NCBI GenBank assembly: GCA_022750155.1
Contig: JAKIWG010000003.1
Coordinates: forward strand, 35,351-99,350
Direction of reading: 5' to 3'
Source: Thermoplasmata archaeon
GTDB taxonomy: Archaea; Thermoplasmatota; Thermoplasmata; Lutacidiplasmatales; UBA184
Length of the DNA: 64,000 nt
Shown piece after piece: positions 1-64,000 of this stretch. Below the pieces are notes generated by a model. That model did no database searches, had not been told where the DNA came from, and saw nothing but the letters and a program-made list of their open reading frames with translations. The position numbers and the translations under genes are program-made. Every line of letters begins with the position of its first letter. Position 1 is the first letter of the stretch.

Positions 1-95
1 GGGACATCCCCGGCGTCCGATACAAGGTCATCCAGGTCAACGGGACGTCGCTCGACGAGCTCGTCCGCGGACGCAAGGAGAAGCCGCAGCGATGA
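1..95 (+). CDS. rps12: 30S ribosomal protein uS12, C-terminal fragment (truncated at window edge)
   Basis: Translation ...[30 protein letters not shown] matches the archaeal S12 C-terminus; stop overlaps the ATG of the next gene (ATGA). Confidence 0.85.
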
Positions 96-757
96 GCGGA
101 GCCCCGAACCCCCTACGACCCCCACCGGAGATCATCGACGAGGTCACCGGTCCGATCATCCAGCGGCCGGCGCCCCCACCGCCCCCCCCGTTCCCGCTCC
201 CTCCCCTGTTCGGGAAGTATTCGTTCGAGGGGATCGAGGTGCACGACACCGGCCTCCAGCCGTACCTCTACCTCCACCCGATCTACGCGGCCCACACCGA
301 GGGAAAGCTCTCGGGACGCCCGTTCATGAAGACCCACATGCACCTGGTCGAGCGGCTCGCCAACCACCTGATGAAGGGGGGCAAGTTCACCGGGAAGAAG
401 TCGAAGGCCCTCGCGACGGTCCGGATGGCGTTCGACGAGGTCCACGCGACGACCCAGAAGAATCCCCTGCAGATGCTGGTGGACGCGGTCGAGAACGCGG
501 CCCCTCGCGAGGAGGTCACCCGGCTCCAGTTCGGCGGCATCTCGGTCCCTCGGGCCGTCGACGCCTCCCCCGCCCGCAGGGTGAGCGTCGCGATCCGCAA
601 CCTCGCCGACGGAGCGATCGCCGGCTCCCGCAAGTCCACCCGACCGATCCACTCCTGCCTCGCCAACGAGATCGTCCTGGCGGCGAAGGGGGACCTCACC
701 AGCTACGCCGTAGGCCGCAAGGAAGAGGTCGAGCGGGTCGCCCAGTCGGCGCGCTAG
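92..757 (+). CDS. rps7: 30S ribosomal protein uS7 with proline-rich N-terminal extension
   Basis: uS7 core [23 protein letters not shown]...[26 protein letters not shown] overlap with rps12; str-operon order. Confidence 0.95.
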
Positions 758-776
758 GCAGGGGGGTCGGAGCGAG

Positions 777-2978
777 ATGACGCACATCCGTGCCGAGTTG
801 GCGAAAGCCATCCCGGACATGATGAAGAACCTCGACCGGATCCGCAACATCGGGATCGTCGCCCACATCCATCACGGCAAGACGACCCTCTCGGACAACC
901 TGCTCGCCGCCGCGGGGATGATCTCCAACGAGCTCGCGGGCAAGCAACTGTATCTCAACTTTGACGAGCAGGAACAGGCCCGCCTGCTCACGATCAACAA
1001 CGCCGACGTCACCATCGTCCACGAGTTCGAGGGCCAGCAGCACCTGATCAACCTCATCGACACGCCCGGCCACGTCGATTTCGGCGGGGACGTGACGCGG
1101 GCCATGCGGGCGGTCGACGGGGCGGTCGTCGTCGTCTGCGCCGTCGAGGGGGTCATGGCCCAGACGGAGACGGTGCTCCGCCAGGCGCTCCGCGAGAAGG
1201 TCCAGCCGGTGCTGTTCATCAACAAGGTCGACCGGGCCATCAAGGAGCTCCAGCTCACCCCGGAATCGCTGCAGAAGCGGTTCACCACGATCATCTCCGA
1301 GGTCAACGAGCTCATCCGTCGGATGGCGCCGGAGGAGTTCGTCGACACGTGGTCGGTGGACCCGCGCGACGGCTCGGTGGCGTTCGGATCCGGCTACGAG
1401 AACTGGGCGATCAGCGTGCCCTACATGCTGAAGACCGGGGTCAAGTTCAAGGACATCATCGACTACGTTTCGACCGGCCGCTCCCGCGAGATCGCGCTCA
1501 AGGCGAGGATCAACGACGTCGTCTTCGACATGGTCGTCAAGCACCTTCCCTCGCCGTCCGTCGCCCAGAAGTACCGCATCCCGAACATCTGGAAGGGGGA
1601 CATCAACTCCACCGTCGGCCAGGCGATGATGACCACGAACGCGGAGGGGCCCACCGCCTTCATGGTCACCGACATCACGATGGACCCGAACGCCGGGGAG
1701 ATCGCGACCGGCCGCGTCTTTTCCGGTCGGCTCCAGAAGGGCATGGAGCTCTCGGTCGTCGGCACCAAGCTGAAGAACCGCGTCCAGCACGTCTCGCTGT
1801 TCATGGGACCGGAGCGCCTCATGGTCGAGGAGGTCCAGGCCGGGAACATCGCGGCGATCATCGGCCTCAGCGATGCGTTCGCCGGGACGACGATGTCGAA
1901 CGCGCCGGAGATGGTCCCGTTCGAAGAGATCCGGCACGTCTCGGAGCCGGTCGTCACCGTCGCCATCGAGCCGAAGCACATGGGCGACCTCCCGAAGCTC
2001 ATCGAGACGATGCGCAAGATCGGGAAGGAGGACGCTTCCCTGAAGGTCGAGATCAACCAGGAGACCGGCGAGCACCTGCTCTCGGGCATGGGCGAGCTCC
2101 ACCTGGAGATCACCCAATACCGGATCACCAACGATTACAAGGTGGAGATCTCGGCGAGCAAGCCGATCGTCGTCTACCGGGAGACGGTCGGGGGACCCGG
2201 GGGCCCGTTCGAGGGCAAGTCGCCGAACAAGCACAACAAGTTCTACTTCGAAGTCGAGACGCTGCCCGCCGGGATCATCCAGGCGATCAAGGAGGGCGAG
2301 ATCCCCCAGGGGAAGTCGTTCAAGGACCTCAAGACGCTCGTGACGAAGATGGACGCCCTCGGCCTGTCGCGCGAGGAGGGTCGGGGCCTCATCGCCGTCG
2401 AGGGGACGAACATGCTCGTCGACGTCACGAAGGGGATCCAGTACCTCAACGAGACGATGGACCTGGTCGTCGACGCGTTCAAGGAGGCGATGAACCGCGG
2501 GCCGCTCGCCAACGAGAAGGTCTACGGGCTCAAGCTCCGCCTCGTCGATGCGAAGCTGCACGAGGACTCGATCCACCGCGGGCCGGCCCAGACGATCCCC
2601 GCCGCCCGTTCCGGAGCCTACGGGGCCATGTGCCTCGCCGGCCGCGTGCTCCTCGAGCCGCTCCAGAAGGTCACGGTCAACGTCCCCCAGGAGATCCTCT
2701 CCTCCGCCACCCGCGAGCTCCAGCGGCGCCGCGGAGAGATCCTCGACATGACGAGCGTCGGGGACCTCCAGACGATCATCGCCAAGGTGCCCGTCGCCGA
2801 GATGTTCGGGTTCGCCTCGGATATCCGTAGCGCGACGGCCGGCAAGGTCCTCTGGGCGACGGAATCGCTCGGGTTCGAGGTGCTGCCGAAGGAATTGCAG
2901 AAGCCGGTGGTCGCCGAGATCCGGCAGCGCCGCGGCCTCAAGCCCGAACCGTACGACGCGGCATACTACTCCGGGTAG
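777..2978 (+). CDS. fusA: Translation elongation factor EF-2 (atypical P-loop and switch I)
   Basis: AHIHHGKTTLSDN, DTPGHVDFGGDVTRAMRAVDG, NKVDR, domain IV LHEDSIHRGPAQTIPAARSGAYGA; follows rps12-rps7. Confidence 0.96.
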   Translation: MTHIRAELAKAIPDMMKNLDRIRNIGIVAHIHHGKTTLSDNLLAAAGMISNELAGKQLYLNFDEQEQARLLTINNADVTIVHEFEGQQHLINLIDTPGHVDFGGDVTRAMRAVDGAVVVVCAVEGVMAQTETVLRQALREKVQPVLFINKVDRAIKELQLTPESLQKRFTTIISEVNELIRRMAPEEFVDTWSVDPRDGSVAFGSGYENWAISVPYMLKTGVKFKDIIDYVSTGRSREIALKARINDVVFDMVVKHLPSPSVAQKYRIPNIWKGDINSTVGQAMMTTNAEGPTAFMVTDITMDPNAGEIATGRVFSGRLQKGMELSVVGTKLKNRVQHVSLFMGPERLMVEEVQAGNIAAIIGLSDAFAGTTMSNAPEMVPFEEIRHVSEPVVTVAIEPKHMGDLPKLIETMRKIGKEDASLKVEINQETGEHLLSGMGELHLEITQYRITNDYKVEISASKPIVVYRETVGGPGGPFEGKSPNKHNKFYFEVETLPAGIIQAIKEGEIPQGKSFKDLKTLVTKMDALGLSREEGRGLIAVEGTNMLVDVTKGIQYLNETMDLVVDAFKEAMNRGPLANEKVYGLKLRLVDAKLHEDSIHRGPAQTIPAARSGAYGAMCLAGRVLLEPLQKVTVNVPQEILSSATRELQRRRGEILDMTSVGDLQTIIAKVPVAEMFGFASDIRSATAGKVLWATESLGFEVLPKELQKPVVAEIRQRRGLKPEPYDAAYYSG

Positions 2979-3022
2979 GTCGATGGACAGGCCCGTCCGG
3001 GCCTCGCCTAGTGGGAACGAAG

Positions 3023-3604
3023 CTACCGGGCCCGTGGGCCGCGGGGCGACCGACCGTCGAGGGTCCGTTGGGCCGGGTCTCGCGGACCTTCCGGCGTCTT
3101 CGACCGGAGCGGCCAGGCCCCTTCCCGGTCGAGGAGCCAGCGCTTTCGCCACAGCCCGAGACCAAAGCCCGTGAGCGAGCCGGTCTCGCCGACGACCCGG
3201 TGGCACGGAATGATGATCGGGATGGGGTTGCGATGCATCGCCCCGCCGACCGCCCGGGCCGAGCCCGGGTGACCGGCGCGCCGGGCGAGCTCGCCGTAGG
3301 TGACGGTCTCGCCGGCCGGGACTCGGCAGAGCTCCGCCCATACCGCGGCATCGAACGCCGAGCCCCCCGGAGTCTGCGGCTCGAGCTCGAAGGTGGTCCG
3401 CTTCCCCCGGAAGTACTCCGAGAGCTGGCGAGGGGCACTCCCGGCGGGGAACGGGGGCCGGCGGACCTTCACGCCTTCGGGGACGCCCGATTGCTCGAGA
3501 CCGCGCTCCAGCAGATCGACGACGCGGACCGTGCGGCCGCGGTACAGGATTCGGAAGGTACCGATGGGCGTCGGGACGTCGGCGCACTCCAACGGTTCGC
3601 TCAT
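3023..3604 (-). CDS. ogt: Methylated-DNA--protein-cysteine S-methyltransferase (Ogt/MGMT)
   Basis: Active-site motif IIIPCHRVVGETGSLTGFGLGLWRKRWLL; start placed at MSEPLE (ORF is open to 3649). Confidence 0.9.
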   Translation of the reverse strand: MSEPLECADVPTPIGTFRILYRGRTVRVVDLLERGLEQSGVPEGVKVRRPPFPAGSAPRQLSEYFRGKRTTFELEPQTPGGSAFDAAVWAELCRVPAGETVTYGELARRAGHPGSARAVGGAMHRNPIPIIIPCHRVVGETGSLTGFGLGLWRKRWLLDREGAWPLRSKTPEGPRDPAQRTLDGRSPRGPRAR

Positions 3605-3663
3605 GGCGCCCGGACCCGTTCCGGGACTTAAGGAAATGGCCCGACCCACCGCTCCTCGGCGCG

Positions 3664-4365
3664 CTAGGCGAGGCCGGAGTCGCTGATCGAGAACTCCGCG
3701 GCCTGCTCCGGCCGGGAGCGGTGCTTGACGAGGACGACCCGCCGGCGATTTCCGTTGAGCCGGTCGAACCGAAGGATCGTCTTCGCCGCATGGTTGACGA
3801 ACGATCCCCCCAGCGGCTCGATCGTCCCGGCCTTCATGCTCCGCCAGACCTGGTTGGTGAAGACGACGGGTACCGCCGTCGCGAGCGACGTCGAGAGCAG
3901 GTCCCCGAGCTCGAGGGCCATCGCGAGCCGTCCTGAATCCTCGTCGTCGCCGGAGAGCGTCAGCCGATAGAACAGGGTCGCCGAGTCGACGACGATGAGG
4001 CCGACCGGCCGCTGGCCTTCACGGGTCAGCGCGCACGCCGTGGCGACCGCCCGGTTCTGCTCGTCGAGGTTCTTCGGCGTCGACAACAGGACCCGGCGGA
4101 GGACGTCCTGGGCACGTCCGCCGGAGATCGACTCGATCCGGTCGACCGAAACCCCTTCGGTATCGATGTAGAATACCCAACGGTCGGCGAGGGCGACGCG
4201 GGCCGCCAGCTGCAGGCAGAAGAGCGTCTTGCCGCTCCCGCCCTCCCCGTAGAGCTCGGTCAGCCCGTCGGTCTCGATGCCACCGCCGAGGATCGCGTCG
4301 ACGGAGGGGATCCCCGTCGAGAGGCGGTCCTCAGGCATCGACCCAAGGACGGGTCCGGAGCGCAT
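3664..4365 (-). CDS. radB: DNA repair and recombination protein RadB
   Basis: RecA-family P-loop GEGGSGKTLFCLQLA, VVDSATLFYRL, short RadB-like architecture without N-terminal HhH domain. Confidence 0.87.
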   Translation of the reverse strand: MRSGPVLGSMPEDRLSTGIPSVDAILGGGIETDGLTELYGEGGSGKTLFCLQLAARVALADRWVFYIDTEGVSVDRIESISGGRAQDVLRRVLLSTPKNLDEQNRAVATACALTREGQRPVGLIVVDSATLFYRLTLSGDDEDSGRLAMALELGDLLSTSLATAVPVVFTNQVWRSMKAGTIEPLGGSFVNHAAKTILRFDRLNGNRRRVVLVKHRSRPEQAAEFSISDSGLA

Positions 4366-4387
4366 AACCTCCGACCCGACGCGCGGC

Positions 4388-5728
4388 TCACGAACGGAGC
4401 GGGTAGCGCTCCCCCTTCACCGGAGGCAAGGAGCTCGGCCCGTACCCGGCGAACTCCTCCGGGTGCTCGGTGTGCACGGGGAACACGGTGCCGGGGCCGA
4501 TCTGGCGGGCCACCTGGGCGAGTTCCGGCCCCGCGCAGTGGCCGGAGGCATGGTACTGGTGGAACGCGAGGCCGAAATGGTCGAGCCAGTTGTGCAATAC
4601 CTGGTCGTCGACATCGTCCTCGGAGAATGGCTCGCTCATCGAGTGGATGAACGGGCTTCCCCGGGGAGGGCGCACATCGATCAGTTCGGCGAAGTGGGGC
4701 AGGTCCAGCGAGAGCAGGATCTCGCTCCCGTGCCGGCCGACGTAGGCGGCGTCGACGGCGTCGTCGAGGAACGGTCGCTCCCATTTGAACGTCTTCTTCT
4801 TCGAACGCGCGTAGACGCGCAACCCCTCGGAGCGACCGGGGGTCGGCACCTGGGGGCCCAAGGTCGGGGCCATGGAGGTGAGCAGGTGCGCGGTCTTGAC
4901 CGGGACCACGAACTCCCTCCCCGCCTCCCGAGCTGCGTGGTAGAGCGTGGTGAGCCGGTCGATGTCCCTCGGGTAGCAGCTGACGAGGGCCAGACGATCG
5001 CTCTTCTCGAGGAGCCCATCCACCCCTTCGCGTACGCCGGCCTCGGAGAAATTGCGTCGCGGGTCGGGTCCGGCCCGCGTCCCTTCCATGATCAGGGCGA
5101 CGGGCTTCTCCGAGGCCGCCTGTTCGACGAAGGCGTGGGTTTGGGCGGCCCGGGGCCCGTGCATCCGGAAATCGCCGGTGTAGGCGATCGTGCCCTGGCG
5201 GGTGCGGATGAGGAAGCCGTACGCCGACGGGATGGAGTGGTCGACCGGGACCGGCTCGACCTCGAGGTGGCCGATCTGCACGCGGGTCCCGTCCGGGACG
5301 ACCCTCCAGTCATGGTCCCCGTATTTCTGGGTCCCGGCCGTCTGGATCGTGTCCAGTAGCTGCTTCGTGCCCGGGGCGACGTACACCGGGATCTCCGGGT
5401 CGACGAGGTCGAGGTGACCGGCGTGGTCCAGGTGGGCGTGGCTGACGAATAGGCCGTGGACCTCTGGGGCCTTGTAGGGGAGGTCGGAACCCGCGAGGGC
5501 ATCGGCGGAGTAGAGCCCGTCAAGCCGGGGCAGGAGGTCGAACTCGAGGAGGTCCTTCACCGGGCTCACCGACCTCGGTTGGAGGAAGTTGATGTAGAAC
5601 TGCTCCCACCGGTCGGAGAACGAGGGGCCGAAATCGAAGAGGATACGGTCGGGGCCGTCCTCGACCAGTATCTTGTTCCCCCCGATCTCGTGGACCCCGC
5701 CAAGGAACGTGATGGACGGTCCCGGCAT
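4388..5728 (-). CDS. Metallo-beta-lactamase/beta-CASP ribonuclease (RNase J-like)
   Basis: MPGPSITFLGGVHEIGGNKILVEDG, SHAHLDHAGH, YTGDFRMHGP, C-terminal YHASGHC; start chosen at MPGPS (5728). Confidence 0.85.
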   Translation of the reverse strand: MPGPSITFLGGVHEIGGNKILVEDGPDRILFDFGPSFSDRWEQFYINFLQPRSVSPVKDLLEFDLLPRLDGLYSADALAGSDLPYKAPEVHGLFVSHAHLDHAGHLDLVDPEIPVYVAPGTKQLLDTIQTAGTQKYGDHDWRVVPDGTRVQIGHLEVEPVPVDHSIPSAYGFLIRTRQGTIAYTGDFRMHGPRAAQTHAFVEQAASEKPVALIMEGTRAGPDPRRNFSEAGVREGVDGLLEKSDRLALVSCYPRDIDRLTTLYHAAREAGREFVVPVKTAHLLTSMAPTLGPQVPTPGRSEGLRVYARSKKKTFKWERPFLDDAVDAAYVGRHGSEILLSLDLPHFAELIDVRPPRGSPFIHSMSEPFSEDDVDDQVLHNWLDHFGLAFHQYHASGHCAGPELAQVARQIGPGTVFPVHTEHPEEFAGYGPSSLPPVKGERYPLRS

Positions 5729-5901
5729 GTCATCGCCACCCCCGACTTCGGTGAAAGGGTTTCCTGGCGCCGTCCCCCCTCGCGTCCCGATCTCGCGACG
5801 CCGCGATGCGTTGCGGTCGCCCGGCCCGCCGGAGGAGAAACTCGGCCGAACCTCGCGGAAACCACGGCTCACCGGCCGTCCGGAGAACCGGCCAAATGCG
5901 C

Positions 5902-5911
5902 CCTTTTATGG
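5902..5911 (+). promoter_or_regulatory. TATA-like box upstream of first kelch gene
   Basis: AT-rich ccttttatgg about 35-43 nt before ATG 5945 in otherwise GC-rich DNA. Confidence 0.4.
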
Positions 5912-5944
5912 GGGGCCACAGAATCGCCCGGTCGAGCGGCGGTC

Positions 5945-6985
5945 ATGCGAGCTCTTCGCGCCCTGGTGCGCTCCGGCCTGGTGGCGACCCTCCCGATGTC
6001 GGCGTTGGTCCTGCTCTTGGTCGTCCCGACCGGGATCGGGTCTTCAATGGCTTCTTCCCACGTTTCCGGGGGACCTGCTGCCACGGTCCACCCCACCGCC
6101 GTTCACCCTGCTCCCCGATGGGTCGACCCGATGGTGTACGATGCGAAGGATGGCTACGTGGTACTGTTCGGCGGCGGCGGACCCACCAAGAATTTCGCCG
6201 ACACTTGGACCTATCAGGCCGGGGTCTGGACCAAGCTGACGCCTCCCACGCACCCCAGCGCCCGGAACGTCGAAGGGTTGGTCTACGATGCGAGGGATGG
6301 GAAGGTCCTGCTGTTCGGGGGGGGAGACTCCACCGGCTACCTCGGGGACACCTGGGAGTTCAGTGCCGGCCTCTGGACGCAACTCCACCTGGCCCTGGCT
6401 CCGTCGCCGCGCGGCGCCATGGGGATGGCCTATGACGCGAAGAACCGGTACGTGGTCCTGTTCGGGGGAGAGGGGCCGGGCCCGATGCTCAACGACACGT
6501 GGGCATTCGCGAACGGCCACTGGAAGCTCCTTTCCCCCACCACGGCGCCGACCCCGCGGCGCTCCTTTGGCATGACGTACGACGCGGCGGACGGCTACGT
6601 CGTGCTGTTCGGCGGGCTGGCCGCGGGCGACGCGAACGACACCTGGACGTTCTCGGGTGGCGTGTGGACCCAGCTCTCGCCGACGACCGCCCCCGGGGTC
6701 CGGGTCGCCCTGGCGATGGTATACGACTCGAAGGCGGGGACGGTCATCCTGTTCGGCGGGCGCGACGACAACACGCTCAGCCTCTACCACGACACGTGGG
6801 CGTTCCTCGGCGGAGCCTGGACGCTCCAGAACACCACGACGAGCCCGCCCGCTCGGCAGTGGCCCGGGATGGCCTACGACGGCGCCAGCGGGCGCGTGGT
6901 GCTGTTCGGCGGCGGCTCTACCGCCTACGCCCCGGTGTCGGTCCTTGGCGACACGCACACGTACTCGGCGGGCGTCTGGAGCTAG
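5945..6985 (+). CDS. Secreted kelch-repeat beta-propeller protein (paralog 1)
   Basis: Signal peptide MRALRALVRSGLVATLPMSALVLLLVVPTG; repeated YDAKDGYVVLFGGGG...DTWTYQAGVWTKL units. Confidence 0.85.
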   Translation: MRALRALVRSGLVATLPMSALVLLLVVPTGIGSSMASSHVSGGPAATVHPTAVHPAPRWVDPMVYDAKDGYVVLFGGGGPTKNFADTWTYQAGVWTKLTPPTHPSARNVEGLVYDARDGKVLLFGGGDSTGYLGDTWEFSAGLWTQLHLALAPSPRGAMGMAYDAKNRYVVLFGGEGPGPMLNDTWAFANGHWKLLSPTTAPTPRRSFGMTYDAADGYVVLFGGLAAGDANDTWTFSGGVWTQLSPTTAPGVRVALAMVYDSKAGTVILFGGRDDNTLSLYHDTWAFLGGAWTLQNTTTSPPARQWPGMAYDGASGRVVLFGGGSTAYAPVSVLGDTHTYSAGVWS

Positions 6986-7301
6986 CCGGGGGCCGCTAGG
7001 AGCAGTCGGCCGGGCGACCCGCAATGGGTAGGACCGGACCTGAACCGGTCGAGTTCGAGCCGGGGCCCAACCCAGATCAGACCGTGGCGACGACCCGGGC
7101 GACCCGGGCGACCGGGGGGACGCGGCGGCCTCGCCTCCCGAGCGGGCCGAAGCGGTCGGCGCGTTCCTCCACGACCACGCTCCTGGGGGGGGCCTCCCGC
7201 CCTCAACGGACCGCAAGATCGCAGCTGGGTCACCGCCACGCGCCACTATGAATGGCGAACCTATTTGGGGGACGACGGATTGCGCGATTCGGGTGGCGGT
7301 C

Positions 7302-8333
7302 ATGCAGGGTGGGCGTGGGTATCTGGGCTCCGGAGTTATTGCCTCACTCCCGGTGTCGGTGGTTCTTCTTCTTCTGGTGCCCGCGGGCCTCGCTGCCTCG
7401 ACCGGCGCGGCCCATTCCGGGGCCTCCCCGGCGGCGGTTCACCCATCGGCGAGATGGTCCACCCCGATGGCCTACGATGCCAAGGACGGGTACGTCGTCC
7501 TGTTCGGTGGCGGCGGAGCAACCAAGATGCTCAGCGACACTTGGACGTACAAGGCCGGGACCTGGACGAAGCTCGCCCCCACGACCCATCCCTCGGCCCG
7601 ATTCACCCAGGCAATGGTCTACGACGCGGCCGATGGCTATGTGCTGCTCTTCGGAGGGAACACGAACAACGGGGCGACCTTGTTCGGGGATACCTGGACA
7701 TTCAGCGCGGGGGTCTGGACCAAGCTCCACACCTCCGTGGCCCCCTCCCCTCGATACGGCATGTCGATGGCCTTTGATGCGAAGGACCACTACGTCGTGC
7801 TGTTCGGGGGTCAGGGCCCCACGACATTGTACAACGACACCTGGACCTTCTCCCATGGACACTGGACGCAGCTGACCCCGACCACCGTTCCGCCCCCCCG
7901 CCGCTCGGGCGGCATGGCGTACGACGCCGCCGATGGGTACGTCCTGATGTTCGGGGGCCTCAGCTACTCCGACGCGAATGACACGTGGGAGTTCGTCGGA
8001 GGGGCCTGGACTCAGATCTCGCAGATCAACACCACCGCCCCCGGGGTCCGGGTGGCCCCCGCGATGGTCTACGATGCCAAGGATCGGCACGTGGTGTTGT
8101 TCGGAGGGCGCGACGACAATTCGTTCACCCTGTACGCGGATACCTGGACCTTCCACTCCGGGGTCTGGACCCTTCGCCACCCGTCCACCTCCCCCGCGGC
8201 CCGTCAGTGGCCCAGCGCGGCGTTCGACGGGGCCGATGGGTACGTGGTCATGTTCGGCGGGGGGTCGAGCAACAGCGTGCCGGTGACCGTGCTCTCGGAC
8301 ACTCATACCTACCTGGCGGGGACCTGGACGTAG
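7302..8333 (+). CDS. Secreted kelch-repeat beta-propeller protein (paralog 2)
   Basis: Same architecture as 5945..6985; start MQGGRGYLGSGV chosen (ORF open to 7248), with TATA-like aacctatttg about 40 nt upstream. Confidence 0.8.
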   Translation: MQGGRGYLGSGVIASLPVSVVLLLLVPAGLAASTGAAHSGASPAAVHPSARWSTPMAYDAKDGYVVLFGGGGATKMLSDTWTYKAGTWTKLAPTTHPSARFTQAMVYDAADGYVLLFGGNTNNGATLFGDTWTFSAGVWTKLHTSVAPSPRYGMSMAFDAKDHYVVLFGGQGPTTLYNDTWTFSHGHWTQLTPTTVPPPRRSGGMAYDAADGYVLMFGGLSYSDANDTWEFVGGAWTQISQINTTAPGVRVAPAMVYDAKDRHVVLFGGRDDNSFTLYADTWTFHSGVWTLRHPSTSPAARQWPSAAFDGADGYVVMFGGGSSNSVPVTVLSDTHTYLAGTWT

Positions 8334-8449
8334 GGCGGCGTCGGCCCCCGCGCCTGCCCTGGGGCGCCCCGCACGCGCGTCATGGCGCAGAGGATTCCGG
8401 GCCGTTTCAGCGGGCCGGCCCGACGGCCGGGTGACCGAAGAGGTGCTAC

Positions 8450-8584
8450 CTATCGGGCCTTCAGGGTCTTCTTGACGTTGGGGTGCTCTTTGGTGAAGAT
8501 CTTCCCACCGCAGTTGTCGCAGCGGACCCCGAACAGGTTCGAGTCGCTCGGCAGCGCTTCCCCGCACCGGATGCAACGGAACAT
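8450..8584 (-). CDS. rpo12: DNA-directed RNA polymerase subunit Rpo12/RpoP (RPABC4-like), 44 aa
   Basis: Translated by hand: MFRCIRCGEALPSDSNLFGVRCDNCGGKIFTKEHPNVKKTLKAR*; CxxC...CxxCG zinc ribbon; sits next to eL43. Not in the supplied ORF track (under 60 aa). Confidence 0.9.
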   Translation of the reverse strand: MFRCIRCGEALPSDSNLFGVRCDNCGGKIFTKEHPNVKKTLKAR

Positions 8585-8613
8585 ATCTCACTCCTGAAAG
8601 GCGGATCTCCGAC

Positions 8614-8886
8614 TCAGGCCTCGCCCTTGGCGTCGGCGACCTTCTCCGAACGGGTGATTGGAGGCGCCGGGGTGAACAGGTAGGCCCCGCTGGCGAACTT
8701 CGTCCCGCAGCGGCTGCACTCGAAGACCCCGCTCGCCACGCGCGACACGGTGACGGTCGAGCACCGGGGGCAGGCGGCGTCGAGCTCGCGCTGGCGGTCG
8801 AGCTCGAGCACGCGGCGCCGGATGCGGATCCCGTAGCGGGGGCCCATCCAGCCCGTGTTGCCGACCTTCTTCGTCCGCTTGCTCAT
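8614..8886 (-). CDS. rpl37ae: 50S ribosomal protein eL43 (L37Ae)
   Basis: MSKRTKKVGNTGWMGPRYGIRIRRRV...CPRCSTVTVSRVASGVFECSRCGTKFASGAY zinc ribbon. Confidence 0.95.
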   Translation of the reverse strand: MSKRTKKVGNTGWMGPRYGIRIRRRVLELDRQRELDAACPRCSTVTVSRVASGVFECSRCGTKFASGAYLFTPAPPITRSEKVADAKGEA

Positions 8887-8892
8887 CGGTCC

Positions 8893-9675
8893 TCAGACTC
8901 CCCGGGCGATGGCCCGGAGCCGGTCGCCGTGCCGGAAGGCACGCTCGGCCATCTCCTTGACGTCTTCGGGGGAGAACGCCCCGATTAAACCCTTTTGCAT
9001 CGCGACGATGTTGCCGGCTTCGTCGGTCGCGATCGTCACGCGGCCCTGTCCGGCCTTCTCCTCGTCGAACGTCGCGTCGACCACGATGGTCTCACCGAGC
9101 CGCGTGAACGTGCATTCGACCGGGAAGTGGGCGACGGCGAGCGGGATGTCGTGCTCGGCGATCCCGAACCGTTTCTGGGGGAGGGTGGCGTGGGTGAGGG
9201 CCCCCAGGGCGGCCAGGGAGGCGGCATCGATGAGGTTGCCGGAGTGGTCGAGTACGTGGATGTCGACGAAGCAGCTCCAGCACTTCTCTCCGGGCGTCAC
9301 GCACAGCTTCTTCAGGTCGATCGTCTCGGCGGCGCGGATCGCCCGGTCGACGACCCGCGAGACCTCGATCGCCCTTGGATGCGGGGGCCCGGGCTCGAAG
9401 GTCGGGGAGGAGAGCGGGATGAGCTCGGCGTTCGTCGTCAGGACCCCCGCGTTCGGGGTGTCGGGGTAGGGCTTGCCGGGCTCGAGCTTGATGCCCGAGA
9501 GGACGGTCGTGTCCCCGATTCGGGCGAGCGCCGAGCCGTCGGCGGTGACCACGAATCCCGGCTCCACCTCGACGCGTCGGTACTCGTCCGGGGTGCGCCC
9601 GTCGAGGCGCTTTCCCTGGCGGGCGAGGTCGAGGATGTGGGTGGAGAGGATCTCCGCGGTGACCTCGTCGCTCAT
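8893..9675 (-). CDS. rrp42: Exosome complex component Rrp42
   Basis: GKRLDGRTPDEYRRVEVEPGFV..GSALARIGDTTVLSGIK, RNase PH-like; overlaps rrp41 stop. Confidence 0.93.
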   Translation of the reverse strand: MSDEVTAEILSTHILDLARQGKRLDGRTPDEYRRVEVEPGFVVTADGSALARIGDTTVLSGIKLEPGKPYPDTPNAGVLTTNAELIPLSSPTFEPGPPHPRAIEVSRVVDRAIRAAETIDLKKLCVTPGEKCWSCFVDIHVLDHSGNLIDAASLAALGALTHATLPQKRFGIAEHDIPLAVAHFPVECTFTRLGETIVVDATFDEEKAGQGRVTIATDEAGNIVAMQKGLIGAFSPEDVKEMAERAFRHGDRLRAIARGV

Positions 9676-10433
9676 TGGGCGGCCCCCGTGGACGCGCCCA
9701 CCGGAGCGACCGCGTAGCGGTCCCGAAGGGCCGCCTTCATCTTCTCGTAGATCCCGCGGCACCCGGCGACGCCCATGTCGAGCGCCTGGCCGAGCTCGTC
9801 GCGGTGCATGTGGCCTTCCATCTGCATGAGCACGAGCCGACCGGATTGGGGGACCAGCGCCATCGGCAGGTCCGCTTCGCCGAAGTTGTCCTCGAGCTTG
9901 TTGAGGTCGAGCACGAGCTTGCCGCCGACCTTCCCGACGGCGACGGCCGGGAGCAGGTCGACCATCGGGATGCCCGCGTCGGCGAGGGCGACGGAGGCGG
10001 CGACGACGCCGGCGCAACGGGTGCCGGCGTTCGCCTGCAGGACCTCGATGTAGACGTCCACGGATGTGCGGGGGTACTCCTCGGCGAAGATCACCGATTC
10101 GAACGCCTCGGCGATCACCTTGCTGATCTCCTGGGAACGACGGTCGAGGCCGGGGCGCTTGCGTTCGTCGACGCTGAACGCCGCCATGTTGTACCGGCAC
10201 TGCACGATCGCCTTGTGGTTCTCCTGGAGGTGGCGGGGGTGAACCTCCCGTGGCCCGTAGACCGCGGCCATGACCTTGTTGAAGCCCCACTCCACGAACG
10301 CCGAGCCGTCGGCCTGGTGGAGCGGTCCGGCGGTGATCTTCAGGGGTCGCAGCTCATCGGGACGCCGGCCATCGGTCCTCAGTCCGTCAGGCCCGAACAG
10401 CTCCGGGATCTCTTTCGCTCCTACGTTGCCCAT
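9672..10433 (-). CDS. rrp41: Exosome complex exonuclease Rrp41
   Basis: GLRTDGRRPDELRPLKI...GSAFVEWGFNKVMAAVYGPREVHPRH, RRSQEISKVIAEAFE; catalytic RNase PH-like subunit. Confidence 0.95.
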   Translation of the reverse strand: MGNVGAKEIPELFGPDGLRTDGRRPDELRPLKITAGPLHQADGSAFVEWGFNKVMAAVYGPREVHPRHLQENHKAIVQCRYNMAAFSVDERKRPGLDRRSQEISKVIAEAFESVIFAEEYPRTSVDVYIEVLQANAGTRCAGVVAASVALADAGIPMVDLLPAVAVGKVGGKLVLDLNKLEDNFGEADLPMALVPQSGRLVLMQMEGHMHRDELGQALDMGVAGCRGIYEKMKAALRDRYAVAPVGASTGAAQ

Positions 10434-10458
10434 GGTGTGGTTCTCCTTGGAATGGAAT

Positions 10459-11355
10459 TCAGTACTCGGTCGGCGGGGGTTCGTCCGGCGGTCCGTCCGG
10501 TTCCGGCTCGGGGACGGTCTCCGGGAGCCTCGTGAGGGGGTGGGGACCCGGCGGCCCGTCGAACTCCGGTCGGGCGGACCCGTCCGAATCGAGCCGGGGC
10601 CGAGCCGGCCGAGCGCCGCCGCGGGGGTCCGGGTCCTCGGTCGAATCGAGATACTCCTGGATGCGCGCGGTGAGGCCGGAGCGTTGACCCTCCTCCTCGA
10701 TGATCCTCAGGCATTCGCGGGCCCGACGGATGCCCTCCTCCGGCCCATCGACCCAGACCCGCCCGTTCTGGCCGACGGCGACCTTCGTACCGGTCATCCG
10801 CGTGATCGTCTGGATCATCGACCCGCCGCGCCCGATGAGGCGCGGGATCTTGGCCGGGGAGAGGGTGACGATGGTCCCCCCTTCGAGCTTGCCGAGACCG
10901 TCGCCGTTCATGGTGACGCCGATGCGTCCGGTGTTCTCGATCGATTCGACGGCGACGACGACGGAGTCCTTGACGCCCAGGTACTGGCCCGTCTCGCCGA
11001 AGTCGATCTTCCAGGGGGTCCCGGTCATGTGGAGCGGGGCCCACCGGGGGGCGCCGATGTCCAATAGCCAGAACGTCCCCTGGACGTCGGTGACCGTGCC
11101 GATGACCACGTCGTTCGCCTTGGGGATGTAGCGACCGGAAAGCGGGACGACCCGGACCACGGGCGGTTTGGAGGAGAGCAGCCCGAGGACGCTCGCGTAG
11201 ATCCGGCCGTTCACCCGGTAGGTCCCGGGACCCGGCGTGAGACCGTGACCGGGGATCTCCTCCCCCGGAAGAACTAGTATGCGGTCCCCGCTCGGTGGCG
11301 GGGCACTCGCGTCGTGGCCACGCCCTCGGTGGCCCGGCCGATGTCCATGACCCAT
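10459..11355 (-). CDS. rrp4: Exosome RNA-binding cap subunit Rrp4 (S1-KH) with acidic/proline-rich C-terminal tail
   Basis: GEEIPGHGLTPGPGTYRVNGRIYAS...; KH signature IPRLIGRGGSMIQTITRMTGTKVAVGQNGRVWVDG. True start may be downstream of 11355. Confidence 0.9.
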   Translation of the reverse strand: MGHGHRPGHRGRGHDASAPPPSGDRILVLPGEEIPGHGLTPGPGTYRVNGRIYASVLGLLSSKPPVVRVVPLSGRYIPKANDVVIGTVTDVQGTFWLLDIGAPRWAPLHMTGTPWKIDFGETGQYLGVKDSVVVAVESIENTGRIGVTMNGDGLGKLEGGTIVTLSPAKIPRLIGRGGSMIQTITRMTGTKVAVGQNGRVWVDGPEEGIRRARECLRIIEEEGQRSGLTARIQEYLDSTEDPDPRGGARPARPRLDSDGSARPEFDGPPGPHPLTRLPETVPEPEPDGPPDEPPPTEY

Positions 11356-11391
11356 AGGTTTTCTTGCACCGGGGCGTCGGACCGGGGTTCG

Positions 11392-12087
11392 CTATTTAAC
11401 GAGCGCGGTCTCGGCGGTCCCTTTCGTGCGCGCGCTGAGCTTCTCGTACAGCTCGGTCTGGACGCCGGCCGGGATCTCCAGGATCGCCGTCCACGACCCG
11501 TCCGATTGCCAGAGCTCGTCGCCCAGCTTCCCGAGCCCCTTGACCTCCGCGATCACCTTCGGGTAGTGCTGGCCCGGGACCTTGATCCGCACCCGGACGA
11601 CGTCGAAGCGGATCGGCAGCAGCGGGCGGAGCTTCGCGAGGATCTCCTGGATCTGCACGTCGGCAGGACGGAACGGGTCGACGTGGACCTTCGCCTCCAC
11701 CATCGCCGCCTCGATCCGGGCCGGCGGGTGGGGGGCCCCGGTTTGGGGGTTCATCGCGTTCCGGGCGATCGTCGCGACGATCTGCCGGTGCTTCTCCTGG
11801 GCCAACTGGTGGCGCTGCTCGGTCGTGACCTGCACCTCGCCCTTGAGGATGATCTGGCGAGCGATCTCGGCGAGGTCGCGGGTGTGGAACGTCTTTTCCA
11901 GGTGCTCGTCGGAGATCCGGTCGCCCTTCTTGGCGTCCTTGAAGACCTGGTCGAGGGCGAGCTTGTCGCGTAGGTCAACCGACTTTCCGTCCTTGATATC
12001 CTGGACCGCCTTCGGGTCGACGAGGACCTCGAACCGGGAGCCCGCGTGCTCCCAACGGGCCACGACCGCGTCTTCGACCGTCACCAT
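11392..12087 (-). CDS. Ribosome maturation protein SBDS (Sdo1) homolog
   Basis: MVTVEDAVVARWEHAGSRFEVLVDP...DLRDKLALDQVFKDAKKGDRISDEHLEKTF; SBDS family; located between psmA and rrp4. Confidence 0.93.
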   Translation of the reverse strand: MVTVEDAVVARWEHAGSRFEVLVDPKAVQDIKDGKSVDLRDKLALDQVFKDAKKGDRISDEHLEKTFHTRDLAEIARQIILKGEVQVTTEQRHQLAQEKHRQIVATIARNAMNPQTGAPHPPARIEAAMVEAKVHVDPFRPADVQIQEILAKLRPLLPIRFDVVRVRIKVPGQHYPKVIAEVKGLGKLGDELWQSDGSWTAILEIPAGVQTELYEKLSARTKGTAETALVK

Positions 12088-12119
12088 GGGAGGACTCTCT
12101 CCCCGCCCACCATCGCCGA

Positions 12120-12869
12120 CTAGCTGCGGCTCTTGGCCGGGGGCGCCGGGGGAAGTCGGGCCAGATACTTCTGGATTTCCTCGGGGAGGAGGCGGTGCCA
12201 GCCCTTTCCGCGCTGCAAGATGCACACCTCGACGGTCGCGAGCGTGGCCCCGTCGTCGAGGGACTGTCGAAGACCCTCGAGCGCCAGCAGGGTCGCCGCG
12301 TCGGCGTCGATGTTGGGCTTGTACTTCTGTTCGAACAGCTCCATGACGGGCCCCTTGTTCCCGCCGGTGGAGGTCGCCTTGAAGCTGGTCAGCGACCCGG
12401 AAGGTTCGGTCTCGAACAGGTGCACGCCGGACTCATCATAGCCTCCGACCAATAGCGCGGTGCCGAACGGTCGGACGCCGCCGAACTGGGTGTACTGCTG
12501 CTTGTAGTCGCAGATCCGCCGGACCAGGAGCTCGACCGAGATCCCATCGGCGTAGGTGACGCGGTTGATCTGGCCGGTGAGTCGGGCGTAGTCGACGAGG
12601 ACCCGCGCGTCGGCCACTAGGCCGGCGGTGGCGCACCCGATGTGCTCGTCGATCTGGTGGATCTTCTCCAGGCTCGCCGGTTCGGCGAGCTTGGGGTTCG
12701 GGATGCGCCGGTCGGCGACCAGGACGACGCCGTCCTCGAAGACCACTCCGGCCGTCGTGGCGCCCCGGCGGACCGCCTCGCGCGCGTACTCGACCTGGAA
12801 GAGCCGGCCGTCGGGCGAGAAGACGGTGATCGCCCGGTCGTAGGCCATCTGGCCCGGTTGCATCTCCAT
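12120..12869 (-). CDS. psmA: Proteasome subunit alpha
   Basis: MAYDRAITVFSPDGRLFQVEYAREAVRRGATTAGV...; classical alpha-subunit N-terminus. Confidence 0.97.
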   Translation of the reverse strand: MEMQPGQMAYDRAITVFSPDGRLFQVEYAREAVRRGATTAGVVFEDGVVLVADRRIPNPKLAEPASLEKIHQIDEHIGCATAGLVADARVLVDYARLTGQINRVTYADGISVELLVRRICDYKQQYTQFGGVRPFGTALLVGGYDESGVHLFETEPSGSLTSFKATSTGGNKGPVMELFEQKYKPNIDADAATLLALEGLRQSLDDGATLATVEVCILQRGKGWHRLLPEEIQKYLARLPPAPPAKSRS

Positions 12870-12906
12870 GAAATGACCTCGAGTTCGCGGGGGGCACCTG
12901 GGAGGG

Positions 12907-12916
12907 CCTTATAACG
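12907..12916 (-). promoter_or_regulatory. TATA-like box for the psmA superoperon
   Basis: On minus strand gcgTTATAAGGcc, about 38-47 nt upstream of psmA ATG. Confidence 0.45.
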
Positions 12917-13009
12917 CTCCCGCGGGCGGTTTCGCTCGGGTAGCCCGGTTACGCGAGTTCCCCGGCGGCGACGACGCCCGGGGCGAAGCGTAAAGACCCG
13001 CGGACGAGG

Positions 13010-15142
13010 TTGAGCGGCATGGGCGACCCCGAGCGTTCCGGTGCGAAGCCTCCCGGCGCCCGGCGCCTGGCGTCCGCGACCTCCGCCTACCTGCGCAGCG
13101 CCTCCGAGCAACCGATCGAGTGGTTCCCCTGGGGCTCGGAGCCGTTCGAGCTCGCCGAGCGGACCCAGCGACCGGTCCTTCTCGACATCGGGGCGGCGTG
13201 GTGCCACTGGTGCCACGTGATGGACGAGGGCACGTACGCCGATGCCGAGGTCGCGCGTCTGCTTCGGGAGCACTTCATCGCCGTGAAGGTCGACCGGGAC
13301 GAGCACCCGGAGGTCGACCGGAGATACCAGCGTCAGGTCGGGGTCCTCACCGGAGAAGGCGGATGGCCGCTCACGGCATTCCTCACCCCGAAAGGGGAGG
13401 TGTTCCTCGGGGGGACGTACTTTCCTCCGGAGGACGGGCAGGGGCGGCCCGGATTCCGCCGGGTCCTTCAGGAGGTCGCCCGCCTATGGACGCAGGAACC
13501 GGAAAAGATCCGGGGGAACCTGGGTGCGATCCAAGAAGCGCTCCATCGGATCCGGGACCAGGAGAACCCCGCCGCGGTCTCCCGCTCCTCCTTCCTGCAG
13601 CAGGTCCGTTCCCGCATCTGGCAGAGCTACGACCCGGTCCACGCGGGATTCGGGCACGCCCCGAAATTTCCCCATCCGACCGCCGTCTCGCTCCTGTTCT
13701 ACGAGGCGTTCGCCTCGGAGACGCCGGAGCCGGCATCGCGGGCGCTGGAGACCCTTCGTCGGATGGCGGACGGCGGGATGTACGACCACGTGGGCGGGGG
13801 GTTCCACCGCTACTCGGTCGACGAGGGCTGGCACATCCCCCATTTCGAGAAGATGGCGATCGACAACGCCGCGCTGCTCTCGGCGTATGGGGAAGGGGCA
13901 CGATGGTCGCCGGATCCTGGGCTGATCGACACGGCCCGAGGGATCGTGGCGTGGTCGACCGGAACGCTCGGTGACCCGCACGGTGGGTTCGCGGCGAGTC
14001 AGGACGCCGACAACGCGCCGGGGGACGACGGCAGCTATTTCACCTGGAGCCGGGCCGAGCTCAAGCAGGTCCTGGAGGGGCCGGAGCTTTCGGTCGCGGT
14101 CCGCTACTTCGGGGTGGGCAGCGAGGGCCGGATGCCTCACGACCCGGATCGGAACGTGTTGTTCCGGCTGATGAGCCCCGCCGAGGCCGGCAAGCCCTCG
14201 GGCCTTTCGGAACCGGCCGCGAAAGCAGCCGTGGAACGGGTCGTGGCGAAGCTGCGGGCGGCCCGCTCCCGGCGCTCGGCGCCGGTCGTGGACCGGGCGC
14301 TCTACGCCGCTCTCAACGGGGCCTACATCCGCGCGCTCGCCCAGAGCTCGCCCGTCCTCCAGGATCCCGGGGCGCTCTCGACCGCGCGCCGGGCGGCCGA
14401 CCGGTTCCTCCGTCAGGCGTTCGTTCCGGGTCGCGGGGTCGCCCATCGCCTCGAAGGCGAGGGGGCGAGCGGCTTCGGCCTGTTGGAGGACCAGGCGGAG
14501 TTCGCTCTGGGGTTGGTGGAGCTGGCTGGGATGACCCTCGACCGCGGGTACTTCGATTCGGCGCGTTCCCTGTTGGAGACGATCGAGGCGGAGTTCCGGG
14601 CCCCGAACGGGCTGCTTCGGGACATCGCACCGCGCCTGTACGACGGCCCCGTCGTCGGTTCTTTGGCCGAGGCCTCCTACCCGGTCGAGGACAACCCGCA
14701 CCTGTCCGCCAATGCGGCAGCCGCCCTGGCGATGATCCGGTTCTCCTCCCTGAGCGGTCACGAAGAGTGGAGGGTCAAGGCGGAGGCGATCGTCGAGGCC
14801 ATGCAGGGGCGGGTCGCGAGCGCGGGCCTGTTCGCGGCCGGGGCCGCGCTCGGGGCGGGGACCCTCGGCGCACCGCCGGCCCGCGTGGTGATCGAGGGAG
14901 AAGGGGCCGAGGCCGATGCCCTCGAGCGGGCTGCGCGGGGGAGCTGGCACCCGGACCTGTGGGTATTCCGGGGCGTCCCGCCCGAGCCGTTCTCCCTCCC
15001 CGAGGAACTCGGTGCGGGGTCGGGCGGCCCCCCCCGGGCCCGAGCTCTGGTCTGCTTTGGAACCCGCTGCTTGGCACCGGTTACGGTCGCGGCCGAGCTC
15101 CCGAAGAAGATTCGCTCGGCCGGTCGGGGCGGATCGTCGTAG
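13010..15142 (+). CDS. Thioredoxin-domain/DUF255 protein (YyaL/SPATA20-like)
   Basis: PIEWFPWGSEPFELAERTQRPVLLDIGAAWCHWCHVMDEGTYADAEVARLLREHFIAVKVDRDEHPEVD, characteristic WCHWCHVM motif. Confidence 0.93.
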   Translation: MSGMGDPERSGAKPPGARRLASATSAYLRSASEQPIEWFPWGSEPFELAERTQRPVLLDIGAAWCHWCHVMDEGTYADAEVARLLREHFIAVKVDRDEHPEVDRRYQRQVGVLTGEGGWPLTAFLTPKGEVFLGGTYFPPEDGQGRPGFRRVLQEVARLWTQEPEKIRGNLGAIQEALHRIRDQENPAAVSRSSFLQQVRSRIWQSYDPVHAGFGHAPKFPHPTAVSLLFYEAFASETPEPASRALETLRRMADGGMYDHVGGGFHRYSVDEGWHIPHFEKMAIDNAALLSAYGEGARWSPDPGLIDTARGIVAWSTGTLGDPHGGFAASQDADNAPGDDGSYFTWSRAELKQVLEGPELSVAVRYFGVGSEGRMPHDPDRNVLFRLMSPAEAGKPSGLSEPAAKAAVERVVAKLRAARSRRSAPVVDRALYAALNGAYIRALAQSSPVLQDPGALSTARRAADRFLRQAFVPGRGVAHRLEGEGASGFGLLEDQAEFALGLVELAGMTLDRGYFDSARSLLETIEAEFRAPNGLLRDIAPRLYDGPVVGSLAEASYPVEDNPHLSANAAAALAMIRFSSLSGHEEWRVKAEAIVEAMQGRVASAGLFAAGAALGAGTLGAPPARVVIEGEGAEADALERAARGSWHPDLWVFRGVPPEPFSLPEELGAGSGGPPRARALVCFGTRCLAPVTVAAELPKKIRSAGRGGSS

Positions 15143-15911
15143 CCACCGGACCCACGTCGGTCCCGTCCAGCAGGTACGCCCGCGGGGAACCTCGCGAGAG
15201 AAATCGGCGCACCAGGAACGTGCGACCGCGCGAGGGCCGGAGCCGGTTGAGCGCTTCGTTCGCGCAGAGCGGATGGAACGCCGGCAGGACGATCAACTCG
15301 CGGGCGGCGAGTTCGGCGTGCCGGCGGCGGCGTTTCGTCGGCCGCACGGGGAATTCTGGGAACTCGACCCGGACCCAGCAGCGTTGCTTGCCGATCGCCT
15401 CGTCGGGCGTCGGTGCAAATCGATAGGCCGGATGGAGGTGACCGCAGACGATGGTGCCCGCTCTCAGCACGGCGTCCGACGGCCAGCCGTGTCCGTGAAA
15501 GATCCCCACCCCGTGTCGTACCACTCCGGTCGCCGGGTGCACGACGACCTCGCGGGGGAGATGCCGGGCAAGTCCGACGTCGTGGTTGCCGGGCACGAGT
15601 TCCACGGTGAACCCCTCGGCGAGCAGGGTCGAGAAGAAGTCGAACACGACCGGCCGAAGAGGCGCTGGGACGCCGACGATCGGATGCTTGGCGTCGCCGG
15701 CCACGAGGAACCCCTTCGCCGAACGGGCGCGGGCGAGCTCCACCAGGGACCAGCTCATCGACGCCGCGGAGCTGAGGTGGGGGCCGGGTCGCGAGCCTTC
15801 GATGCCCAGGTGGAGGTCGGCGAGCACGAGCGTTCCGCCCTGCTCGCGTCCCGCGGGGAGCAGCTCCAGGACGGGCCAATCCGGGACCGGTCGGATCGAC
15901 GCACGCGCCAC
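15081..15911 (-). CDS. Metallophosphoesterase (PdeM-like, calcineurin fold)
   Basis: LVLADLHLGIEG..., LVAGDAKHP, VPGNHD, GHGWPSD, GHLHPAYRF. C-terminus overlaps the 3' end of the DUF255 gene. Confidence 0.85.
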   Translation of the reverse strand: MARASIRPVPDWPVLELLPAGREQGGTLVLADLHLGIEGSRPGPHLSSAASMSWSLVELARARSAKGFLVAGDAKHPIVGVPAPLRPVVFDFFSTLLAEGFTVELVPGNHDVGLARHLPREVVVHPATGVVRHGVGIFHGHGWPSDAVLRAGTIVCGHLHPAYRFAPTPDEAIGKQRCWVRVEFPEFPVRPTKRRRRHAELAARELIVLPAFHPLCANEALNRLRPSRGRTFLVRRFLSRGSPRAYLLDGTDVGPVATTIRPDRPSESSSGARPRP

Positions 15912-15991
15912 GGGGTGCGAGCCCCTCGAGACGATTGAGGGTTTGCGCCCCGAGACCGGTGCGTCGCCCTCCGAGAGAGGACGACCCCTTC

Positions 15992-16000
15992 TTTTATATA
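15992..16000 (+). promoter_or_regulatory. TATA box
   Basis: ttttatata, about 40-47 nt upstream of GTG 16039; strongest AT-rich element in the region. Confidence 0.55.
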
Positions 16001-16038
16001 GAAGTCATCTGGGTAAACCTCGTAGGGAGGCGACCGGC

Positions 16039-17091
16039 GTGGCGGGACAGGCACGGGAGGATTCGATCGACCGGATCCAGTCCCTTCTGGAGAGCGCGGG
16101 ATTCTACGTCTCCGACGCGCACAGCCTTCGACCGTCGAGCTTCGACCTCCTCGCCCGGCGGGATTCCTTCCTGCTCATCGTCAAGGTACTGAAGAACATC
16201 GATGCCCTCGACCCGGAGGAGGCCGGACGCCTTCGGGAGCTGGCCGAGCTGTTCCCGGCGGTGCCGATCCTGATCGGCCAGACCTCGGGCGCGATGGAGC
16301 TCGAGTCCGGCGTGGTCTACAACCGATACGGGATCCCGATCATCGTCGAAGAGAGCCTGCGGGACTACCTATCGAAGGGGATCCCCCCGTTCCTCGTCTC
16401 GAGCCCGGGGGGCATTTTTGCTCGCGTCGACGGGGTCCGGCTGCGGAGGCTCAGGGAGGACCGACAGATCTCCCTCGGCACCCTCGCGTCGGTCGCCGGG
16501 GTGTCGCGGCGTACGATCCAGCTGTACGAGGACGGCTCCGGGGCGGAGGTGACGGTCATCGAACGGATCGAGCGGTTTCTCGGGGAGCCGGTGGCCGTTC
16601 CCATCGAGCTGTTCCGCGCGCCCGGGCGCCCCCGCGACTCCGAGGAGGATGGCCCGGGCGACGAGGAGGGATCGGCGAAGCGAACCGGAACGGATGCCGG
16701 CTCCTCGCCGGACCGGCCGGCCCGTCGAGGTCGTCGACCGGCCTCCACCGGCGACCCGCTACGCGATGGGGTCTTCCGACAGCTCGATGGCATGGGCTGG
16801 GAGGTCGTCGTGACGGTGCGTGCCCCCTTCGATGCGTTCACCCGCGGCACTCCGCGCACCGAGCAGGAGATCCTCCTGACCTCGGTCGGAAGCTTCCGCA
16901 ATGCGCAACACCGGGCGGAGATCCTCCAACAGCTCGCGAAGGTCGCCGAAGGGCACGCGCTGTTCGTGGTCCGCGAGGCGCTCTCCCGGACGTCGATCGA
17001 CGGCCTGCCGATCGTCACCATGCCCGAGCTCAAGCGCCACCGCGACCGCGACGAGCTCCTCGACACGATTACCGAGCGCGAGGGCTCGTGA
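16039..17091 (+). CDS. HTH (XRE-type) archaeal transcriptional regulator with flanking conserved domains
   Basis: LRRLREDRQISLGTLASVAGVSRRTIQLYEDGSGAEVTVIERIERFLGEPV helix-turn-helix; start GTG downstream of TATA box. Confidence 0.75.
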   Translation: MAGQAREDSIDRIQSLLESAGFYVSDAHSLRPSSFDLLARRDSFLLIVKVLKNIDALDPEEAGRLRELAELFPAVPILIGQTSGAMELESGVVYNRYGIPIIVEESLRDYLSKGIPPFLVSSPGGIFARVDGVRLRRLREDRQISLGTLASVAGVSRRTIQLYEDGSGAEVTVIERIERFLGEPVAVPIELFRAPGRPRDSEEDGPGDEEGSAKRTGTDAGSSPDRPARRGRRPASTGDPLRDGVFRQLDGMGWEVVVTVRAPFDAFTRGTPRTEQEILLTSVGSFRNAQHRAEILQQLAKVAEGHALFVVREALSRTSIDGLPIVTMPELKRHRDRDELLDTITEREGS

Positions 17092-17726
17092 TCCGCCGGG
17101 AGCTCCCCGGCTCGCCGCGCTTCCTGTTGGTCGGCGTCGTCCGGGGTCTTCCCTCGGAAGTGCCTCCCCTCGTGGGCGCGCTGAACGCATTCGCCCCGGA
17201 GCGCGTGGGCGTCGGACTCTCTTCGGACGAGGCGCGTGGTCTCGAGGACCATTTCGGCGCGACCGAGACGGAACCGATCGTCCCGCTCGCACCGACCGAG
17301 GAGGCGGAGATCCGGGGTCTGAGCCGGTTCGGGGAGGTCCAGGTGCCGCATCCGGGATTCCTCGGCGCCCTCGACTGGGGCCGGGTAAACCAGGTGCCCG
17401 TGGAACCGCTCGACACCTCGGACGAGGGCTACGCGACGATGTTCACCGACCACATCAGCTACCTCGAGCTGGTCCGCCGCACGCTGCGCGAACGCCGTCT
17501 GACGAAGAACCCGCCCGCGGCGGCCAACGGCGACGAGTACGTGATGACCTGGGAGCGGACCGTCGGGGGCGGCCGGGAATCGGAACGCTTCGCCCTCGCC
17601 CGCGACGGAGCGCTGGCCTCGGCCGCCTTGCGGCTCGGGGTCGGTCGACGCACCGTGGCGATCGTCGTCGACCGGGAGCGGTTCGAGCGCGTGAGCACGC
17701 TGATGGCGGCGCCGCGACCTACGTGA
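17088..17726 (+). CDS. Conserved hypothetical protein, co-oriented and overlapping with the HTH regulator
   Basis: ORF begins 4 nt before upstream stop; no family recognised. Confidence 0.6.
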   Translation: MIRRELPGSPRFLLVGVVRGLPSEVPPLVGALNAFAPERVGVGLSSDEARGLEDHFGATETEPIVPLAPTEEAEIRGLSRFGEVQVPHPGFLGALDWGRVNQVPVEPLDTSDEGYATMFTDHISYLELVRRTLRERRLTKNPPAAANGDEYVMTWERTVGGGRESERFALARDGALASAALRLGVGRRTVAIVVDRERFERVSTLMAAPRPT

Positions 17727-17808
17727 GCGATGGTCCCGACCCTCGATCGTCCCATCCCTACACGAAAGCTATGAACTTCGCCGCCGACCGGAGCCGGAGG
17801 GCGGCTCA

Positions 17809-19362
17809 ATGAATATGGCCGTCCGCTTGGCCCCCCCGATGCCGAAGGTCCGGGCGGGCGGGGCGCTCGCCGTGATGGATGTCGGGTCGAACACGGCCCG
17901 TCTGGTGGTCTTCGAAACGACGCCGGAAGGGGGCTTCCGCTCGACGTTCGAAACGAAAGAGGTCCCACGCCTCGGAAAGTCCGTGGCGGCCGATGGCTCG
18001 CTCTCCGCCTCCGCGCGGGCCCGTGGCGTCGCGGCGATCCGGCGATTCGCCCGTCAGCTGGACGCCGCCGGCCGTCCCCCGACGGTGGCGGTCGCCACCA
18101 GCGCCGTGCGCGATGCGCCGAACGGGAAGGCGTTCCTCTCAGAAGTCCGGCGGGAGACCGGGATCGAGGTGCGACTGCTGACCGGCGAGGAGGAAGGCCG
18201 GTTCGCCTACCTCGGCGTAGGCGCCTCCTTCGAGCTGGCCGACGACCTCGTCGTCGACCTCGGCGGCGGCTCGCTGCAGGCGGCGTCGACCCGCTCGGGC
18301 CGCCCCGAAGGGATCGTGAGCCTTCCGCTCGGAGCGCTGCGTCTCACCCAGAGATTCCTACGCCACGACCCTCCGAAGCCCCGGGAGCTCGACGCGCTGC
18401 GCGGGCACGTGCGGGAGCACCTGAGGCTCCTCCCCCCCGAGAGCGGGGCCGTGCCGCGCCGCCTGTTCGGCGTCGGAGGGACGATCCGATGCCTCGCCCG
18501 GGTCTCGATCGAGCTCGACCGGTATCCGCTCCCGCAGGTCCACGGCTACACGCTGACGCGCTCGGAGCTTGCCCGGATCCTTCACCGGATCGGGCCGATG
18601 GAGCCGGACCGACGTCGGCAGGTGCCGGGGATCACGGGGACCCGCGCCGATGTGATCGTCGCCGGCCTGGTGGTCGTGGACGAGCTCCTCCGAAAGGTCC
18701 CGGACGAGTCGATGACCGTCTGCGGGACCGGCATCCGCGAGGGGATCGTCGTCGACCGGATCGGGGCCGAGGTGCCCGCATCGGCCGAGAAGCTCGCCTT
18801 CCGCTCCGTCACCGCGGCCTCCCGCTCCTTCGGCTTCTCCCTCGCCCACGGTCGGGAGGTCGAGCGCGTGGCCCTCACGCTGTTCGACCTGTTGCAGCCC
18901 CGCTACGAATGGGGCAAGGACGTGCGGCGCTCGCTGCGCGTCGGCGCCTGGATGCACGACGTCGGAACCGTGGTGGAGATCTGGCGGCACCCCCGGCATT
19001 CCGCCTACCTGCTCCGCTACGCGTCGATCCTCGGTCTGACCCATCGCGAGACCGCCCTCGCCGCGCTCGCCGTCGCCCAGCACCACGGGGACCCGCTCAC
19101 CGCCGCCTCGAAGAAGGAATGGCGCTCCATCTTATCCCGCGAGGACCTTTCGGTCGCCGAGGAGCTGGGCGCGATCCTGTTCTTCGCCGAGACGTTGGAT
19201 GGGGCGCAGGTCCACCTCGCGCTCGCCCGCGGCTCCGACCGGCTTCGGATCACCCCGATCGGGGGACCCGGCTCGGAGGCCTCGGAACGCGCCATCGAAC
19301 GGCTGACGAGGGCGATGGAGCGCGCCTTCGACCTCGAGGTGGTCGTCTACGGCCGGAACTGA
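17809..19362 (+). CDS. Ppx/GppA-type phosphatase with C-terminal HD domain
   Basis: AVMDVGSNTARLVVFE, ATSAVRDAPNG, VVDLGGGSLQ; HD-like RVGAWMHDVGTVVEIWRHPRHSAYLL. Confidence 0.88.
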   Translation: MNMAVRLAPPMPKVRAGGALAVMDVGSNTARLVVFETTPEGGFRSTFETKEVPRLGKSVAADGSLSASARARGVAAIRRFARQLDAAGRPPTVAVATSAVRDAPNGKAFLSEVRRETGIEVRLLTGEEEGRFAYLGVGASFELADDLVVDLGGGSLQAASTRSGRPEGIVSLPLGALRLTQRFLRHDPPKPRELDALRGHVREHLRLLPPESGAVPRRLFGVGGTIRCLARVSIELDRYPLPQVHGYTLTRSELARILHRIGPMEPDRRRQVPGITGTRADVIVAGLVVVDELLRKVPDESMTVCGTGIREGIVVDRIGAEVPASAEKLAFRSVTAASRSFGFSLAHGREVERVALTLFDLLQPRYEWGKDVRRSLRVGAWMHDVGTVVEIWRHPRHSAYLLRYASILGLTHRETALAALAVAQHHGDPLTAASKKEWRSILSREDLSVAEELGAILFFAETLDGAQVHLALARGSDRLRITPIGGPGSEASERAIERLTRAMERAFDLEVVVYGRN

Positions 19363-19408
19363 CCCCCCCGCGCGGCCCGGGCCCCGCTCCGGCCAACCCG
19401 GACGCCTG

Positions 19409-20059
19409 TTGGTGTTCGAGGGACTGGACGGGAGCGGCAAGTCGACGCAGGCCCGACTGCTCGTCAAGTGGCTCCAGGCGAAGGGATACCGGGTCTTCTT
19501 CACCGAGTGGAACTCGTCCGAGCTGGTCTCCAACACGATCCGCCGCGGGAAGAAGCGCGGCCTTCTCACCCCCACCACGTTCTCGTTGTTGCATGCCACC
19601 GACTTCGCGGACCGTTTCGACCGGCACATCCTCCCCCCGCTCCGGGCCGGGTACATCGTCGTCGCCGACCGGTACGTCTATACCGCCTTCGTCCGGGACG
19701 CCGCCCGCGGATGCGACCCGGCGTGGGTGCGGAACATGTACTCCTTCGCGCCGGTGCCCGACCGGACGTTCTACTTCCAGGTCCCGGTCTCGACCTCGCT
19801 GAAGCGAAAGGTCGCTTCCCGTCAGAAGATCTCCTACTACGAGGCCGGGATGGACCTCGGACTGTCGGACGACGTCCACGCGAGCTACGAGCGTTTCCAG
19901 TCCCGCCTGAAGCGCGAGTACGACCACCTCGCGACGACCGACGGGTTCATCGTGATCGACGCCGACCGGCCGGTCGAGACGGTCCTCGCCCAGGTTCGCA
20001 AGGGGGTGAGGCCGCTGTTGTCGAACTTCCCGAAGACCGCGACGCTGACCCATGCATAG
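19409..20059 (+). CDS. tmk: Thymidylate kinase (family member 1, canonical Walker A)
   Basis: VFEGLDGSGKSTQARLLVKWL, TDFADRFDRHILPPLRAGYIVVADRYVYTAF; start TTG/GTG uncertain. Confidence 0.82.
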   Translation: MVFEGLDGSGKSTQARLLVKWLQAKGYRVFFTEWNSSELVSNTIRRGKKRGLLTPTTFSLLHATDFADRFDRHILPPLRAGYIVVADRYVYTAFVRDAARGCDPAWVRNMYSFAPVPDRTFYFQVPVSTSLKRKVASRQKISYYEAGMDLGLSDDVHASYERFQSRLKREYDHLATTDGFIVIDADRPVETVLAQVRKGVRPLLSNFPKTATLTHA

Positions 20060-20759
20060 GACGTATGGGACCCCGCTTCCCGGGATGACCAAGGAGCACC
20101 TGCGGGGCCGGCTGATCGTCGTCGAGGGCGCGGACGGCTCCGGACGCACCACCGAGGTCGAGCTGCTCCGGGACTGGCTCGAGATCCAGGGGCATCCGGT
20201 CGTCGACACGGGCCTGCGACGCTCCACCCTCGTCGGGGAGCAGATCGACCAGGCGAAGCAGGGGCACACCCTCGGCTGGACGACGATGGCGCTGTTCTAC
20301 GCGGCGGACTTCGCCGACCAATTGGAGAACAAGATCCTCCCCTCGCTCGCCGCCGGCAGCACGGTGCTCGCCGACCGCTACATCTACACCCTGATGGCCC
20401 GCGCCGTCGTCCGCGGGGCGTCCCGGGAGTGGGCCCGCGAGCTCTACGGCTTCGCCCTCGTGCCGGACCTGACGATCTTTCTCGATGCGCGCCCGGACAT
20501 CCTGCTCCACCGGGCGATCGCCAAGTACGGGAGCCTCGACTACTGGGAGAGCGGGATGGACCTTTGCCTGTCTCGCGACCGGTTCGAGAGCTTCTTCACC
20601 TACCAGGGGCTCCTGAAGACCGAGTTCGACTGGATGGGGAAGGAGCACCGATTCCGGCGAGTCGACGCGAACCGGACCCCGGAGCTCGTCCACCGGGAGG
20701 TCCGTGCGCTCGTGGCGCCGCTCTACGGCCTGTCGGCCAAGATCAACGCGCCGGCATAG
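20052..20759 (+). CDS. Thymidylate-kinase-like protein (tandem paralog, Walker A Lys->Arg)
   Basis: VVEGADGSGRTTEVELLRDWL, ADFADQLENKILPSLAAGSTVLADRYIYTLMA; overlaps previous gene by 8 nt. Confidence 0.8.
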   Translation: MHRTYGTPLPGMTKEHLRGRLIVVEGADGSGRTTEVELLRDWLEIQGHPVVDTGLRRSTLVGEQIDQAKQGHTLGWTTMALFYAADFADQLENKILPSLAAGSTVLADRYIYTLMARAVVRGASREWARELYGFALVPDLTIFLDARPDILLHRAIAKYGSLDYWESGMDLCLSRDRFESFFTYQGLLKTEFDWMGKEHRFRRVDANRTPELVHREVRALVAPLYGLSAKINAPA

Positions 20760-20770
20760 GCCCACCGCGC

Positions 20771-21280
20771 TCAGGCCCGGAGCCGCGCGAGGCTCCGGCG
20801 GTCGAGCATCCAATCGACCAGCCCACCACCGGGCGTCACCGCGCGGCCGAACCGCAGGTGCACCGCTCCGGCGCGACCGAGTCGCACCAGCGAGATCTCG
20901 TCGCCGGTCAGGGCGTAGCCGACGAGCTCCCCCAGCGTGGGCTCGTGCCCCACGATCATCGGGAACCGACCCCGGGCCACCTCCTCGGCGGCCTTGGAAA
21001 GGATGGGTGCGGCGGGCGAGTCGGGCGCCAGCTCCTCCCAGAGCTCCACGGCGGGGCGTACGCCGAGCGCGCGGCGGGCGATCTCGGCCGTGCGAACGGC
21101 CCGTGTCGCGGGGCTCGACACGACGTGCGTGATCCCCGGGGCAAGGCGTCGGATGCCGCGGGCTGCCTTCTCCGTCTCGACGACCCCGGAGGTGGAGAGG
21201 GGCCGCTCCGTGTCGTCGACCCACCGGCGCGGGTCGCGTTCGGCGGCCGGGCCGTGGCGGAAGAGGACGAGCTCGCTCAT
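20771..21280 (-). CDS. Histidine phosphatase (SixA-like)
   Basis: MSELVLFRHGPAA, RPLSTSGVVETEKAARGI, VSSPATRAVRTAEI, VGHEPTLGELVG. Confidence 0.85.
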   Translation of the reverse strand: MSELVLFRHGPAAERDPRRWVDDTERPLSTSGVVETEKAARGIRRLAPGITHVVSSPATRAVRTAEIARRALGVRPAVELWEELAPDSPAAPILSKAAEEVARGRFPMIVGHEPTLGELVGYALTGDEISLVRLGRAGAVHLRFGRAVTPGGGLVDWMLDRRSLARLRA

Positions 21281-21297
21281 CGGGGGACGGGGAGGCC

Positions 21298-21840
21298 TTA
21301 GGCTTCCTTCTTGAGGATCTCTTCGAGGACGCGACGCGAATTGCGCCGGAACTCCTCGAGGCTGCCCTCGTTGTTCAACATCCCGTCGGCGAGGGCGAAG
21401 GCACTTCCGATGCCCCACTTGAGCTCGCGCCGGTCCCGGTCGAAGAACTCCTGGAGGCTGACCCCGTCGTCGCCCCGGTTGCGGCGTTCCATCCGGTCGT
21501 AGCGGGCCTCGGGCGAGGAGAAGATGCCGAGGACGAACAGGTCCCCGAAGTTGTGGCGGAAGACGGTGACCTCGGTGTCCGACCGGCACCCGTCCACGAG
21601 CATCTTCGTCTCGATGAGCTTCGGGACGGCCCGCTGGGCCCACACCCCCGGGCCGTGCTTCTCGCGTTCCTCGTTGGCGACGCGTCCGACGTTCGCGTTC
21701 GTGAGCGGCAGGCCCCGCCGGCGCGTCTCGTCGCGGACGAGGTCACCCATCTTGAGCGTGGCGAGTCCCATCTGGCGCGCCACCTCGACCAACTCGTCCT
21801 TGCCGGAGCCCGGCATGCCGACGGTGACGATCAGTTTCAT
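21298..21840 (-). CDS. UPF0200-type P-loop nucleotide kinase-like protein
   Basis: MKLIVTVGMPGSGKDELVEVARQMGLATLKMGDLVRDE; short archaeal P-loop protein. Confidence 0.78.
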   Translation of the reverse strand: MKLIVTVGMPGSGKDELVEVARQMGLATLKMGDLVRDETRRRGLPLTNANVGRVANEEREKHGPGVWAQRAVPKLIETKMLVDGCRSDTEVTVFRHNFGDLFVLGIFSSPEARYDRMERRNRGDDGVSLQEFFDRDRRELKWGIGSAFALADGMLNNEGSLEEFRRNSRRVLEEILKKEA

Positions 21841-22493
21841 GCCGGGCCGGACCCACCGAGGGTAGGTGCGTTCGGCGGAGGCGGGGGAGGCAGGTTGGCG
21901 GTCAGCTGGCCTTCCGTGGCCATCTGGAGCCGGTCGGCGCGTTCCCGGTACGCCCTCGCCTCCTGTTCCTCGAGCTTGGACAGCTCGAGGTAGTGGTCGG
22001 CCCGGACCTTGAGCTCCGCGCTCTTCTGGGTCTTGCGGGCCGCGCTGAACTCGTATCCGTGCGACTTGTGCTGGAGGTTGACGATCTTCTGCTGAAGCTT
22101 GCGGATCCGGTACTGCAGGTTCGTCACGTCCGACCCGACCTGGATCCCGTGGGTCCGGTTCGTCGAGGCGGTGATGTCCCGGTTGTACTGGGCGATCTCC
22201 TGCTCGATCTCGGGAATCCGGCCCAGCGTGTTCTGGGACTTCTCCCGAAGGATGGTGGCGTGGTGGCGGAGCTTCTCCATCCGGACCTGGAGACGCGACG
22301 CCCGCTGCTGGTTGCGAGTGCTCAGGCGGTCGTGCTTGGCCGCGATCTCGCGGAGCTTGGTGATGTCGGCGTACCCCTGGCCCCGCCAGCGGGACTCGCG
22401 GTGGGCGAGGGGGGAGCCCATCGACATCGGCGGTTGGGAAGGTGGTTCACCGCCCGCCGGCATATCGTCACCCATTGAGAGGAGGTTCGCCAT
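21837..22493 (-). CDS. Coiled-coil protein of unknown function with proline-rich C-terminus
   Basis: Long Lys/Glu/Gln/Leu helical segment and NLPPPPPPNAP tail; ATGA overlap with the downstream kinase-like gene. Confidence 0.65.
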   Translation of the reverse strand: MANLLSMGDDMPAGGEPPSQPPMSMGSPLAHRESRWRGQGYADITKLREIAAKHDRLSTRNQQRASRLQVRMEKLRHHATILREKSQNTLGRIPEIEQEIAQYNRDITASTNRTHGIQVGSDVTNLQYRIRKLQQKIVNLQHKSHGYEFSAARKTQKSAELKVRADHYLELSKLEEQEARAYRERADRLQMATEGQLTANLPPPPPPNAPTLGGSGPA

Positions 22494-22552
22494 ATATCGA
22501 TTCCCTCGCGGGTGTCCTGAGCGGGCGGCTGGGGGCCGACCCGAAAGCGCTC

Positions 22553-24055
22553 TCAGTGCACCGCCGGTCTCGGCAGGGAGAGGCGGGGGCGGAGCCGGTC
22601 GGCCAATCCCTCGATCGCCACGCGCTCCTGGCTCTTCGAGTCCCGTTCACGCACGGTCACCGTCCCGGCCATCGGGCCGGCGGTGAGGGTGTCGCCGTCC
22701 ACGGTCACGCAGTACGGAGTTCCGGCCTCGTCCATCCGGGCGTAGCGCTTGCCGATCGAGCCTCCCTCGTCGTAGACCGCGCGGATCCCCGCCGACTGGA
22801 GCTCTCGGGCGACCCGCCGCGCCGTCGGGCCGTGCTCCTTCCAGAGCAGCGGGAAGATGCCGACACTGGCCGGGGCGAGGTAGGCCGGGATCCTCCAGAG
22901 CGTGCGGTCCCCGTCGGTGTGGAGCCCGGCGTCAGCGAGGGCCCAGAGGCTCCGGTCGACCCCGAGCGTGACCTCGAGGACGTGGGGCAGCAGCGTCCGG
23001 CCGTCCTTCGACACGGAGAGGTCTCGGCCGGCACCCGCCCCGTGCCGGGTCAGGTCGTAGTCCCCCCGATAGTGGACCGCTCCGATCTCCTTGAACCCGC
23101 CCAGGCTCTCCAGGTGGACCTCCACGTCGAACTGGATCCGATTGTAGAAGGCGCGCTCCTTCTCCGACTTCTCGAACAGGCGGATCCGCTCACCGGGGAC
23201 GCCGAGGACATCGCGGAAGAACCGGAACATGTGGACGAGGTGATAGACGTAGAACTCCGGCAGGCCTCCCGAGACCACCAGCTCGGTCGCCGAGGTCCAC
23301 TGCGGGCTCTCCTCCCCGTGGGCGCGGCGGTCGGCGCGAAGGACCGGGAGCCGTTCGTCGGCCACCGTGGGGAACGAAATGGGGAACCCCGCGGGGTCGA
23401 AGAAGATCTGGAGCTCGGCCTGGGTGAACGCCCGCATCCGGAACAGCACCTGTCGGGGAGCGATCTCGTTCCGGTAGACCTTCCCGATGATCGCGATCCC
23501 GAGGGGGAGCGCCTTCCGGCCGACGTCCCACATGCGAGGGAACGCCAGGAAGCTCGACTGCGCCGTCTCCGGCCTCAGGTAGACCTTCTCCTTCCCCGTG
23601 ACCCCGAACTCGACGCCGAACATCATGTTGAACGGCCTCGGCACCGAGAGCTTCGGTTGCCCGCATGACGGGCATTTCACTCCGTGGGCTTTGACCAGCT
23701 CGGCGATCTGCGTCGGGTCGAGCCCGTCGACGCCCTCGGGCCGGAACTTCTCGAGCACGGTGTCCGCCCGGAAGGCGGCGTGGCAGTTCTCGCACCTCAT
23801 CTCCGGGTCGGTGAAGTTCTCCAGGTGGCCGGAGGCACGAACCACCGCCTCCGGGAGCATCTCGGCCGCGTCGATGAGATGGTAGTCGTCGGAGAGGCCG
23901 AGGAAGTAGGCACACCAGGCGTCCTCGACGCGGCGCTTGAGCGAGGTGCCGAGCGGGCCGTAATCGTAGAGCCCCGCGGCCCCCCCGTAGAGCTCGGAGC
24001 TCGGCCACAGGTAGCCGCGCCGGCGCAGGAGGGCGAACAGCTCCTCGGCCTTCAT
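22553..24055 (-). CDS. glyS: Glycyl-tRNA synthetase
   Basis: SSELYGGAAGLYDYGPLGTSLKRRVEDAW, RPETAQSSFLAFPRM, RNEIAPRQVLFRMRAFTQAELQIFFDP. Confidence 0.95.
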   Translation of the reverse strand: MKAEELFALLRRRGYLWPSSELYGGAAGLYDYGPLGTSLKRRVEDAWCAYFLGLSDDYHLIDAAEMLPEAVVRASGHLENFTDPEMRCENCHAAFRADTVLEKFRPEGVDGLDPTQIAELVKAHGVKCPSCGQPKLSVPRPFNMMFGVEFGVTGKEKVYLRPETAQSSFLAFPRMWDVGRKALPLGIAIIGKVYRNEIAPRQVLFRMRAFTQAELQIFFDPAGFPISFPTVADERLPVLRADRRAHGEESPQWTSATELVVSGGLPEFYVYHLVHMFRFFRDVLGVPGERIRLFEKSEKERAFYNRIQFDVEVHLESLGGFKEIGAVHYRGDYDLTRHGAGAGRDLSVSKDGRTLLPHVLEVTLGVDRSLWALADAGLHTDGDRTLWRIPAYLAPASVGIFPLLWKEHGPTARRVARELQSAGIRAVYDEGGSIGKRYARMDEAGTPYCVTVDGDTLTAGPMAGTVTVRERDSKSQERVAIEGLADRLRPRLSLPRPAVH

Positions 24056-24068
24056 CGCGAGCGCCCTC

Positions 24069-25166
24069 TCAAGGGTCCCTCGGTCCGGGCCGGACGATAA
24101 GGTGTTCGGTGGCGCGGGTCGCGAGCTGGTACTCCGGCTGCTCGGGCGGCAGCCGGAACACGAGGGGGCGGCCGGGTCCGCCGGCCTGCACGCGCGCCCA
24201 ACGGGGGCGGCCGAGGAACCGCCATGGTTCGATGTACGCCGCCCGAACCAGGAAACCCGGGGGCACCGGGCGTCGGGCCAGGCGGGCGGTCACGTAGGCG
24301 AACTCCACCTCGCGGAGCATCGACGGGGCGTGGAACATCGCGTTGTCGGTGCCGAGCATCGTCGGGACGCCCACCTTCGCGAAGGTGGCGAGGTCCGGGC
24401 GCCGGCCGAAGAGAGCGTTCGACCTGGGGCAGACGGCGACGGTCGAACCGGCCTCGACGACGGCTTCCAGGTCGTCGCGGGTCGCGAAGGTGAGGTGGAC
24501 GAGCAGGTCGGGGCGGGGTTTGAGGTAGGAGTCCGGGGACTCTCGACGGACCTCGCTCGCGTGCAGTCCGTAGTATTTCCCCCTCCGACGGCACGCCGAG
24601 GCGAGGAGGCTACGGACCCGTTCGGGTTCCTCCAGGGCGGAGCTGATCCCGACCCCGTCGGCGACGTCGAGCAGCCGCTCGACCTCCGTTCGGTCGACCG
24701 GGCGCCGGAGCGGACGGCCGAAGATCACGGTCCGGACCCCGGTCCCTCGGGAGGCGGCCCGCAGGAGCCGCGTGCCCTCCAGGCCCTCCTCGCGGAAGTC
24801 GAGCGTCGCGGCGACGCCCTCGGCCCTCATTCGGCCGAGGGCCGCCCGCATCGCCCGTCGCTTGGGGCCCGGAGGGGTATCGGCGAGGAGACGGAACTTG
24901 TAGCCGTCGGGGGCCCGGACGATCTCCTCGATCGGGGCGTGCGGCGGCTCCCGATCCGACACCGCGTCGCCGAGGTGGGTATGCCCGTTCACCGGCGCGG
25001 GTACGACGATCCCTCGGATACGACGCACCCGGCCCCTCGTGGAGTCGGTGCCGAGGGTCCCGACCTCGGTGACCGCCCCTCGCTGGAACCGGACGTACCC
25101 CGGTCTCGCCCCGTCGACGTCCACGATCGCCCCCTCCACGATCCACGACACGACATCGCCGAGCAC
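24069..25166 (-). CDS. Amidohydrolase family metal-dependent hydrolase
   Basis: GIVVPAPVNGHTHLGDAV, GLHASE, VHLTFAT, LGTDNAMFHAPSMLREVEF. Confidence 0.85.
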   Translation of the reverse strand: MLGDVVSWIVEGAIVDVDGARPGYVRFQRGAVTEVGTLGTDSTRGRVRRIRGIVVPAPVNGHTHLGDAVSDREPPHAPIEEIVRAPDGYKFRLLADTPPGPKRRAMRAALGRMRAEGVAATLDFREEGLEGTRLLRAASRGTGVRTVIFGRPLRRPVDRTEVERLLDVADGVGISSALEEPERVRSLLASACRRRGKYYGLHASEVRRESPDSYLKPRPDLLVHLTFATRDDLEAVVEAGSTVAVCPRSNALFGRRPDLATFAKVGVPTMLGTDNAMFHAPSMLREVEFAYVTARLARRPVPPGFLVRAAYIEPWRFLGRPRWARVQAGGPGRPLVFRLPPEQPEYQLATRATEHLIVRPGPRDP

Positions 25167-25242
25167 CGCGACGGATTATGTAAGAGCCCCACCCCGCCGA
25201 GGAACCCGGCAACCCATATGCCCCCCCGCGGGTGAACCGGTC

Positions 25243-26163
25243 GTGGGCGATCGACCTCCCGCGGACCCAGCGAGCGGCCGTCGGCTCGACCTCGCCGTGG
25301 TCGGCCACATCAACCTCGACCATTTCCTGGACGTCGGCGAACTTCCCGAGCGCGACCGCACGGTGCCGATCACCGCACAGCGGACCGAGCTCGGGGGCAC
25401 GGCCACCAACATCGCACGGGTGGCGGCCCATTGGGGAGTCGCCGTGGGCCTCGTCAGCCGCATCGGGGAGGACTTTCCGGCGGGCTTCGAACGGCGGCTG
25501 CTGGAGGAGCGGGTCGACCTGTCGGGGGTCGAGCGGGTGCGCGGCGCGGTGTGTTCCGCGTGCTACATCGTCGAGGACGGCAACGGCGCGCAAATGACAT
25601 TCATCGACCAGGGTCCGATGCGCGACGCACGTCGTGCCGCGCTCCCGAGCACGCTGTGGGCGAATGTCGATTGGGTGCATCTCGGAACCGGGGATCCAGA
25701 GTATCTCGAGCGCATCGCCACCGCGGCCCGCTCGGGCGGGGCCCACCTGGCCGCCGACCCCGCCCAGGAGATCCATTACCGATGGGACCGCGCGCGCCTC
25801 CTCAAGATGCTCGGGAAGGCGGAGATCTTCTTCGGGAACCGGTCCGAGGTCGACCGGGCCCTCGAGCTGCTGAAGCTTCCCGATCGCCGTGCGCTCCTGA
25901 AGGTCGTCCCGATGGTGGTGGAGACCCGCGGGGCGAAGGGGGCCATCGCCCATACCCGCGCGGGCACCGTGAGCGTGGCCGCCCGGACCCCCCGGCGTTT
26001 GCGGCAGGTCACCGGGGCGGGCGATGCCTTCCGGGGCGGGTTCTATGCCGGATGGTTCGCCGGTCAGACGCTGCGGGGCTGCCTCGTGGCCGGTACCCGG
26101 GCGGCCAGCGCGTGGATGCAGGGGGACCACGCCGTGCCGGCCGGGCGGGGGTCGGATCGATGA
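25243..26163 (+). CDS. PfkB-family carbohydrate kinase
   Basis: LAVVGHINLDHFLDVGELPERD, GGTATNIARVAAHWG, TGAGDAFRGGFYAGW; GTG start chosen. Confidence 0.88.
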   Translation: MGDRPPADPASGRRLDLAVVGHINLDHFLDVGELPERDRTVPITAQRTELGGTATNIARVAAHWGVAVGLVSRIGEDFPAGFERRLLEERVDLSGVERVRGAVCSACYIVEDGNGAQMTFIDQGPMRDARRAALPSTLWANVDWVHLGTGDPEYLERIATAARSGGAHLAADPAQEIHYRWDRARLLKMLGKAEIFFGNRSEVDRALELLKLPDRRALLKVVPMVVETRGAKGAIAHTRAGTVSVAARTPRRLRQVTGAGDAFRGGFYAGWFAGQTLRGCLVAGTRAASAWMQGDHAVPAGRGSDR

Positions 26164-27407
26164 AGATGCGCCCGTTCGGACGGCTGCTCGCGGCGGAGAC
26201 CGCTCGGGAGAGGCTGCTGCGTGCGGTCCGGCCGGTCCGAAGGACCGAGGAGGTTCCCCTGGTGGAGTCCGTCGGCCGAGTGGCCGCCCTCTCCTACTCC
26301 GCGCCGTCGCCCGTCCCTGCCTTCGCTCGGGCCACTTGGGACGGCTATGCGCTGCGCTCGAGCAGCACCCGGGCAGCACGGTCGAAGACGCCGGTTCGTC
26401 TGCGGCTCGTCGGCGAAGTTCACGCGGAGGACGCCCTCGGCCGGTCGGTGGCCGCCGAGGAAGCGGTCGCCATCGCGACCGGCGGCGCGATGCCGGCCGG
26501 GACGGACTCGGTGATCATCTTCGAGGAGGTCAGGACCGTGGGGGGCGAACTGCTCGTCCCGCGGCCGGTGCGGGTCGGGGAACATGTGGCCGAGCCCGGG
26601 GACGATTTCGAGAAGGGAGACCGGCTCGTCGGGGCGGGCGAGGAGCTCACCCCGGCCGCGCTCGGCGCCCTCGCGGCCACGGGCCGGACCGAGGTCGACG
26701 TCTTCGCGCGACCCGTGGTCAGCGTGATCCCAAACGGGAACGAGCTCGTCGCCCCCGGCGGGCGGCTCGGACCGGGCCAGATCCACGAAACGAACAACGT
26801 CACGTTGGGGGCGCTCGTCGCGGCCGCCGGGGGGATCCCCCGGCTCGTCCCGCCGGTGATCGACGATCCCGACGCCATCGAACGCGCCATCCGCGCCGCC
26901 ATCCCCGAGAGCGATCTCGTGCTCGTCACCGGCGGCAGCTCGGTGGGCGACCACGACTATCTCCCGGCCATCTTCCCCCGGATCGGGCGACTCCTGTTCC
27001 ACGGGATCGCGGTGCGTCCCGGAAAGCCGACGCTCGCGGCGGCCGCGGGTCCAAAGTTGGTCATCGGGATGCCGGGCCACCCCACCTCCTGCCTTTCGAA
27101 CGGCTTCTGGCTGCTCCTTCCGGTCCTCCGCCGTCTCGGCCATCGATCCGGTCCGGGGTGGGTGGACATGACGCTCCGTATGGCCGAGCCGTACCGCGTC
27201 CCCACGGCCGGGCTCTCTACGGTGGTTCCCCTGCACATCGAGGGCGGATCCGGGACCCCGACGTTCCGCGACTCATCCGCGATCACCTCCCTCAGCGCCG
27301 CGAACGGCTTCGTCTTCCTCCCCCCCGGGAGGAGCCAGCTCCGCCGGGGCGAGCGCGTCCTCGCGCACCTGCTCCCCTTCCCTATCTCGGCGCCGGCGAA
27401 TCCTTGA
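26160..27407 (+). CDS. moeA: Molybdopterin molybdenumtransferase MoeA
   Basis: PAFARATWDGYALRSS, ATGGAMPAGTDSVIIFEE, VTGGSSVGDHDY, GMPGHPTSCLSNG; ATGA overlap with pfkB-family gene. Confidence 0.93.
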   Translation: MKMRPFGRLLAAETARERLLRAVRPVRRTEEVPLVESVGRVAALSYSAPSPVPAFARATWDGYALRSSSTRAARSKTPVRLRLVGEVHAEDALGRSVAAEEAVAIATGGAMPAGTDSVIIFEEVRTVGGELLVPRPVRVGEHVAEPGDDFEKGDRLVGAGEELTPAALGALAATGRTEVDVFARPVVSVIPNGNELVAPGGRLGPGQIHETNNVTLGALVAAAGGIPRLVPPVIDDPDAIERAIRAAIPESDLVLVTGGSSVGDHDYLPAIFPRIGRLLFHGIAVRPGKPTLAAAAGPKLVIGMPGHPTSCLSNGFWLLLPVLRRLGHRSGPGWVDMTLRMAEPYRVPTAGLSTVVPLHIEGGSGTPTFRDSSAITSLSAANGFVFLPPGRSQLRRGERVLAHLLPFPISAPANP

Positions 27408-27435
27408 GCCGGTCGGCGCCGGACTCCAAAGGCTA

Positions 27436-28485
27436 TTGTCTCGGGCGGGTCATCCCCCGGCCGTGAAGGACCGCTACGGCCGGGAGGTCTCCGACCTCCG
27501 GATCTCCTTGACCCAACGGTGCAACCTCACCTGCGTGTTCTGCCACATGGAGGGCCAACCCGCCTCACGCGAGGAGCTCACCCCCGCGGAGATCGAGACG
27601 CTCGTACGCGCTTCGGTCGAGGTGGGGGTGGACCGGGTCAAGCTCACCGGGGGCGAACCCACCCTCCGCACCGACCTCGTCGAGATCGTCCGACGCATCC
27701 GCCCGCTCGTCCGGGAGGTCTCGATGACGACGAACGGGCTGCTGCTCGAGCGGCTCGCCCTGCCGTTGCGCGAGGCGGGGCTCGCCCGGGTGAACGTCAG
27801 CCTTCCAAGCCTCGACCGGGCGGTCTACCAACGTCTGACGGGGGTGGACGGCGTCGATCGGGTCATCCGGGGCGTGCACGCCGCACGCGACGCCGGGTTG
27901 GCGCCGATCAAGCTCAACGTGGTCGCCCTGTCGGGCACCAGTGCCGAACCGGATTCCGTAGAGCCCCTCGTGACGTTCGCCCAGGAGACCGGGGCGATCG
28001 TGCAGGTCATCGAGTTCGAGAACGTGAAAGGGCGCGTGGACCCGAGGGTCTACCGAGCGCTGCATTCGGAGCTCGGCCGCTTGAGCGAGGAGGCGGCCTC
28101 CCGGGCCTTTCGGACGGAGCACAACCGGCTGCACGACCGTCCCCGCTACACGTTCGAGCGCGCCGGAAAGCCGATCACTCTCGAGGTGGTCCAGCCCGTC
28201 GAGAACCCGGCCTTCTGCATGGCGTGCCACCGACTTCGCATCACCAGCGACGGTCGGCTCAAGGGATGCCTGATGACGAACTCGGGCCTTGTCGACGTGC
28301 GTGGCCTACTCCGCGACGGGGCTCCGTTCGAGGAACTCGTCAAAGCCTTCCGGACCGCGGTCCGGCTCCGCGCCCCGTTCTTCCAGGGCCCGGAGACGAG
28401 CCGACCGACCCCAGCCGGGCCCGACGATGTGCCGGAGTTCGGCGCCACCCTCCCGGTCGTGGGCGCCCGGGCCGGCAATAGTTAA
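27436..28485 (+). CDS. moaA: GTP 3',8-cyclase MoaA
   Basis: DLRISLTQRCNLTCVFCHMEGQ, TGGEPTLRTDLVEIV, MTTNGLLLE, C-terminal CMACHRLRITSDGRLKGCL. Confidence 0.93.
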   Translation: MSRAGHPPAVKDRYGREVSDLRISLTQRCNLTCVFCHMEGQPASREELTPAEIETLVRASVEVGVDRVKLTGGEPTLRTDLVEIVRRIRPLVREVSMTTNGLLLERLALPLREAGLARVNVSLPSLDRAVYQRLTGVDGVDRVIRGVHAARDAGLAPIKLNVVALSGTSAEPDSVEPLVTFAQETGAIVQVIEFENVKGRVDPRVYRALHSELGRLSEEAASRAFRTEHNRLHDRPRYTFERAGKPITLEVVQPVENPAFCMACHRLRITSDGRLKGCLMTNSGLVDVRGLLRDGAPFEELVKAFRTAVRLRAPFFQGPETSRPTPAGPDDVPEFGATLPVVGARAGNS

Positions 28486-28508
28486 GCCCGGCTCGGCCTC
28501 CGAGCGCC

Positions 28509-29339
28509 GTGACCCGTCGCTCGCTGCGGATCGCGATCGTCGCCATCGAGGGGACGAACAATGATTCGGAGTTGTTCGTCGCCCTTCGGACGCTCGGCGC
28601 CCGCCCGGAGGTCGTCCACCTCAAGCAGCTCGAGGGCCGAGATGTCGAGCCGAAGGCGCGTCGCCGCGTGATGGACTACCAGATCCTCCTGTTCCCGGGG
28701 GGTTTCTCCGGGGGGGACTACGTCCGCGCCGGGGCGATCCTCGCCGCGAGGACCCGCGCGGCCATCGGGCCCGAGCTCGAGGAGTTCGTCCGCTCCGGGC
28801 GACTCGTGGGCGGGATCTGCAACGGGTTTCAGGTCCTGACGGAGTTGGGCCTCCTTCCCGGGCGCCCGGGGGGCCGCCTGGGTCCACCGGAGGCCGCGCT
28901 CATGACGAACGACTCCGGGCGCTACGAGTGCCGTCCGACGTTCCTCGCCTGGCAGGGCGGATCGTTCCCGCCGATGAAGGACCGACCGCTCGGGGAACGC
29001 TACCTCTTCCCGAGCGGCCACGGTGAGGGGAAACTCGTTCTCGCGGGCGAGCCCGGGGTCCGTCGGAAGGAGCTCGAGGCAAACGGCCAGGTGCTCTTCC
29101 GATGGGTGGCGCCGGACGGGAGCGAGGCGAGCTACCCGTGGAACCCGAACGGCTCGGAAGGGAACCTCGCCGGGATCACGAATCCCGAGGGGAACGTCTT
29201 CGGCCTGATGCCCCATCCCGAGCGCGGATTCTTCCGCGCCCAGGCACCGGACTGGACCCGCGGGGGTTCCGCCGAAGGGTTCGGCGACGGCCACCGATTC
29301 CTCGACGGACTGCTCCGGTACGCCGAACGTCGGAACTGA
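28509..29339 (+). CDS. purQ: Phosphoribosylformylglycinamidine synthase glutaminase subunit PurQ
   Basis: GGFSGGDYVRAGAILAAR, GGICNGFQVLTELGLLPG, NVFGLMPHPERGF. Confidence 0.93.
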   Translation: MTRRSLRIAIVAIEGTNNDSELFVALRTLGARPEVVHLKQLEGRDVEPKARRRVMDYQILLFPGGFSGGDYVRAGAILAARTRAAIGPELEEFVRSGRLVGGICNGFQVLTELGLLPGRPGGRLGPPEAALMTNDSGRYECRPTFLAWQGGSFPPMKDRPLGERYLFPSGHGEGKLVLAGEPGVRRKELEANGQVLFRWVAPDGSEASYPWNPNGSEGNLAGITNPEGNVFGLMPHPERGFFRAQAPDWTRGGSAEGFGDGHRFLDGLLRYAERRN

Positions 29340-29976
29340 CCGGGCCGTACCGCGCGACCCGGGGCGCGCGGAGGGCTTCGACGCTCAGTCGCTCCCCCTC
29401 GAGGGCCCGTGCCGCGACCCGGCGCCATCGGCCCCCGGCCCGGCGCCAGCGGCGTCGCAGCGAGGCGACGCCCTCTCCGTCCTGACGGGTGGAGAAGACG
29501 ATGAACGCCACTCCGCCCGGTGCCAGGTGATCTCGGAGCGTGGCGAGCAGGCGACGCGTCGTCTCGAGGCCGTCCGGACCTCCGTCCAACGCCAGGTGAT
29601 GCCAACGATCCGAGTCCTCCGAGCCTCGCGGCGTCGGCAGGTACGGCGGGTTCGCGAGGATCCGGTCGAACTTCCCGAGGCCGTTCGCGAGGTCGGCGAG
29701 CACGGGGCGGACGCAGAGCCCCTCGCCCTGGGCGCGACACGAGAGGCTCGTGAGGGCCTCCGGATTGAGGTCGGTCGCCACCACCCAGAGCCCGGCGCGC
29801 GCGGCGGCGAGGGAGGCGACGCCGCTCCCGCAGCCTACCTCGAGCACCCTCGACGCCCCCGGTAGGCGGGCGAACGGCAGGAGCATCACCGAATCCTCGC
29901 GCGGCGGGTACACCGAGGTCGCGAGCCCGATCGGGGTCGTGCGCGTGCCTTGGCCTAGCACTCCGGGCCGCCTCAC
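29176..29976 (-). CDS. HemK2/PrmC-like class I methyltransferase (NPPY motif)
   Basis: VYPPREDSVMLLPFA, VLEVGCGSGVASLAAA, ILANPPYLPTPRG; ORF 3' end runs antisense into purQ. Confidence 0.82.
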   Translation of the reverse strand: MRRPGVLGQGTRTTPIGLATSVYPPREDSVMLLPFARLPGASRVLEVGCGSGVASLAAARAGLWVVATDLNPEALTSLSCRAQGEGLCVRPVLADLANGLGKFDRILANPPYLPTPRGSEDSDRWHHLALDGGPDGLETTRRLLATLRDHLAPGGVAFIVFSTRQDGEGVASLRRRWRRAGGRWRRVAARALEGERLSVEALRAPRVARYGPVSSDVRRTGAVRRGIGGRRRTLRRNPRGSSPVPGRGRIRARDGASGRRRSPRDS

Positions 29977-30035
29977 CGGGACACCTTCTTATTCCTCAGG
30001 GGGATTACCGGCCTGCTTCTCGGAGTTATCTGCCT

Positions 30036-30593
30036 GTGCCTCGTCGGCTAGCCGCCCCAGTCAAAATCGGCATCACTGGGCTACCGGGCTCGGGAAAGAC
30101 CCAGACGTTGCTGCGGATCATCCAGCTCCTCGAGCAGGAGGGGATCAAGGTCGGGGGCATGGTCACCGAGCCGATCATCGAACGCCAGCGTCGCACGGGG
30201 TTCCAGATCACCAACTGGCTCACGAAAGAGCACGCCGTCTTCGCCCACGAGGGCCTGAAGTCGCGCGTCAAGTCCGGCCGCTACGGGGTGAACCTCGAGG
30301 CGCTCGAAGGGCTGGGCACGCGCTCGCTCCTGGAGGCCCGCGAGTCGGCCGATGTGATCGTCATCGACGAGGTCGGCAAGATGGAGGTCGAGAGCGACGT
30401 GTTCACCAAGAGCGTGACCGAGACCCTCGACACCAACAAATCTATCGTCATGACGCTCCATAAGAAGTCGCGGAACCCGCTCCTGCAGGACATCCGACGG
30501 AGGGACGAACTACGACTGCTCGAGGTCACGCCGGTGAACAAGAACCTCCTCGCGTTCAAGATCGTCCGCCTGCTGACCGGTCGCGCCCACTGA
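30036..30593 (+). CDS. Nucleoside-triphosphatase THEP1 family
   Basis: VKIGITGLPGSGKTQTLLRIIQLLEQEGIKVGGMVTEP, VIVIDEVGKMEVES. Confidence 0.9.
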   Translation: MPRRLAAPVKIGITGLPGSGKTQTLLRIIQLLEQEGIKVGGMVTEPIIERQRRTGFQITNWLTKEHAVFAHEGLKSRVKSGRYGVNLEALEGLGTRSLLEARESADVIVIDEVGKMEVESDVFTKSVTETLDTNKSIVMTLHKKSRNPLLQDIRRRDELRLLEVTPVNKNLLAFKIVRLLTGRAH

Positions 30594-30598
30594 CGACG

Positions 30599-31711
30599 GT
30601 GACCCTCTCGCGCGAGGGCGCGACCGAGCTCGAACTTCCCGAATCGCCCTCCGACCGGGGCCCGGCGTCGAAGGCGGCGGTGTTCTACAATGCCGCGATG
30701 GCCGTCGACCGGGACCTGGGGGTGGCCCTTGCCCGTACCCTTCGCGAGCAGGGGCAGGGGCCCCTCCGAGGCTGGGAGATGCTCGCGGCCACGGGCGTCC
30801 GCGGCCTCCGGCTAGTGCACGAGAGCGACCTGTTCGGGGAAATGTGGTTCACCGAACAGAATCCGCAGGCGCTCGAGGTCCTCCGGCGCAACGTCGCCCG
30901 GTACTCCTCTCGCGGCGCCCACGCCCGTGCCCACAACGCCCATTCGCCGCTGCGCGAGGGGCCGTTCGACTACGTCGACGTCGACCCGTACGGGACCCCG
31001 GCCCCGTTCCTTCCGACCGCGCTCGACGCGCTGCGCCCGGGGGGGCTGCTCGGCGTGACCGCGACGGACATGATGGTCCTCGCCGGGGTCCTCAAGGGGA
31101 CGTGCGAGGCACGCTACGGGGCCCGCCCGCTCCGCGGTCGGTTCGGCCCGGAAGGGGGGCTCAGGGTGCTCCTCGCCTACGTCGCCCGCCTCGCGGCGGA
31201 GCGCGGCCGCCAGGTCCACCCGATCCTCGCCTACGTCCACGACCACCACGTCCGTGCGTACCTTCGGGTCGACCTCACCTCGGAGCGGGAGATGCCGGTC
31301 CCCGTCGGGATGCTCTCGGAGCCGTGGGACGGTCCGGCCGTCATCGGTGGCCCGTTCGGCCCCATGTGGCTGGGCCGGCTCTTCGACCCGGCGATCGTCG
31401 CGCGCGTGGGGACCCCCCCGGGGGCGGCGCGGGCGAAGGACCTCGAGCGCATGCTGGGCGCCTTCCGGGGCGAATCGCGCGCCGACCGGCCCCTCTTCTA
31501 CGAGCCCAACGAGCTCGCCTCCACCCTGCATCTCGCCAATCCCCCCGCGATCGACGCGCTGCTCGACCGCCTGGAGTCCGGGGGATGGAGCGCCGGTCGC
31601 TCCCACGTCCGCGCGGCGGCGTTCCGCACGACGGCGCCGCGCGTAGATGTGCTCCTCGCGGCGAAGGCCGTTTCCGAAGGTCAGGCCCAGAAACCCCGCG
31701 TCCGGGCGTAG
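30599..31711 (+). CDS. trm1: tRNA (guanine(26)-N(2))-dimethyltransferase Trm1
   Basis: VFYNAAMAVDRDLGVALA, YVDVDPYGTPAPFLPTALDALRPGGLLGVTATDM; GTG start. Confidence 0.93.
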   Translation: MTLSREGATELELPESPSDRGPASKAAVFYNAAMAVDRDLGVALARTLREQGQGPLRGWEMLAATGVRGLRLVHESDLFGEMWFTEQNPQALEVLRRNVARYSSRGAHARAHNAHSPLREGPFDYVDVDPYGTPAPFLPTALDALRPGGLLGVTATDMMVLAGVLKGTCEARYGARPLRGRFGPEGGLRVLLAYVARLAAERGRQVHPILAYVHDHHVRAYLRVDLTSEREMPVPVGMLSEPWDGPAVIGGPFGPMWLGRLFDPAIVARVGTPPGAARAKDLERMLGAFRGESRADRPLFYEPNELASTLHLANPPAIDALLDRLESGGWSAGRSHVRAAAFRTTAPRVDVLLAAKAVSEGQAQKPRVRA

Positions 31712-34512
31712 CTTCGCTCGGCCCGCAGTATCTCCGTCAGCAGGTCGCTCTCGTTCCGGTAGAGACGTGACAGTAGGCGTCGCGCGGTGTCCGGACCGAC
31801 CCCGCGCGCCGCCAGGCAGAGGAGCGCGTTCTCCCCGTACGTCGCGAGCAGCTCGGCGGACGTGTAGGCCGTCCTAAGCAGGGTCGTCATCGCCTCCGAC
31901 GGCGCCCGGGGGAGCTTGGCCGTCTTCCGACCTTTCCATTTGCGCTTGGCGTAGGCGGCCACCTGGGTGACATCCTCCGGCCGACGAGGGGAGAGGACCG
32001 CCGAGAGCGAGCCGCCGCAGATGCCGCAGAGGCTGCCGCCCGCGGCGACGTACCGGGCCGGGGTGATCGTCCGCGTGAAGCCGCAGCGCAGGCACACCAG
32101 GGTCTGTTCCTCCTGGCGGAGCCGGTCGGCGACGGCCTTGAGGAGGGTGGGCGGTGGCACGTCCGGGAGCTCCCGCCACTTGAGCCGGGAAAGCGGCAGG
32201 TCGGTCCAGGTCCCCGGCGGGGTGGCATGGACCTCGATCCGTCCGTCGGCGATCGCTTCGAGCACCTCGCGCCCGTGCAGCGGGTCATGCCGGTCGTGGA
32301 GGGTCTTGTCGAGCACCTCTTCGCCGAGGGGCTGCTGGCGGGAGTGTTCGAGGAGCGGCTCGATGACCCGAAGGTCCCGCGGGTCGGCGGTCGGGGGAAG
32401 GACCCCGAACTTGCGGGCCACGGTGAGGAAGATCCATCGGTAATCGTACCCGGAGGGGACGAGCTTCTCCAGGATTCCGTCCAATGCGTCGGCCGGCACG
32501 GCGAGCGCCTGGCGGAGGGTCTCGAAGTCGACGGCGACGGGAAGTCCGAGGACGAACCACGTGGGTTCGACGGAGAGGACCTCGACCCGGGCTCCGAGAC
32601 GCGAGGTGAGCTGCGCGGAGGTGGCGAGGGAGAGGGTCTCATTCGTTCGAGTCCCGAAGCACGCGCCGAAGACGACCATCCGGCCCTGCAGGGTGATCGT
32701 GATCCGGCGGTCGTCCGGGAACACGCCGGTCTCCCGGCCGGCGGCGAGCCGGGTCTCCAGGTGGCGACGCGCGAGGGGGTCGAGCGGGTAGGCGTCGAGC
32801 GACCCGTCCCGTCGCATCCGTCCGATCTCCTGGGCGACGTCGAAGGGAACGGGCAGCTCCTCGCCGACCCATCGAGGTTCCTGACCGATCTCCGCGACGG
32901 TCTCGACGAGGAGTTCGGCCTCCCGAGACTCCACGACGCGCCACGTCTGGCCGTGAAGGAGGAAGATCTGGTCGGGCTGGGCGATGATCTGCGTCAGCAC
33001 GAACCGCTCGTCGAGGGTTCCGATCAGCCGACGGGTGGCGATGTCCCTCAGCCGGTACGTCCGTTCCTCCGGGATCAGCGAGAGCGTGCTGTAGAAGCGA
33101 TGCAGGGTCCCGCGCCCGGGGCGAAGCTGCCCGCCCTCCTCGCGCAGCGATCCGATCCCCGAGAGATACGTCGCGAGCCTCGTCCAGTCGGACTCCGTCA
33201 GGCCGGCGGCCGGTGCGGCCCGCCCGAGCTTGGCCGCGAGGAGATGGGGCTCCGCCTGCCCCTCGGCCCTCAGTTCGGCGATCACCTGCTGGGCGGCCGC
33301 GAGCCGGTTCCGGGTCCGCCACGTGGTCGGCTCGACCTCGGCGTGCATCGCCCGGCGGGCGAGGACGGCCGCCTCCTCGAGGTCCTCGTCGTCGATGGCG
33401 ATGACCACCCCTTCCACCGCCCGCCCGATGCGGTGGCCCGAGCGCCCGACGCGCTGGAGGAGACGGCCGGATTGGTGGGGCGAACCGAATTGGATCACGA
33501 GGTCGACGCTGCCGATGTCGATCCCGAGCTCGAGCGAGGAGGTGGCGATCAGCGCCCTCAGCTTCCCCTCTCGGAACCGCTGTTCGGCCTCCTCCCGGAC
33601 CTCGCGAGACAGGGAACCGTGGTGGACGGCGACGGCGAGGTCGGGGGCGAGCCGAGCGAGCCGCGCCGCGAGACCCTCGGCCGTCGGCCGGGTGTTCACG
33701 AACACCAGGGTCGTCCGGTGGGCCCGGACCTCCTCCTCGACGGTGCGTAGCGCCGCCAGGAGCGGGCCATCGGCCTTCAACTCGCGGGCCAACTCCGCCG
33801 GGAGAGGAGGACGGTCCGCCGGGGGCAATCGGGCCCGGATGGTGATCTTCCGCGGGATCCTCGCCTGCCGGACCTCGACCTCACGCGGGGCCGGCGAAAG
33901 GAAGCGGGCGACCTCCTCCGGGTTCCCGACGGTGGCCGATAGGCCCACGCGCCGGACCGGACGACCGACCCAGGCATCCAGCCGTTCCAGGGTGAGGGCG
34001 AGCTGGGCTCCCCGGTCGTTGGGCGCCAGCTCGTGGACCTCGTCGATCACGACGGCCCGAACGTTCCGAAGGCCTTCGCGAAGGCGCTTTCCCACGAGGA
34101 GCAACTGGAGCGTCTCCGGCGTGGTGAGCAGGAGATCCGGCGGGTGCTTCGATTGGCGCAGCCGGTCGGAGGCGGTCGTGTCGCCGTGGCGTACCGCCGC
34201 GGTCAATCCCACCTCGCGGACGAACGAGACCAGCCGGTGTTCGAGGTCCCGGTTGAGCGCCCGCAGCGGCGTGACATACAGCAGGCTGACGGGCGGCGAT
34301 GGGTCCTTGAGCTGACGGGAGAGGAGAGGGAGGAGCGCCGCCTCGGTCTTTCCGGTGCCGGTCGGGGAGATCAGGAGCGCGTCGGCGGCGGTCTCGAGCA
34401 GGGGGAGGGCGAGCTGCTGGATCTCGGTGAGCTCGGTGATCCCGCGCCCTTCCACGGCGGTCCGTAGCCGGGGATGCAAACGGTGCCGGGGGTCGAGCGC
34501 GTCGATCGACAT
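31681..34512 (-). CDS. lhr: Lhr-type large superfamily 2 DNA helicase
   Basis: LLISPTGTGKTEAALLPLL, VVIDEVHELAPNDRG, GSPHQSGRLLQRVGRSGHR; 943 aa; zinc-knuckle-like CLRCGFTR...CGICGG near C-terminus. Confidence 0.92.
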   Translation of the reverse strand: MSIDALDPRHRLHPRLRTAVEGRGITELTEIQQLALPLLETAADALLISPTGTGKTEAALLPLLSRQLKDPSPPVSLLYVTPLRALNRDLEHRLVSFVREVGLTAAVRHGDTTASDRLRQSKHPPDLLLTTPETLQLLLVGKRLREGLRNVRAVVIDEVHELAPNDRGAQLALTLERLDAWVGRPVRRVGLSATVGNPEEVARFLSPAPREVEVRQARIPRKITIRARLPPADRPPLPAELARELKADGPLLAALRTVEEEVRAHRTTLVFVNTRPTAEGLAARLARLAPDLAVAVHHGSLSREVREEAEQRFREGKLRALIATSSLELGIDIGSVDLVIQFGSPHQSGRLLQRVGRSGHRIGRAVEGVVIAIDDEDLEEAAVLARRAMHAEVEPTTWRTRNRLAAAQQVIAELRAEGQAEPHLLAAKLGRAAPAAGLTESDWTRLATYLSGIGSLREEGGQLRPGRGTLHRFYSTLSLIPEERTYRLRDIATRRLIGTLDERFVLTQIIAQPDQIFLLHGQTWRVVESREAELLVETVAEIGQEPRWVGEELPVPFDVAQEIGRMRRDGSLDAYPLDPLARRHLETRLAAGRETGVFPDDRRITITLQGRMVVFGACFGTRTNETLSLATSAQLTSRLGARVEVLSVEPTWFVLGLPVAVDFETLRQALAVPADALDGILEKLVPSGYDYRWIFLTVARKFGVLPPTADPRDLRVIEPLLEHSRQQPLGEEVLDKTLHDRHDPLHGREVLEAIADGRIEVHATPPGTWTDLPLSRLKWRELPDVPPPTLLKAVADRLRQEEQTLVCLRCGFTRTITPARYVAAGGSLCGICGGSLSAVLSPRRPEDVTQVAAYAKRKWKGRKTAKLPRAPSEAMTTLLRTAYTSAELLATYGENALLCLAARGVGPDTARRLLSRLYRNESDLLTEILRAERSYARTRGFWA

Positions 34513-34590
34513 CGGAGGGCGGCGGCGAAAGTTCCCCGGCGGAAAGAGATGGCGGGCCCCCCCGCGGCGGTCCCGGAGACCCGCCCGCGT

Positions 34591-35403
34591 CTACGGGGGG
34601 GCCGCGCCCATTCCAGCCGAGACCGCCGCGGCGGCCAGACCGACTCCCAGCAGCAGGACCACTCCCACCCCGATCAGGATGCCCCCGACCGTTCTGCGGA
34701 GCGTCGCCTCGGAGAGCTTGCCCGTCAGGCGCGCCCCCAGGAACGCCCCCACGACCGCGGAGGGCACCAAGTAGAGGGCGAGCCACAGGTCGACGGTGCC
34801 CCCCGCGAGGTGCCCGGCGAGTCCCGCGATCCCGACGAGGACACCGACGGCCAGGTTCGTCCCGACGGCGTCCTTCACGCCGACCCCCGCCCGAAGCAAC
34901 GCGGGAAGCCGGATCGTTCCCAGGATCAACCCGACCAAGCCTCCGAGAAGCCCGATGGCGAGCCCGGCCGCGGCGATCGCCCAACGTCGACGGGAGGGCG
35001 ACAACGCCTTCTCGCTACCTGCCCGTTCGTCGGCGGCCTTCGCACGGAATCGGAGCAGTTCGTATCCCTGCTCGATCACGATCGCGGAGATCACGACGAG
35101 CAGGAGCGTCCCCGGGACCCACCCGGCAAGCAGGCCGCCGACGATCGCCCCCACGACCGAGGGGGGAGCCATGGCCACGAACGCCTCCCGATCGAACCGA
35201 CCGGCCTTGAGATGCGTGAGGGCTCCGGCTCCGGCTCCCGCCCCGGAGATCGTGATGTTCGTCCCGCCGGCGACCGCCGGCGGAAGGGTCGCCAGGAGGA
35301 GCGGGAGGCGGAGGTTGCCGAGGACGAGCCCGGCGATACTTCCGAGGAGCCCAATGGCGAATGTCGCCGAGATGAGGATCAGGAGCAGGAGGTCACCCGT
35401 CAC
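34591..35403 (-). CDS. TauE/SafE-family (TSUP) membrane protein
   Basis: Two-repeat TM protein: LLGSIAGLVLGNLRLPLL...GGTNITISG / LLGGLVGLILGTIRLPALLRAGVGVKDAVGTNL; GTG start chosen. Confidence 0.82.
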   Translation of the reverse strand: MTGDLLLLILISATFAIGLLGSIAGLVLGNLRLPLLLATLPPAVAGGTNITISGAGAGAGALTHLKAGRFDREAFVAMAPPSVVGAIVGGLLAGWVPGTLLLVVISAIVIEQGYELLRFRAKAADERAGSEKALSPSRRRWAIAAAGLAIGLLGGLVGLILGTIRLPALLRAGVGVKDAVGTNLAVGVLVGIAGLAGHLAGGTVDLWLALYLVPSAVVGAFLGARLTGKLSEATLRRTVGGILIGVGVVLLLGVGLAAAAVSAGMGAAPP

Positions 35404-35540
35404 ATTCCCTCCCCAGGGGCCGTGCGGGCGGCTCGCACGGGAGCCCGCCTCCCGGAGCCGCACCTACCCCGGGGGCGCACCACATCCCCCGCAGGGACGG
35501 ATCCCGGCCCACCGCCTGCCCCCTCCGAGTGCTCGCGGGA

Positions 35541-35975
35541 TCAGATCGGTCCGGGGTCGAGGTCGAGCGTCCGAAGTCCGAGGGATTCGTTCATCGGTCG
35601 ACCAAAGGTCCGCCCCGGGAACGTCTCCAAGCAGACCTCACCGACCACCGCCACCGTTGCCCGCAGGAGGTGCCCCCCAATGACCTGATGGTGCGGGTTC
35701 GCCAATTGGGCGTGGAGGTGGATCGAAGGTCCTTCGTCGAGCGACGCGATGGACCCCTGGAGCCCGACCAGCTCGTGGGGGGTGTCGATGTGTTCCACTT
35801 CGTACTCTCGCCCGGTCCAGTAGCCGAGATCGGCCGCCTTGATCATTCCGATCCCCGAGACCACGGCCGCCGCGCGGATTCCCCGTTCCCGAGCGGCCTG
35901 ACCGATCGCGGCGAACAGGTCCTGGCCGTCGTCGAGACGCAGCATCACGTGAGAGCCTTCCTGGACGGTTTGCAT
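35541..35975 (-). CDS. PPC/DUF296-domain protein
   Basis: VMLRLDDGQDLFAAIGQAARERGIRAAAVVSGIGMIKAADLGY...HLHAQLANPHHQVIGGHL. Confidence 0.85.
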   Translation of the reverse strand: MQTVQEGSHVMLRLDDGQDLFAAIGQAARERGIRAAAVVSGIGMIKAADLGYWTGREYEVEHIDTPHELVGLQGSIASLDEGPSIHLHAQLANPHHQVIGGHLLRATVAVVGEVCLETFPGRTFGRPMNESLGLRTLDLDPGPI

Positions 35976-36117
35976 CCTCGGGCACAGGCCGACCCACCGT
36001 AAGGAACTGCCGGGGGACGCGGGTGGTCACTGAAACACCACCCGCCGCAGGCGTTGCGGGCCGAGTCCCCGGAGAGGGAGGCAAACGGTTTCCCTACCCC
36101 GGAGTACCAACCCATCG

Positions 36118-36939
36118 GTGCCGCCCCATTCGTCCGGGAAGTTCGCCGACGCCCCCGAGCCTCCCTCCAAGATCGTGGAGTGGTTTCGGGCGGGGCCGCC
36201 CCCCCTCGTCGCCCTCTCCGGAGGCGTCGACTCCGCCGCCGCGGCGACCCTCGCCCGCGACGCGTGGGGGGAACGCGCGGTCGCCGTGACGCTCACCGGT
36301 CCCGCCATCTCCGCGCGCGAGACGTCGCGGGCCCGAGAGGTGGCCCGGGAGATCGGGATCGAGCTCGTCGAGCTCCCGGTAGACTCGATGTCTTCGGAAG
36401 GGTACCGATCCAACCCGTCCGACCGCTGCTACTTCTGCCGGTCCACCGAGACGTCCGTCCTGCGAACCTGGGGTGACTCGAAGGGGATCTCCCGGTACGT
36501 GGACGGGGTCCACCTGGACGACCTCGGCGAGGACCGACCGGGGCTGCGGGCGATGGCCGAGGCGGGATTCGAACATCCCCTGCTCTGGGCCAGATGGCGG
36601 AAGTCGGAGGTTCGGAACTTCGCCCGGGAGCGCGATCTTCCGAATTGGGACCAGCCGTCCGACGCCTGCCTCGCCTCACGTATCCGCCACGGCCAGCCGA
36701 TCACGGTGGACGGCCTGCGCCGCGTCGAGCGCGCCGAGAGCTTCCTGACCGACCTCGGGTTCCGCCGGGTCCGGGTCCGCGTGGACGATGGGGCGGCGCG
36801 GGTCGAGGTCGACCCCGAGGAGGTCCCCCGCCTGGAATTGCCCGAGGTCGCCGAGGCGACCCGGTCTCACCTCCTCCGTCTCGGGTTCCGGGAGGTCCGC
36901 ATCGACCCTCACGGATACGCTCCGCGGCCCGGGGCCTGA
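36118..36939 (+). CDS. larE: LarE-like ATP-dependent sulfur transferase (PP-loop)
   Basis: PLVALSGGVDSAAAATLA, SDRCYFCRSTE, LPNWDQPSDACLASRIRHGQPIT. Confidence 0.88.
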   Translation: MPPHSSGKFADAPEPPSKIVEWFRAGPPPLVALSGGVDSAAAATLARDAWGERAVAVTLTGPAISARETSRAREVAREIGIELVELPVDSMSSEGYRSNPSDRCYFCRSTETSVLRTWGDSKGISRYVDGVHLDDLGEDRPGLRAMAEAGFEHPLLWARWRKSEVRNFARERDLPNWDQPSDACLASRIRHGQPITVDGLRRVERAESFLTDLGFRRVRVRVDDGAARVEVDPEEVPRLELPEVAEATRSHLLRLGFREVRIDPHGYAPRPGA

Positions 36940-36955
36940 TCGTCGGGGGGAACCG

Positions 36956-39040
36956 ATGCCGAAACAAGCCTCCAAGGGTTCGAGCGTTGGACCCGCGCCC
37001 GCTCCCGCGACCTCGGCCGTCACCGGTCGATTTTCCCTCGAAACGGAGCTCGTGCCCCAAGGGGACCAACCGGCCGCGATCGACCAGCTGGCCGAGCAGG
37101 TCGCAAGTGGGGAGAAGTTCGTCACCCTGTTGGGCGTCACCGGATCCGGCAAGACGTTCACGATGGCCCACGTCGTCAATCGCCTGCAGCGGCCGACGCT
37201 CGTCATCTCCCCGAACAAGACCCTCGCCGCGCAACTCGTCAGCGAGTTCCGCGCGCTCTTCCCGAACAACGCGGTCGAGTACTTCGTCAGCTACTACGAC
37301 TACTACCAACCGGAGGCGTACGTCCCCCAGATCGACCTCTACGTGGAAAAGGACGCTTCGATCAACGAGGAGATCGACCGATTGCGTCATCGAGCCACCC
37401 AGGCGCTGCTCACGCGACGGGACGTGCTCATCGTCGCATCGGTGAGCTGTATCTACGGCCTCGGCTCGCCGGAGGACTACCGGTCGGGTGTGGTCGAGCT
37501 CCATCAAGGGGAGGAGCGGCGTCGCCAGGAGTTCCTCGAACAACTGGTGCGCACGAAGTACGTCCGCAACGACATCGAGCTCAAGCGAGGCCGATTCCGG
37601 GTCCGCGGCGGGACCGTCGACGTCATGGGCGCGGGGGAAGCCGTCCACCGGGTCGTGTTCGAAGGGAACACCGTCGCCTCCATCCTGGAGCTCGACAAGG
37701 TGACCCAGGAAGAGATCCGGGAGGTCAGTGAACTGACCATCTTCCCCGCCACCCACTTCATCACCGTCGACGAGCGGATCGAGCGGATCCTCCGCGAGAT
37801 CGACGAGGAGAAGGTCGAGCGGGTCGCCGACCTGCAACGCCAGGAGAAGATCGTCGAGGCGCAGCGCCTGAAGAGCCGCACCGAGTACGACATCGAGATG
37901 ATCCGGGAGACGGGCTACTGTTCGGGCATCGAGAACTACGCCCGATACTTCGCCGAGCGGAAGCCGGGGGATCCGCCCTACACGCTCCTCGACTTCTTCC
38001 CGGCGGACTCCCTCGTCTTCATCGACGAGTCCCACGTGACGGTTCCCCAGCTCCAGGGGATGTACAAGGGAGACCGCTCCCGCAAGGACAACCTCGTGGA
38101 GTTCGGCTGGCGCCTCCCCTCCTGCCGCGACAATCGGCCGCTCAAGTTCCCCGAGTTCCTGGGGCATGTTCCCCAGGTCGTCTTCGTCTCGGCGACGCCG
38201 GGGGCGTTCGAGCGGAAGGCCTCCAAGGTCGTCGTCGAGCAGATCATCCGGCCCACGGGCCTCGTGGACCCGGAGATCGAGGTCCGGCCCGTCAAGGGCC
38301 ACATCGCCGACCTCGTCCAGGAGCTCAAGGTCGTCACGGGCCGGGGCGAACGTGCCCTCGTGACCACCCTCACCAAAGCGACCGCCGAGGAACTCTCCAA
38401 CTATCTGGCCAATCTGGGGTTCAAGGTCCGTTACCTCCACTCCGATGTGGAGACGATGAAGCGGATCGAGATCCTCCGCGACCTGCGCGTCGGTCAGTTC
38501 GACATCCTCGTGGGGATCAACCTGTTGAGGGAGGGCCTCGACCTCCCCGAAGTGAGCCTGGTCGCGATCCTCGATGCCGACAAGGAGGGATACCTTCGGA
38601 GTGAGACCTCGCTCATCCAGACGGCCGGCCGGGCCTCGAGGAACGTGCTCGGGAGGGTCCTCCTGTACGCCGACCGGACCACGGGCTCGATGGAGCGGGC
38701 GATCGGCGAGATGCGCCGACGCCGGACCGCCCAGGTCGAGTACAACGCGGCCCACGACATCGTGCCGACCTCGATCCGCAAGGCGGTGCGATCGCTCCTC
38801 GCCCCCGAGGCGGAAGCCGCGAGCGGAGACCTGTCCGTCGAGGGGCTCGGGAAGCGTTGGAAGGACAAGCTCCCGTTGTTGTTGGCCAACCTCGAGGAGG
38901 AGATGCGCCTCGCCTCCGAGCGGCTCGATTTCGAGGAGGCGGCGCGCATCCGGGACCGGATCCGCGAGCTCGAACGCCGAGCCATCGAAGAAGGAGGGCG
39001 GCGCACCTCCCAATCGGCCCAGAGGCTGCGCGCCCGGTAG
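36956..39040 (+). CDS. uvrB: Excinuclease ABC subunit UvrB
   Basis: PQGDQPAAIDQLAEQVASGEKFVTLLGVTGSGKTFTMAHVV, YFVSYYDYYQPEAYVP, NLLREGLDLPEVSLVAILDADKEGYLRSETSLIQTAGRASRN, C-terminal UVR motif. Confidence 0.97.
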   Translation: MPKQASKGSSVGPAPAPATSAVTGRFSLETELVPQGDQPAAIDQLAEQVASGEKFVTLLGVTGSGKTFTMAHVVNRLQRPTLVISPNKTLAAQLVSEFRALFPNNAVEYFVSYYDYYQPEAYVPQIDLYVEKDASINEEIDRLRHRATQALLTRRDVLIVASVSCIYGLGSPEDYRSGVVELHQGEERRRQEFLEQLVRTKYVRNDIELKRGRFRVRGGTVDVMGAGEAVHRVVFEGNTVASILELDKVTQEEIREVSELTIFPATHFITVDERIERILREIDEEKVERVADLQRQEKIVEAQRLKSRTEYDIEMIRETGYCSGIENYARYFAERKPGDPPYTLLDFFPADSLVFIDESHVTVPQLQGMYKGDRSRKDNLVEFGWRLPSCRDNRPLKFPEFLGHVPQVVFVSATPGAFERKASKVVVEQIIRPTGLVDPEIEVRPVKGHIADLVQELKVVTGRGERALVTTLTKATAEELSNYLANLGFKVRYLHSDVETMKRIEILRDLRVGQFDILVGINLLREGLDLPEVSLVAILDADKEGYLRSETSLIQTAGRASRNVLGRVLLYADRTTGSMERAIGEMRRRRTAQVEYNAAHDIVPTSIRKAVRSLLAPEAEAASGDLSVEGLGKRWKDKLPLLLANLEEEMRLASERLDFEEAARIRDRIRELERRAIEEGGRRTSQSAQRLRAR

Positions 39041-39233
39041 GCGCCCAGCGCTGGCGTACCGCCCGTCCCCAGGCGGTTCGAATCGCCGGCTGACCTCGAC
39101 CCTCGTCGCGGGTGGGCCTGAATGGCTCACGCGTGGACCGCGCCAGGGAATCTCAGCACCCTCCGACGTCGGCGCCTCCGTGGACCGCGCGACCTCTCCG
39201 GCGGATTCATAGCCCGAGGGCCGATAGGCCCGC

Positions 39234-41882
39234 GTGGCCGCGAAGCGCCGATCTCGGGTCGGCCGGCTGATGCCCGCGGTGCCATTCGTCCTGGTCCTGC
39301 TCCTCGTGATCGCATGGCCCGGGACCGCGCCGCGGCGCCCCCCACCCGCCGCGCACACCGTTCCCACCGTTCCGACGCGTGCGTTCCCGCAGGCGAGGGG
39401 TCCCGTGACGTTCGAGCACCCGTTTCCGGCCGGCCCGTTCGCCGACGCCCGCGCACGTACCCCGACGCTCGGAACCGGGACCACGTACTATCTCGCTCCG
39501 AGCGGCAGCGACAGCAACTCCTGCGGCCCGAGCACCCCCTGCCGGCAGGTGGCGCGCGCCCTCGCCCTCGTCGGAGCGGGCGATACGATCGAACTCGCCA
39601 ATGGTACGTACATGGGGTTCAACATGACGTCGCTCTCCGGCGCTCGGGGCAACCCGATCACGCTGTGGGCGCCCGGCGGGGACGCCGTGATCGCCGCGCC
39701 GGGCTGCTACATCGAGAACTGCGACAACATGTACATGGTGTTCTGCTCGTGGATCGTCCTCGATGGGCTCCGAAGTTACGATGCGGGGCGCTCGGAGATC
39801 CGCATCGACCGCTCCGACAACATCACCGTGCGCAACACCGTGTTCGGGAACGGGACGACCCTCGGCGCGAACGGGGCCAACCTGTTCACGGACATCGCCA
39901 CCAATCTCACGATCGAGTTCGACGACGTCTACGGGTCGGTCTACTCCCACGGGATCTACCTGTCGGCCGGGTACAACGGCGACGGGATCCCCGGATACCG
40001 CACGGAGTTCGGGGACGTGATCCGCAACAATGTGCTCTACGACAACAACTGGACCGGGATCCAGATCGCCGGGGGGATCAACGAGACCGTCGAGCAGAAC
40101 ATCTTCTACGGGAACGGGGCCGGGGGTTCCGGGGCAATCAGCCTGAGGGGAATCGTCGCCTCGCGGATCGTGAACAACCTGATCTACAACGAGTCCGGCG
40201 GCGGGATCATCCTGTACTACGGCAGCGACGCCCCGACCCCCAACTCCGGCAATCTGGTCGCGTACAACACCGTGCTCACGACGAGTACCGGGCGCTACGG
40301 GATCTACCTGAACGGGAGCGGCGCGACCAACACGCTGCGGGACAACATCCTCTACACCGGCGATCAGACCTACTGGTCATCGATATTCTATTCCACGACG
40401 GTCGACCGCAACGCCACGGACAGCGACTACAATCTCCTCCAGAATGTCATGGACCCCTCCGGGAACTACTCGCTCGCCCAGTGGCAGGCGCTCGGGCGCG
40501 AGTCCCACTCCCTCGCCGCGGCACCCTTCGCGGTGTTCGTCGACGCGACCGCCGCCGATTACCACCTGGCACCGAGCTCGCCAGCGATCGGGGCGGGGAT
40601 CGGGATCGCCGCCGTCCCTGTCGACCTGTCGGGGACCCCGCGTCAGACGACGGGGTCGACCGATATCGGCTGTTACGCGAGCGGCGTGGGCGCCCTCGCC
40701 GTGACGGTGCACGCCACCCCGGTTTCCGGAACCGTACCGTTGACGGTCTACCTGAACAGCACTCCCCGGGGCGGGGTACAGCCCTACACCTACGACTGGA
40801 ACTTCGACGACGGGTTGCCCCACTCCAGCACCCAGAACACGTTACACACCTATCGGGTCACGGGGGACTTCCCCGTCCGTCTCCAGGTCACGGATTCGTC
40901 CCTCCGCGTCGCGAACGGGACCGTGCACGTCACCGTCTCTCCGAGCCCGCTTGTGCCCATGCCCAGTGCGGCCCCGCTCGCCGGCCCGGCTCCGTTGAAC
41001 GTGTCGTTCCGTGGCTCCGCTTCGGGAGGGGAACCGCCCTACACCCCGTGGCACTGGGACTTCGGCGACGGGTCGAACTCCTCCCTGCAGAACCCGAATC
41101 ACACCTTCGCCAGCGCGGGGACCTATCTGGTTTCCTTCACCGTCACGGATAGCACTCCGACGTCCAAGTCCGGCACGGTGAAGATCACGGTCGGACCGAC
41201 GCCGCTCGTGGTGACGGCGACGGCATCGCCCGGGACGGGGGTCGCGCCTCTCCGGGTCTCCTTCGCGGCGGCCCCGACGGGCGGAGAGCCGCCGTACTCG
41301 TATGCCTGGCAGTTCGGGGACGGCGCAGGCTCCCCCCTTCCGAATCCGAGCCACCTCTATCCTTCGTCGGGAACCTACGCCGCGTGGCTGTTCTTGAACG
41401 ACTCGGCAGCCCCCCGGGATATGTCGACGGTCATGGTCCACGTGCTGGTCGACCCCCAACTATCGGTGAACCTGACGGCGGTCCCTGCCGCGATCACCAT
41501 CGGGGGAGGCACGGTGTTGACCGCTTCGGCGCACGGCGGGACTCGGTCCTTCGAGCGCTATGCGTGGGCGCACCTTCCGTCGGGGTGTTTCTCCGCGAAC
41601 CGTTCCACCCTCTCCTGCACGCCTACCTCCGTGGGTTCGTGGAACGTCACGGTCACGGTCATGGATTCGGGGGGCGACACCGGATCGAACGCGACGGGAG
41701 TCGAAGTCCGTAACACCACGGGGGCCGGAGGAGGAGGTGGAGCGACGGCACCTGCCGGCGGAGCCCCCGCGTGGGAGTGGCTCTCCGCGAGTGGGCTCCT
41801 CGCGGCCGGCCTGGTCGCCGCCTTCGTCCTGATTCGCCGGCATCGACCGGGGTCGGGGACCGACTCTCCCCCTGGAAGGTAG
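39234..41882 (+). CDS. Large surface protein: right-handed beta-helix domain, PKD domains, C-terminal TM anchor
   Basis: TTYYLAPSGSDSNSCGPSTPCRQVARALALVGAGDTIELANGTY; NITVRNTVF/NLTIEFDDV parallel-helix turns; PKD motifs YTYDWNFDDG, YTPWHWDFGDGS, YSYAWQFGDG; C-terminal WLSASGLLAAGLVAAFVLIRRHR. Confidence 0.85.
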   Translation: MAAKRRSRVGRLMPAVPFVLVLLLVIAWPGTAPRRPPPAAHTVPTVPTRAFPQARGPVTFEHPFPAGPFADARARTPTLGTGTTYYLAPSGSDSNSCGPSTPCRQVARALALVGAGDTIELANGTYMGFNMTSLSGARGNPITLWAPGGDAVIAAPGCYIENCDNMYMVFCSWIVLDGLRSYDAGRSEIRIDRSDNITVRNTVFGNGTTLGANGANLFTDIATNLTIEFDDVYGSVYSHGIYLSAGYNGDGIPGYRTEFGDVIRNNVLYDNNWTGIQIAGGINETVEQNIFYGNGAGGSGAISLRGIVASRIVNNLIYNESGGGIILYYGSDAPTPNSGNLVAYNTVLTTSTGRYGIYLNGSGATNTLRDNILYTGDQTYWSSIFYSTTVDRNATDSDYNLLQNVMDPSGNYSLAQWQALGRESHSLAAAPFAVFVDATAADYHLAPSSPAIGAGIGIAAVPVDLSGTPRQTTGSTDIGCYASGVGALAVTVHATPVSGTVPLTVYLNSTPRGGVQPYTYDWNFDDGLPHSSTQNTLHTYRVTGDFPVRLQVTDSSLRVANGTVHVTVSPSPLVPMPSAAPLAGPAPLNVSFRGSASGGEPPYTPWHWDFGDGSNSSLQNPNHTFASAGTYLVSFTVTDSTPTSKSGTVKITVGPTPLVVTATASPGTGVAPLRVSFAAAPTGGEPPYSYAWQFGDGAGSPLPNPSHLYPSSGTYAAWLFLNDSAAPRDMSTVMVHVLVDPQLSVNLTAVPAAITIGGGTVLTASAHGGTRSFERYAWAHLPSGCFSANRSTLSCTPTSVGSWNVTVTVMDSGGDTGSNATGVEVRNTTGAGGGGGATAPAGGAPAWEWLSASGLLAAGLVAAFVLIRRHRPGSGTDSPPGR

Positions 41883-41974
41883 CAGTGAACTAAACCCAGA
41901 CTCGAGCCGCCGCCTCCGGGGGGGTGCAGCTCCCGACGGGAAGGGTCGCAGATTCAGCGGGTTCGACAGGTCGG

Positions 41975-43042
41975 CTAGTTTTGTGGGAGTCCCGGAAATC
42001 GCTCTGGATATCGATGGGCCACCCGCTCCTCGATCGCCTCGACCGGCTCGATGAGGACGTCGGCGGGATCCAGATACCGCGAGAGGACCGACATCACCGG
42101 CCGGGCCGCGGAGGGCACCGGGACCCGCCCGGGTCGCTCCGAATCGGTTTGCCCGAGGCCGGCGAACAGCACCTTTCCGGAGGCCTCGGCGAACAGGAAG
42201 GGGTAGACCTGGCAATCGGCCGTCAACTCGTTGAGGAGTTGGGAAGGTCGGGCGCTCGCCCGGAGCGAACCGCGGACGAAGATCACCTCGGCGATACGAC
42301 GACGGCCGAACGGAGGGACTCGGGCGAGCGAGAGCATGCTGCGGGGCTGAATCACCGCGGCGAGGTCCTCCGCTCGGGGGTCGTGGTGCTCGTGGACGGA
42401 TTCGGCCGAGAGCGCATGGGAGGCGGTGCGCTGGCGGTCCGTGCGGATCCGGCCCTGCGCGAGGAGCAGGCTGCGACGCGCGGCGGTCTCCGAAGAGGTC
42501 CGGAGTCCCCGGGGGTACCCGGCGGGCGGCTCCGCTCCCCCGAACCGGGCCCACAGCCCGGAGTAGTCATAGAACACGGGAACGGATCCGGACCCGCGGA
42601 CCACGAGAAGCTGTGCCGCGCGCTCGTCCCCCGCGAGGGGATCCTGAACCGGCCGAGGTCCCGCTTCGGTCTGTCGGAAGAATATCCCGAAGAGCACGTG
42701 GACTCCTGCCCATAGGAGGACGCACTCCGGGTCCGAACTCCAGCGCTCGGATTGGACCGAGCGCTGCGCCAGGGTCGGTCGGGCCAGGAGGAACTCGATC
42801 GCCGCGAAGCCGCAGGGGCCCGGATCCGGTACTATCGTGTCGTAGAGCCAGCCTTCGGCGTAGATGCGCCGACGGGCCACGTTGTACGTAGAACTGGCCA
42901 GTCCGGAGCTCCTGATCCTCTCGCGCTCGGTCGTTCCGGGATTCGCAAGAATCGCCAGGGCGGCACGAAACTCGGCGGGTGACAATTCTCGCACGGCCGA
43001 ACGCAGTCCCCCGGTGTGGGAGATGGTACAACTTCCGGTCAA
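41975..43042 (-). CDS. Putative winged-helix/HTH regulator, lineage-specific
   Basis: LSPAEFRAALAILANPGTTERERIRSSGLASSTYNVARRRIYAEGWL resembles an N-terminal wHTH; rest unrecognised. Start uncertain (GTG 42994 possible). Confidence 0.5.
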   Translation of the reverse strand: MTGSCTISHTGGLRSAVRELSPAEFRAALAILANPGTTERERIRSSGLASSTYNVARRRIYAEGWLYDTIVPDPGPCGFAAIEFLLARPTLAQRSVQSERWSSDPECVLLWAGVHVLFGIFFRQTEAGPRPVQDPLAGDERAAQLLVVRGSGSVPVFYDYSGLWARFGGAEPPAGYPRGLRTSSETAARRSLLLAQGRIRTDRQRTASHALSAESVHEHHDPRAEDLAAVIQPRSMLSLARVPPFGRRRIAEVIFVRGSLRASARPSQLLNELTADCQVYPFLFAEASGKVLFAGLGQTDSERPGRVPVPSAARPVMSVLSRYLDPADVLIEPVEAIEERVAHRYPERFPGLPQN

Positions 43043-43087
43043 TAACTTGTAGACTGGTTGAAAGGCCCGCTCCCCATCCAGGGACTG

Positions 43088-43738
43088 ATGGCATTCCGGT
43101 TGGCGAAACCCCCCGCGGCATGGACGTGGATCGCCCTATTGGTGGTCGCTTTCTCGTCGCTCCTGCCGAGTGCGCTCGGTGCGCCTCCGCGATCGCCGGC
43201 CCAGGCCTCGCAGGTCCACCTAGGGTCCACCTCGCGCTACGAAGCGGTTCCCACGTACGCCGTGAACGTGACCGAGAGATACCTGCCGAGCGGCACCAAC
43301 TGGACCCTGGCGGTCGGCGGGCGCATGTGGAACTCGTCGATTCCCTCGATCCTTCTCGCCGAGCCGAACGGAACCTACCCTTATACCGCGTCCGCCCCGA
43401 CGTGGCCCGGCGGCCCTTCGGTATCCGGATCCTTCGTCGTGGCGGGGTCCCCCGTGACGGTCCTCGTGAACCTGACATCCGCCCCTGGTTCGACCGAACC
43501 TCCCGCTTCGGCGGCCAGCTCGAGTGCTCCCGTGTCCCCCTCCTTCGTGTTCGCCCTCGCGGTCGTGGTGCTCGCGAGCGGCGTAGGCGGGGTCCTCGTC
43601 GTGGCGCGTCGGCGAACACGCGCGATCTCCCCGCCCGCACCGCGGGATTCGACCAGGTCGGAGACCCAGGATGCGCCTGCGGGCGGAGCCTCTCGGAGGG
43701 AACCGGAGGACGCGGACCCGCTGGGACACATGCTGTAG
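43088..43738 (+). CDS. Membrane-anchored surface protein with ERYLPSGTNWTLAVGG domain
   Basis: Signal peptide AAWTWIALLVVAFSSLLPSALG; VNVTERYLPSGTNWTLAVGGRMWNSSIPSILLAEPNGTYPYT; C-terminal TM then RRRTR. Confidence 0.7.
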   Translation: MAFRLAKPPAAWTWIALLVVAFSSLLPSALGAPPRSPAQASQVHLGSTSRYEAVPTYAVNVTERYLPSGTNWTLAVGGRMWNSSIPSILLAEPNGTYPYTASAPTWPGGPSVSGSFVVAGSPVTVLVNLTSAPGSTEPPASAASSSAPVSPSFVFALAVVVLASGVGGVLVVARRRTRAISPPAPRDSTRSETQDAPAGGASRREPEDADPLGHML

Positions 43739-43750
43739 GAAGGACGGACG

Positions 43751-46168
43751 ATGGACGGGAACGAAGGGATGGCTCCGACGGACGCCGAGCCCGGGAATGC
43801 AGTCGCGGGGGGGGCTCCATCGGGGCCCCTCACGCACGGCTTGCCTGACCCCGGCTCGCACATGGAGGCCGATGGACGGGGTGGGTCGCCGGGAGCGAGG
43901 CCCGGCGCGCGCCCATCCGTTCTCCGGAATCGATCCGTCCAGTTGGGGGTCGCGGTCCTCCTCATCCTCGGGGGTCTGACCATCGCGATCCTGGGTGGGA
44001 CGACTCCGCTCTATACCGCGAGTTCGCTCGCCGAATCCGGTTCCTTCTTCGCGCTCGCGTCGTCCGGGGACTTTCTGTATGCGGCCTCGGACAACGGGGG
44101 GTCGATCCTTCTCGAACAGAGTACCGACCGCGGCGCGAGCTGGTCCGCGAGCCCGGTGCCATATTCCGCGGTCGCCGGGGGGGCGCCATGGACCCACGCG
44201 GCGGTGGCCGTGGACGGCTCGCACGTGATCCTCGCCGCGGCCACGGGCGGGGGAAGCGGCTACCTTCCCTACCCGCAAGCCCCCGGGGTCGCCATGAGCT
44301 CCGGGCCGCTCGGTCTCTGTGGGACGGATTCCACCATCTTGGTGGCGTCGAGTCCCGACCGCGGGATCACCTGGAAGACGACGACGTTCGTCACCGCCAA
44401 CCTCAGCGTCGGTTCGCTCCAGACCGGCATCGAGGGGAACCTCGCCACCGTCGGTTGGCTCGGCGGCTCCACCTACTGCGGCGCCTCGGCCGGCGCCGTC
44501 GAGGTACTGACGAGCCGGGACGCGGGCCAAGACTGGTCGAGCGTCCAGCCGGTCCGTTCTCCCGGCGTGGCGGTCCCGACCGCCGAGGGGCTGGAGATCG
44601 CCCCCGAGAACCAGGGGATCCTGATCGCCTTCGGGGTGAGCGCGGGGAATGGGTCGACGAGCGAGCTCAGTCTGTGGTTGTTCCCCCTCAACGGCTCCGG
44701 TGGCATCACGGACCTCACCCAGCTCCCCGCCCCCACGAGTTGGACGCTCCAGGGCGACCCGAGCACCCCGGCGTACCTGCTCACGCCCACCTACCTGATC
44801 CCGCTCACGACCCCTCCGTACACCGCGCTGCCGTTCAACCAGCTCCAGCAGGACGGGAGCGGCGTCGGGCAGCTCCCGAGCGTGGTCGCCCTCGTTCCCA
44901 CGGGCCCGAACACGTTGGAGATCGCGGCGACGACCTCGAACAACCTCGGGGTCGACTGCTGGACGATGGACACCTCGGACTATCGGGTCTCACAAACCTG
45001 CCACGTGAGCCTCGGCTCCGCGCTGCTCCCGTCGGGCAGCGCACTCCCGATCGTCGCGCTGATCGATGGCGGGGGCTGGTGGCTCGCGGTCGGGGCTTCG
45101 GGTCCCTCGTGCACGTACGATTGCTACGGCCCGCCGACGGCCGGCAGTTCCAGCGGGGCTCCGGCCTCCGTCGGGACGTCCGTCTGCATCACCGGCTGTT
45201 CCTCCACTGCGGGGCTCGCGGCGTACTCCTTCAGCGAAACCACCCGCGCCCACGAGGCGGAGTTCGAATGGGTCGGCGCGCTCCTGGCCGTCGTCGGCGT
45301 TTTGTGGCTGATCGCTGCCGCCTGGGTTCAGCGGGGCGCGGTCTCGTACCGGTGGGGACCTTCCGAAAGCCATCACGACCCGCGGTCCGCGGAAGCCCCC
45401 GCGTGGTCCGCGCGGAGGTCATTGAAACTGAACTATGTCGAGGCGCTCGCGATCTGGGCCCTGGCCTGGCTGCCGCTCGCGCTGCTCGCCTTCTCCCCTT
45501 CGGCCAGCCAGTCCCCCCTCCTGCCGTACGTGATCGTCCTCGGGGCCGCGCTGGGAGCCGTCGCGGGCGCGCCTCTCCACCACCGGCTCCGACTTCGGCT
45601 TCGGGAAGAGTCCGCGCTCCCCCCCGATTGGCTGTTCGGCGGGTCGCAGTCGCCGGCGGGGTCGGGCCGGTCCGAGCGCGTTCGCCTGACCTGCGGCCTC
45701 GCCTACGCGAGCTGGCTCGTGGGGGGGGCCCTCCTCCTCCTGATCGGGTTCGGTCCCGCGGGCGGCCTCGACCTCAACTCCTCCAGCGGAACCGGTCCCG
45801 CCCTAGGGTTCGCCCTCCCGCCCCCAGGGGCCCTGGTCCTGGGGGTCGTGATCCTGTGCGTCGTGGGATTGCGGGCCCTATACCACGTGAGGCTCGCGGC
45901 GTCGGTCTCGGAGGGGACCACCCTCTATCCGGCGACCGGAGCGGACTGGATGGACCGTTCCTCCATCCGGCGGACGCAGCTGGGGGCCGCGTTGCTGCCG
46001 TTCAACCCGATGACCGGGTTGCTGCTGGGGTGGGCATTCCAGTCCGCGCTTCCTTGGAGCCCGTTCGTTCTGGCGTGGGCGTTCCTCCCGGTGACCATCC
46101 TCGGGATGGCCCTTCTGGGTGGATGCTTCGGTAGGAGCGCTTGGGCCGGGACCCCCCGAGCGGTGTAA
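43751..46168 (+). CDS. Large membrane protein: N-terminal TM, Asp-box (BNR-like) beta-propeller ectodomain, C-terminal multi-TM domain
   Basis: Asp-box-like STDRGASW, SPDRGITW, SRDAGQDW; hydrophobic segments at N-terminus and over the last ~300 aa. Confidence 0.7.
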   Translation: MDGNEGMAPTDAEPGNAVAGGAPSGPLTHGLPDPGSHMEADGRGGSPGARPGARPSVLRNRSVQLGVAVLLILGGLTIAILGGTTPLYTASSLAESGSFFALASSGDFLYAASDNGGSILLEQSTDRGASWSASPVPYSAVAGGAPWTHAAVAVDGSHVILAAATGGGSGYLPYPQAPGVAMSSGPLGLCGTDSTILVASSPDRGITWKTTTFVTANLSVGSLQTGIEGNLATVGWLGGSTYCGASAGAVEVLTSRDAGQDWSSVQPVRSPGVAVPTAEGLEIAPENQGILIAFGVSAGNGSTSELSLWLFPLNGSGGITDLTQLPAPTSWTLQGDPSTPAYLLTPTYLIPLTTPPYTALPFNQLQQDGSGVGQLPSVVALVPTGPNTLEIAATTSNNLGVDCWTMDTSDYRVSQTCHVSLGSALLPSGSALPIVALIDGGGWWLAVGASGPSCTYDCYGPPTAGSSSGAPASVGTSVCITGCSSTAGLAAYSFSETTRAHEAEFEWVGALLAVVGVLWLIAAAWVQRGAVSYRWGPSESHHDPRSAEAPAWSARRSLKLNYVEALAIWALAWLPLALLAFSPSASQSPLLPYVIVLGAALGAVAGAPLHHRLRLRLREESALPPDWLFGGSQSPAGSGRSERVRLTCGLAYASWLVGGALLLLIGFGPAGGLDLNSSSGTGPALGFALPPPGALVLGVVILCVVGLRALYHVRLAASVSEGTTLYPATGADWMDRSSIRRTQLGAALLPFNPMTGLLLGWAFQSALPWSPFVLAWAFLPVTILGMALLGGCFGRSAWAGTPRAV

Positions 46169-46220
46169 CGCGGGCCCCGCCACGGAGATCCGGCGCAAAC
46201 GCCGCGCCGTGACGGTCCGC

Positions 46221-46742
46221 TCAGCGAACTGGTGCGGTGCCGGGCCCCGGGGTGCCACCGGGAGCGGGCGGGGAGACCTTCCGTGCCATGAGCAGATTCG
46301 TGGGCTCGAACCCGAGCTTTTCGTAGAGGGCCCGCGCCCGGAGGTTGTCGCCAAAGACCTGCAGGGCGATCCTGGACGCCCCCAACCTCACCGCGTCGAC
46401 CTCCAGCCTCTGGAAGGTATCCGAGGCGTAGCCCCGCCGCCGGAATCGGTCATCGATTCCAATCCAGTACACGTACAGGTCGATCCTCGACGAGACCCGG
46501 CGGAGCGCGTACCACAGCGACCCCACCGGTTCACGGCTCGGACCGCCAAGGATCGAGTAGAGGAAGTGGTCGGCCGTCTCGATCCCTTTCGGCAGCAGCC
46601 CTTGGATCTCCGACGCCGAGCGAGCCGCCGCCTCTTCTGCGCTCCAGTTACCCGCCCGGACATGATCTTCGGCGTAACTCACCGTCGACCGCTCGATGAA
46701 CCGGCGAAACTCGGCCGGGGTCATCGGAGCGAGGTCGATCAT
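46221..46742 (-). CDS. GNAT-family N-acetyltransferase
   Basis: YVYWIGIDDRFRRRGYASDTFQRLEVDAVRLGASRIALQVFGDNLRARALYEKLGFEPTNLLMARKV. Confidence 0.88.
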   Translation of the reverse strand: MIDLAPMTPAEFRRFIERSTVSYAEDHVRAGNWSAEEAAARSASEIQGLLPKGIETADHFLYSILGGPSREPVGSLWYALRRVSSRIDLYVYWIGIDDRFRRRGYASDTFQRLEVDAVRLGASRIALQVFGDNLRARALYEKLGFEPTNLLMARKVSPPAPGGTPGPGTAPVR

Positions 46743-47015
46743 GGGGCCGGTCCCATTCTCTTCCGGGAATAAATCCACGACCGCTCCGGGCCGGCCCGGG
46801 CCGGGGGGTCACGAGGAGACCCTCCCGACCTTTGGATAGCGGTCCCGGTCCGTGGTCGTTCGAAGGAGGCGGGAACCCAGAACCATCGGGGTGACGATCC
46901 CCCGGCCCACGCGGCCCGACGGGGGCGCGCCTCGGCCGACGCTCCGGCGGGAACGAGGCCGCGGCGCGTCTCCCGCACGGAGAGCGCCTTTATTCCCGGG
47001 CGGCTCGAGACGGGA

Positions 47016-47846
47016 ATGGCAGCGCGCCCCCCCACATCTGGACTTGCCGACCTGCGTCGGAGCGGCGCCATCACAGAACTTCTGTTCCTGTACGCCTGTG
47101 CGACCGTCGAGCCCACCCAGCTCCGTCCGATCGCGATCGAACTCGGCGTGACGGTCCAGGCGGTCTCTCACTCCTACCGACAACTCGCGCGCCGCGGCCT
47201 CGCCGAAGTACGCGGGGGCCACTACCTTCCGACCGTGAAGGGCGTCGCCTGGCTACACCGGTCGCTCGGAAGGTTGGGAGAGGATGTCCACGGTCGGCTC
47301 GGCCGCCTGAGGGTCATCCGGAGCTGCCGGGCCGTCGCCCTCTCGGAGATCCACGACGGGGACCCGGTCTCGCTCCAGATGGTCGATGGGGTCCTCTCCG
47401 CCCACCGGGGCAGCGCAGGGCCTTCCAAGGGGGTCGCCGCACGAGGGGGTCCGGCGGGGAGCCTCGTCGAGGTGGGTGAGCTCGAGGGGATCGTTCCCAT
47501 CTCCCCGGCGCCCGTGACCATTCGCACCCTCTCCGATTCGGACCTGCACGACCGGCGCATCAGTTCGCGACTACGCTCGGCCATCTCACGCGAAGGCTCC
47601 GGAGTTCTGGGGGCCCAGGGGCTGGAGGCGTACCATCTGCTCCGCTCGGCGTCGCGGCGGCCCGTAACCCGCTTCGCCGTGGCGGCCGCGGCCCAGGAGG
47701 CCTCCCGGATCGGAGTTCCCGCGACGGTAGTCGTGCTGGACTCCGAGCTGCCCCGATTCCTGGCCGAGTTCGCCGGGAGCGCTCCGCCCCCCCTCCAGGT
47801 CGTTCCGCTAGGACGGGAGCGCAGGAGCGGCCGCCGGAACCGCTGA
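47016..47846 (+). CDS. Winged-helix transcriptional regulator (archaeal)
   Basis: SGAITELLFLYACATVEPTQLRPIAIELGVTVQAVSHSYRQLARRGLAEVRGGHYLPTVKGVAWLH, clear wHTH; C-terminal domain unrecognised. Confidence 0.7.
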   Translation: MAARPPTSGLADLRRSGAITELLFLYACATVEPTQLRPIAIELGVTVQAVSHSYRQLARRGLAEVRGGHYLPTVKGVAWLHRSLGRLGEDVHGRLGRLRVIRSCRAVALSEIHDGDPVSLQMVDGVLSAHRGSAGPSKGVAARGGPAGSLVEVGELEGIVPISPAPVTIRTLSDSDLHDRRISSRLRSAISREGSGVLGAQGLEAYHLLRSASRRPVTRFAVAAAAQEASRIGVPATVVVLDSELPRFLAEFAGSAPPPLQVVPLGRERRSGRRNR

Positions 47847-49145
47847 ACGCCACCGGGCCTCGAGCGACCGGAGCTCCGCCTGGAGCGCGGGTAGACCGTC
47901 GACCTCCCGGGCCCCGGCCGAGCGAAGGGCCTCCCAGGCCCTCGCTCCGGCGCCCCCGGCGAAGTCCCGTTGGTCGATGGGGGTCGGTGCCAGGAGGTAG
48001 GTCGGCGTCTGTGGGACGAACGGTTCGAGGTCGTCGAGGTTGGCGATGTTCGATGGGCCCACGGCGAACGGGGCCACGACGATCACGCGGGCCTGCTCGA
48101 GAAGCCGACGGTGCGCCGAGCGCACCTCCGCTCCGAGAGGAGCGAACGGGACTTCGACCACCATCGGGATCCCGAGGACCTCGGCCGTCTCGGCGTCCGT
48201 GTCCAGCAGGTGGAGCGCCCCGGTCGTCACCCGATACCCATCGTCCGAGAGCGCCCGAAGGACGGGGGCCCCCGCCCCCCCTCCGCCGACCACGTGGACC
48301 GGACCGAATCCCGGACCCGCCAGGATCGCCGGGCCTTCGACGACCCTCTGGTGCGGCAGCAGGTAGGGCACGCCGGTGCGGGGGTCGCGGCGAAGGTCGG
48401 CCGTGACCCCCCACACGCGAGCGAGCAACCCCTCGGAGAGTACCCTGGCAGGGTCGCCATCGTCGTACTTGCGACCCCGGGAGAGAATGACGACCCGGTC
48501 TGCGAAGCGGGCGGCGAGGTTGAGGTCGTGGAGCGCCGCGATGACGGTGGTCCCCCGACGGCGCGAGAGGGTGCGCACCCGTTCGAGGATGTCGAGCTGG
48601 TGACCGATGTCGAGATGGGACGTCGGCTCGTCCAGGAGGATCAGCGGGGTATCCTGCGCCAAGGCGCGTCCGAGAACCGCCCGTTGCCGCTCTCCTCCGC
48701 TCAGGGTCTGGACCCCATCGTCCCCCCGGTCCCCCAGTCCGAGATCGCTCAGCGATTCTTCCACCCGCTCCCGATCCACGGCCGACTCCGCCTGGAACCG
48801 ACCCCGGTACGGGTAGCGCCCGTAGCCCACGTACTCCCGGACCGTAGGATTGTCGCGGTTGGCCTCCTCTTGGGGCACCCAGGCGACGCGCCGAGCCCGC
48901 TCGGTGATCGGGAGCTCGTCGACGGGGGTCCCGAAGAGCGTGGCCCGTCCCGCGCTCGGCCGGATGAACCCCAGGAGGACCCGGAGGAGGGTGGTCTTTC
49001 CCGAGCCGTTCGGGCCGGCGAGCGCCACGAACTCTCCGGCCCCGACGGAAAGGTCGACCTCGTGGAGGACGGTCCGGGACCCGAAACGGACGGTCACCCC
49101 CTCGAGACCGGCCACCGCCCTGCCGGAAGCCGACGGCGCCCTCAC
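47808..49145 (-). CDS. ABC transporter ATP-binding protein (BtuD/FecE-like) with extra C-terminal Rossmann-like domain
   Basis: LAGPNGSGKTTLLRVLLG, LSGGERQRAVLGRALAQDTPLILLDEPTSHLD; extension after residue ~260: VHVVGGGGAGAPVLRALSDDGYRVTTGALHLLDTD. Confidence 0.88.
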   Translation of the reverse strand: MRAPSASGRAVAGLEGVTVRFGSRTVLHEVDLSVGAGEFVALAGPNGSGKTTLLRVLLGFIRPSAGRATLFGTPVDELPITERARRVAWVPQEEANRDNPTVREYVGYGRYPYRGRFQAESAVDRERVEESLSDLGLGDRGDDGVQTLSGGERQRAVLGRALAQDTPLILLDEPTSHLDIGHQLDILERVRTLSRRRGTTVIAALHDLNLAARFADRVVILSRGRKYDDGDPARVLSEGLLARVWGVTADLRRDPRTGVPYLLPHQRVVEGPAILAGPGFGPVHVVGGGGAGAPVLRALSDDGYRVTTGALHLLDTDAETAEVLGIPMVVEVPFAPLGAEVRSAHRRLLEQARVIVVAPFAVGPSNIANLDDLEPFVPQTPTYLLAPTPIDQRDFAGGAGARAWEALRSAGAREVDGLPALQAELRSLEARWRSAVPAAAPALPS

Positions 49146-50257
49146 GAATCCCCCATGGTACTCGCCTGGCGGCGTCGGTAGAGGAGCGTCAGGAAGAACG
49201 GTGCGCCCGCGAACGAGGTGAAGATTCCGACCGGGAGCTGGGTGCCCGGTAGGACCGTGACGGCGAGGTCGTTGGCTGCGAGGAGGAACAGACCGCCCGT
49301 CATCGCGCTGAGCGGCAGCACCACCCGGTAGTCCGAGCTTACGGTCCTCCGGACGATGTGTGGAGCGACCAGCCCCACGAATCCCACGACTCCAGTGAAT
49401 GCGACGGCCATCGCGGTGACGAGGGAAGCGAGCAGGATCAGCCGTTGCCGGAGCCGTGCGGTCGGCACCCCGATGCTCTGGGCGACGTCGTTTCCCAACT
49501 GCATGACGTTGAGTTCCCGCCCATGGAGGACGAGAAGGGTTGAGGCGATGAGGATCCCTCCGAACGCGACCCCATCGCGGTTCCACGTCGCGCCGCCGAC
49601 CCCCCCTAACAGCCAGAAGCTCACCTGGAGACTGCCGGTAGGATTGTACAGCAGGACGATCGTCAGCGTGGCCGAGAGGAAGCTCGCCAATGCGACTCCC
49701 GTGAGCAACAGGGTCTCGACCGAGCCGGACCGGCCCCGGGCGGCGAGCAGGATCGCCACGCCCGCCCCCAACGACCCGGCGAACGCCAACACCGGAAGGA
49801 CCAGGCTCGCCTCGGCCTCGCCGATCCGGAACACGTAGACGAACGCCGCTCCGAGCGCGCCGCCGCTCGAGAGTCCGAGCAGGTACGGGTCGGCGAGGGG
49901 GTTCCGGAACACCCCCTGGAGCGTCGCGCCCGATATCCCGAGCGCCGCGCCCGCGAGGAGGGCCAGGAGCAAGACGGGCAGCCGCTCGTCCCAGACGATC
50001 TCAACGTAGGCGGAGCAGAGCGGAGCCGAGTCGGTCACGCCCGCGCAGGGCTGGGCGTACACCGCCCCGCCCGACAGTTGGTGGAGAATGATCCGGAAGA
50101 CCTCCGTCGGGGGGATGGGGACCGACCCGACGAGGGGAGAGAGGAGCACGAGGGCAACCCCGAGAAGGGTGATCGCCAGCGCCGATCGCCATCGCCCCGG
50201 ATGGGGGGGGCGGGAGTGGGGCGACGCGGCGTCCACCGCGTCCGCCGCGGCCGACAC
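49142..50257 (-). CDS. FecCD/BtuC-family ABC transporter permease
   Basis: RLPVLLLALLAGAALGISGATLQGVFRNPLADPYLLGLSSGGALGAAF; GVVGFVGLVAPHIVRRTV. Confidence 0.93.
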   Translation of the reverse strand: MSAAADAVDAASPHSRPPHPGRWRSALAITLLGVALVLLSPLVGSVPIPPTEVFRIILHQLSGGAVYAQPCAGVTDSAPLCSAYVEIVWDERLPVLLLALLAGAALGISGATLQGVFRNPLADPYLLGLSSGGALGAAFVYVFRIGEAEASLVLPVLAFAGSLGAGVAILLAARGRSGSVETLLLTGVALASFLSATLTIVLLYNPTGSLQVSFWLLGGVGGATWNRDGVAFGGILIASTLLVLHGRELNVMQLGNDVAQSIGVPTARLRQRLILLASLVTAMAVAFTGVVGFVGLVAPHIVRRTVSSDYRVVLPLSAMTGGLFLLAANDLAVTVLPGTQLPVGIFTSFAGAPFFLTLLYRRRQASTMGDS

Positions 50258-50260
50258 GAT

Positions 50261-51307
50261 TCAGACCGGGACCCCGGGATGGAACAGGGCGAGCAGGGCC
50301 GGAAGGCCGTCCAGGATCATGGTAGGGTCAGGTTCCGTGAGGAAGTTCGAGTTCAGCCCGATCGCCCGACCGGACTGCACCGCGGCAAAGCTCGACCAGT
50401 CGGGCCCTTGGGCGTAGTCGGGGAGACCGAGGCCGAACCCCGTCCCATAGACGATGAACTGAGGTCGGGCGGCGAGCACGGCCGAGCCGCTGAGCTCTGG
50501 GTAAGGCAGGGTCGAGTTGGCCGAGATGCTCGTCGCGCTCGCGAGTTCGATGAGGGAGGTCCCGAAGGTCCCGGGTCCGAACGAATAGTACCCCGGCGAG
50601 GGGCTACCGGCAGCCACTGGCGAGTAGGTCACCATGACCGTGGGGAACGGTGTGCCGGCGTTGGTGAGGTTCTGCGCGACCCGAGTCGCGTTCCCCAGTC
50701 CCAGGGCAAGGTCGGCGCTGAGCAGGCTCGCCGATGCACTGGCATGGAAGAGGCTGCCGAGGAGGTCGACATCGAGCACGATCCCGCTCAGCGTCGTGGG
50801 CTGAAGGATCAGGACCGGGATCCCGTACGTAGTGCTGATCTCCTCGACGTCGGCGACCGAGATGATGGTGGAGGCGAGTACGAGTTGGGGGGAAACCGCG
50901 AGGAGCTGCTCTACGTTCAAGGTAGGCCCGACCTGCACACACATTGAGCTCGAGAGGTTCCACAGGGAGACTTGGTCCGAAGAGTAGTCGGCGGAGAGGC
51001 CACCGAACGCCGCACTGTAACAGTCGACGGCGACAACGTGGGAACGCAGCCCCAGACGGTACATGGAGTCCATGATGCTCGGGGAGAGCACCGCGACGCG
51101 GGATGGGTTCACGGGGACGTTGACCGTCCGGCCGACATCGTCGGTCAGGCTCATCGTGGTCGCGGAGGCGGAGGGGTGGTTCTGACGGATCTCGAAATAC
51201 GCCGCTGTGGCCGCCACGGCCGCGCCGGCCGCGACCAGGACGGCTACGGCGAACCACGCGAACGAGATAGACCGTGCCGGGCCGGTACTGGGGGGATTCA
51301 ATGACAT
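50261..51307 (-). CDS. ABC transporter substrate-binding protein (BtuF/FepB-like)
   Basis: N-terminal TM; MSLTDDVGRTVNVPVNPSRVAVLSPSIMDSMYRLGL; precedes FecCD and ATPase genes. Confidence 0.88.
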   Translation of the reverse strand: MSLNPPSTGPARSISFAWFAVAVLVAAGAAVAATAAYFEIRQNHPSASATTMSLTDDVGRTVNVPVNPSRVAVLSPSIMDSMYRLGLRSHVVAVDCYSAAFGGLSADYSSDQVSLWNLSSSMCVQVGPTLNVEQLLAVSPQLVLASTIISVADVEEISTTYGIPVLILQPTTLSGIVLDVDLLGSLFHASASASLLSADLALGLGNATRVAQNLTNAGTPFPTVMVTYSPVAAGSPSPGYYSFGPGTFGTSLIELASATSISANSTLPYPELSGSAVLAARPQFIVYGTGFGLGLPDYAQGPDWSSFAAVQSGRAIGLNSNFLTEPDPTMILDGLPALLALFHPGVPV

Positions 51308-51403
51308 TGGATTTCAGGCAAACGTCCTTTCACATAAGGGTTCCGACGGTCTATCCGGCCGGGCGATGGTCGAACGCGGCGGGAGACTCCGCGGAGCACG
51401 ACA

Positions 51404-51412
51404 AAGCATATC
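51404..51412 (+). promoter_or_regulatory. TATA-like box for tRNA-Trp
   Basis: aagcatatc 26-34 nt upstream of the predicted mature tRNA 5' end. Confidence 0.4.
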
Positions 51413-51437
51413 TTCTCGGACCCTCCGGGTCCGATGG

Positions 51438-51597
51438 GGGAGCATAGGCTAATTTGGTAGACCAGCGGGCTCCAGTCAGGCTCGCCGACCGGCGTGCCTG
51501 CGATTAGGTTCTGCGGAGGGACCCATGGGTCCCGATGACGAGTGACTGGAGCGCGCGGAGAGACCCGCATATCGGGGTTCAAATCCCCGTGCTCCCA
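51438..51597 (+). tRNA. tRNA-Trp (CCA) with an intron of about 87 nt (51476..51562) at position 37/38
   Basis: Acceptor GGGAGCA/TGCTCCC; anticodon arm GCGGG-CT-CCA-G|intron|A-CCCGC; T-arm CGGGG-TTCAAAT-CCCCG; discriminator A. Splice junction fits 3-4-3 bulge-helix-bulge: AG|T bulge, CTCC:GGAG helix, AG|A bulge. D-stem GGCT/GACC contains a C-A mismatch. Confidence 0.88.
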
Positions 51598-51818
51598 TCC
51601 CCCCTCCCGAATACGTACGGCATTCCGAGGACGGAGGTGAGGGCGCCCGGACCGGGCGGCAACTCCATCGACCTCCGCGGGAGCCGGCGGACCGGGTGGC
51701 CCGCGCCCACGCTTCGGTGGCCGTGCGGACGCTACGGTTAGACCACCCGACGAATCGAAGGCTGGGCGAAGGAGGCCGAATCACGGGCCTCCCCCGCCGA
51801 AAGGGTTCGCCCGATTCC

Positions 51819-52703
51819 CTAAGTCTCGACTATGGAGACCAGTTGGTACCCGTTGCCCAGCGTTCCCATGTTGATGTAGCCGGTCGCCACGCCGGTGTAG
51901 GTTTGCATCTCCATCACGACGTCGCCGCCAATGTAGGTGGCGATAGCGTACCGGTCGGCGCTGTTCGTCACGGCGGTGATCCCGTAGTGGAGCAGGGTGG
52001 TGCCTGAGAACGCGCTCAGCGCGGTGTGGGCCGAGGAGTTGTAGTAGCTGCACGAGGTCGCGTTGTAGCAGTACGAGTAGTTATCGACGAAGTTGTAGGC
52101 GTATGGCCCATTGGTGAAGAACGAGGGGTACGTGACCACGCCCGTCGTCATGTCCACGAGCGTCGCGTCGACGATGACCTGGCTGATCGCCTCTGCCACG
52201 CACTGCGAGTAACCGTAGCCACGGGACGCGTTGTATACCGCATTGGGGCACTTCCCCGAGTATACCAGGCTGTAATTCCCCATGGCCGTTAGGTTCCAGG
52301 TCACGTTGAAGGTCGTCGTCACCGCGGAGCCGAGGGGAACGTGGACCGGTAGGCTGACCTGGACCGCGTCCTGAATGAGGGCGTAGCTTGCCGGGGACGC
52401 CTTGCCCGCGGGGCCTGTGCAGGTCGAAGCCCGCGCCGCGCCCGTCCAATGCCCGAATCCCGTGCTCGCGCTGAAAACGGCCGGCTTACCGGAGATCTTC
52501 CCGCATCCGCTCAGCTCGGTGATGTCGTTGTACGGGGTGACTAGCGCATGGTGGTAGGGTGCGTGATAGGTCACGGTGGCCGGAACGGTACCCCCCGCGG
52601 CCGTCGACGAGACCATGATCAGGCACGTGAAGACGGCGATCGCCCCGCTCGCCCACCACGCACCGAGTCCCCGCAATCGTCCTTCGTTTCGCTTCGTACT
52701 CAT
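51819..52703 (-). CDS. Secreted/surface protein of unknown function
   Basis: Signal-like LGAWWASGAIAVFTCLIMVSSTAAGG; Tyr/Ser/Thr/Asn-rich ectodomain; start at MSTKRNEGRL; TATA-like tatata at about 52764 upstream. Confidence 0.65.
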   Translation of the reverse strand: MSTKRNEGRLRGLGAWWASGAIAVFTCLIMVSSTAAGGTVPATVTYHAPYHHALVTPYNDITELSGCGKISGKPAVFSASTGFGHWTGAARASTCTGPAGKASPASYALIQDAVQVSLPVHVPLGSAVTTTFNVTWNLTAMGNYSLVYSGKCPNAVYNASRGYGYSQCVAEAISQVIVDATLVDMTTGVVTYPSFFTNGPYAYNFVDNYSYCYNATSCSYYNSSAHTALSAFSGTTLLHYGITAVTNSADRYAIATYIGGDVVMEMQTYTGVATGYINMGTLGNGYQLVSIVET

Positions 52704-53048
52704 TGTTCTGCTCCGGCATTGACCCCCGAAGGGGGCCAAGCCGGCGTTTGAATCGCCTGAACCTATATAGACCTCCCACACGATTCTCGTCCCGAACACG
52801 TTCCGCCGACGCCGCATCCGGAAAATCGATTCGCCGGTCGGCCCGCCGGGGGTCGGACCCCCGTGCTGGGATCCGAGGGTTCGTCCCACCGTCGGTAGGG
52901 GGCTCACGGAGAGTAGCTTCCGACGGCACGTTCCCCGGCGGGCTATCGGCCGACATCGGGCGGGGCATCCAGGAACCGAGGGAATCGGCCAGTGGGGCCG
53001 GCCGAGCGAGACCCGGACGGGTCTGGGACGTGTGCAGACCGCCCAGGT

Positions 53049-53681
53049 CTACTCGATCTCGCGACGGCGCCCATCCCGGGAATCGAAGAAGGTCCACCCT
53101 TGCGTGGAGTCGAGCACCAGGTCGCCGTGGATGCGAGCCTCCCGAGTGCCCTTGGCGATGACGAAGCTCACCTCGAGCTGGTGGCGCGTCGCTTCCGGCC
53201 CCGAGTCCGAGAGGCTGGCCGCCTTGATCGCCTCGATCCTCTGCCAATGGACCTCGGTGAATCGCGAGACCGCGATCGAGGGCGAGTAGTCGAGGTCCAC
53301 CCCATCCAACCGGACGCGAACGTCCCGGACGACCTCTGGGCTGCAATTGTAGAGGAAGATCCTCCACGACCCCGACGCAACGGCTGGGGATGGGACGAAC
53401 GAAGGCTCGGCCTCCCGACGCTGGCGTTCTCCGACGGGCCACAAATACGGGAACAGATGGCGGACACCGGTTCCCGCACCCCGGCCCTTCGCCCCGGCGC
53501 GCCATCGCTGGATCGCCCGCAGGCGCGAGCGAAGGTTAGGAGTCTCGTCGCGCCAACCCCCGTAGGCGACGGGAGCGCGGCGGGCGAGCTCGGTTTCCAT
53601 CTGCGACGCCGTCTGTTTCGGGCGTTCCCGTTCCAGGGTCTGGACCTGTCGCTCCAACTCCTGCCGAATCTGTCGCGTCAC
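53049..53681 (-). CDS. Hypothetical protein
   Basis: Open frame with plausible composition (SGSWRIFLYNCSPEVVRDVRVRLDGVDLDYSPSIAVSRFTEVHWQRIEAIKAA); no family recognised. Confidence 0.5.
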   Translation of the reverse strand: MTRQIRQELERQVQTLERERPKQTASQMETELARRAPVAYGGWRDETPNLRSRLRAIQRWRAGAKGRGAGTGVRHLFPYLWPVGERQRREAEPSFVPSPAVASGSWRIFLYNCSPEVVRDVRVRLDGVDLDYSPSIAVSRFTEVHWQRIEAIKAASLSDSGPEATRHQLEVSFVIAKGTREARIHGDLVLDSTQGWTFFDSRDGRRREIE

Positions 53682-53783
53682 CTCATGGCCCCGACAACTG
53701 TCGTGGTACCATCGGCCGAGTAGTTAAACCGCCACGACCCCGAGTGCGGCCGCTGGCTTCGCGGGAGAGAGGTCCGGTCGGGC

Positions 53784-53805
53784 CCTCCTCTTCACGGAGA
53801 GGAGG
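53784..53805. terminator. 8-bp hairpin downstream of the VKOR gene
   Basis: cctcctct-tcacgg-agaggagg, about 26 nt beyond the minus-strand VKOR stop. Confidence 0.35.
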
Positions 53806-53830
53806 AACACATCCTGACGAGGACCCGTCG

Positions 53831-54316
53831 TCACGTCGACGTCGGAGTCCCGTCGGGGACTGGCTCGGGGACGGCACCACGACGCATCCTCCACAGGGTC
53901 CAGGAAAGCGCGACCACCGCTGCCCCGGAGAGATACGCGCCGAGGCAGATCGGGCAGAGTGCGTGGACAATCTCGAGTTCGACGTACGCGAAGACCGCGG
54001 CGAGCGCCAGGCCTAGCAGCGAGAGAACGAAGACCGCCTGGAGCAGTCGCGGGTCGTACGACCGGAGCAGAGGGAGGTCGAGCGCCAGCAGCGCGACGAA
54101 CCCGGCGACCCCCCAGTACCAGTCCTCTACCCCGCTCCCCGGCGGGAAGGTGGTGTCTCCGCTGTGCAGGACCGTGCCGCACGAGACGAACGAGTTGACC
54201 GAACACGCGTTCGCCAGCGATGGGCTCGCCACCTCGAACCCGGCGTACACGCTGAACGATAATCCGACCAGGATCGCGGCGAGGAGCGCGCGGTGGAGGA
54301 CGCGGGCGTCGACCAT
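53831..54316 (-). CDS. Vitamin K epoxide reductase (VKOR)-family membrane oxidoreductase
   Basis: ACSVNSFVSCGTVLHSG...DWYWGVAGF; CxxC active site HALCPICLGAYLSG; 4 hydrophobic segments. Confidence 0.9.
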   Translation of the reverse strand: MVDARVLHRALLAAILVGLSFSVYAGFEVASPSLANACSVNSFVSCGTVLHSGDTTFPPGSGVEDWYWGVAGFVALLALDLPLLRSYDPRLLQAVFVLSLLGLALAAVFAYVELEIVHALCPICLGAYLSGAAVVALSWTLWRMRRGAVPEPVPDGTPTST

Positions 54317-54328
54317 CCCGACGGACCC

Positions 54329-55474
54329 CTATATCTGAGCCATGATCGCGGACACCGACGAGTCGCCAGTAACCGCCGAGGGGGGAGTGAGCCCCGCGTT
54401 CTGGCAGGCCTTGGCGAAGTACGCCTCCAGGTAGACGACCTGTGCCTCGATGGTCGCGTAGACCGGGTCGTTCGGATTCGCGGTCTGCAGGCTCTGTTGA
54501 ACGGAGGTCACGGTCTGACCCTGCAACGCCTGGGGGTCCACGATGGTGCCCACATGAATGTACGTGCCGCCGACCACGAAGAACGGGATTCCGCCCGTAT
54601 CGTAGGCGTTGAGGTACGCCTGCTCGGTGAGGCTCACGTCGGGTTCCGAGATCCTGGACGTGTCCGACCCCTCCTTGACATCCCAAGAAAGGTAGGCGCT
54701 CAGCAGCGAGCTGGACGAAAGGGCGACCTCGGGGGTATTCGGATAGGTGTCCGCGGGGTTGGAGGACGCATAGCTGAGCCCGGACCAGGTCCCGAAGGAA
54801 GCCATCGCCCGCTCGATCGCCCAGCTGGACGCCGAGCAGAACGGGCAGGCTTCCGACCCGTAGAAGAAGACGACGGGCTTGCCGGCGCTTTCCCAGTTAG
54901 GGTTCGGGGCCTTCTCCCAACCCACTCCGGGTCCCTGCGTCGTATCCGGGCTTAGGTTCGGGATTCCCGCGGCAATCGCGAGCAGCCCGGAACCCCCCGC
55001 GAGCACCACGGCGAGAGCGAGCCCGGCAGCCAGTCCCTTTTTCCAATGGTCGGCGAACGGGGCGAGACCGAGGACGAGCGGAACCAGCAAGACCGCTATC
55101 CCGGCGATCACGACGAGGAAGATATCCGGAACCCGAGGGGGGAGCGCAGGGATCAACACCGCGACGCTGGGGAACGCGAGGGCCACCGCGACCCAGACCA
55201 GGCCAGCGATGATCAGGGCGACGCCGAGCACCTCCAGGCGGCCACCCCATCGGCGGGGCGCCGCCGTCGGAGAGTCCTCGCCCGATTCGCCCGGAGTACC
55301 GGGTTTCCCGCTGCGAGTCGATCGGGACTTTCGGGTGAGGTACAGTGCCTTCAGGGCGCGGCCGGGGTCGCCGGAGTCGTCGGAATGCGTGAATCCGACC
55401 TTGGGGTCGTCCGCGATTGATTTCCAGTCGTACCCTTTGGCGCGTAGACGGTTCACGCGATTCCAGTCGGTCAC
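54329..55474 (-). CDS. DUF929-like membrane-anchored thioredoxin/DsbA-like protein
   Basis: KPVVFFYGSEACPFCSASSWAIERAMASFG (CxxC), GGIPFFVVGGTYIHVG; TM helices preceded by cytoplasmic DWNRVNRLRAKGYDWKSIADDPKVGFTHSDDSGDPGRALKALYLTRKS. Confidence 0.82.
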   Translation of the reverse strand: MTDWNRVNRLRAKGYDWKSIADDPKVGFTHSDDSGDPGRALKALYLTRKSRSTRSGKPGTPGESGEDSPTAAPRRWGGRLEVLGVALIIAGLVWVAVALAFPSVAVLIPALPPRVPDIFLVVIAGIAVLLVPLVLGLAPFADHWKKGLAAGLALAVVLAGGSGLLAIAAGIPNLSPDTTQGPGVGWEKAPNPNWESAGKPVVFFYGSEACPFCSASSWAIERAMASFGTWSGLSYASSNPADTYPNTPEVALSSSSLLSAYLSWDVKEGSDTSRISEPDVSLTEQAYLNAYDTGGIPFFVVGGTYIHVGTIVDPQALQGQTVTSVQQSLQTANPNDPVYATIEAQVVYLEAYFAKACQNAGLTPPSAVTGDSSVSAIMAQI

Positions 55475-55703
55475 GTCGGAGGTTCAAGCCCCATGGCCGA
55501 CATTAAGTTTGAGGCCCGCACGGCCACCGGCGCCCCCGAGCGCGAGCATGCACCCGAGACGGGCGGAACGTGGTCAGGGGGGTGGGCCGAACGGTCCATG
55601 ACGGCTCTGCACCCCCCGAGCCCGGCTGCCGGAACGGTTCCGGCGGCACCCCCCCTCTCCCATGATGGGAAGGTGTGCTATATCGGGTGGGATTGGTCCT
55701 GGC

Positions 55704-56105
55704 ATGCTAGAATACACCGGGATCCGGGTCCGCGACCTCGACCGGGCACGGAAGTTCTACTGCGACGGCCTGGGCCTGCGGTCGCTCCGAGCGGGACGGA
55801 TGGCGGCTGGGGGTCAGTGGGAAGAGCTGGAGGACCCGGAGAGCCACCAGAAGCTCGAGCTGAACTTCTATCCGGACCACCCGCCGTACCGGGAGGGGGA
55901 CGAACTGGACCACCTCGGCTTCCAGGTGGAGGACCTCGAAGGCATGATCCGTCGCCTCGAGGCGATGGGGGCCCGCGTCCGGATCCCCCCGTTCGAGGAT
56001 CACGGCGTGCGCCTCGCCTTCCTCTCCGACCCGGATGGGGTCTGGGTGGAGTTGAACCAGCGGTTCCAGAGTGACGAACCCCCGACGTCACGACCCATGG
56101 AGTGA
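55704..56105 (+). CDS. VOC (glyoxalase/bleomycin resistance) family protein
   Basis: YTGIRVRDLDRARKFYCDGLGLRSL...DHLGFQVEDLEGMIRRLEAMGARV...FLSDPDGVWVELNQR. Confidence 0.9.
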   Translation: MLEYTGIRVRDLDRARKFYCDGLGLRSLRAGRMAAGGQWEELEDPESHQKLELNFYPDHPPYREGDELDHLGFQVEDLEGMIRRLEAMGARVRIPPFEDHGVRLAFLSDPDGVWVELNQRFQSDEPPTSRPME

Positions 56106-57877
56106 CCGGAACGCCACGAAACGGGGCGCCGTCGTCATCGATAAGAGAGCGACCCGGTGTCGTACGCGGGGTCGGACCGGTGGGAGGGGGAGCCGAATCG
56201 GGGGAGGCGGTTCCCCCCCCGACGCCCGTCGGGACCGGTAAGGTCGGGCTCAGTTCGACCGGGGTCTTCCTCGTCACGATCCTGATCCAACTGGTCGGCT
56301 ACGTTCCGACCTTCTTCTTCGCCCGGGGGATCGGCCAGGCGGTCGACGGCAAGGCGCTCCTCGGGACGATCCAGCTGTTCCTGCTCGTCGCGAGCTCGAT
56401 CAACGGGATCGGCGACCTCCGGATCGGGTCGGCGTTCATCTACTTCGTCGCGCGCGGCCAGTCCCCGAAGGAGGGGGCCACGACGTACCTCGGGTTCCGG
56501 CTGGCGATGGTCGGACTCGCCGGGACGGTCCTGTTCCTGCTCGCCCCCTCGCTCCATCTGTCGATGACCGACACCTTGGAGATGTTCGGGATTTGGATGA
56601 CGTTCCCCGTATTCTGGTCCCTTTCGACCCTCTACACCCAGGTCTATGTGGCGACCGGCCGTTCGACGTTCAGCCAGACCCCATTGCTCATCGAGTCGAT
56701 CGTGCGAGGGGCCGCACTCACCTACGTGGCCCTGTACCTGACGGGGCTCAACGACCCCACCGGCGTGCCGGTCCCGCTGGCGACGGTCAACAGCCCGCTG
56801 ACCGCCCTTTGGGCGATGACCATCGCCTACGCGCTGGGCGTCGCGGCCTCGACGATCTACTCGCTACCCGTGGTCGTGAGGAACTGGGGGAAGTTCAGCG
56901 TGAGGGAGGGGACCCGCCTCTTCCGGTGGGCCTGGCCGCTGATGGGGAGCCTCATCCTCCTCTATCTCTCGGGCAACGTCATCCAGTTTTTCGTCGTCGC
57001 CGAGCTCAACACCCACTGGTACAACGTCTTCCTCGCGGCGAACGGCTACCGGATTCTCGCCCTCGCCCTGCCGACGGCGGTCGCGGTGCCCCTCTTCCCG
57101 CACCTGTCCTCCCTCCACAAGCACCTGGAGTACCACGCGATCCGTTCACGGACGTGGCAGGCCCTTCGGTACACGGCGATGGTCGTCGTGCCGGGGGTCG
57201 TCGCCCTCGTGGTCTATCGGGTGAATTTCCTCAACATCATGTATTCCTCCACGTACGCCACCGAGGGGTCGGACATGCTCGCGCTTCTGGCCCTCTCGGC
57301 GATCCCCACCGCGTTGAGCGGGATCATCGGTACCTCCCTCAATTCGGTCGGGCAGCAGCGATTGGAGCTCTACCTGACCTCGCTACAGGTCGTGATCCTG
57401 GTCATCGTGGCGGTGCTCCTGATCCGCCCGGTCTACCCCGCCACTCTCCTGAACATCCCCGGCAACGACGGGGCCGGGTGGGCCGTCTTGCTCTCCTCGA
57501 TCGGCGCCCTCGCGCTCAACACGTACTTCATGGAACGGCTGCTCGCCGTCCGGATCCAGTGGCGGCCGATCATGACGATCGCGGCGAGCGCGGGGGTGGC
57601 GTTCCTCGCCGTGGCGAGCCTCAACGACTTCGTGAACGTCAACCGGTACTACATCCTCGCCGGGGCCCTCGCGCTGGGATTCGGGGTGTACGGCCTCATG
57701 CTCGTCGCGAGCGGAGAGCTGACGAAGGAGGACGCCCGACGCATCAGTCAGTTCTTGGGATTGCCCCGCTCCGTGGGGGTCGCCGTCGCGAAGATATGCT
57801 GGCGGGAGTCGTGGCCGGACCTGGAACCGGCAGGACCCGGCGAGGCGAAGGGCCTCACGGAGCCGCCCGGGGGTTGA
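56102..57877 (+). CDS. Oligosaccharide flippase / polysaccharide biosynthesis (Wzx/MATE-like) membrane protein
   Basis: About 12-14 hydrophobic segments; GVFLVTILIQLVGYVPTFFFARGIGQAVDGKALLGTIQLFLLVASSINGIGDLRIGSAFIYFVARGQSP. Confidence 0.75.
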   Translation: MTGTPRNGAPSSSIRERPGVVRGVGPVGGGAESGEAVPPPTPVGTGKVGLSSTGVFLVTILIQLVGYVPTFFFARGIGQAVDGKALLGTIQLFLLVASSINGIGDLRIGSAFIYFVARGQSPKEGATTYLGFRLAMVGLAGTVLFLLAPSLHLSMTDTLEMFGIWMTFPVFWSLSTLYTQVYVATGRSTFSQTPLLIESIVRGAALTYVALYLTGLNDPTGVPVPLATVNSPLTALWAMTIAYALGVAASTIYSLPVVVRNWGKFSVREGTRLFRWAWPLMGSLILLYLSGNVIQFFVVAELNTHWYNVFLAANGYRILALALPTAVAVPLFPHLSSLHKHLEYHAIRSRTWQALRYTAMVVVPGVVALVVYRVNFLNIMYSSTYATEGSDMLALLALSAIPTALSGIIGTSLNSVGQQRLELYLTSLQVVILVIVAVLLIRPVYPATLLNIPGNDGAGWAVLLSSIGALALNTYFMERLLAVRIQWRPIMTIAASAGVAFLAVASLNDFVNVNRYYILAGALALGFGVYGLMLVASGELTKEDARRISQFLGLPRSVGVAVAKICWRESWPDLEPAGPGEAKGLTEPPGG

Positions 57878-57987
57878 GCGGGAATCCACGGGGCGAGCCC
57901 CCATCCGAAGACGGGGAATGAGACACCCACTCATGGGGCGAACTCTTAAGACGGCCTCCGGCGTTTCGTAGGGTGAGGCGATTCACC

Positions 57988-58380
57988 ATGATCCAAGTGG
58001 AGGTCAAGCCCGAAGCGATGAGCCAGGTCCGCCGACTCATCGCGGGTCAAAAGCCCGACATCGCGGTCCGCGTCTACGCCCAGCCCGGCGGCGGAGGCTG
58101 CTGCGGAGGGGGAGGCGGTGCCGTCCAGTTCGGCATGGCGTTCGCCAAGCCGCGGGCGGATGACGAGGTCGTGAAGATCGACGGGTTCTCGGTCATCGTC
58201 GACCCGACGAGCGCCCAGTTCGTGAACGGCGCGGTCATCGACTACGTCGAGGACATCCAGGAGTCCGGATTCAAGATCACCAACCCTAGCCTGCCCGAGC
58301 CGGACGACGCGGGGAAGGCGGGCGGTTGCGGCTCCTGCGGCAGCAGCTCGGAAAAGGGCGGCGGCTGCGGCTGCGGATAG
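57988..58380 (+). CDS. A-type Fe-S carrier (IscA/HesB-like) with Gly/Cys-rich insert and tail
   Basis: VRVYAQPGGGGCCGGGGGAVQFGMAF...VDGFSVIVDPTSAQFVNGAVIDYVEDIQESGFKITNPS...GGCGSCGSSSEKGGGCGCG. Confidence 0.75.
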   Translation: MIQVEVKPEAMSQVRRLIAGQKPDIAVRVYAQPGGGGCCGGGGGAVQFGMAFAKPRADDEVVKIDGFSVIVDPTSAQFVNGAVIDYVEDIQESGFKITNPSLPEPDDAGKAGGCGSCGSSSEKGGGCGCG

Positions 58381-58392
58381 CGCGGGGGCCCT

Positions 58393-58410
58393 GACCGCCG
58401 TCAGGCGGTC
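58393..58410. terminator. 7-bp perfect hairpin between convergent genes
   Basis: gaccgcc-gtca-ggcggtc, 12 nt after the IscA-like stop and 9 nt after the minus-strand Cys-rich ORF stop. Confidence 0.45.
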
Positions 58411-58419
58411 TGGCACCGG

Positions 58420-58557
58420 TTAGCGTTCCGAAGAGCATCCCGGGCAGCACGGGGCGTTCACCGAGCAACAGGCGCAGCACCGGCAGCACGCGGCGCAATC
58501 GCAACAGGCACAGGAGAGTCTCGGGAGCGCGTCCACTGGAGGATCTCGATCGCTCAC
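58420..58557 (-). CDS. Putative 45-aa cysteine-rich peptide (metallothionein-like composition)
   Basis: GTG-initiated: VSDRDPPVDALPRLSCACCDCAACCRCCACCSVNAPCCPGCSSER*; 13 Cys in the last 30 residues; in-frame extension to 58761 possible. Confidence 0.4.
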   Translation of the reverse strand: MSDRDPPVDALPRLSCACCDCAACCRCCACCSVNAPCCPGCSSER

Positions 58558-58778
58558 CGCTCGTCCCGGAAGACCCCCAACCCCCTTGGGGTCAAAGAAA
58601 TGTTCGGTCGGAGCGATTTGGGGTGGGGTCAGCCTCCCCCCCGTAACGGAGGGGGGAGACGGCGTGGAAGTGGCCAGGTCGGTCGGACCGTGAGGGGCCG
58701 AAGCGACCGGCTCCCAGGACGGGCCCGGGCCGCGCGAGTTAGTTCCATTTAATAGCCGCACGAAGGTCGGCGGTCCCC

Positions 58779-59708
58779 ATGTCGCCCGAGGCGCTCGTCG
58801 CGGACCGAGTCCGCAAGACCTACCGGGTCCGGGGAGGCGCCCCGGTCGACGCCCTGTCCGGGGTGTCGCTGCGCGTGGGGAAGGGCGAACGCGTGGCCCT
58901 CCTGGGCCGCAACGGCGCGGGCAAGACGACGTTCTTGAAGATTGCCTCCACCCTGCTCGCCCCGACCTCCGGCACCGTGTCGGTGTTTGGTCACGAGGTC
59001 CAGGCCGAGGCGGACATCGTGCGGTCGTCGATCGCCGTCGTACCCCAGGAAGGCAAACCGTTCTTCCACTTGACGCCGCGAGAGCAGGTCTACACCTACC
59101 TGCGCGCCCGGGGATTCGATCGGGCGAGCGCCAAGACGCGTACCGGGGAGGCGCTCGCGCAGATGGAGCTCGAGGAGGTCGCCGACCGGCTCAACATCAC
59201 GCTCTCCGGGGGTCAGCGTCAGAGGACGATGGTGGCGACGGTGATCGCCACGGAGGCGCCGCTCCTCTTCCTGGACGAACCGACCATCGGGATGGACCCG
59301 TTCGCCCGCCGCGGGGTTTGGGAGTCGATGCGCCGCCTGACGAGGAGGGGGTCGACGATCCTCCTGACCACCCACTACCTCGACGAGGCGGAGGCGCTCT
59401 CCCACCGGCTCTACATCATCGAGCGGGGCCGGGTGCTGGTCGACGGGAGCGCGGAAGGGCTCAAGAAAGAGGTCGGAGGCACCCTGCGGGTATCGATCCG
59501 AGGCGGGCAGGATCTCGCGGAGACGTTCTCCTCCTTCGGTTCCCTGGTCCGGGACCCGGAAGCGTTGCACATCATCACGACCCCCGAGCGGCTGGTCGAG
59601 ATCATGGGCGTGGCGGTGGGGATGCGCCTGACCGCCACCGTCGGTCCCGTCACGCTCGAAGAGGCGTTCCTGAAGGTCGTCGGCCGGTCGATCGACGCGG
59701 AGAACTGA
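58779..59708 (+). CDS. ABC transporter ATP-binding protein (DrrA-type exporter)
   Basis: LLGRNGAGKTTFLKIASTLLAPTSGTVSVFG, LSGGQRQRTMVATVIATEAPLLFLDEPTIGMDPFARR, C-terminal DrrA-like domain. Confidence 0.93.
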   Translation: MSPEALVADRVRKTYRVRGGAPVDALSGVSLRVGKGERVALLGRNGAGKTTFLKIASTLLAPTSGTVSVFGHEVQAEADIVRSSIAVVPQEGKPFFHLTPREQVYTYLRARGFDRASAKTRTGEALAQMELEEVADRLNITLSGGQRQRTMVATVIATEAPLLFLDEPTIGMDPFARRGVWESMRRLTRRGSTILLTTHYLDEAEALSHRLYIIERGRVLVDGSAEGLKKEVGGTLRVSIRGGQDLAETFSSFGSLVRDPEALHIITTPERLVEIMGVAVGMRLTATVGPVTLEEAFLKVVGRSIDAEN

Positions 59709-59713
59709 CGGGG

Positions 59714-60472
59714 TTGACGCTCTCGACCACCCGACCCCGCGCGTTCCGGGGGCTCCTCGCCTTCGCGGAGACGGAGCTGCGGGTCCAGCTCCACGAGGAG
59801 GCGGCGATCCTCACCTCGATGGTCGTCCAGGTCGTCCTGCTGATCTTCGTGTCGATCCTCGCCCCCTCCCTCCTCGGGGTGGCGCTCGTCGGGGCGATCG
59901 TCTTCTCGTTCTTCGCGCTGGGCCAGCGCGTCCTGAACGAGGCGGCGTTCATCCGGGTCGACCACCGGTTGAACGAGCTGTACCTCGCCTCCCCTCTCGC
60001 CCCGGAGTCCTACTTCTTCGGGTTGAGCCTCGGGGTCATGGTCGCCTACCTCGCACCGATCCTGTTGGTGGCCCTCGCCGCGGAGCTGGTCGTCCATTTC
60101 ACCCTCGTCTCAGCGGTCACCATCGTACTGAGTGTCGTCGCGGTCTGGCTGTTCTCCTGCTCCATCGGGTACATCGTCTCAACTCTGTTCCGGGACATGC
60201 GGGCGATATGGCCCTGGGCCAGCCTATTGTACAACCTGTTCGGCGTACTCCCGCCGGTCTTCTACCCGATCACGAGCGCCCCGGTGGCCATCCGCTGGAT
60301 CTCCCTCTTCCTGCCGCCGAGCGCGGCGACCGCGCTCATCAACGAGACGATCACCCCGGCGAACCTGACCGGCCTCCAGATCTTCCTCGCCGCGGCGTCG
60401 TTGGCCGTCGAGGCCGCCCTCGTCTTCCTGTTCGCGATCTACTGGGCGCGCCGGTCCGTCCGGGAGGAGTAG
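59714..60472 (+). CDS. ABC-2 type transporter permease
   Basis: Six hydrophobic segments; FRDMRAIWPWASLLYNLFGVLPPVFYPIT; TTG start chosen. Confidence 0.82.
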   Translation: MTLSTTRPRAFRGLLAFAETELRVQLHEEAAILTSMVVQVVLLIFVSILAPSLLGVALVGAIVFSFFALGQRVLNEAAFIRVDHRLNELYLASPLAPESYFFGLSLGVMVAYLAPILLVALAAELVVHFTLVSAVTIVLSVVAVWLFSCSIGYIVSTLFRDMRAIWPWASLLYNLFGVLPPVFYPITSAPVAIRWISLFLPPSAATALINETITPANLTGLQIFLAAASLAVEAALVFLFAIYWARRSVREE

Positions 60473-61237
60473 GTGGAGACCGACGCGGCCGCCCCGACCC
60501 TGCCCCGCGACGGAGAGGTCCTGCCGGCGTTCGCCATCATCGGCTGGCGGTGGATCAGCCGCAACCCGGCCTCGACGATCGCGCCCATCCTGCTCCCGTT
60601 CATCTTCCTCTACTTCCTGCGGATCATCTCGCCGGCGAGCCTGTTCCCGCTCGAGATCATCGGAGCGATGCTCTTCACGACGCAGAACATCGGTAGTTGG
60701 GTCCTCGGCGACTCGGCCACCTGGCGGTTGGAGAGCGGGCTCCAGAGCCTGTTCGTAGCCTCCCCGATGGGAAAGGTCCGCTACCTTCTGGGGATCGCGT
60801 TCTCGAACCTCATCCCCGCGGCCCCGGCGCTCGTGGTCCTTGCCGTGATGCTCGCCCTCGTCACGCCCGTTCCCCTCCTGGCGTGGCCGGTGCTCGTCGG
60901 GGCGATCCTCGTGCTCTGGGTCCTCTTCTCGGCGATCGGCGTCGCGATCTCGAGCCGCCTCAGCACCCAGCGGCAGATCTGGCCGATCGGGAACCTGACG
61001 TTCACGGTCCTCGGAATGCTCTCCCCTCTGTACTATCCGCTCTCGGTCCTCCCCCCGGCCTGGCAGTTCGCGGCGCGTTTCCTCCCGGCCACGTACGCCG
61101 CCCTCCTCGTCCAGGGGGTCGTCGGGGTGACCCCGGCGAGCTTCGGAACCCTGCTGAGCTATGGAGGGCTCCTCCTCGTCTCGGCAGGGGTGGGGACCCT
61201 GCTCGCGCTGCAGCTGTACAAGTGGCAGGAAGGCTGA
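60473..61237 (+). CDS. ABC-2 type transporter permease (second subunit)
   Basis: Six hydrophobic segments; QRQIWPIGNLTFTVLGMLSPLYYPLSVLPPAWQFAARFLPATYAA; abuts first permease. Confidence 0.82.
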   Translation: METDAAAPTLPRDGEVLPAFAIIGWRWISRNPASTIAPILLPFIFLYFLRIISPASLFPLEIIGAMLFTTQNIGSWVLGDSATWRLESGLQSLFVASPMGKVRYLLGIAFSNLIPAAPALVVLAVMLALVTPVPLLAWPVLVGAILVLWVLFSAIGVAISSRLSTQRQIWPIGNLTFTVLGMLSPLYYPLSVLPPAWQFAARFLPATYAALLVQGVVGVTPASFGTLLSYGGLLLVSAGVGTLLALQLYKWQEG

Positions 61238-61409
61238 GTTCGGCCGCGCGACCGACCCACAACGTTCATGCCTACCGCCGGCATGGAACTGTCGGTGCGC
61301 TCCGAGAACGGCCTGGGTTGGCACGAGAGCCCGGTAGGGGCGGCGCATGGCCCGGGCACCCGAGCGATCGCCGCCGGTACATCCACAAAAGGAGGGTCGT
61401 AGACCACCG

Positions 61410-61727
61410 ATGGGGAACGATGAGTTCGATGAGATCCTGTCCGCCCTCGACCGGGAGACCGCTCGGATCCGCGTGCGCGCCGAGCCGAGACGCTACAACA
61501 AGCCGGCGACGGTCATCTCCGGGTTCCCCCCGGGCGTGGACCTCGCCGAGACCGTCCGCTCGCTGAAGAACCGGCTCGCCACCGGCGGTTCGGTCGTCGA
61601 CGGGGAGGTCTACCTGCAGGGGGACCACCGGGCGAGGATCCGCGATGAGCTCTCCAAGCTCGGGTTCGACCCGCAGACCGTCGAGGTCTCGAACGCCCAG
61701 TTGCCGAAGCGGGGCCGTCGCGGCTAG
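61410..61727 (+). CDS. Translation initiation factor aIF1 (SUI1 family)
   Basis: ARIRVRAEPRRYNKPATVISGFPPGVDLAETVRSLKNRLATGGSVVDGEVYLQGDHRARIRDELSKLGF. Confidence 0.92.
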   Translation: MGNDEFDEILSALDRETARIRVRAEPRRYNKPATVISGFPPGVDLAETVRSLKNRLATGGSVVDGEVYLQGDHRARIRDELSKLGFDPQTVEVSNAQLPKRGRRG

Positions 61728-61744
61728 GGTAGTTTGAGGGAGCG

Positions 61745-61759
61745 CCGCAGTTTCTGCGG
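61745..61759 (+). terminator. 6-bp hairpin downstream of aIF1
   Basis: ccgcag-ttt-ctgcgg within 20 nt of the stop codon. Confidence 0.35.
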
Positions 61760-61872
61760 TGGAAAACTCTGTCCTACCGTAGGGGCGGCGCCTTTTGGCC
61801 ATGAACGTGCGCCGAATGTGCCGTTCGTTGACCCTATAAGTCGCCGGGGCTCCGCCCTCGTGAGGGAGTCCG

Positions 61873-62730
61873 ATGGTCGCATATGCTCACCCCGAAGCGC
61901 TCGTCGAGAACGATTGGCTCGCCCAGCACCTCGATGACCCGAAGGTGCGGATCGCCGAGGTCGACTACGACCCTATGGCGAACTTTGCCGTCGGCCACAT
62001 CCCCGGCGCCCAGCTGTTCGACTGGCGGAAGGACATCAATGACCCCGTCAAGCGCGACCTGCTCTCGCGGGAGGCCCTCACGGCCTTGTTCCATCGGGCG
62101 GGGATCGCCCCGGACACGACCCTCGTGCTCTACGGCGACTTCAACAACTGGTTCGCGGCGTTCGCGTTCTGGGTGTTCAAGTACTACGGGTTCAAGGACG
62201 TCCGGATCCTGAACGGCGGCCGCAAGAAGTGGGTCTCCGAGGACCGGGCCTTCACCAAGGAGGTCGTCTCGGTCCCCCCCGGTTCGTTCCAGGCGCACGC
62301 GCCGGACGAGAAGCTGAGGGCGTACTACGACACGGTTCACGCCGGGCTCGACCACGTCAAATCCGGCGCGCTACGGCTCGTCGACGTACGGGGACCGAAG
62401 GAGTTCAGCGGCGAGATCACCGCACCCCCGGAGTACCCGACGGAGCACGCCCAGCGGGGGGGCCACATCCCCGGCGCCGCGAACATTCCGTGGGCCCAGG
62501 CCGTCAACGACGACGGGACGTTCAAGAGTCGCGAGCAGCTCGAGGCGATCTACCATCCCAAGGGGATCACCGGTCGAGAGCCGGTCATCACCTACTGCCG
62601 GATCGGGGAGCGCTCGAGCCACACCTGGTTCGTCCTCAGCTACCTGCTCGGATTTCCGGATGTGAAGAACTACGACGGGTCGTGGACGGAATGGGGAAAC
62701 CTGATCCGTTCCCCGATCGAGAAGCCGTAA
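61873..62730 (+). CDS. Thiosulfate/3-mercaptopyruvate sulfurtransferase (tandem rhodanese)
   Basis: LVENDWLAQHLDDPKVRIAEVDYD...; active-site loop TYCRIGERSSHTWFVL. Confidence 0.93.
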   Translation: MVAYAHPEALVENDWLAQHLDDPKVRIAEVDYDPMANFAVGHIPGAQLFDWRKDINDPVKRDLLSREALTALFHRAGIAPDTTLVLYGDFNNWFAAFAFWVFKYYGFKDVRILNGGRKKWVSEDRAFTKEVVSVPPGSFQAHAPDEKLRAYYDTVHAGLDHVKSGALRLVDVRGPKEFSGEITAPPEYPTEHAQRGGHIPGAANIPWAQAVNDDGTFKSREQLEAIYHPKGITGREPVITYCRIGERSSHTWFVLSYLLGFPDVKNYDGSWTEWGNLIRSPIEKP

Positions 62731-62749
62731 TCCCCGCGAAGCTCGCAGA

Positions 62750-63463
62750 CTATCGCCCGGCGGAGCCGTCGGCGCGGCGCCGCCTCGGTACGGGGCGTTC
62801 CTCCCGCCGTACGAGGAAATGGTGGAGGTTCCCATCGACCCGGTGGTGCAGCACCGAGTGCCCGGTCCGGTCGGACCACCGGACCATCTCGAGAGGGCTC
62901 GTTGCGTCGTCGGTGACCAGGAGCGTCACCTCGCCGGGGGGTCGCTGTTGAAGGGCCTCGTCCAGGCGCGCAAGGATCGCCTGGCACTCCGCCCCGATCT
63001 CGTACAGCTCCTGGTCCGGCATCGCCGGGTAGCAGTGGACCCGCCACTCTGCGACCTTGCGGCGCAGCGCCTCACGTACCTCGGGGGCCGGCGCGAGCCC
63101 GGAACCCGGACGGACCGGCTCAAAGGGACGGATCCGCGCGATCCATCCCTGCTCATAGGGGGCGTCGTTGATCGTTCGGGGACGGGCCTCGAGGGAACGG
63201 TTTCGCTCGACGACCTCGGCATCGACTGGCAACCGGACGGCGCCCGTGTACCGAACGCTCTCGACCGTCGCCACGCTCCGCCCGAGTGCCTGGACGCCCT
63301 CGATCGGACGGAAGCCGATGGATACGAACCGGCCGGCGAACGACGCGAGGACCGAGGTCACGCCGAGGGTGGCCGTCCCGTCCGCCGGGTCCGGCTTCAG
63401 CCAGACGTCCCGCTCGATGTCGTAGAGACGGTCGTCGGGCAGCGGGCATCCATCGACGTCCAC
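62750..63463 (-). CDS. GcvH-like domain fused to TusA-like domain; lipoylation lysine replaced by Arg
   Basis: N-term DVWLKPDPADGTATLGVTSVLASFAGRFVSIGF...VATVESVRYTGAVRLPVDAEVVERNRSLEARPRTINDAPYEQGWIARIRP; C-term YEIGAECQAILARLDEALQQRPPGEVTLLVTDDATSPLEMVRWSDRTGHSVLHHRVDGNLHHFLVRR. Confidence 0.75.
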   Translation of the reverse strand: MDVDGCPLPDDRLYDIERDVWLKPDPADGTATLGVTSVLASFAGRFVSIGFRPIEGVQALGRSVATVESVRYTGAVRLPVDAEVVERNRSLEARPRTINDAPYEQGWIARIRPFEPVRPGSGLAPAPEVREALRRKVAEWRVHCYPAMPDQELYEIGAECQAILARLDEALQQRPPGEVTLLVTDDATSPLEMVRWSDRTGHSVLHHRVDGNLHHFLVRREERPVPRRRRADGSAGR

Positions 63464-63500
63464 CGTACTCGGAGACCGGGCGGGGTCTTACGGCTATCCA

Positions 63501-63761
63501 GTGTCCCGCGTCCGACCTCGAGCCGCCGTCACCAGTACTTTTTTCCCCCGCGACCGGTTCCCGCGGTGCGTGAGAGTGCACGCCGAGCTGCCGCTGGCGG
63601 AGCCTCCTAGGAACCGTTGCCGTTGCGGACACCCCCCGACGTCGCACATGAAGGTCGTACCGGTGTCGGAGCGCGCGGACGGGAGCTTCCGGCTGGACCC
63701 GGTGGGTCCGTGCGCGCAATGCGGCGAAGCTGCATGTCGGCGGTACACCGCCGGAGGCTGA
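63501..63761 (+). CDS. Small putative zinc-binding protein (start uncertain)
   Basis: RNRCRCGHPPTSHMKVVPVSERADGSFRLDPVGPCAQCGEAACRRYTAGG; CxCGH...CxxCGxxxC. Confidence 0.5.
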   Translation: MSRVRPRAAVTSTFFPRDRFPRCVRVHAELPLAEPPRNRCRCGHPPTSHMKVVPVSERADGSFRLDPVGPCAQCGEAACRRYTAGG

Positions 63762-63837
63762 ACTCGGCCGGTCCCGCGGTGGGGTGGCGCGCGACGGTCG
63801 GGTAAAGGTACATCTGCGGTCTCTTGGTGGGGGCTCC

Positions 63838-64000
63838 ATGCCACCGGTGGGCCGGGCTGCATGGGCCGCCGGCTCGACCCTCTTCATCGCCCTGCTCCTC
63901 TCGATCCCCGCGATCGGGTCTTCGTCCCACGCCACGCCGCCCAGACCAGGAACCATGCCGTCGATCGCGGCGGGCGTCCAGGAATCCTGGGTCGGGATGG
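63838..64000 (+). CDS. Secreted/surface protein N-terminus (truncated at window edge)
   Basis: ATG then signal peptide MPPVGRAAWAAGSTLFIALLLSIPAIGSSSHATPPRPG..., frame open to window end. Confidence 0.55.
   Translation, partial: MPPVGRAAWAAGSTLFIALLLSIPAIGSSSHATPPRPGTMPSIAAGVQESWVGM

Follow-up and report, generated by a model that had tools for sequence, protein, structure and literature searches.

A conserved LbpA-like/TusA-like fusion protein paired with a rhodanese in Lutacidiplasmatales-type archaea

The window, which is the whole 64,000-nucleotide stretch of DNA analysed here, encodes a protein that joins two sulfur-transfer-type domains in a single chain and is paired with a rhodanese. 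The N-terminal domain resembles LbpA, which is the lipoate-binding protein in the sHdr pathway of sulfur oxidation, and the C-terminal domain resembles TusA. This architecture is new and is assembled from known parts, LbpA-derived, TusA-like, and rhodanese-paired; no description of an LbpA-TusA fusion was found in the literature searched, which had most subscription journals outside its coverage. The fusion is probably a cytoplasmic sulfane-sulfur (persulfide) carrier derived from LbpA and TusA that has abandoned lipoate, uses three-cysteine chemistry, and is fed by the rhodanese.

Gene Model and Locus

The genome that contains the window (G000) is a Thermoplasmata genome of 2.13 Mb that is 93.7% complete, and the named organisms closest to it in public records belong to the Lutacidiplasmatales-type soil archaea, Candidatus Lutacidiplasma silvani among them. 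Its own family is designated f1 (103 genomes), and f25 and f11 are two other families of the same class. The features of the locus are as follows.

62750..63463 (-): LbpA-like/TusA-like fusion gene, 237 aa, GTG start; ORF with stop included, orthologues in three families
63026..63463 (-): N-terminal LbpA/GcvH-fold domain, residues 1-146; Pfam GCV_H, Foldseek, LbpA-type cysteines
62801..63022 (-): C-terminal TusA-like domain, residues 148-221; Pfam TusA, PDB TusA by profile
63251..63253 (-): Arg71 at the lipoyl-lysine position (VESVR), codon CGG; sequence and orthologue alignment
63446..63448 (-): Cys6, invariant (64/64), N-terminal LbpA-type cysteine (C-x-x-P), aligned with LbpA
63032..63034 (-): Cys144, invariant (64/64), C-terminal LbpA-type cysteine, aligned with LbpA
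62984..62986 (-): Cys160, invariant (64/64), TusA active-site cysteine (E-C-[SAQN]-A-[VIT]); TusA alignment
61873..62730 (+): convergent two-domain rhodanese, active site CRIGERS with the cysteine at 62596-62598; Pfam Rhodanese E 1.7e-33, conserved pairing
63501..63761 (+): small Cys/His-rich, zinc-ribbon-like protein, divergent from the fusion; neighbour in family f1 only, 33/33 measured loci

The original prediction of a two-domain, single-chain fusion is borne out by GCV_H and TusA profile matches within one ORF of 237 residues. The stops of the fusion and of the rhodanese (62730) lie tail-to-tail and are separated by exactly 19 bp, as had been predicted for the convergent pair. The span initially given to the fusion, 62731-63463, is correct at its high end, however, its low end falls on the first base past the stop of the rhodanese, and the ORF itself ends at 62750.

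The N-Terminal Half Is Better Read as LbpA than as GcvH

The N-terminal half was initially described as GcvH-like, and this description holds for the fold and the family profile. Pfam GCV_H matches residues 14-130 of the window protein (E 6.8e-21), and the structure model of this half matches GcvH structures with a TM of about 0.85 by target length (Foldseek). The description falls short in that the domain carries LbpA hallmarks and not GcvH ones only. The fusion scores 49.5 bits, far below the NCBIfam gcvH equivalog cut-off of 115.85, and G000 encodes a separate canonical GcvH with the ESVK motif. Published LbpA proteins feature one cysteine near each end, with some archaeal exceptions, that GcvH lacks, and their lipoyl lysine is strictly conserved (95/95) (PMC6067878). 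C6 and C144 of the fusion align with LbpA encoded in Thermoplasmata sHdr clusters (L093-L096) and in Chloroflexi Hdr-like/Etf clusters. Because these two LbpA-marking cysteines are kept, the N-terminal half is better read, on its sequence, as LbpA than as GcvH. In a 76-row tree the fusions form one clade (96/90) that joins a group of LbpA proteins from Chloroflexi (98/91) and stands apart from canonical GcvH; the alternative tree uniting the fusions with GcvH is worse, yet its p-AU of 0.074 means that it is not formally rejected.

Like LbpA (Cao et al. 2018, PMC6067878), the domain features the H-protein fold, an N-terminal cysteine in a C-x-x-P motif, a C-terminal cysteine, and an ES-x-[K/R]-x-x-G-type loop, and the branch nearest to the fusions is a Chloroflexi LbpA whose gene is linked with genes for Hdr-like and Etf proteins. 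Unlike LbpA, it has arginine in place of the lipoyl lysine, is joined to TusA, and sits outside any hdr-like cluster, in a genome that lacks sHdr-type LbpA. The domain shares the Pfam GCV_H profile and the structural fold with GcvH, whereas it differs from GcvH in the missing lipoyl lysine (VESVR versus ESVK) and in two cysteines that GcvH does not have. Having lost the lipoyl lysine, the fusion falls outside both LbpA and GcvH when these families are taken strictly.

Three Cysteines Are Kept and the Lipoyl Lysine Is Lost

C6, C144, and C160 are invariant in all 64 aligned full-length orthologues, 48 of which have no other cysteine in the aligned region. The lipoyl position is occupied by arginine in 41/41 f1 sequences, by lysine (9), arginine (5), or threonine (2) in the 16 from f25, and by lysine or arginine (4 each) in the eight from f11; the nine f25 lysines are found in an LbpA-like ESGK-[YF] context. 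The replacement of lysine by arginine that had been noted for the window copy (codon CGG, Arg71) is therefore fixed in the family of the window. It had also been proposed that orthologues retaining the lysine would mark this copy as a pseudogene. Such orthologues do occur in f25 and f11, however, the gene is intact and conserved and the arginine is present throughout f1, so that they do not make it a pseudogene.

Lipoyl ligases were found in nearly all genomes checked, using PF21948 in place of PF03099, which performed poorly as a model, and the loss of lipoate is thus not caused by missing machinery. The alignment indicates that selection held the three cysteines and released the lipoyl lysine. 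A second, divergent LplA-like ligase (59 bits) is encoded in G000 at C10:39025-39558 (-). Counterparts are present in all f1 genomes checked, and most f1 genomes having them lack sHdr-type LbpA.

The C-Terminal Half Is TusA-Like

TusA proteins feature a CPxP motif. The C-terminal half was predicted to follow the TusA pattern while keeping the cysteine and not CPxP, with a failure to match TusA by profile as the point on which this could fall, and the C-terminal half does match. Pfam TusA matches residues 164-220 of the window copy with an E of 1.8e-5 and 24.9 bits, slightly below the cut-off of 28.6; many orthologues exceed the cut-off, with a top score of 42.7 bits, and the profile matches 27/27 C-terminal halves tested. 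A profile of the C-terminal halves alone finds the E. coli TusA structures 1dcj and 3lvj (E about 8e-5) as well as short separate TusA-like genes in Chloroflexi. The predicted loss of CPxP is also confirmed. The motif is replaced by C-[SAQN]-A-[VIT] in 63/64 full-length orthologues and by CPET in one, and the window copy has C160 in CQAI. Because CPxP is lost, the C-terminal half is TusA-like rather than a classical TusA, and the reactivity of Cys160 may differ from that of the TusA cysteine.

The likeness to TusA (PF01206) consists of the profile match, the active-site cysteine, the DD-x-T region, and a C-terminal FLVRK strand. The differences are the C-[SAQN]-A-[VIT] motif, the joined LbpA domain, and an extra invariant cysteine 16 residues upstream. 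In the folds of the whole protein and of the C-terminal half, the latter has low confidence with five sequences covering it, and the cysteine geometry is not derivable from these models. One f25 genome carries a divergent second copy of the fusion (L078, G179:C98) with CPET and a threonine at the lipoyl position.

Distribution of the Fusion

The full-length fusion is found in about 80 of the 103 f1 genomes (hand-counted) and also in f25 and f11. The orthologues from the three families are 31-61% identical and share both the three cysteines and the neighbouring gene. The fusion is thus conserved and is neither an isolated oddity nor a pseudogene; a spurious ORF is likewise ruled out by the conservation across families. 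Among 390 genomes sampled from the phylum, the C-terminal profile matches only in the families already known to have the fusion, and a scan of public genomes, limited to close relatives, found full-length copies confined to Lutacidiplasmatales-type records. A profile search of 22 Chloroflexi genomes revealed no fusion, only separate TusA-like genes, and the TusA half was absent from the viral contigs searched.

The Rhodanese Partner and Other Neighbours

A convergent rhodanese lies no more than 80 bp from the fusion in 65/70 f1 cases and in 8/8 f11 cases. The linkage is looser in f25, where the six genomes checked in this way have the convergent rhodanese on the contig of the fusion, 0.5-44 kb away. 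CRIGERS is kept in the rhodanese at 24/24 loci examined. Among the f1 exceptions, a contig edge cuts the locus in G290 and the end of the rhodanese is still beside the fusion, and in G193 the rhodanese seems to be lost. The 103 f1 genomes comprise 77 with both genes, 18 with neither, and 8 that are discordant (hand-counted), which gives a Fisher p of 7e-13, uncorrected for relatedness or incomplete genomes. In one genome counted as rhodanese-only (G197), the contig ends 18 bp past the rhodanese stop, and the fusion may be missing from the assembly only. The other f1 neighbours are SUI1, an ABC transporter, and an IscA-type gene, and those in f11 look from their sequences like genes for an acyl-CoA dehydrogenase, an aminotransferase, and ribosomal protein S2. 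The originally proposed link with the rhodanese is real, since the pairing is kept across families though the other flanks differ between them.

The small Cys/His-rich protein (RCRCGHxPTxHM...GPCxxCGExxC) is divergent from the fusion at 4-60 bp in all measured f1 loci and was found in no f25 or f11 locus; its gene may share a promoter region and a module with the fusion. The window additionally encodes an IscA/ErpA-type protein at 57973-58380 (+), which contains an insertion rich in Gly and Cys (GGGGCCGGGGG) and has a Cys-rich tail. In L151 (2765-4764, G251) the same rhodanese is present without the fusion and is directly followed by a sulfite-oxidase-family gene, an arrangement that fits a thiosulfate-to-sulfate route.

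Relation to sHdr Systems

In sHdr systems, sulfur is transferred by rhodanese, TusA, and LbpA acting as partners (PMC6067878, PMC11582611). No hdr-like gene was found beside the fusion in the loci inspected, and sHdr-type LbpA is absent from G000. Because this LbpA is missing, a role in a resident sHdr system was rejected for this genome. sHdr-type LbpA is present in 18/103 f1 genomes, 16 of which also have the fusion, and in f11 genomes; about 64 f1 genomes carry the fusion without it. The sHdr systems of Hyphomicrobium and Metallosphaera (PMC11582611, PMC4175335) use the same three kinds of protein in sulfane sulfur transfer, however, these are separate proteins that feed sHdr, whereas in the fusion two of them are joined, lipoate is lost, and sHdr-type LbpA is mostly absent.

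Relatives do have real sHdr clusters (L093-L096), in which a lysine-bearing LbpA, TusA, DsrE, and ligase are each encoded by their own genes. These clusters look complete, three of them have two different LbpA-type genes, and most have an SQR-like gene. In Chloroflexi of the Anaerolineae (L045, L051, L058, L059) there are three tandem GcvH/LbpA-type genes, the third of which lacks both cysteines; the genes beside them, as read in L051, are of the Hdr-like, Etf, and lipoyl-ligase types.

Proposed Function and Alternatives

We infer persulfide chemistry, transfer from the rhodanese, and an order of transfer for the carrier proposed above. The rhodanese, through CRIGERS, would take sulfane sulfur from thiosulfate or another donor, set sulfite free, and pass the sulfane sulfur to Cys160 of the TusA half, and C144 and C6 of the LbpA half would accept the sulfur or present it to the next enzyme. 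Sulfite may reach a sulfite-oxidase-family enzyme. TST and sulfite oxidase were predicted for the order Lutacidiplasmatales (PMC9287336), and a sulfite-oxidase-family gene is present in G000. Sulfite oxidase was rejected as an obligate partner because it is absent from near-complete genomes with the fusion, e.g., G009 and G115, and this branch would thus be optional.

The original prediction suggested a sulfur-relay scaffold or regulator. A scaffold or regulator keeps some probability, but the sulfur carrier is favoured because the three cysteines are invariant. The regulatory form of this idea, a redox or persulfide sensor in which a cysteine switch controls the rhodanese or another partner, is improbable. 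It would fit the loss of lipoate and of CPxP, the invariant cysteines, and the tight rhodanese pairing, and cysteine-pair sulfane sensors exist in SoxR/sHdrR, as described in PMC10451225 and PMC11582611; however, the fusion features no DNA-binding or signalling domain and keeps the TusA cysteine and the DD-T region as in carriers. A less unlikely role, though still one we doubt, is that of a biosynthetic TusA substitute. In this role the fusion would receive sulfur from a cysteine desulfurase or from the rhodanese and supply it for tRNA thiolation, for molybdopterin, or for Fe-S assembly, and its LbpA half would serve only in docking. The fusion is the sole TusA-family match in G000 and in many relatives, and the IscA/ErpA-type Fe-S gene lies in the same region in f1. 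However, the IscA-type gene does not adjoin the fusion in f25 or f11, several genomes have separate TusA genes in addition to the fusion, and C6 and C144 are conserved just as strictly as C160, although a domain used only for docking would have no need of them.

It is marginally less probable than the sensor that the fusion is a lipoylated carrier where the lysine is kept, with an LbpA-like function tied to an Hdr-type enzyme and the arginine form as a reduced descendant. The lysines of f25 and f11, the sHdr LbpA found in f11 and in 16 f1 genomes, and the widespread lipoyl ligases would agree with this, but lysine was replaced by arginine or threonine several times within f25 and f11, f1 has arginine throughout, and most f1 genomes with the fusion (about 64) lack sHdr-type LbpA. 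A decaying or chance ORF, which the near-miss of the window copy at the TusA cut-off and the tendency of GC-rich DNA to yield spurious ORFs might suggest, has a negligible probability and is refuted by the conservation of sequence, cysteines, and neighbour in three families.

A wider reading of the sulfur carrier is advanced tentatively, as nearly evenly balanced: a cysteine-only, lipoate-independent LbpA descendant joined to TusA would work with a thiosulfate-type rhodanese as a self-standing relay outside sHdr. In sHdr, lipoate is the assumed carrier on LbpA and the role of the two hallmark cysteines is unexplained (PMC6067878). If true, the relay would show an LbpA fold that carries sulfane sulfur by its two cysteines alone, and the fusion is a compact system for testing these cysteines without lipoate. 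An LbpA-TusA fusion with the cysteines and without the lipoyl lysine also suggests that LbpA, TusA, and rhodanese are direct partners, both physically and chemically. Additionally, a thiosulfate sulfurtransferase was predicted in Lutacidiplasmatales (PMC9287336), and the fusion is a candidate for the protein that accepts its sulfane sulfur.

Elsewhere in the window, two tandem, similar repeat proteins are encoded at 6131-6985 and 7467-8333 (+), with kelch-like repeats (VLFGGGG...DTWTY).
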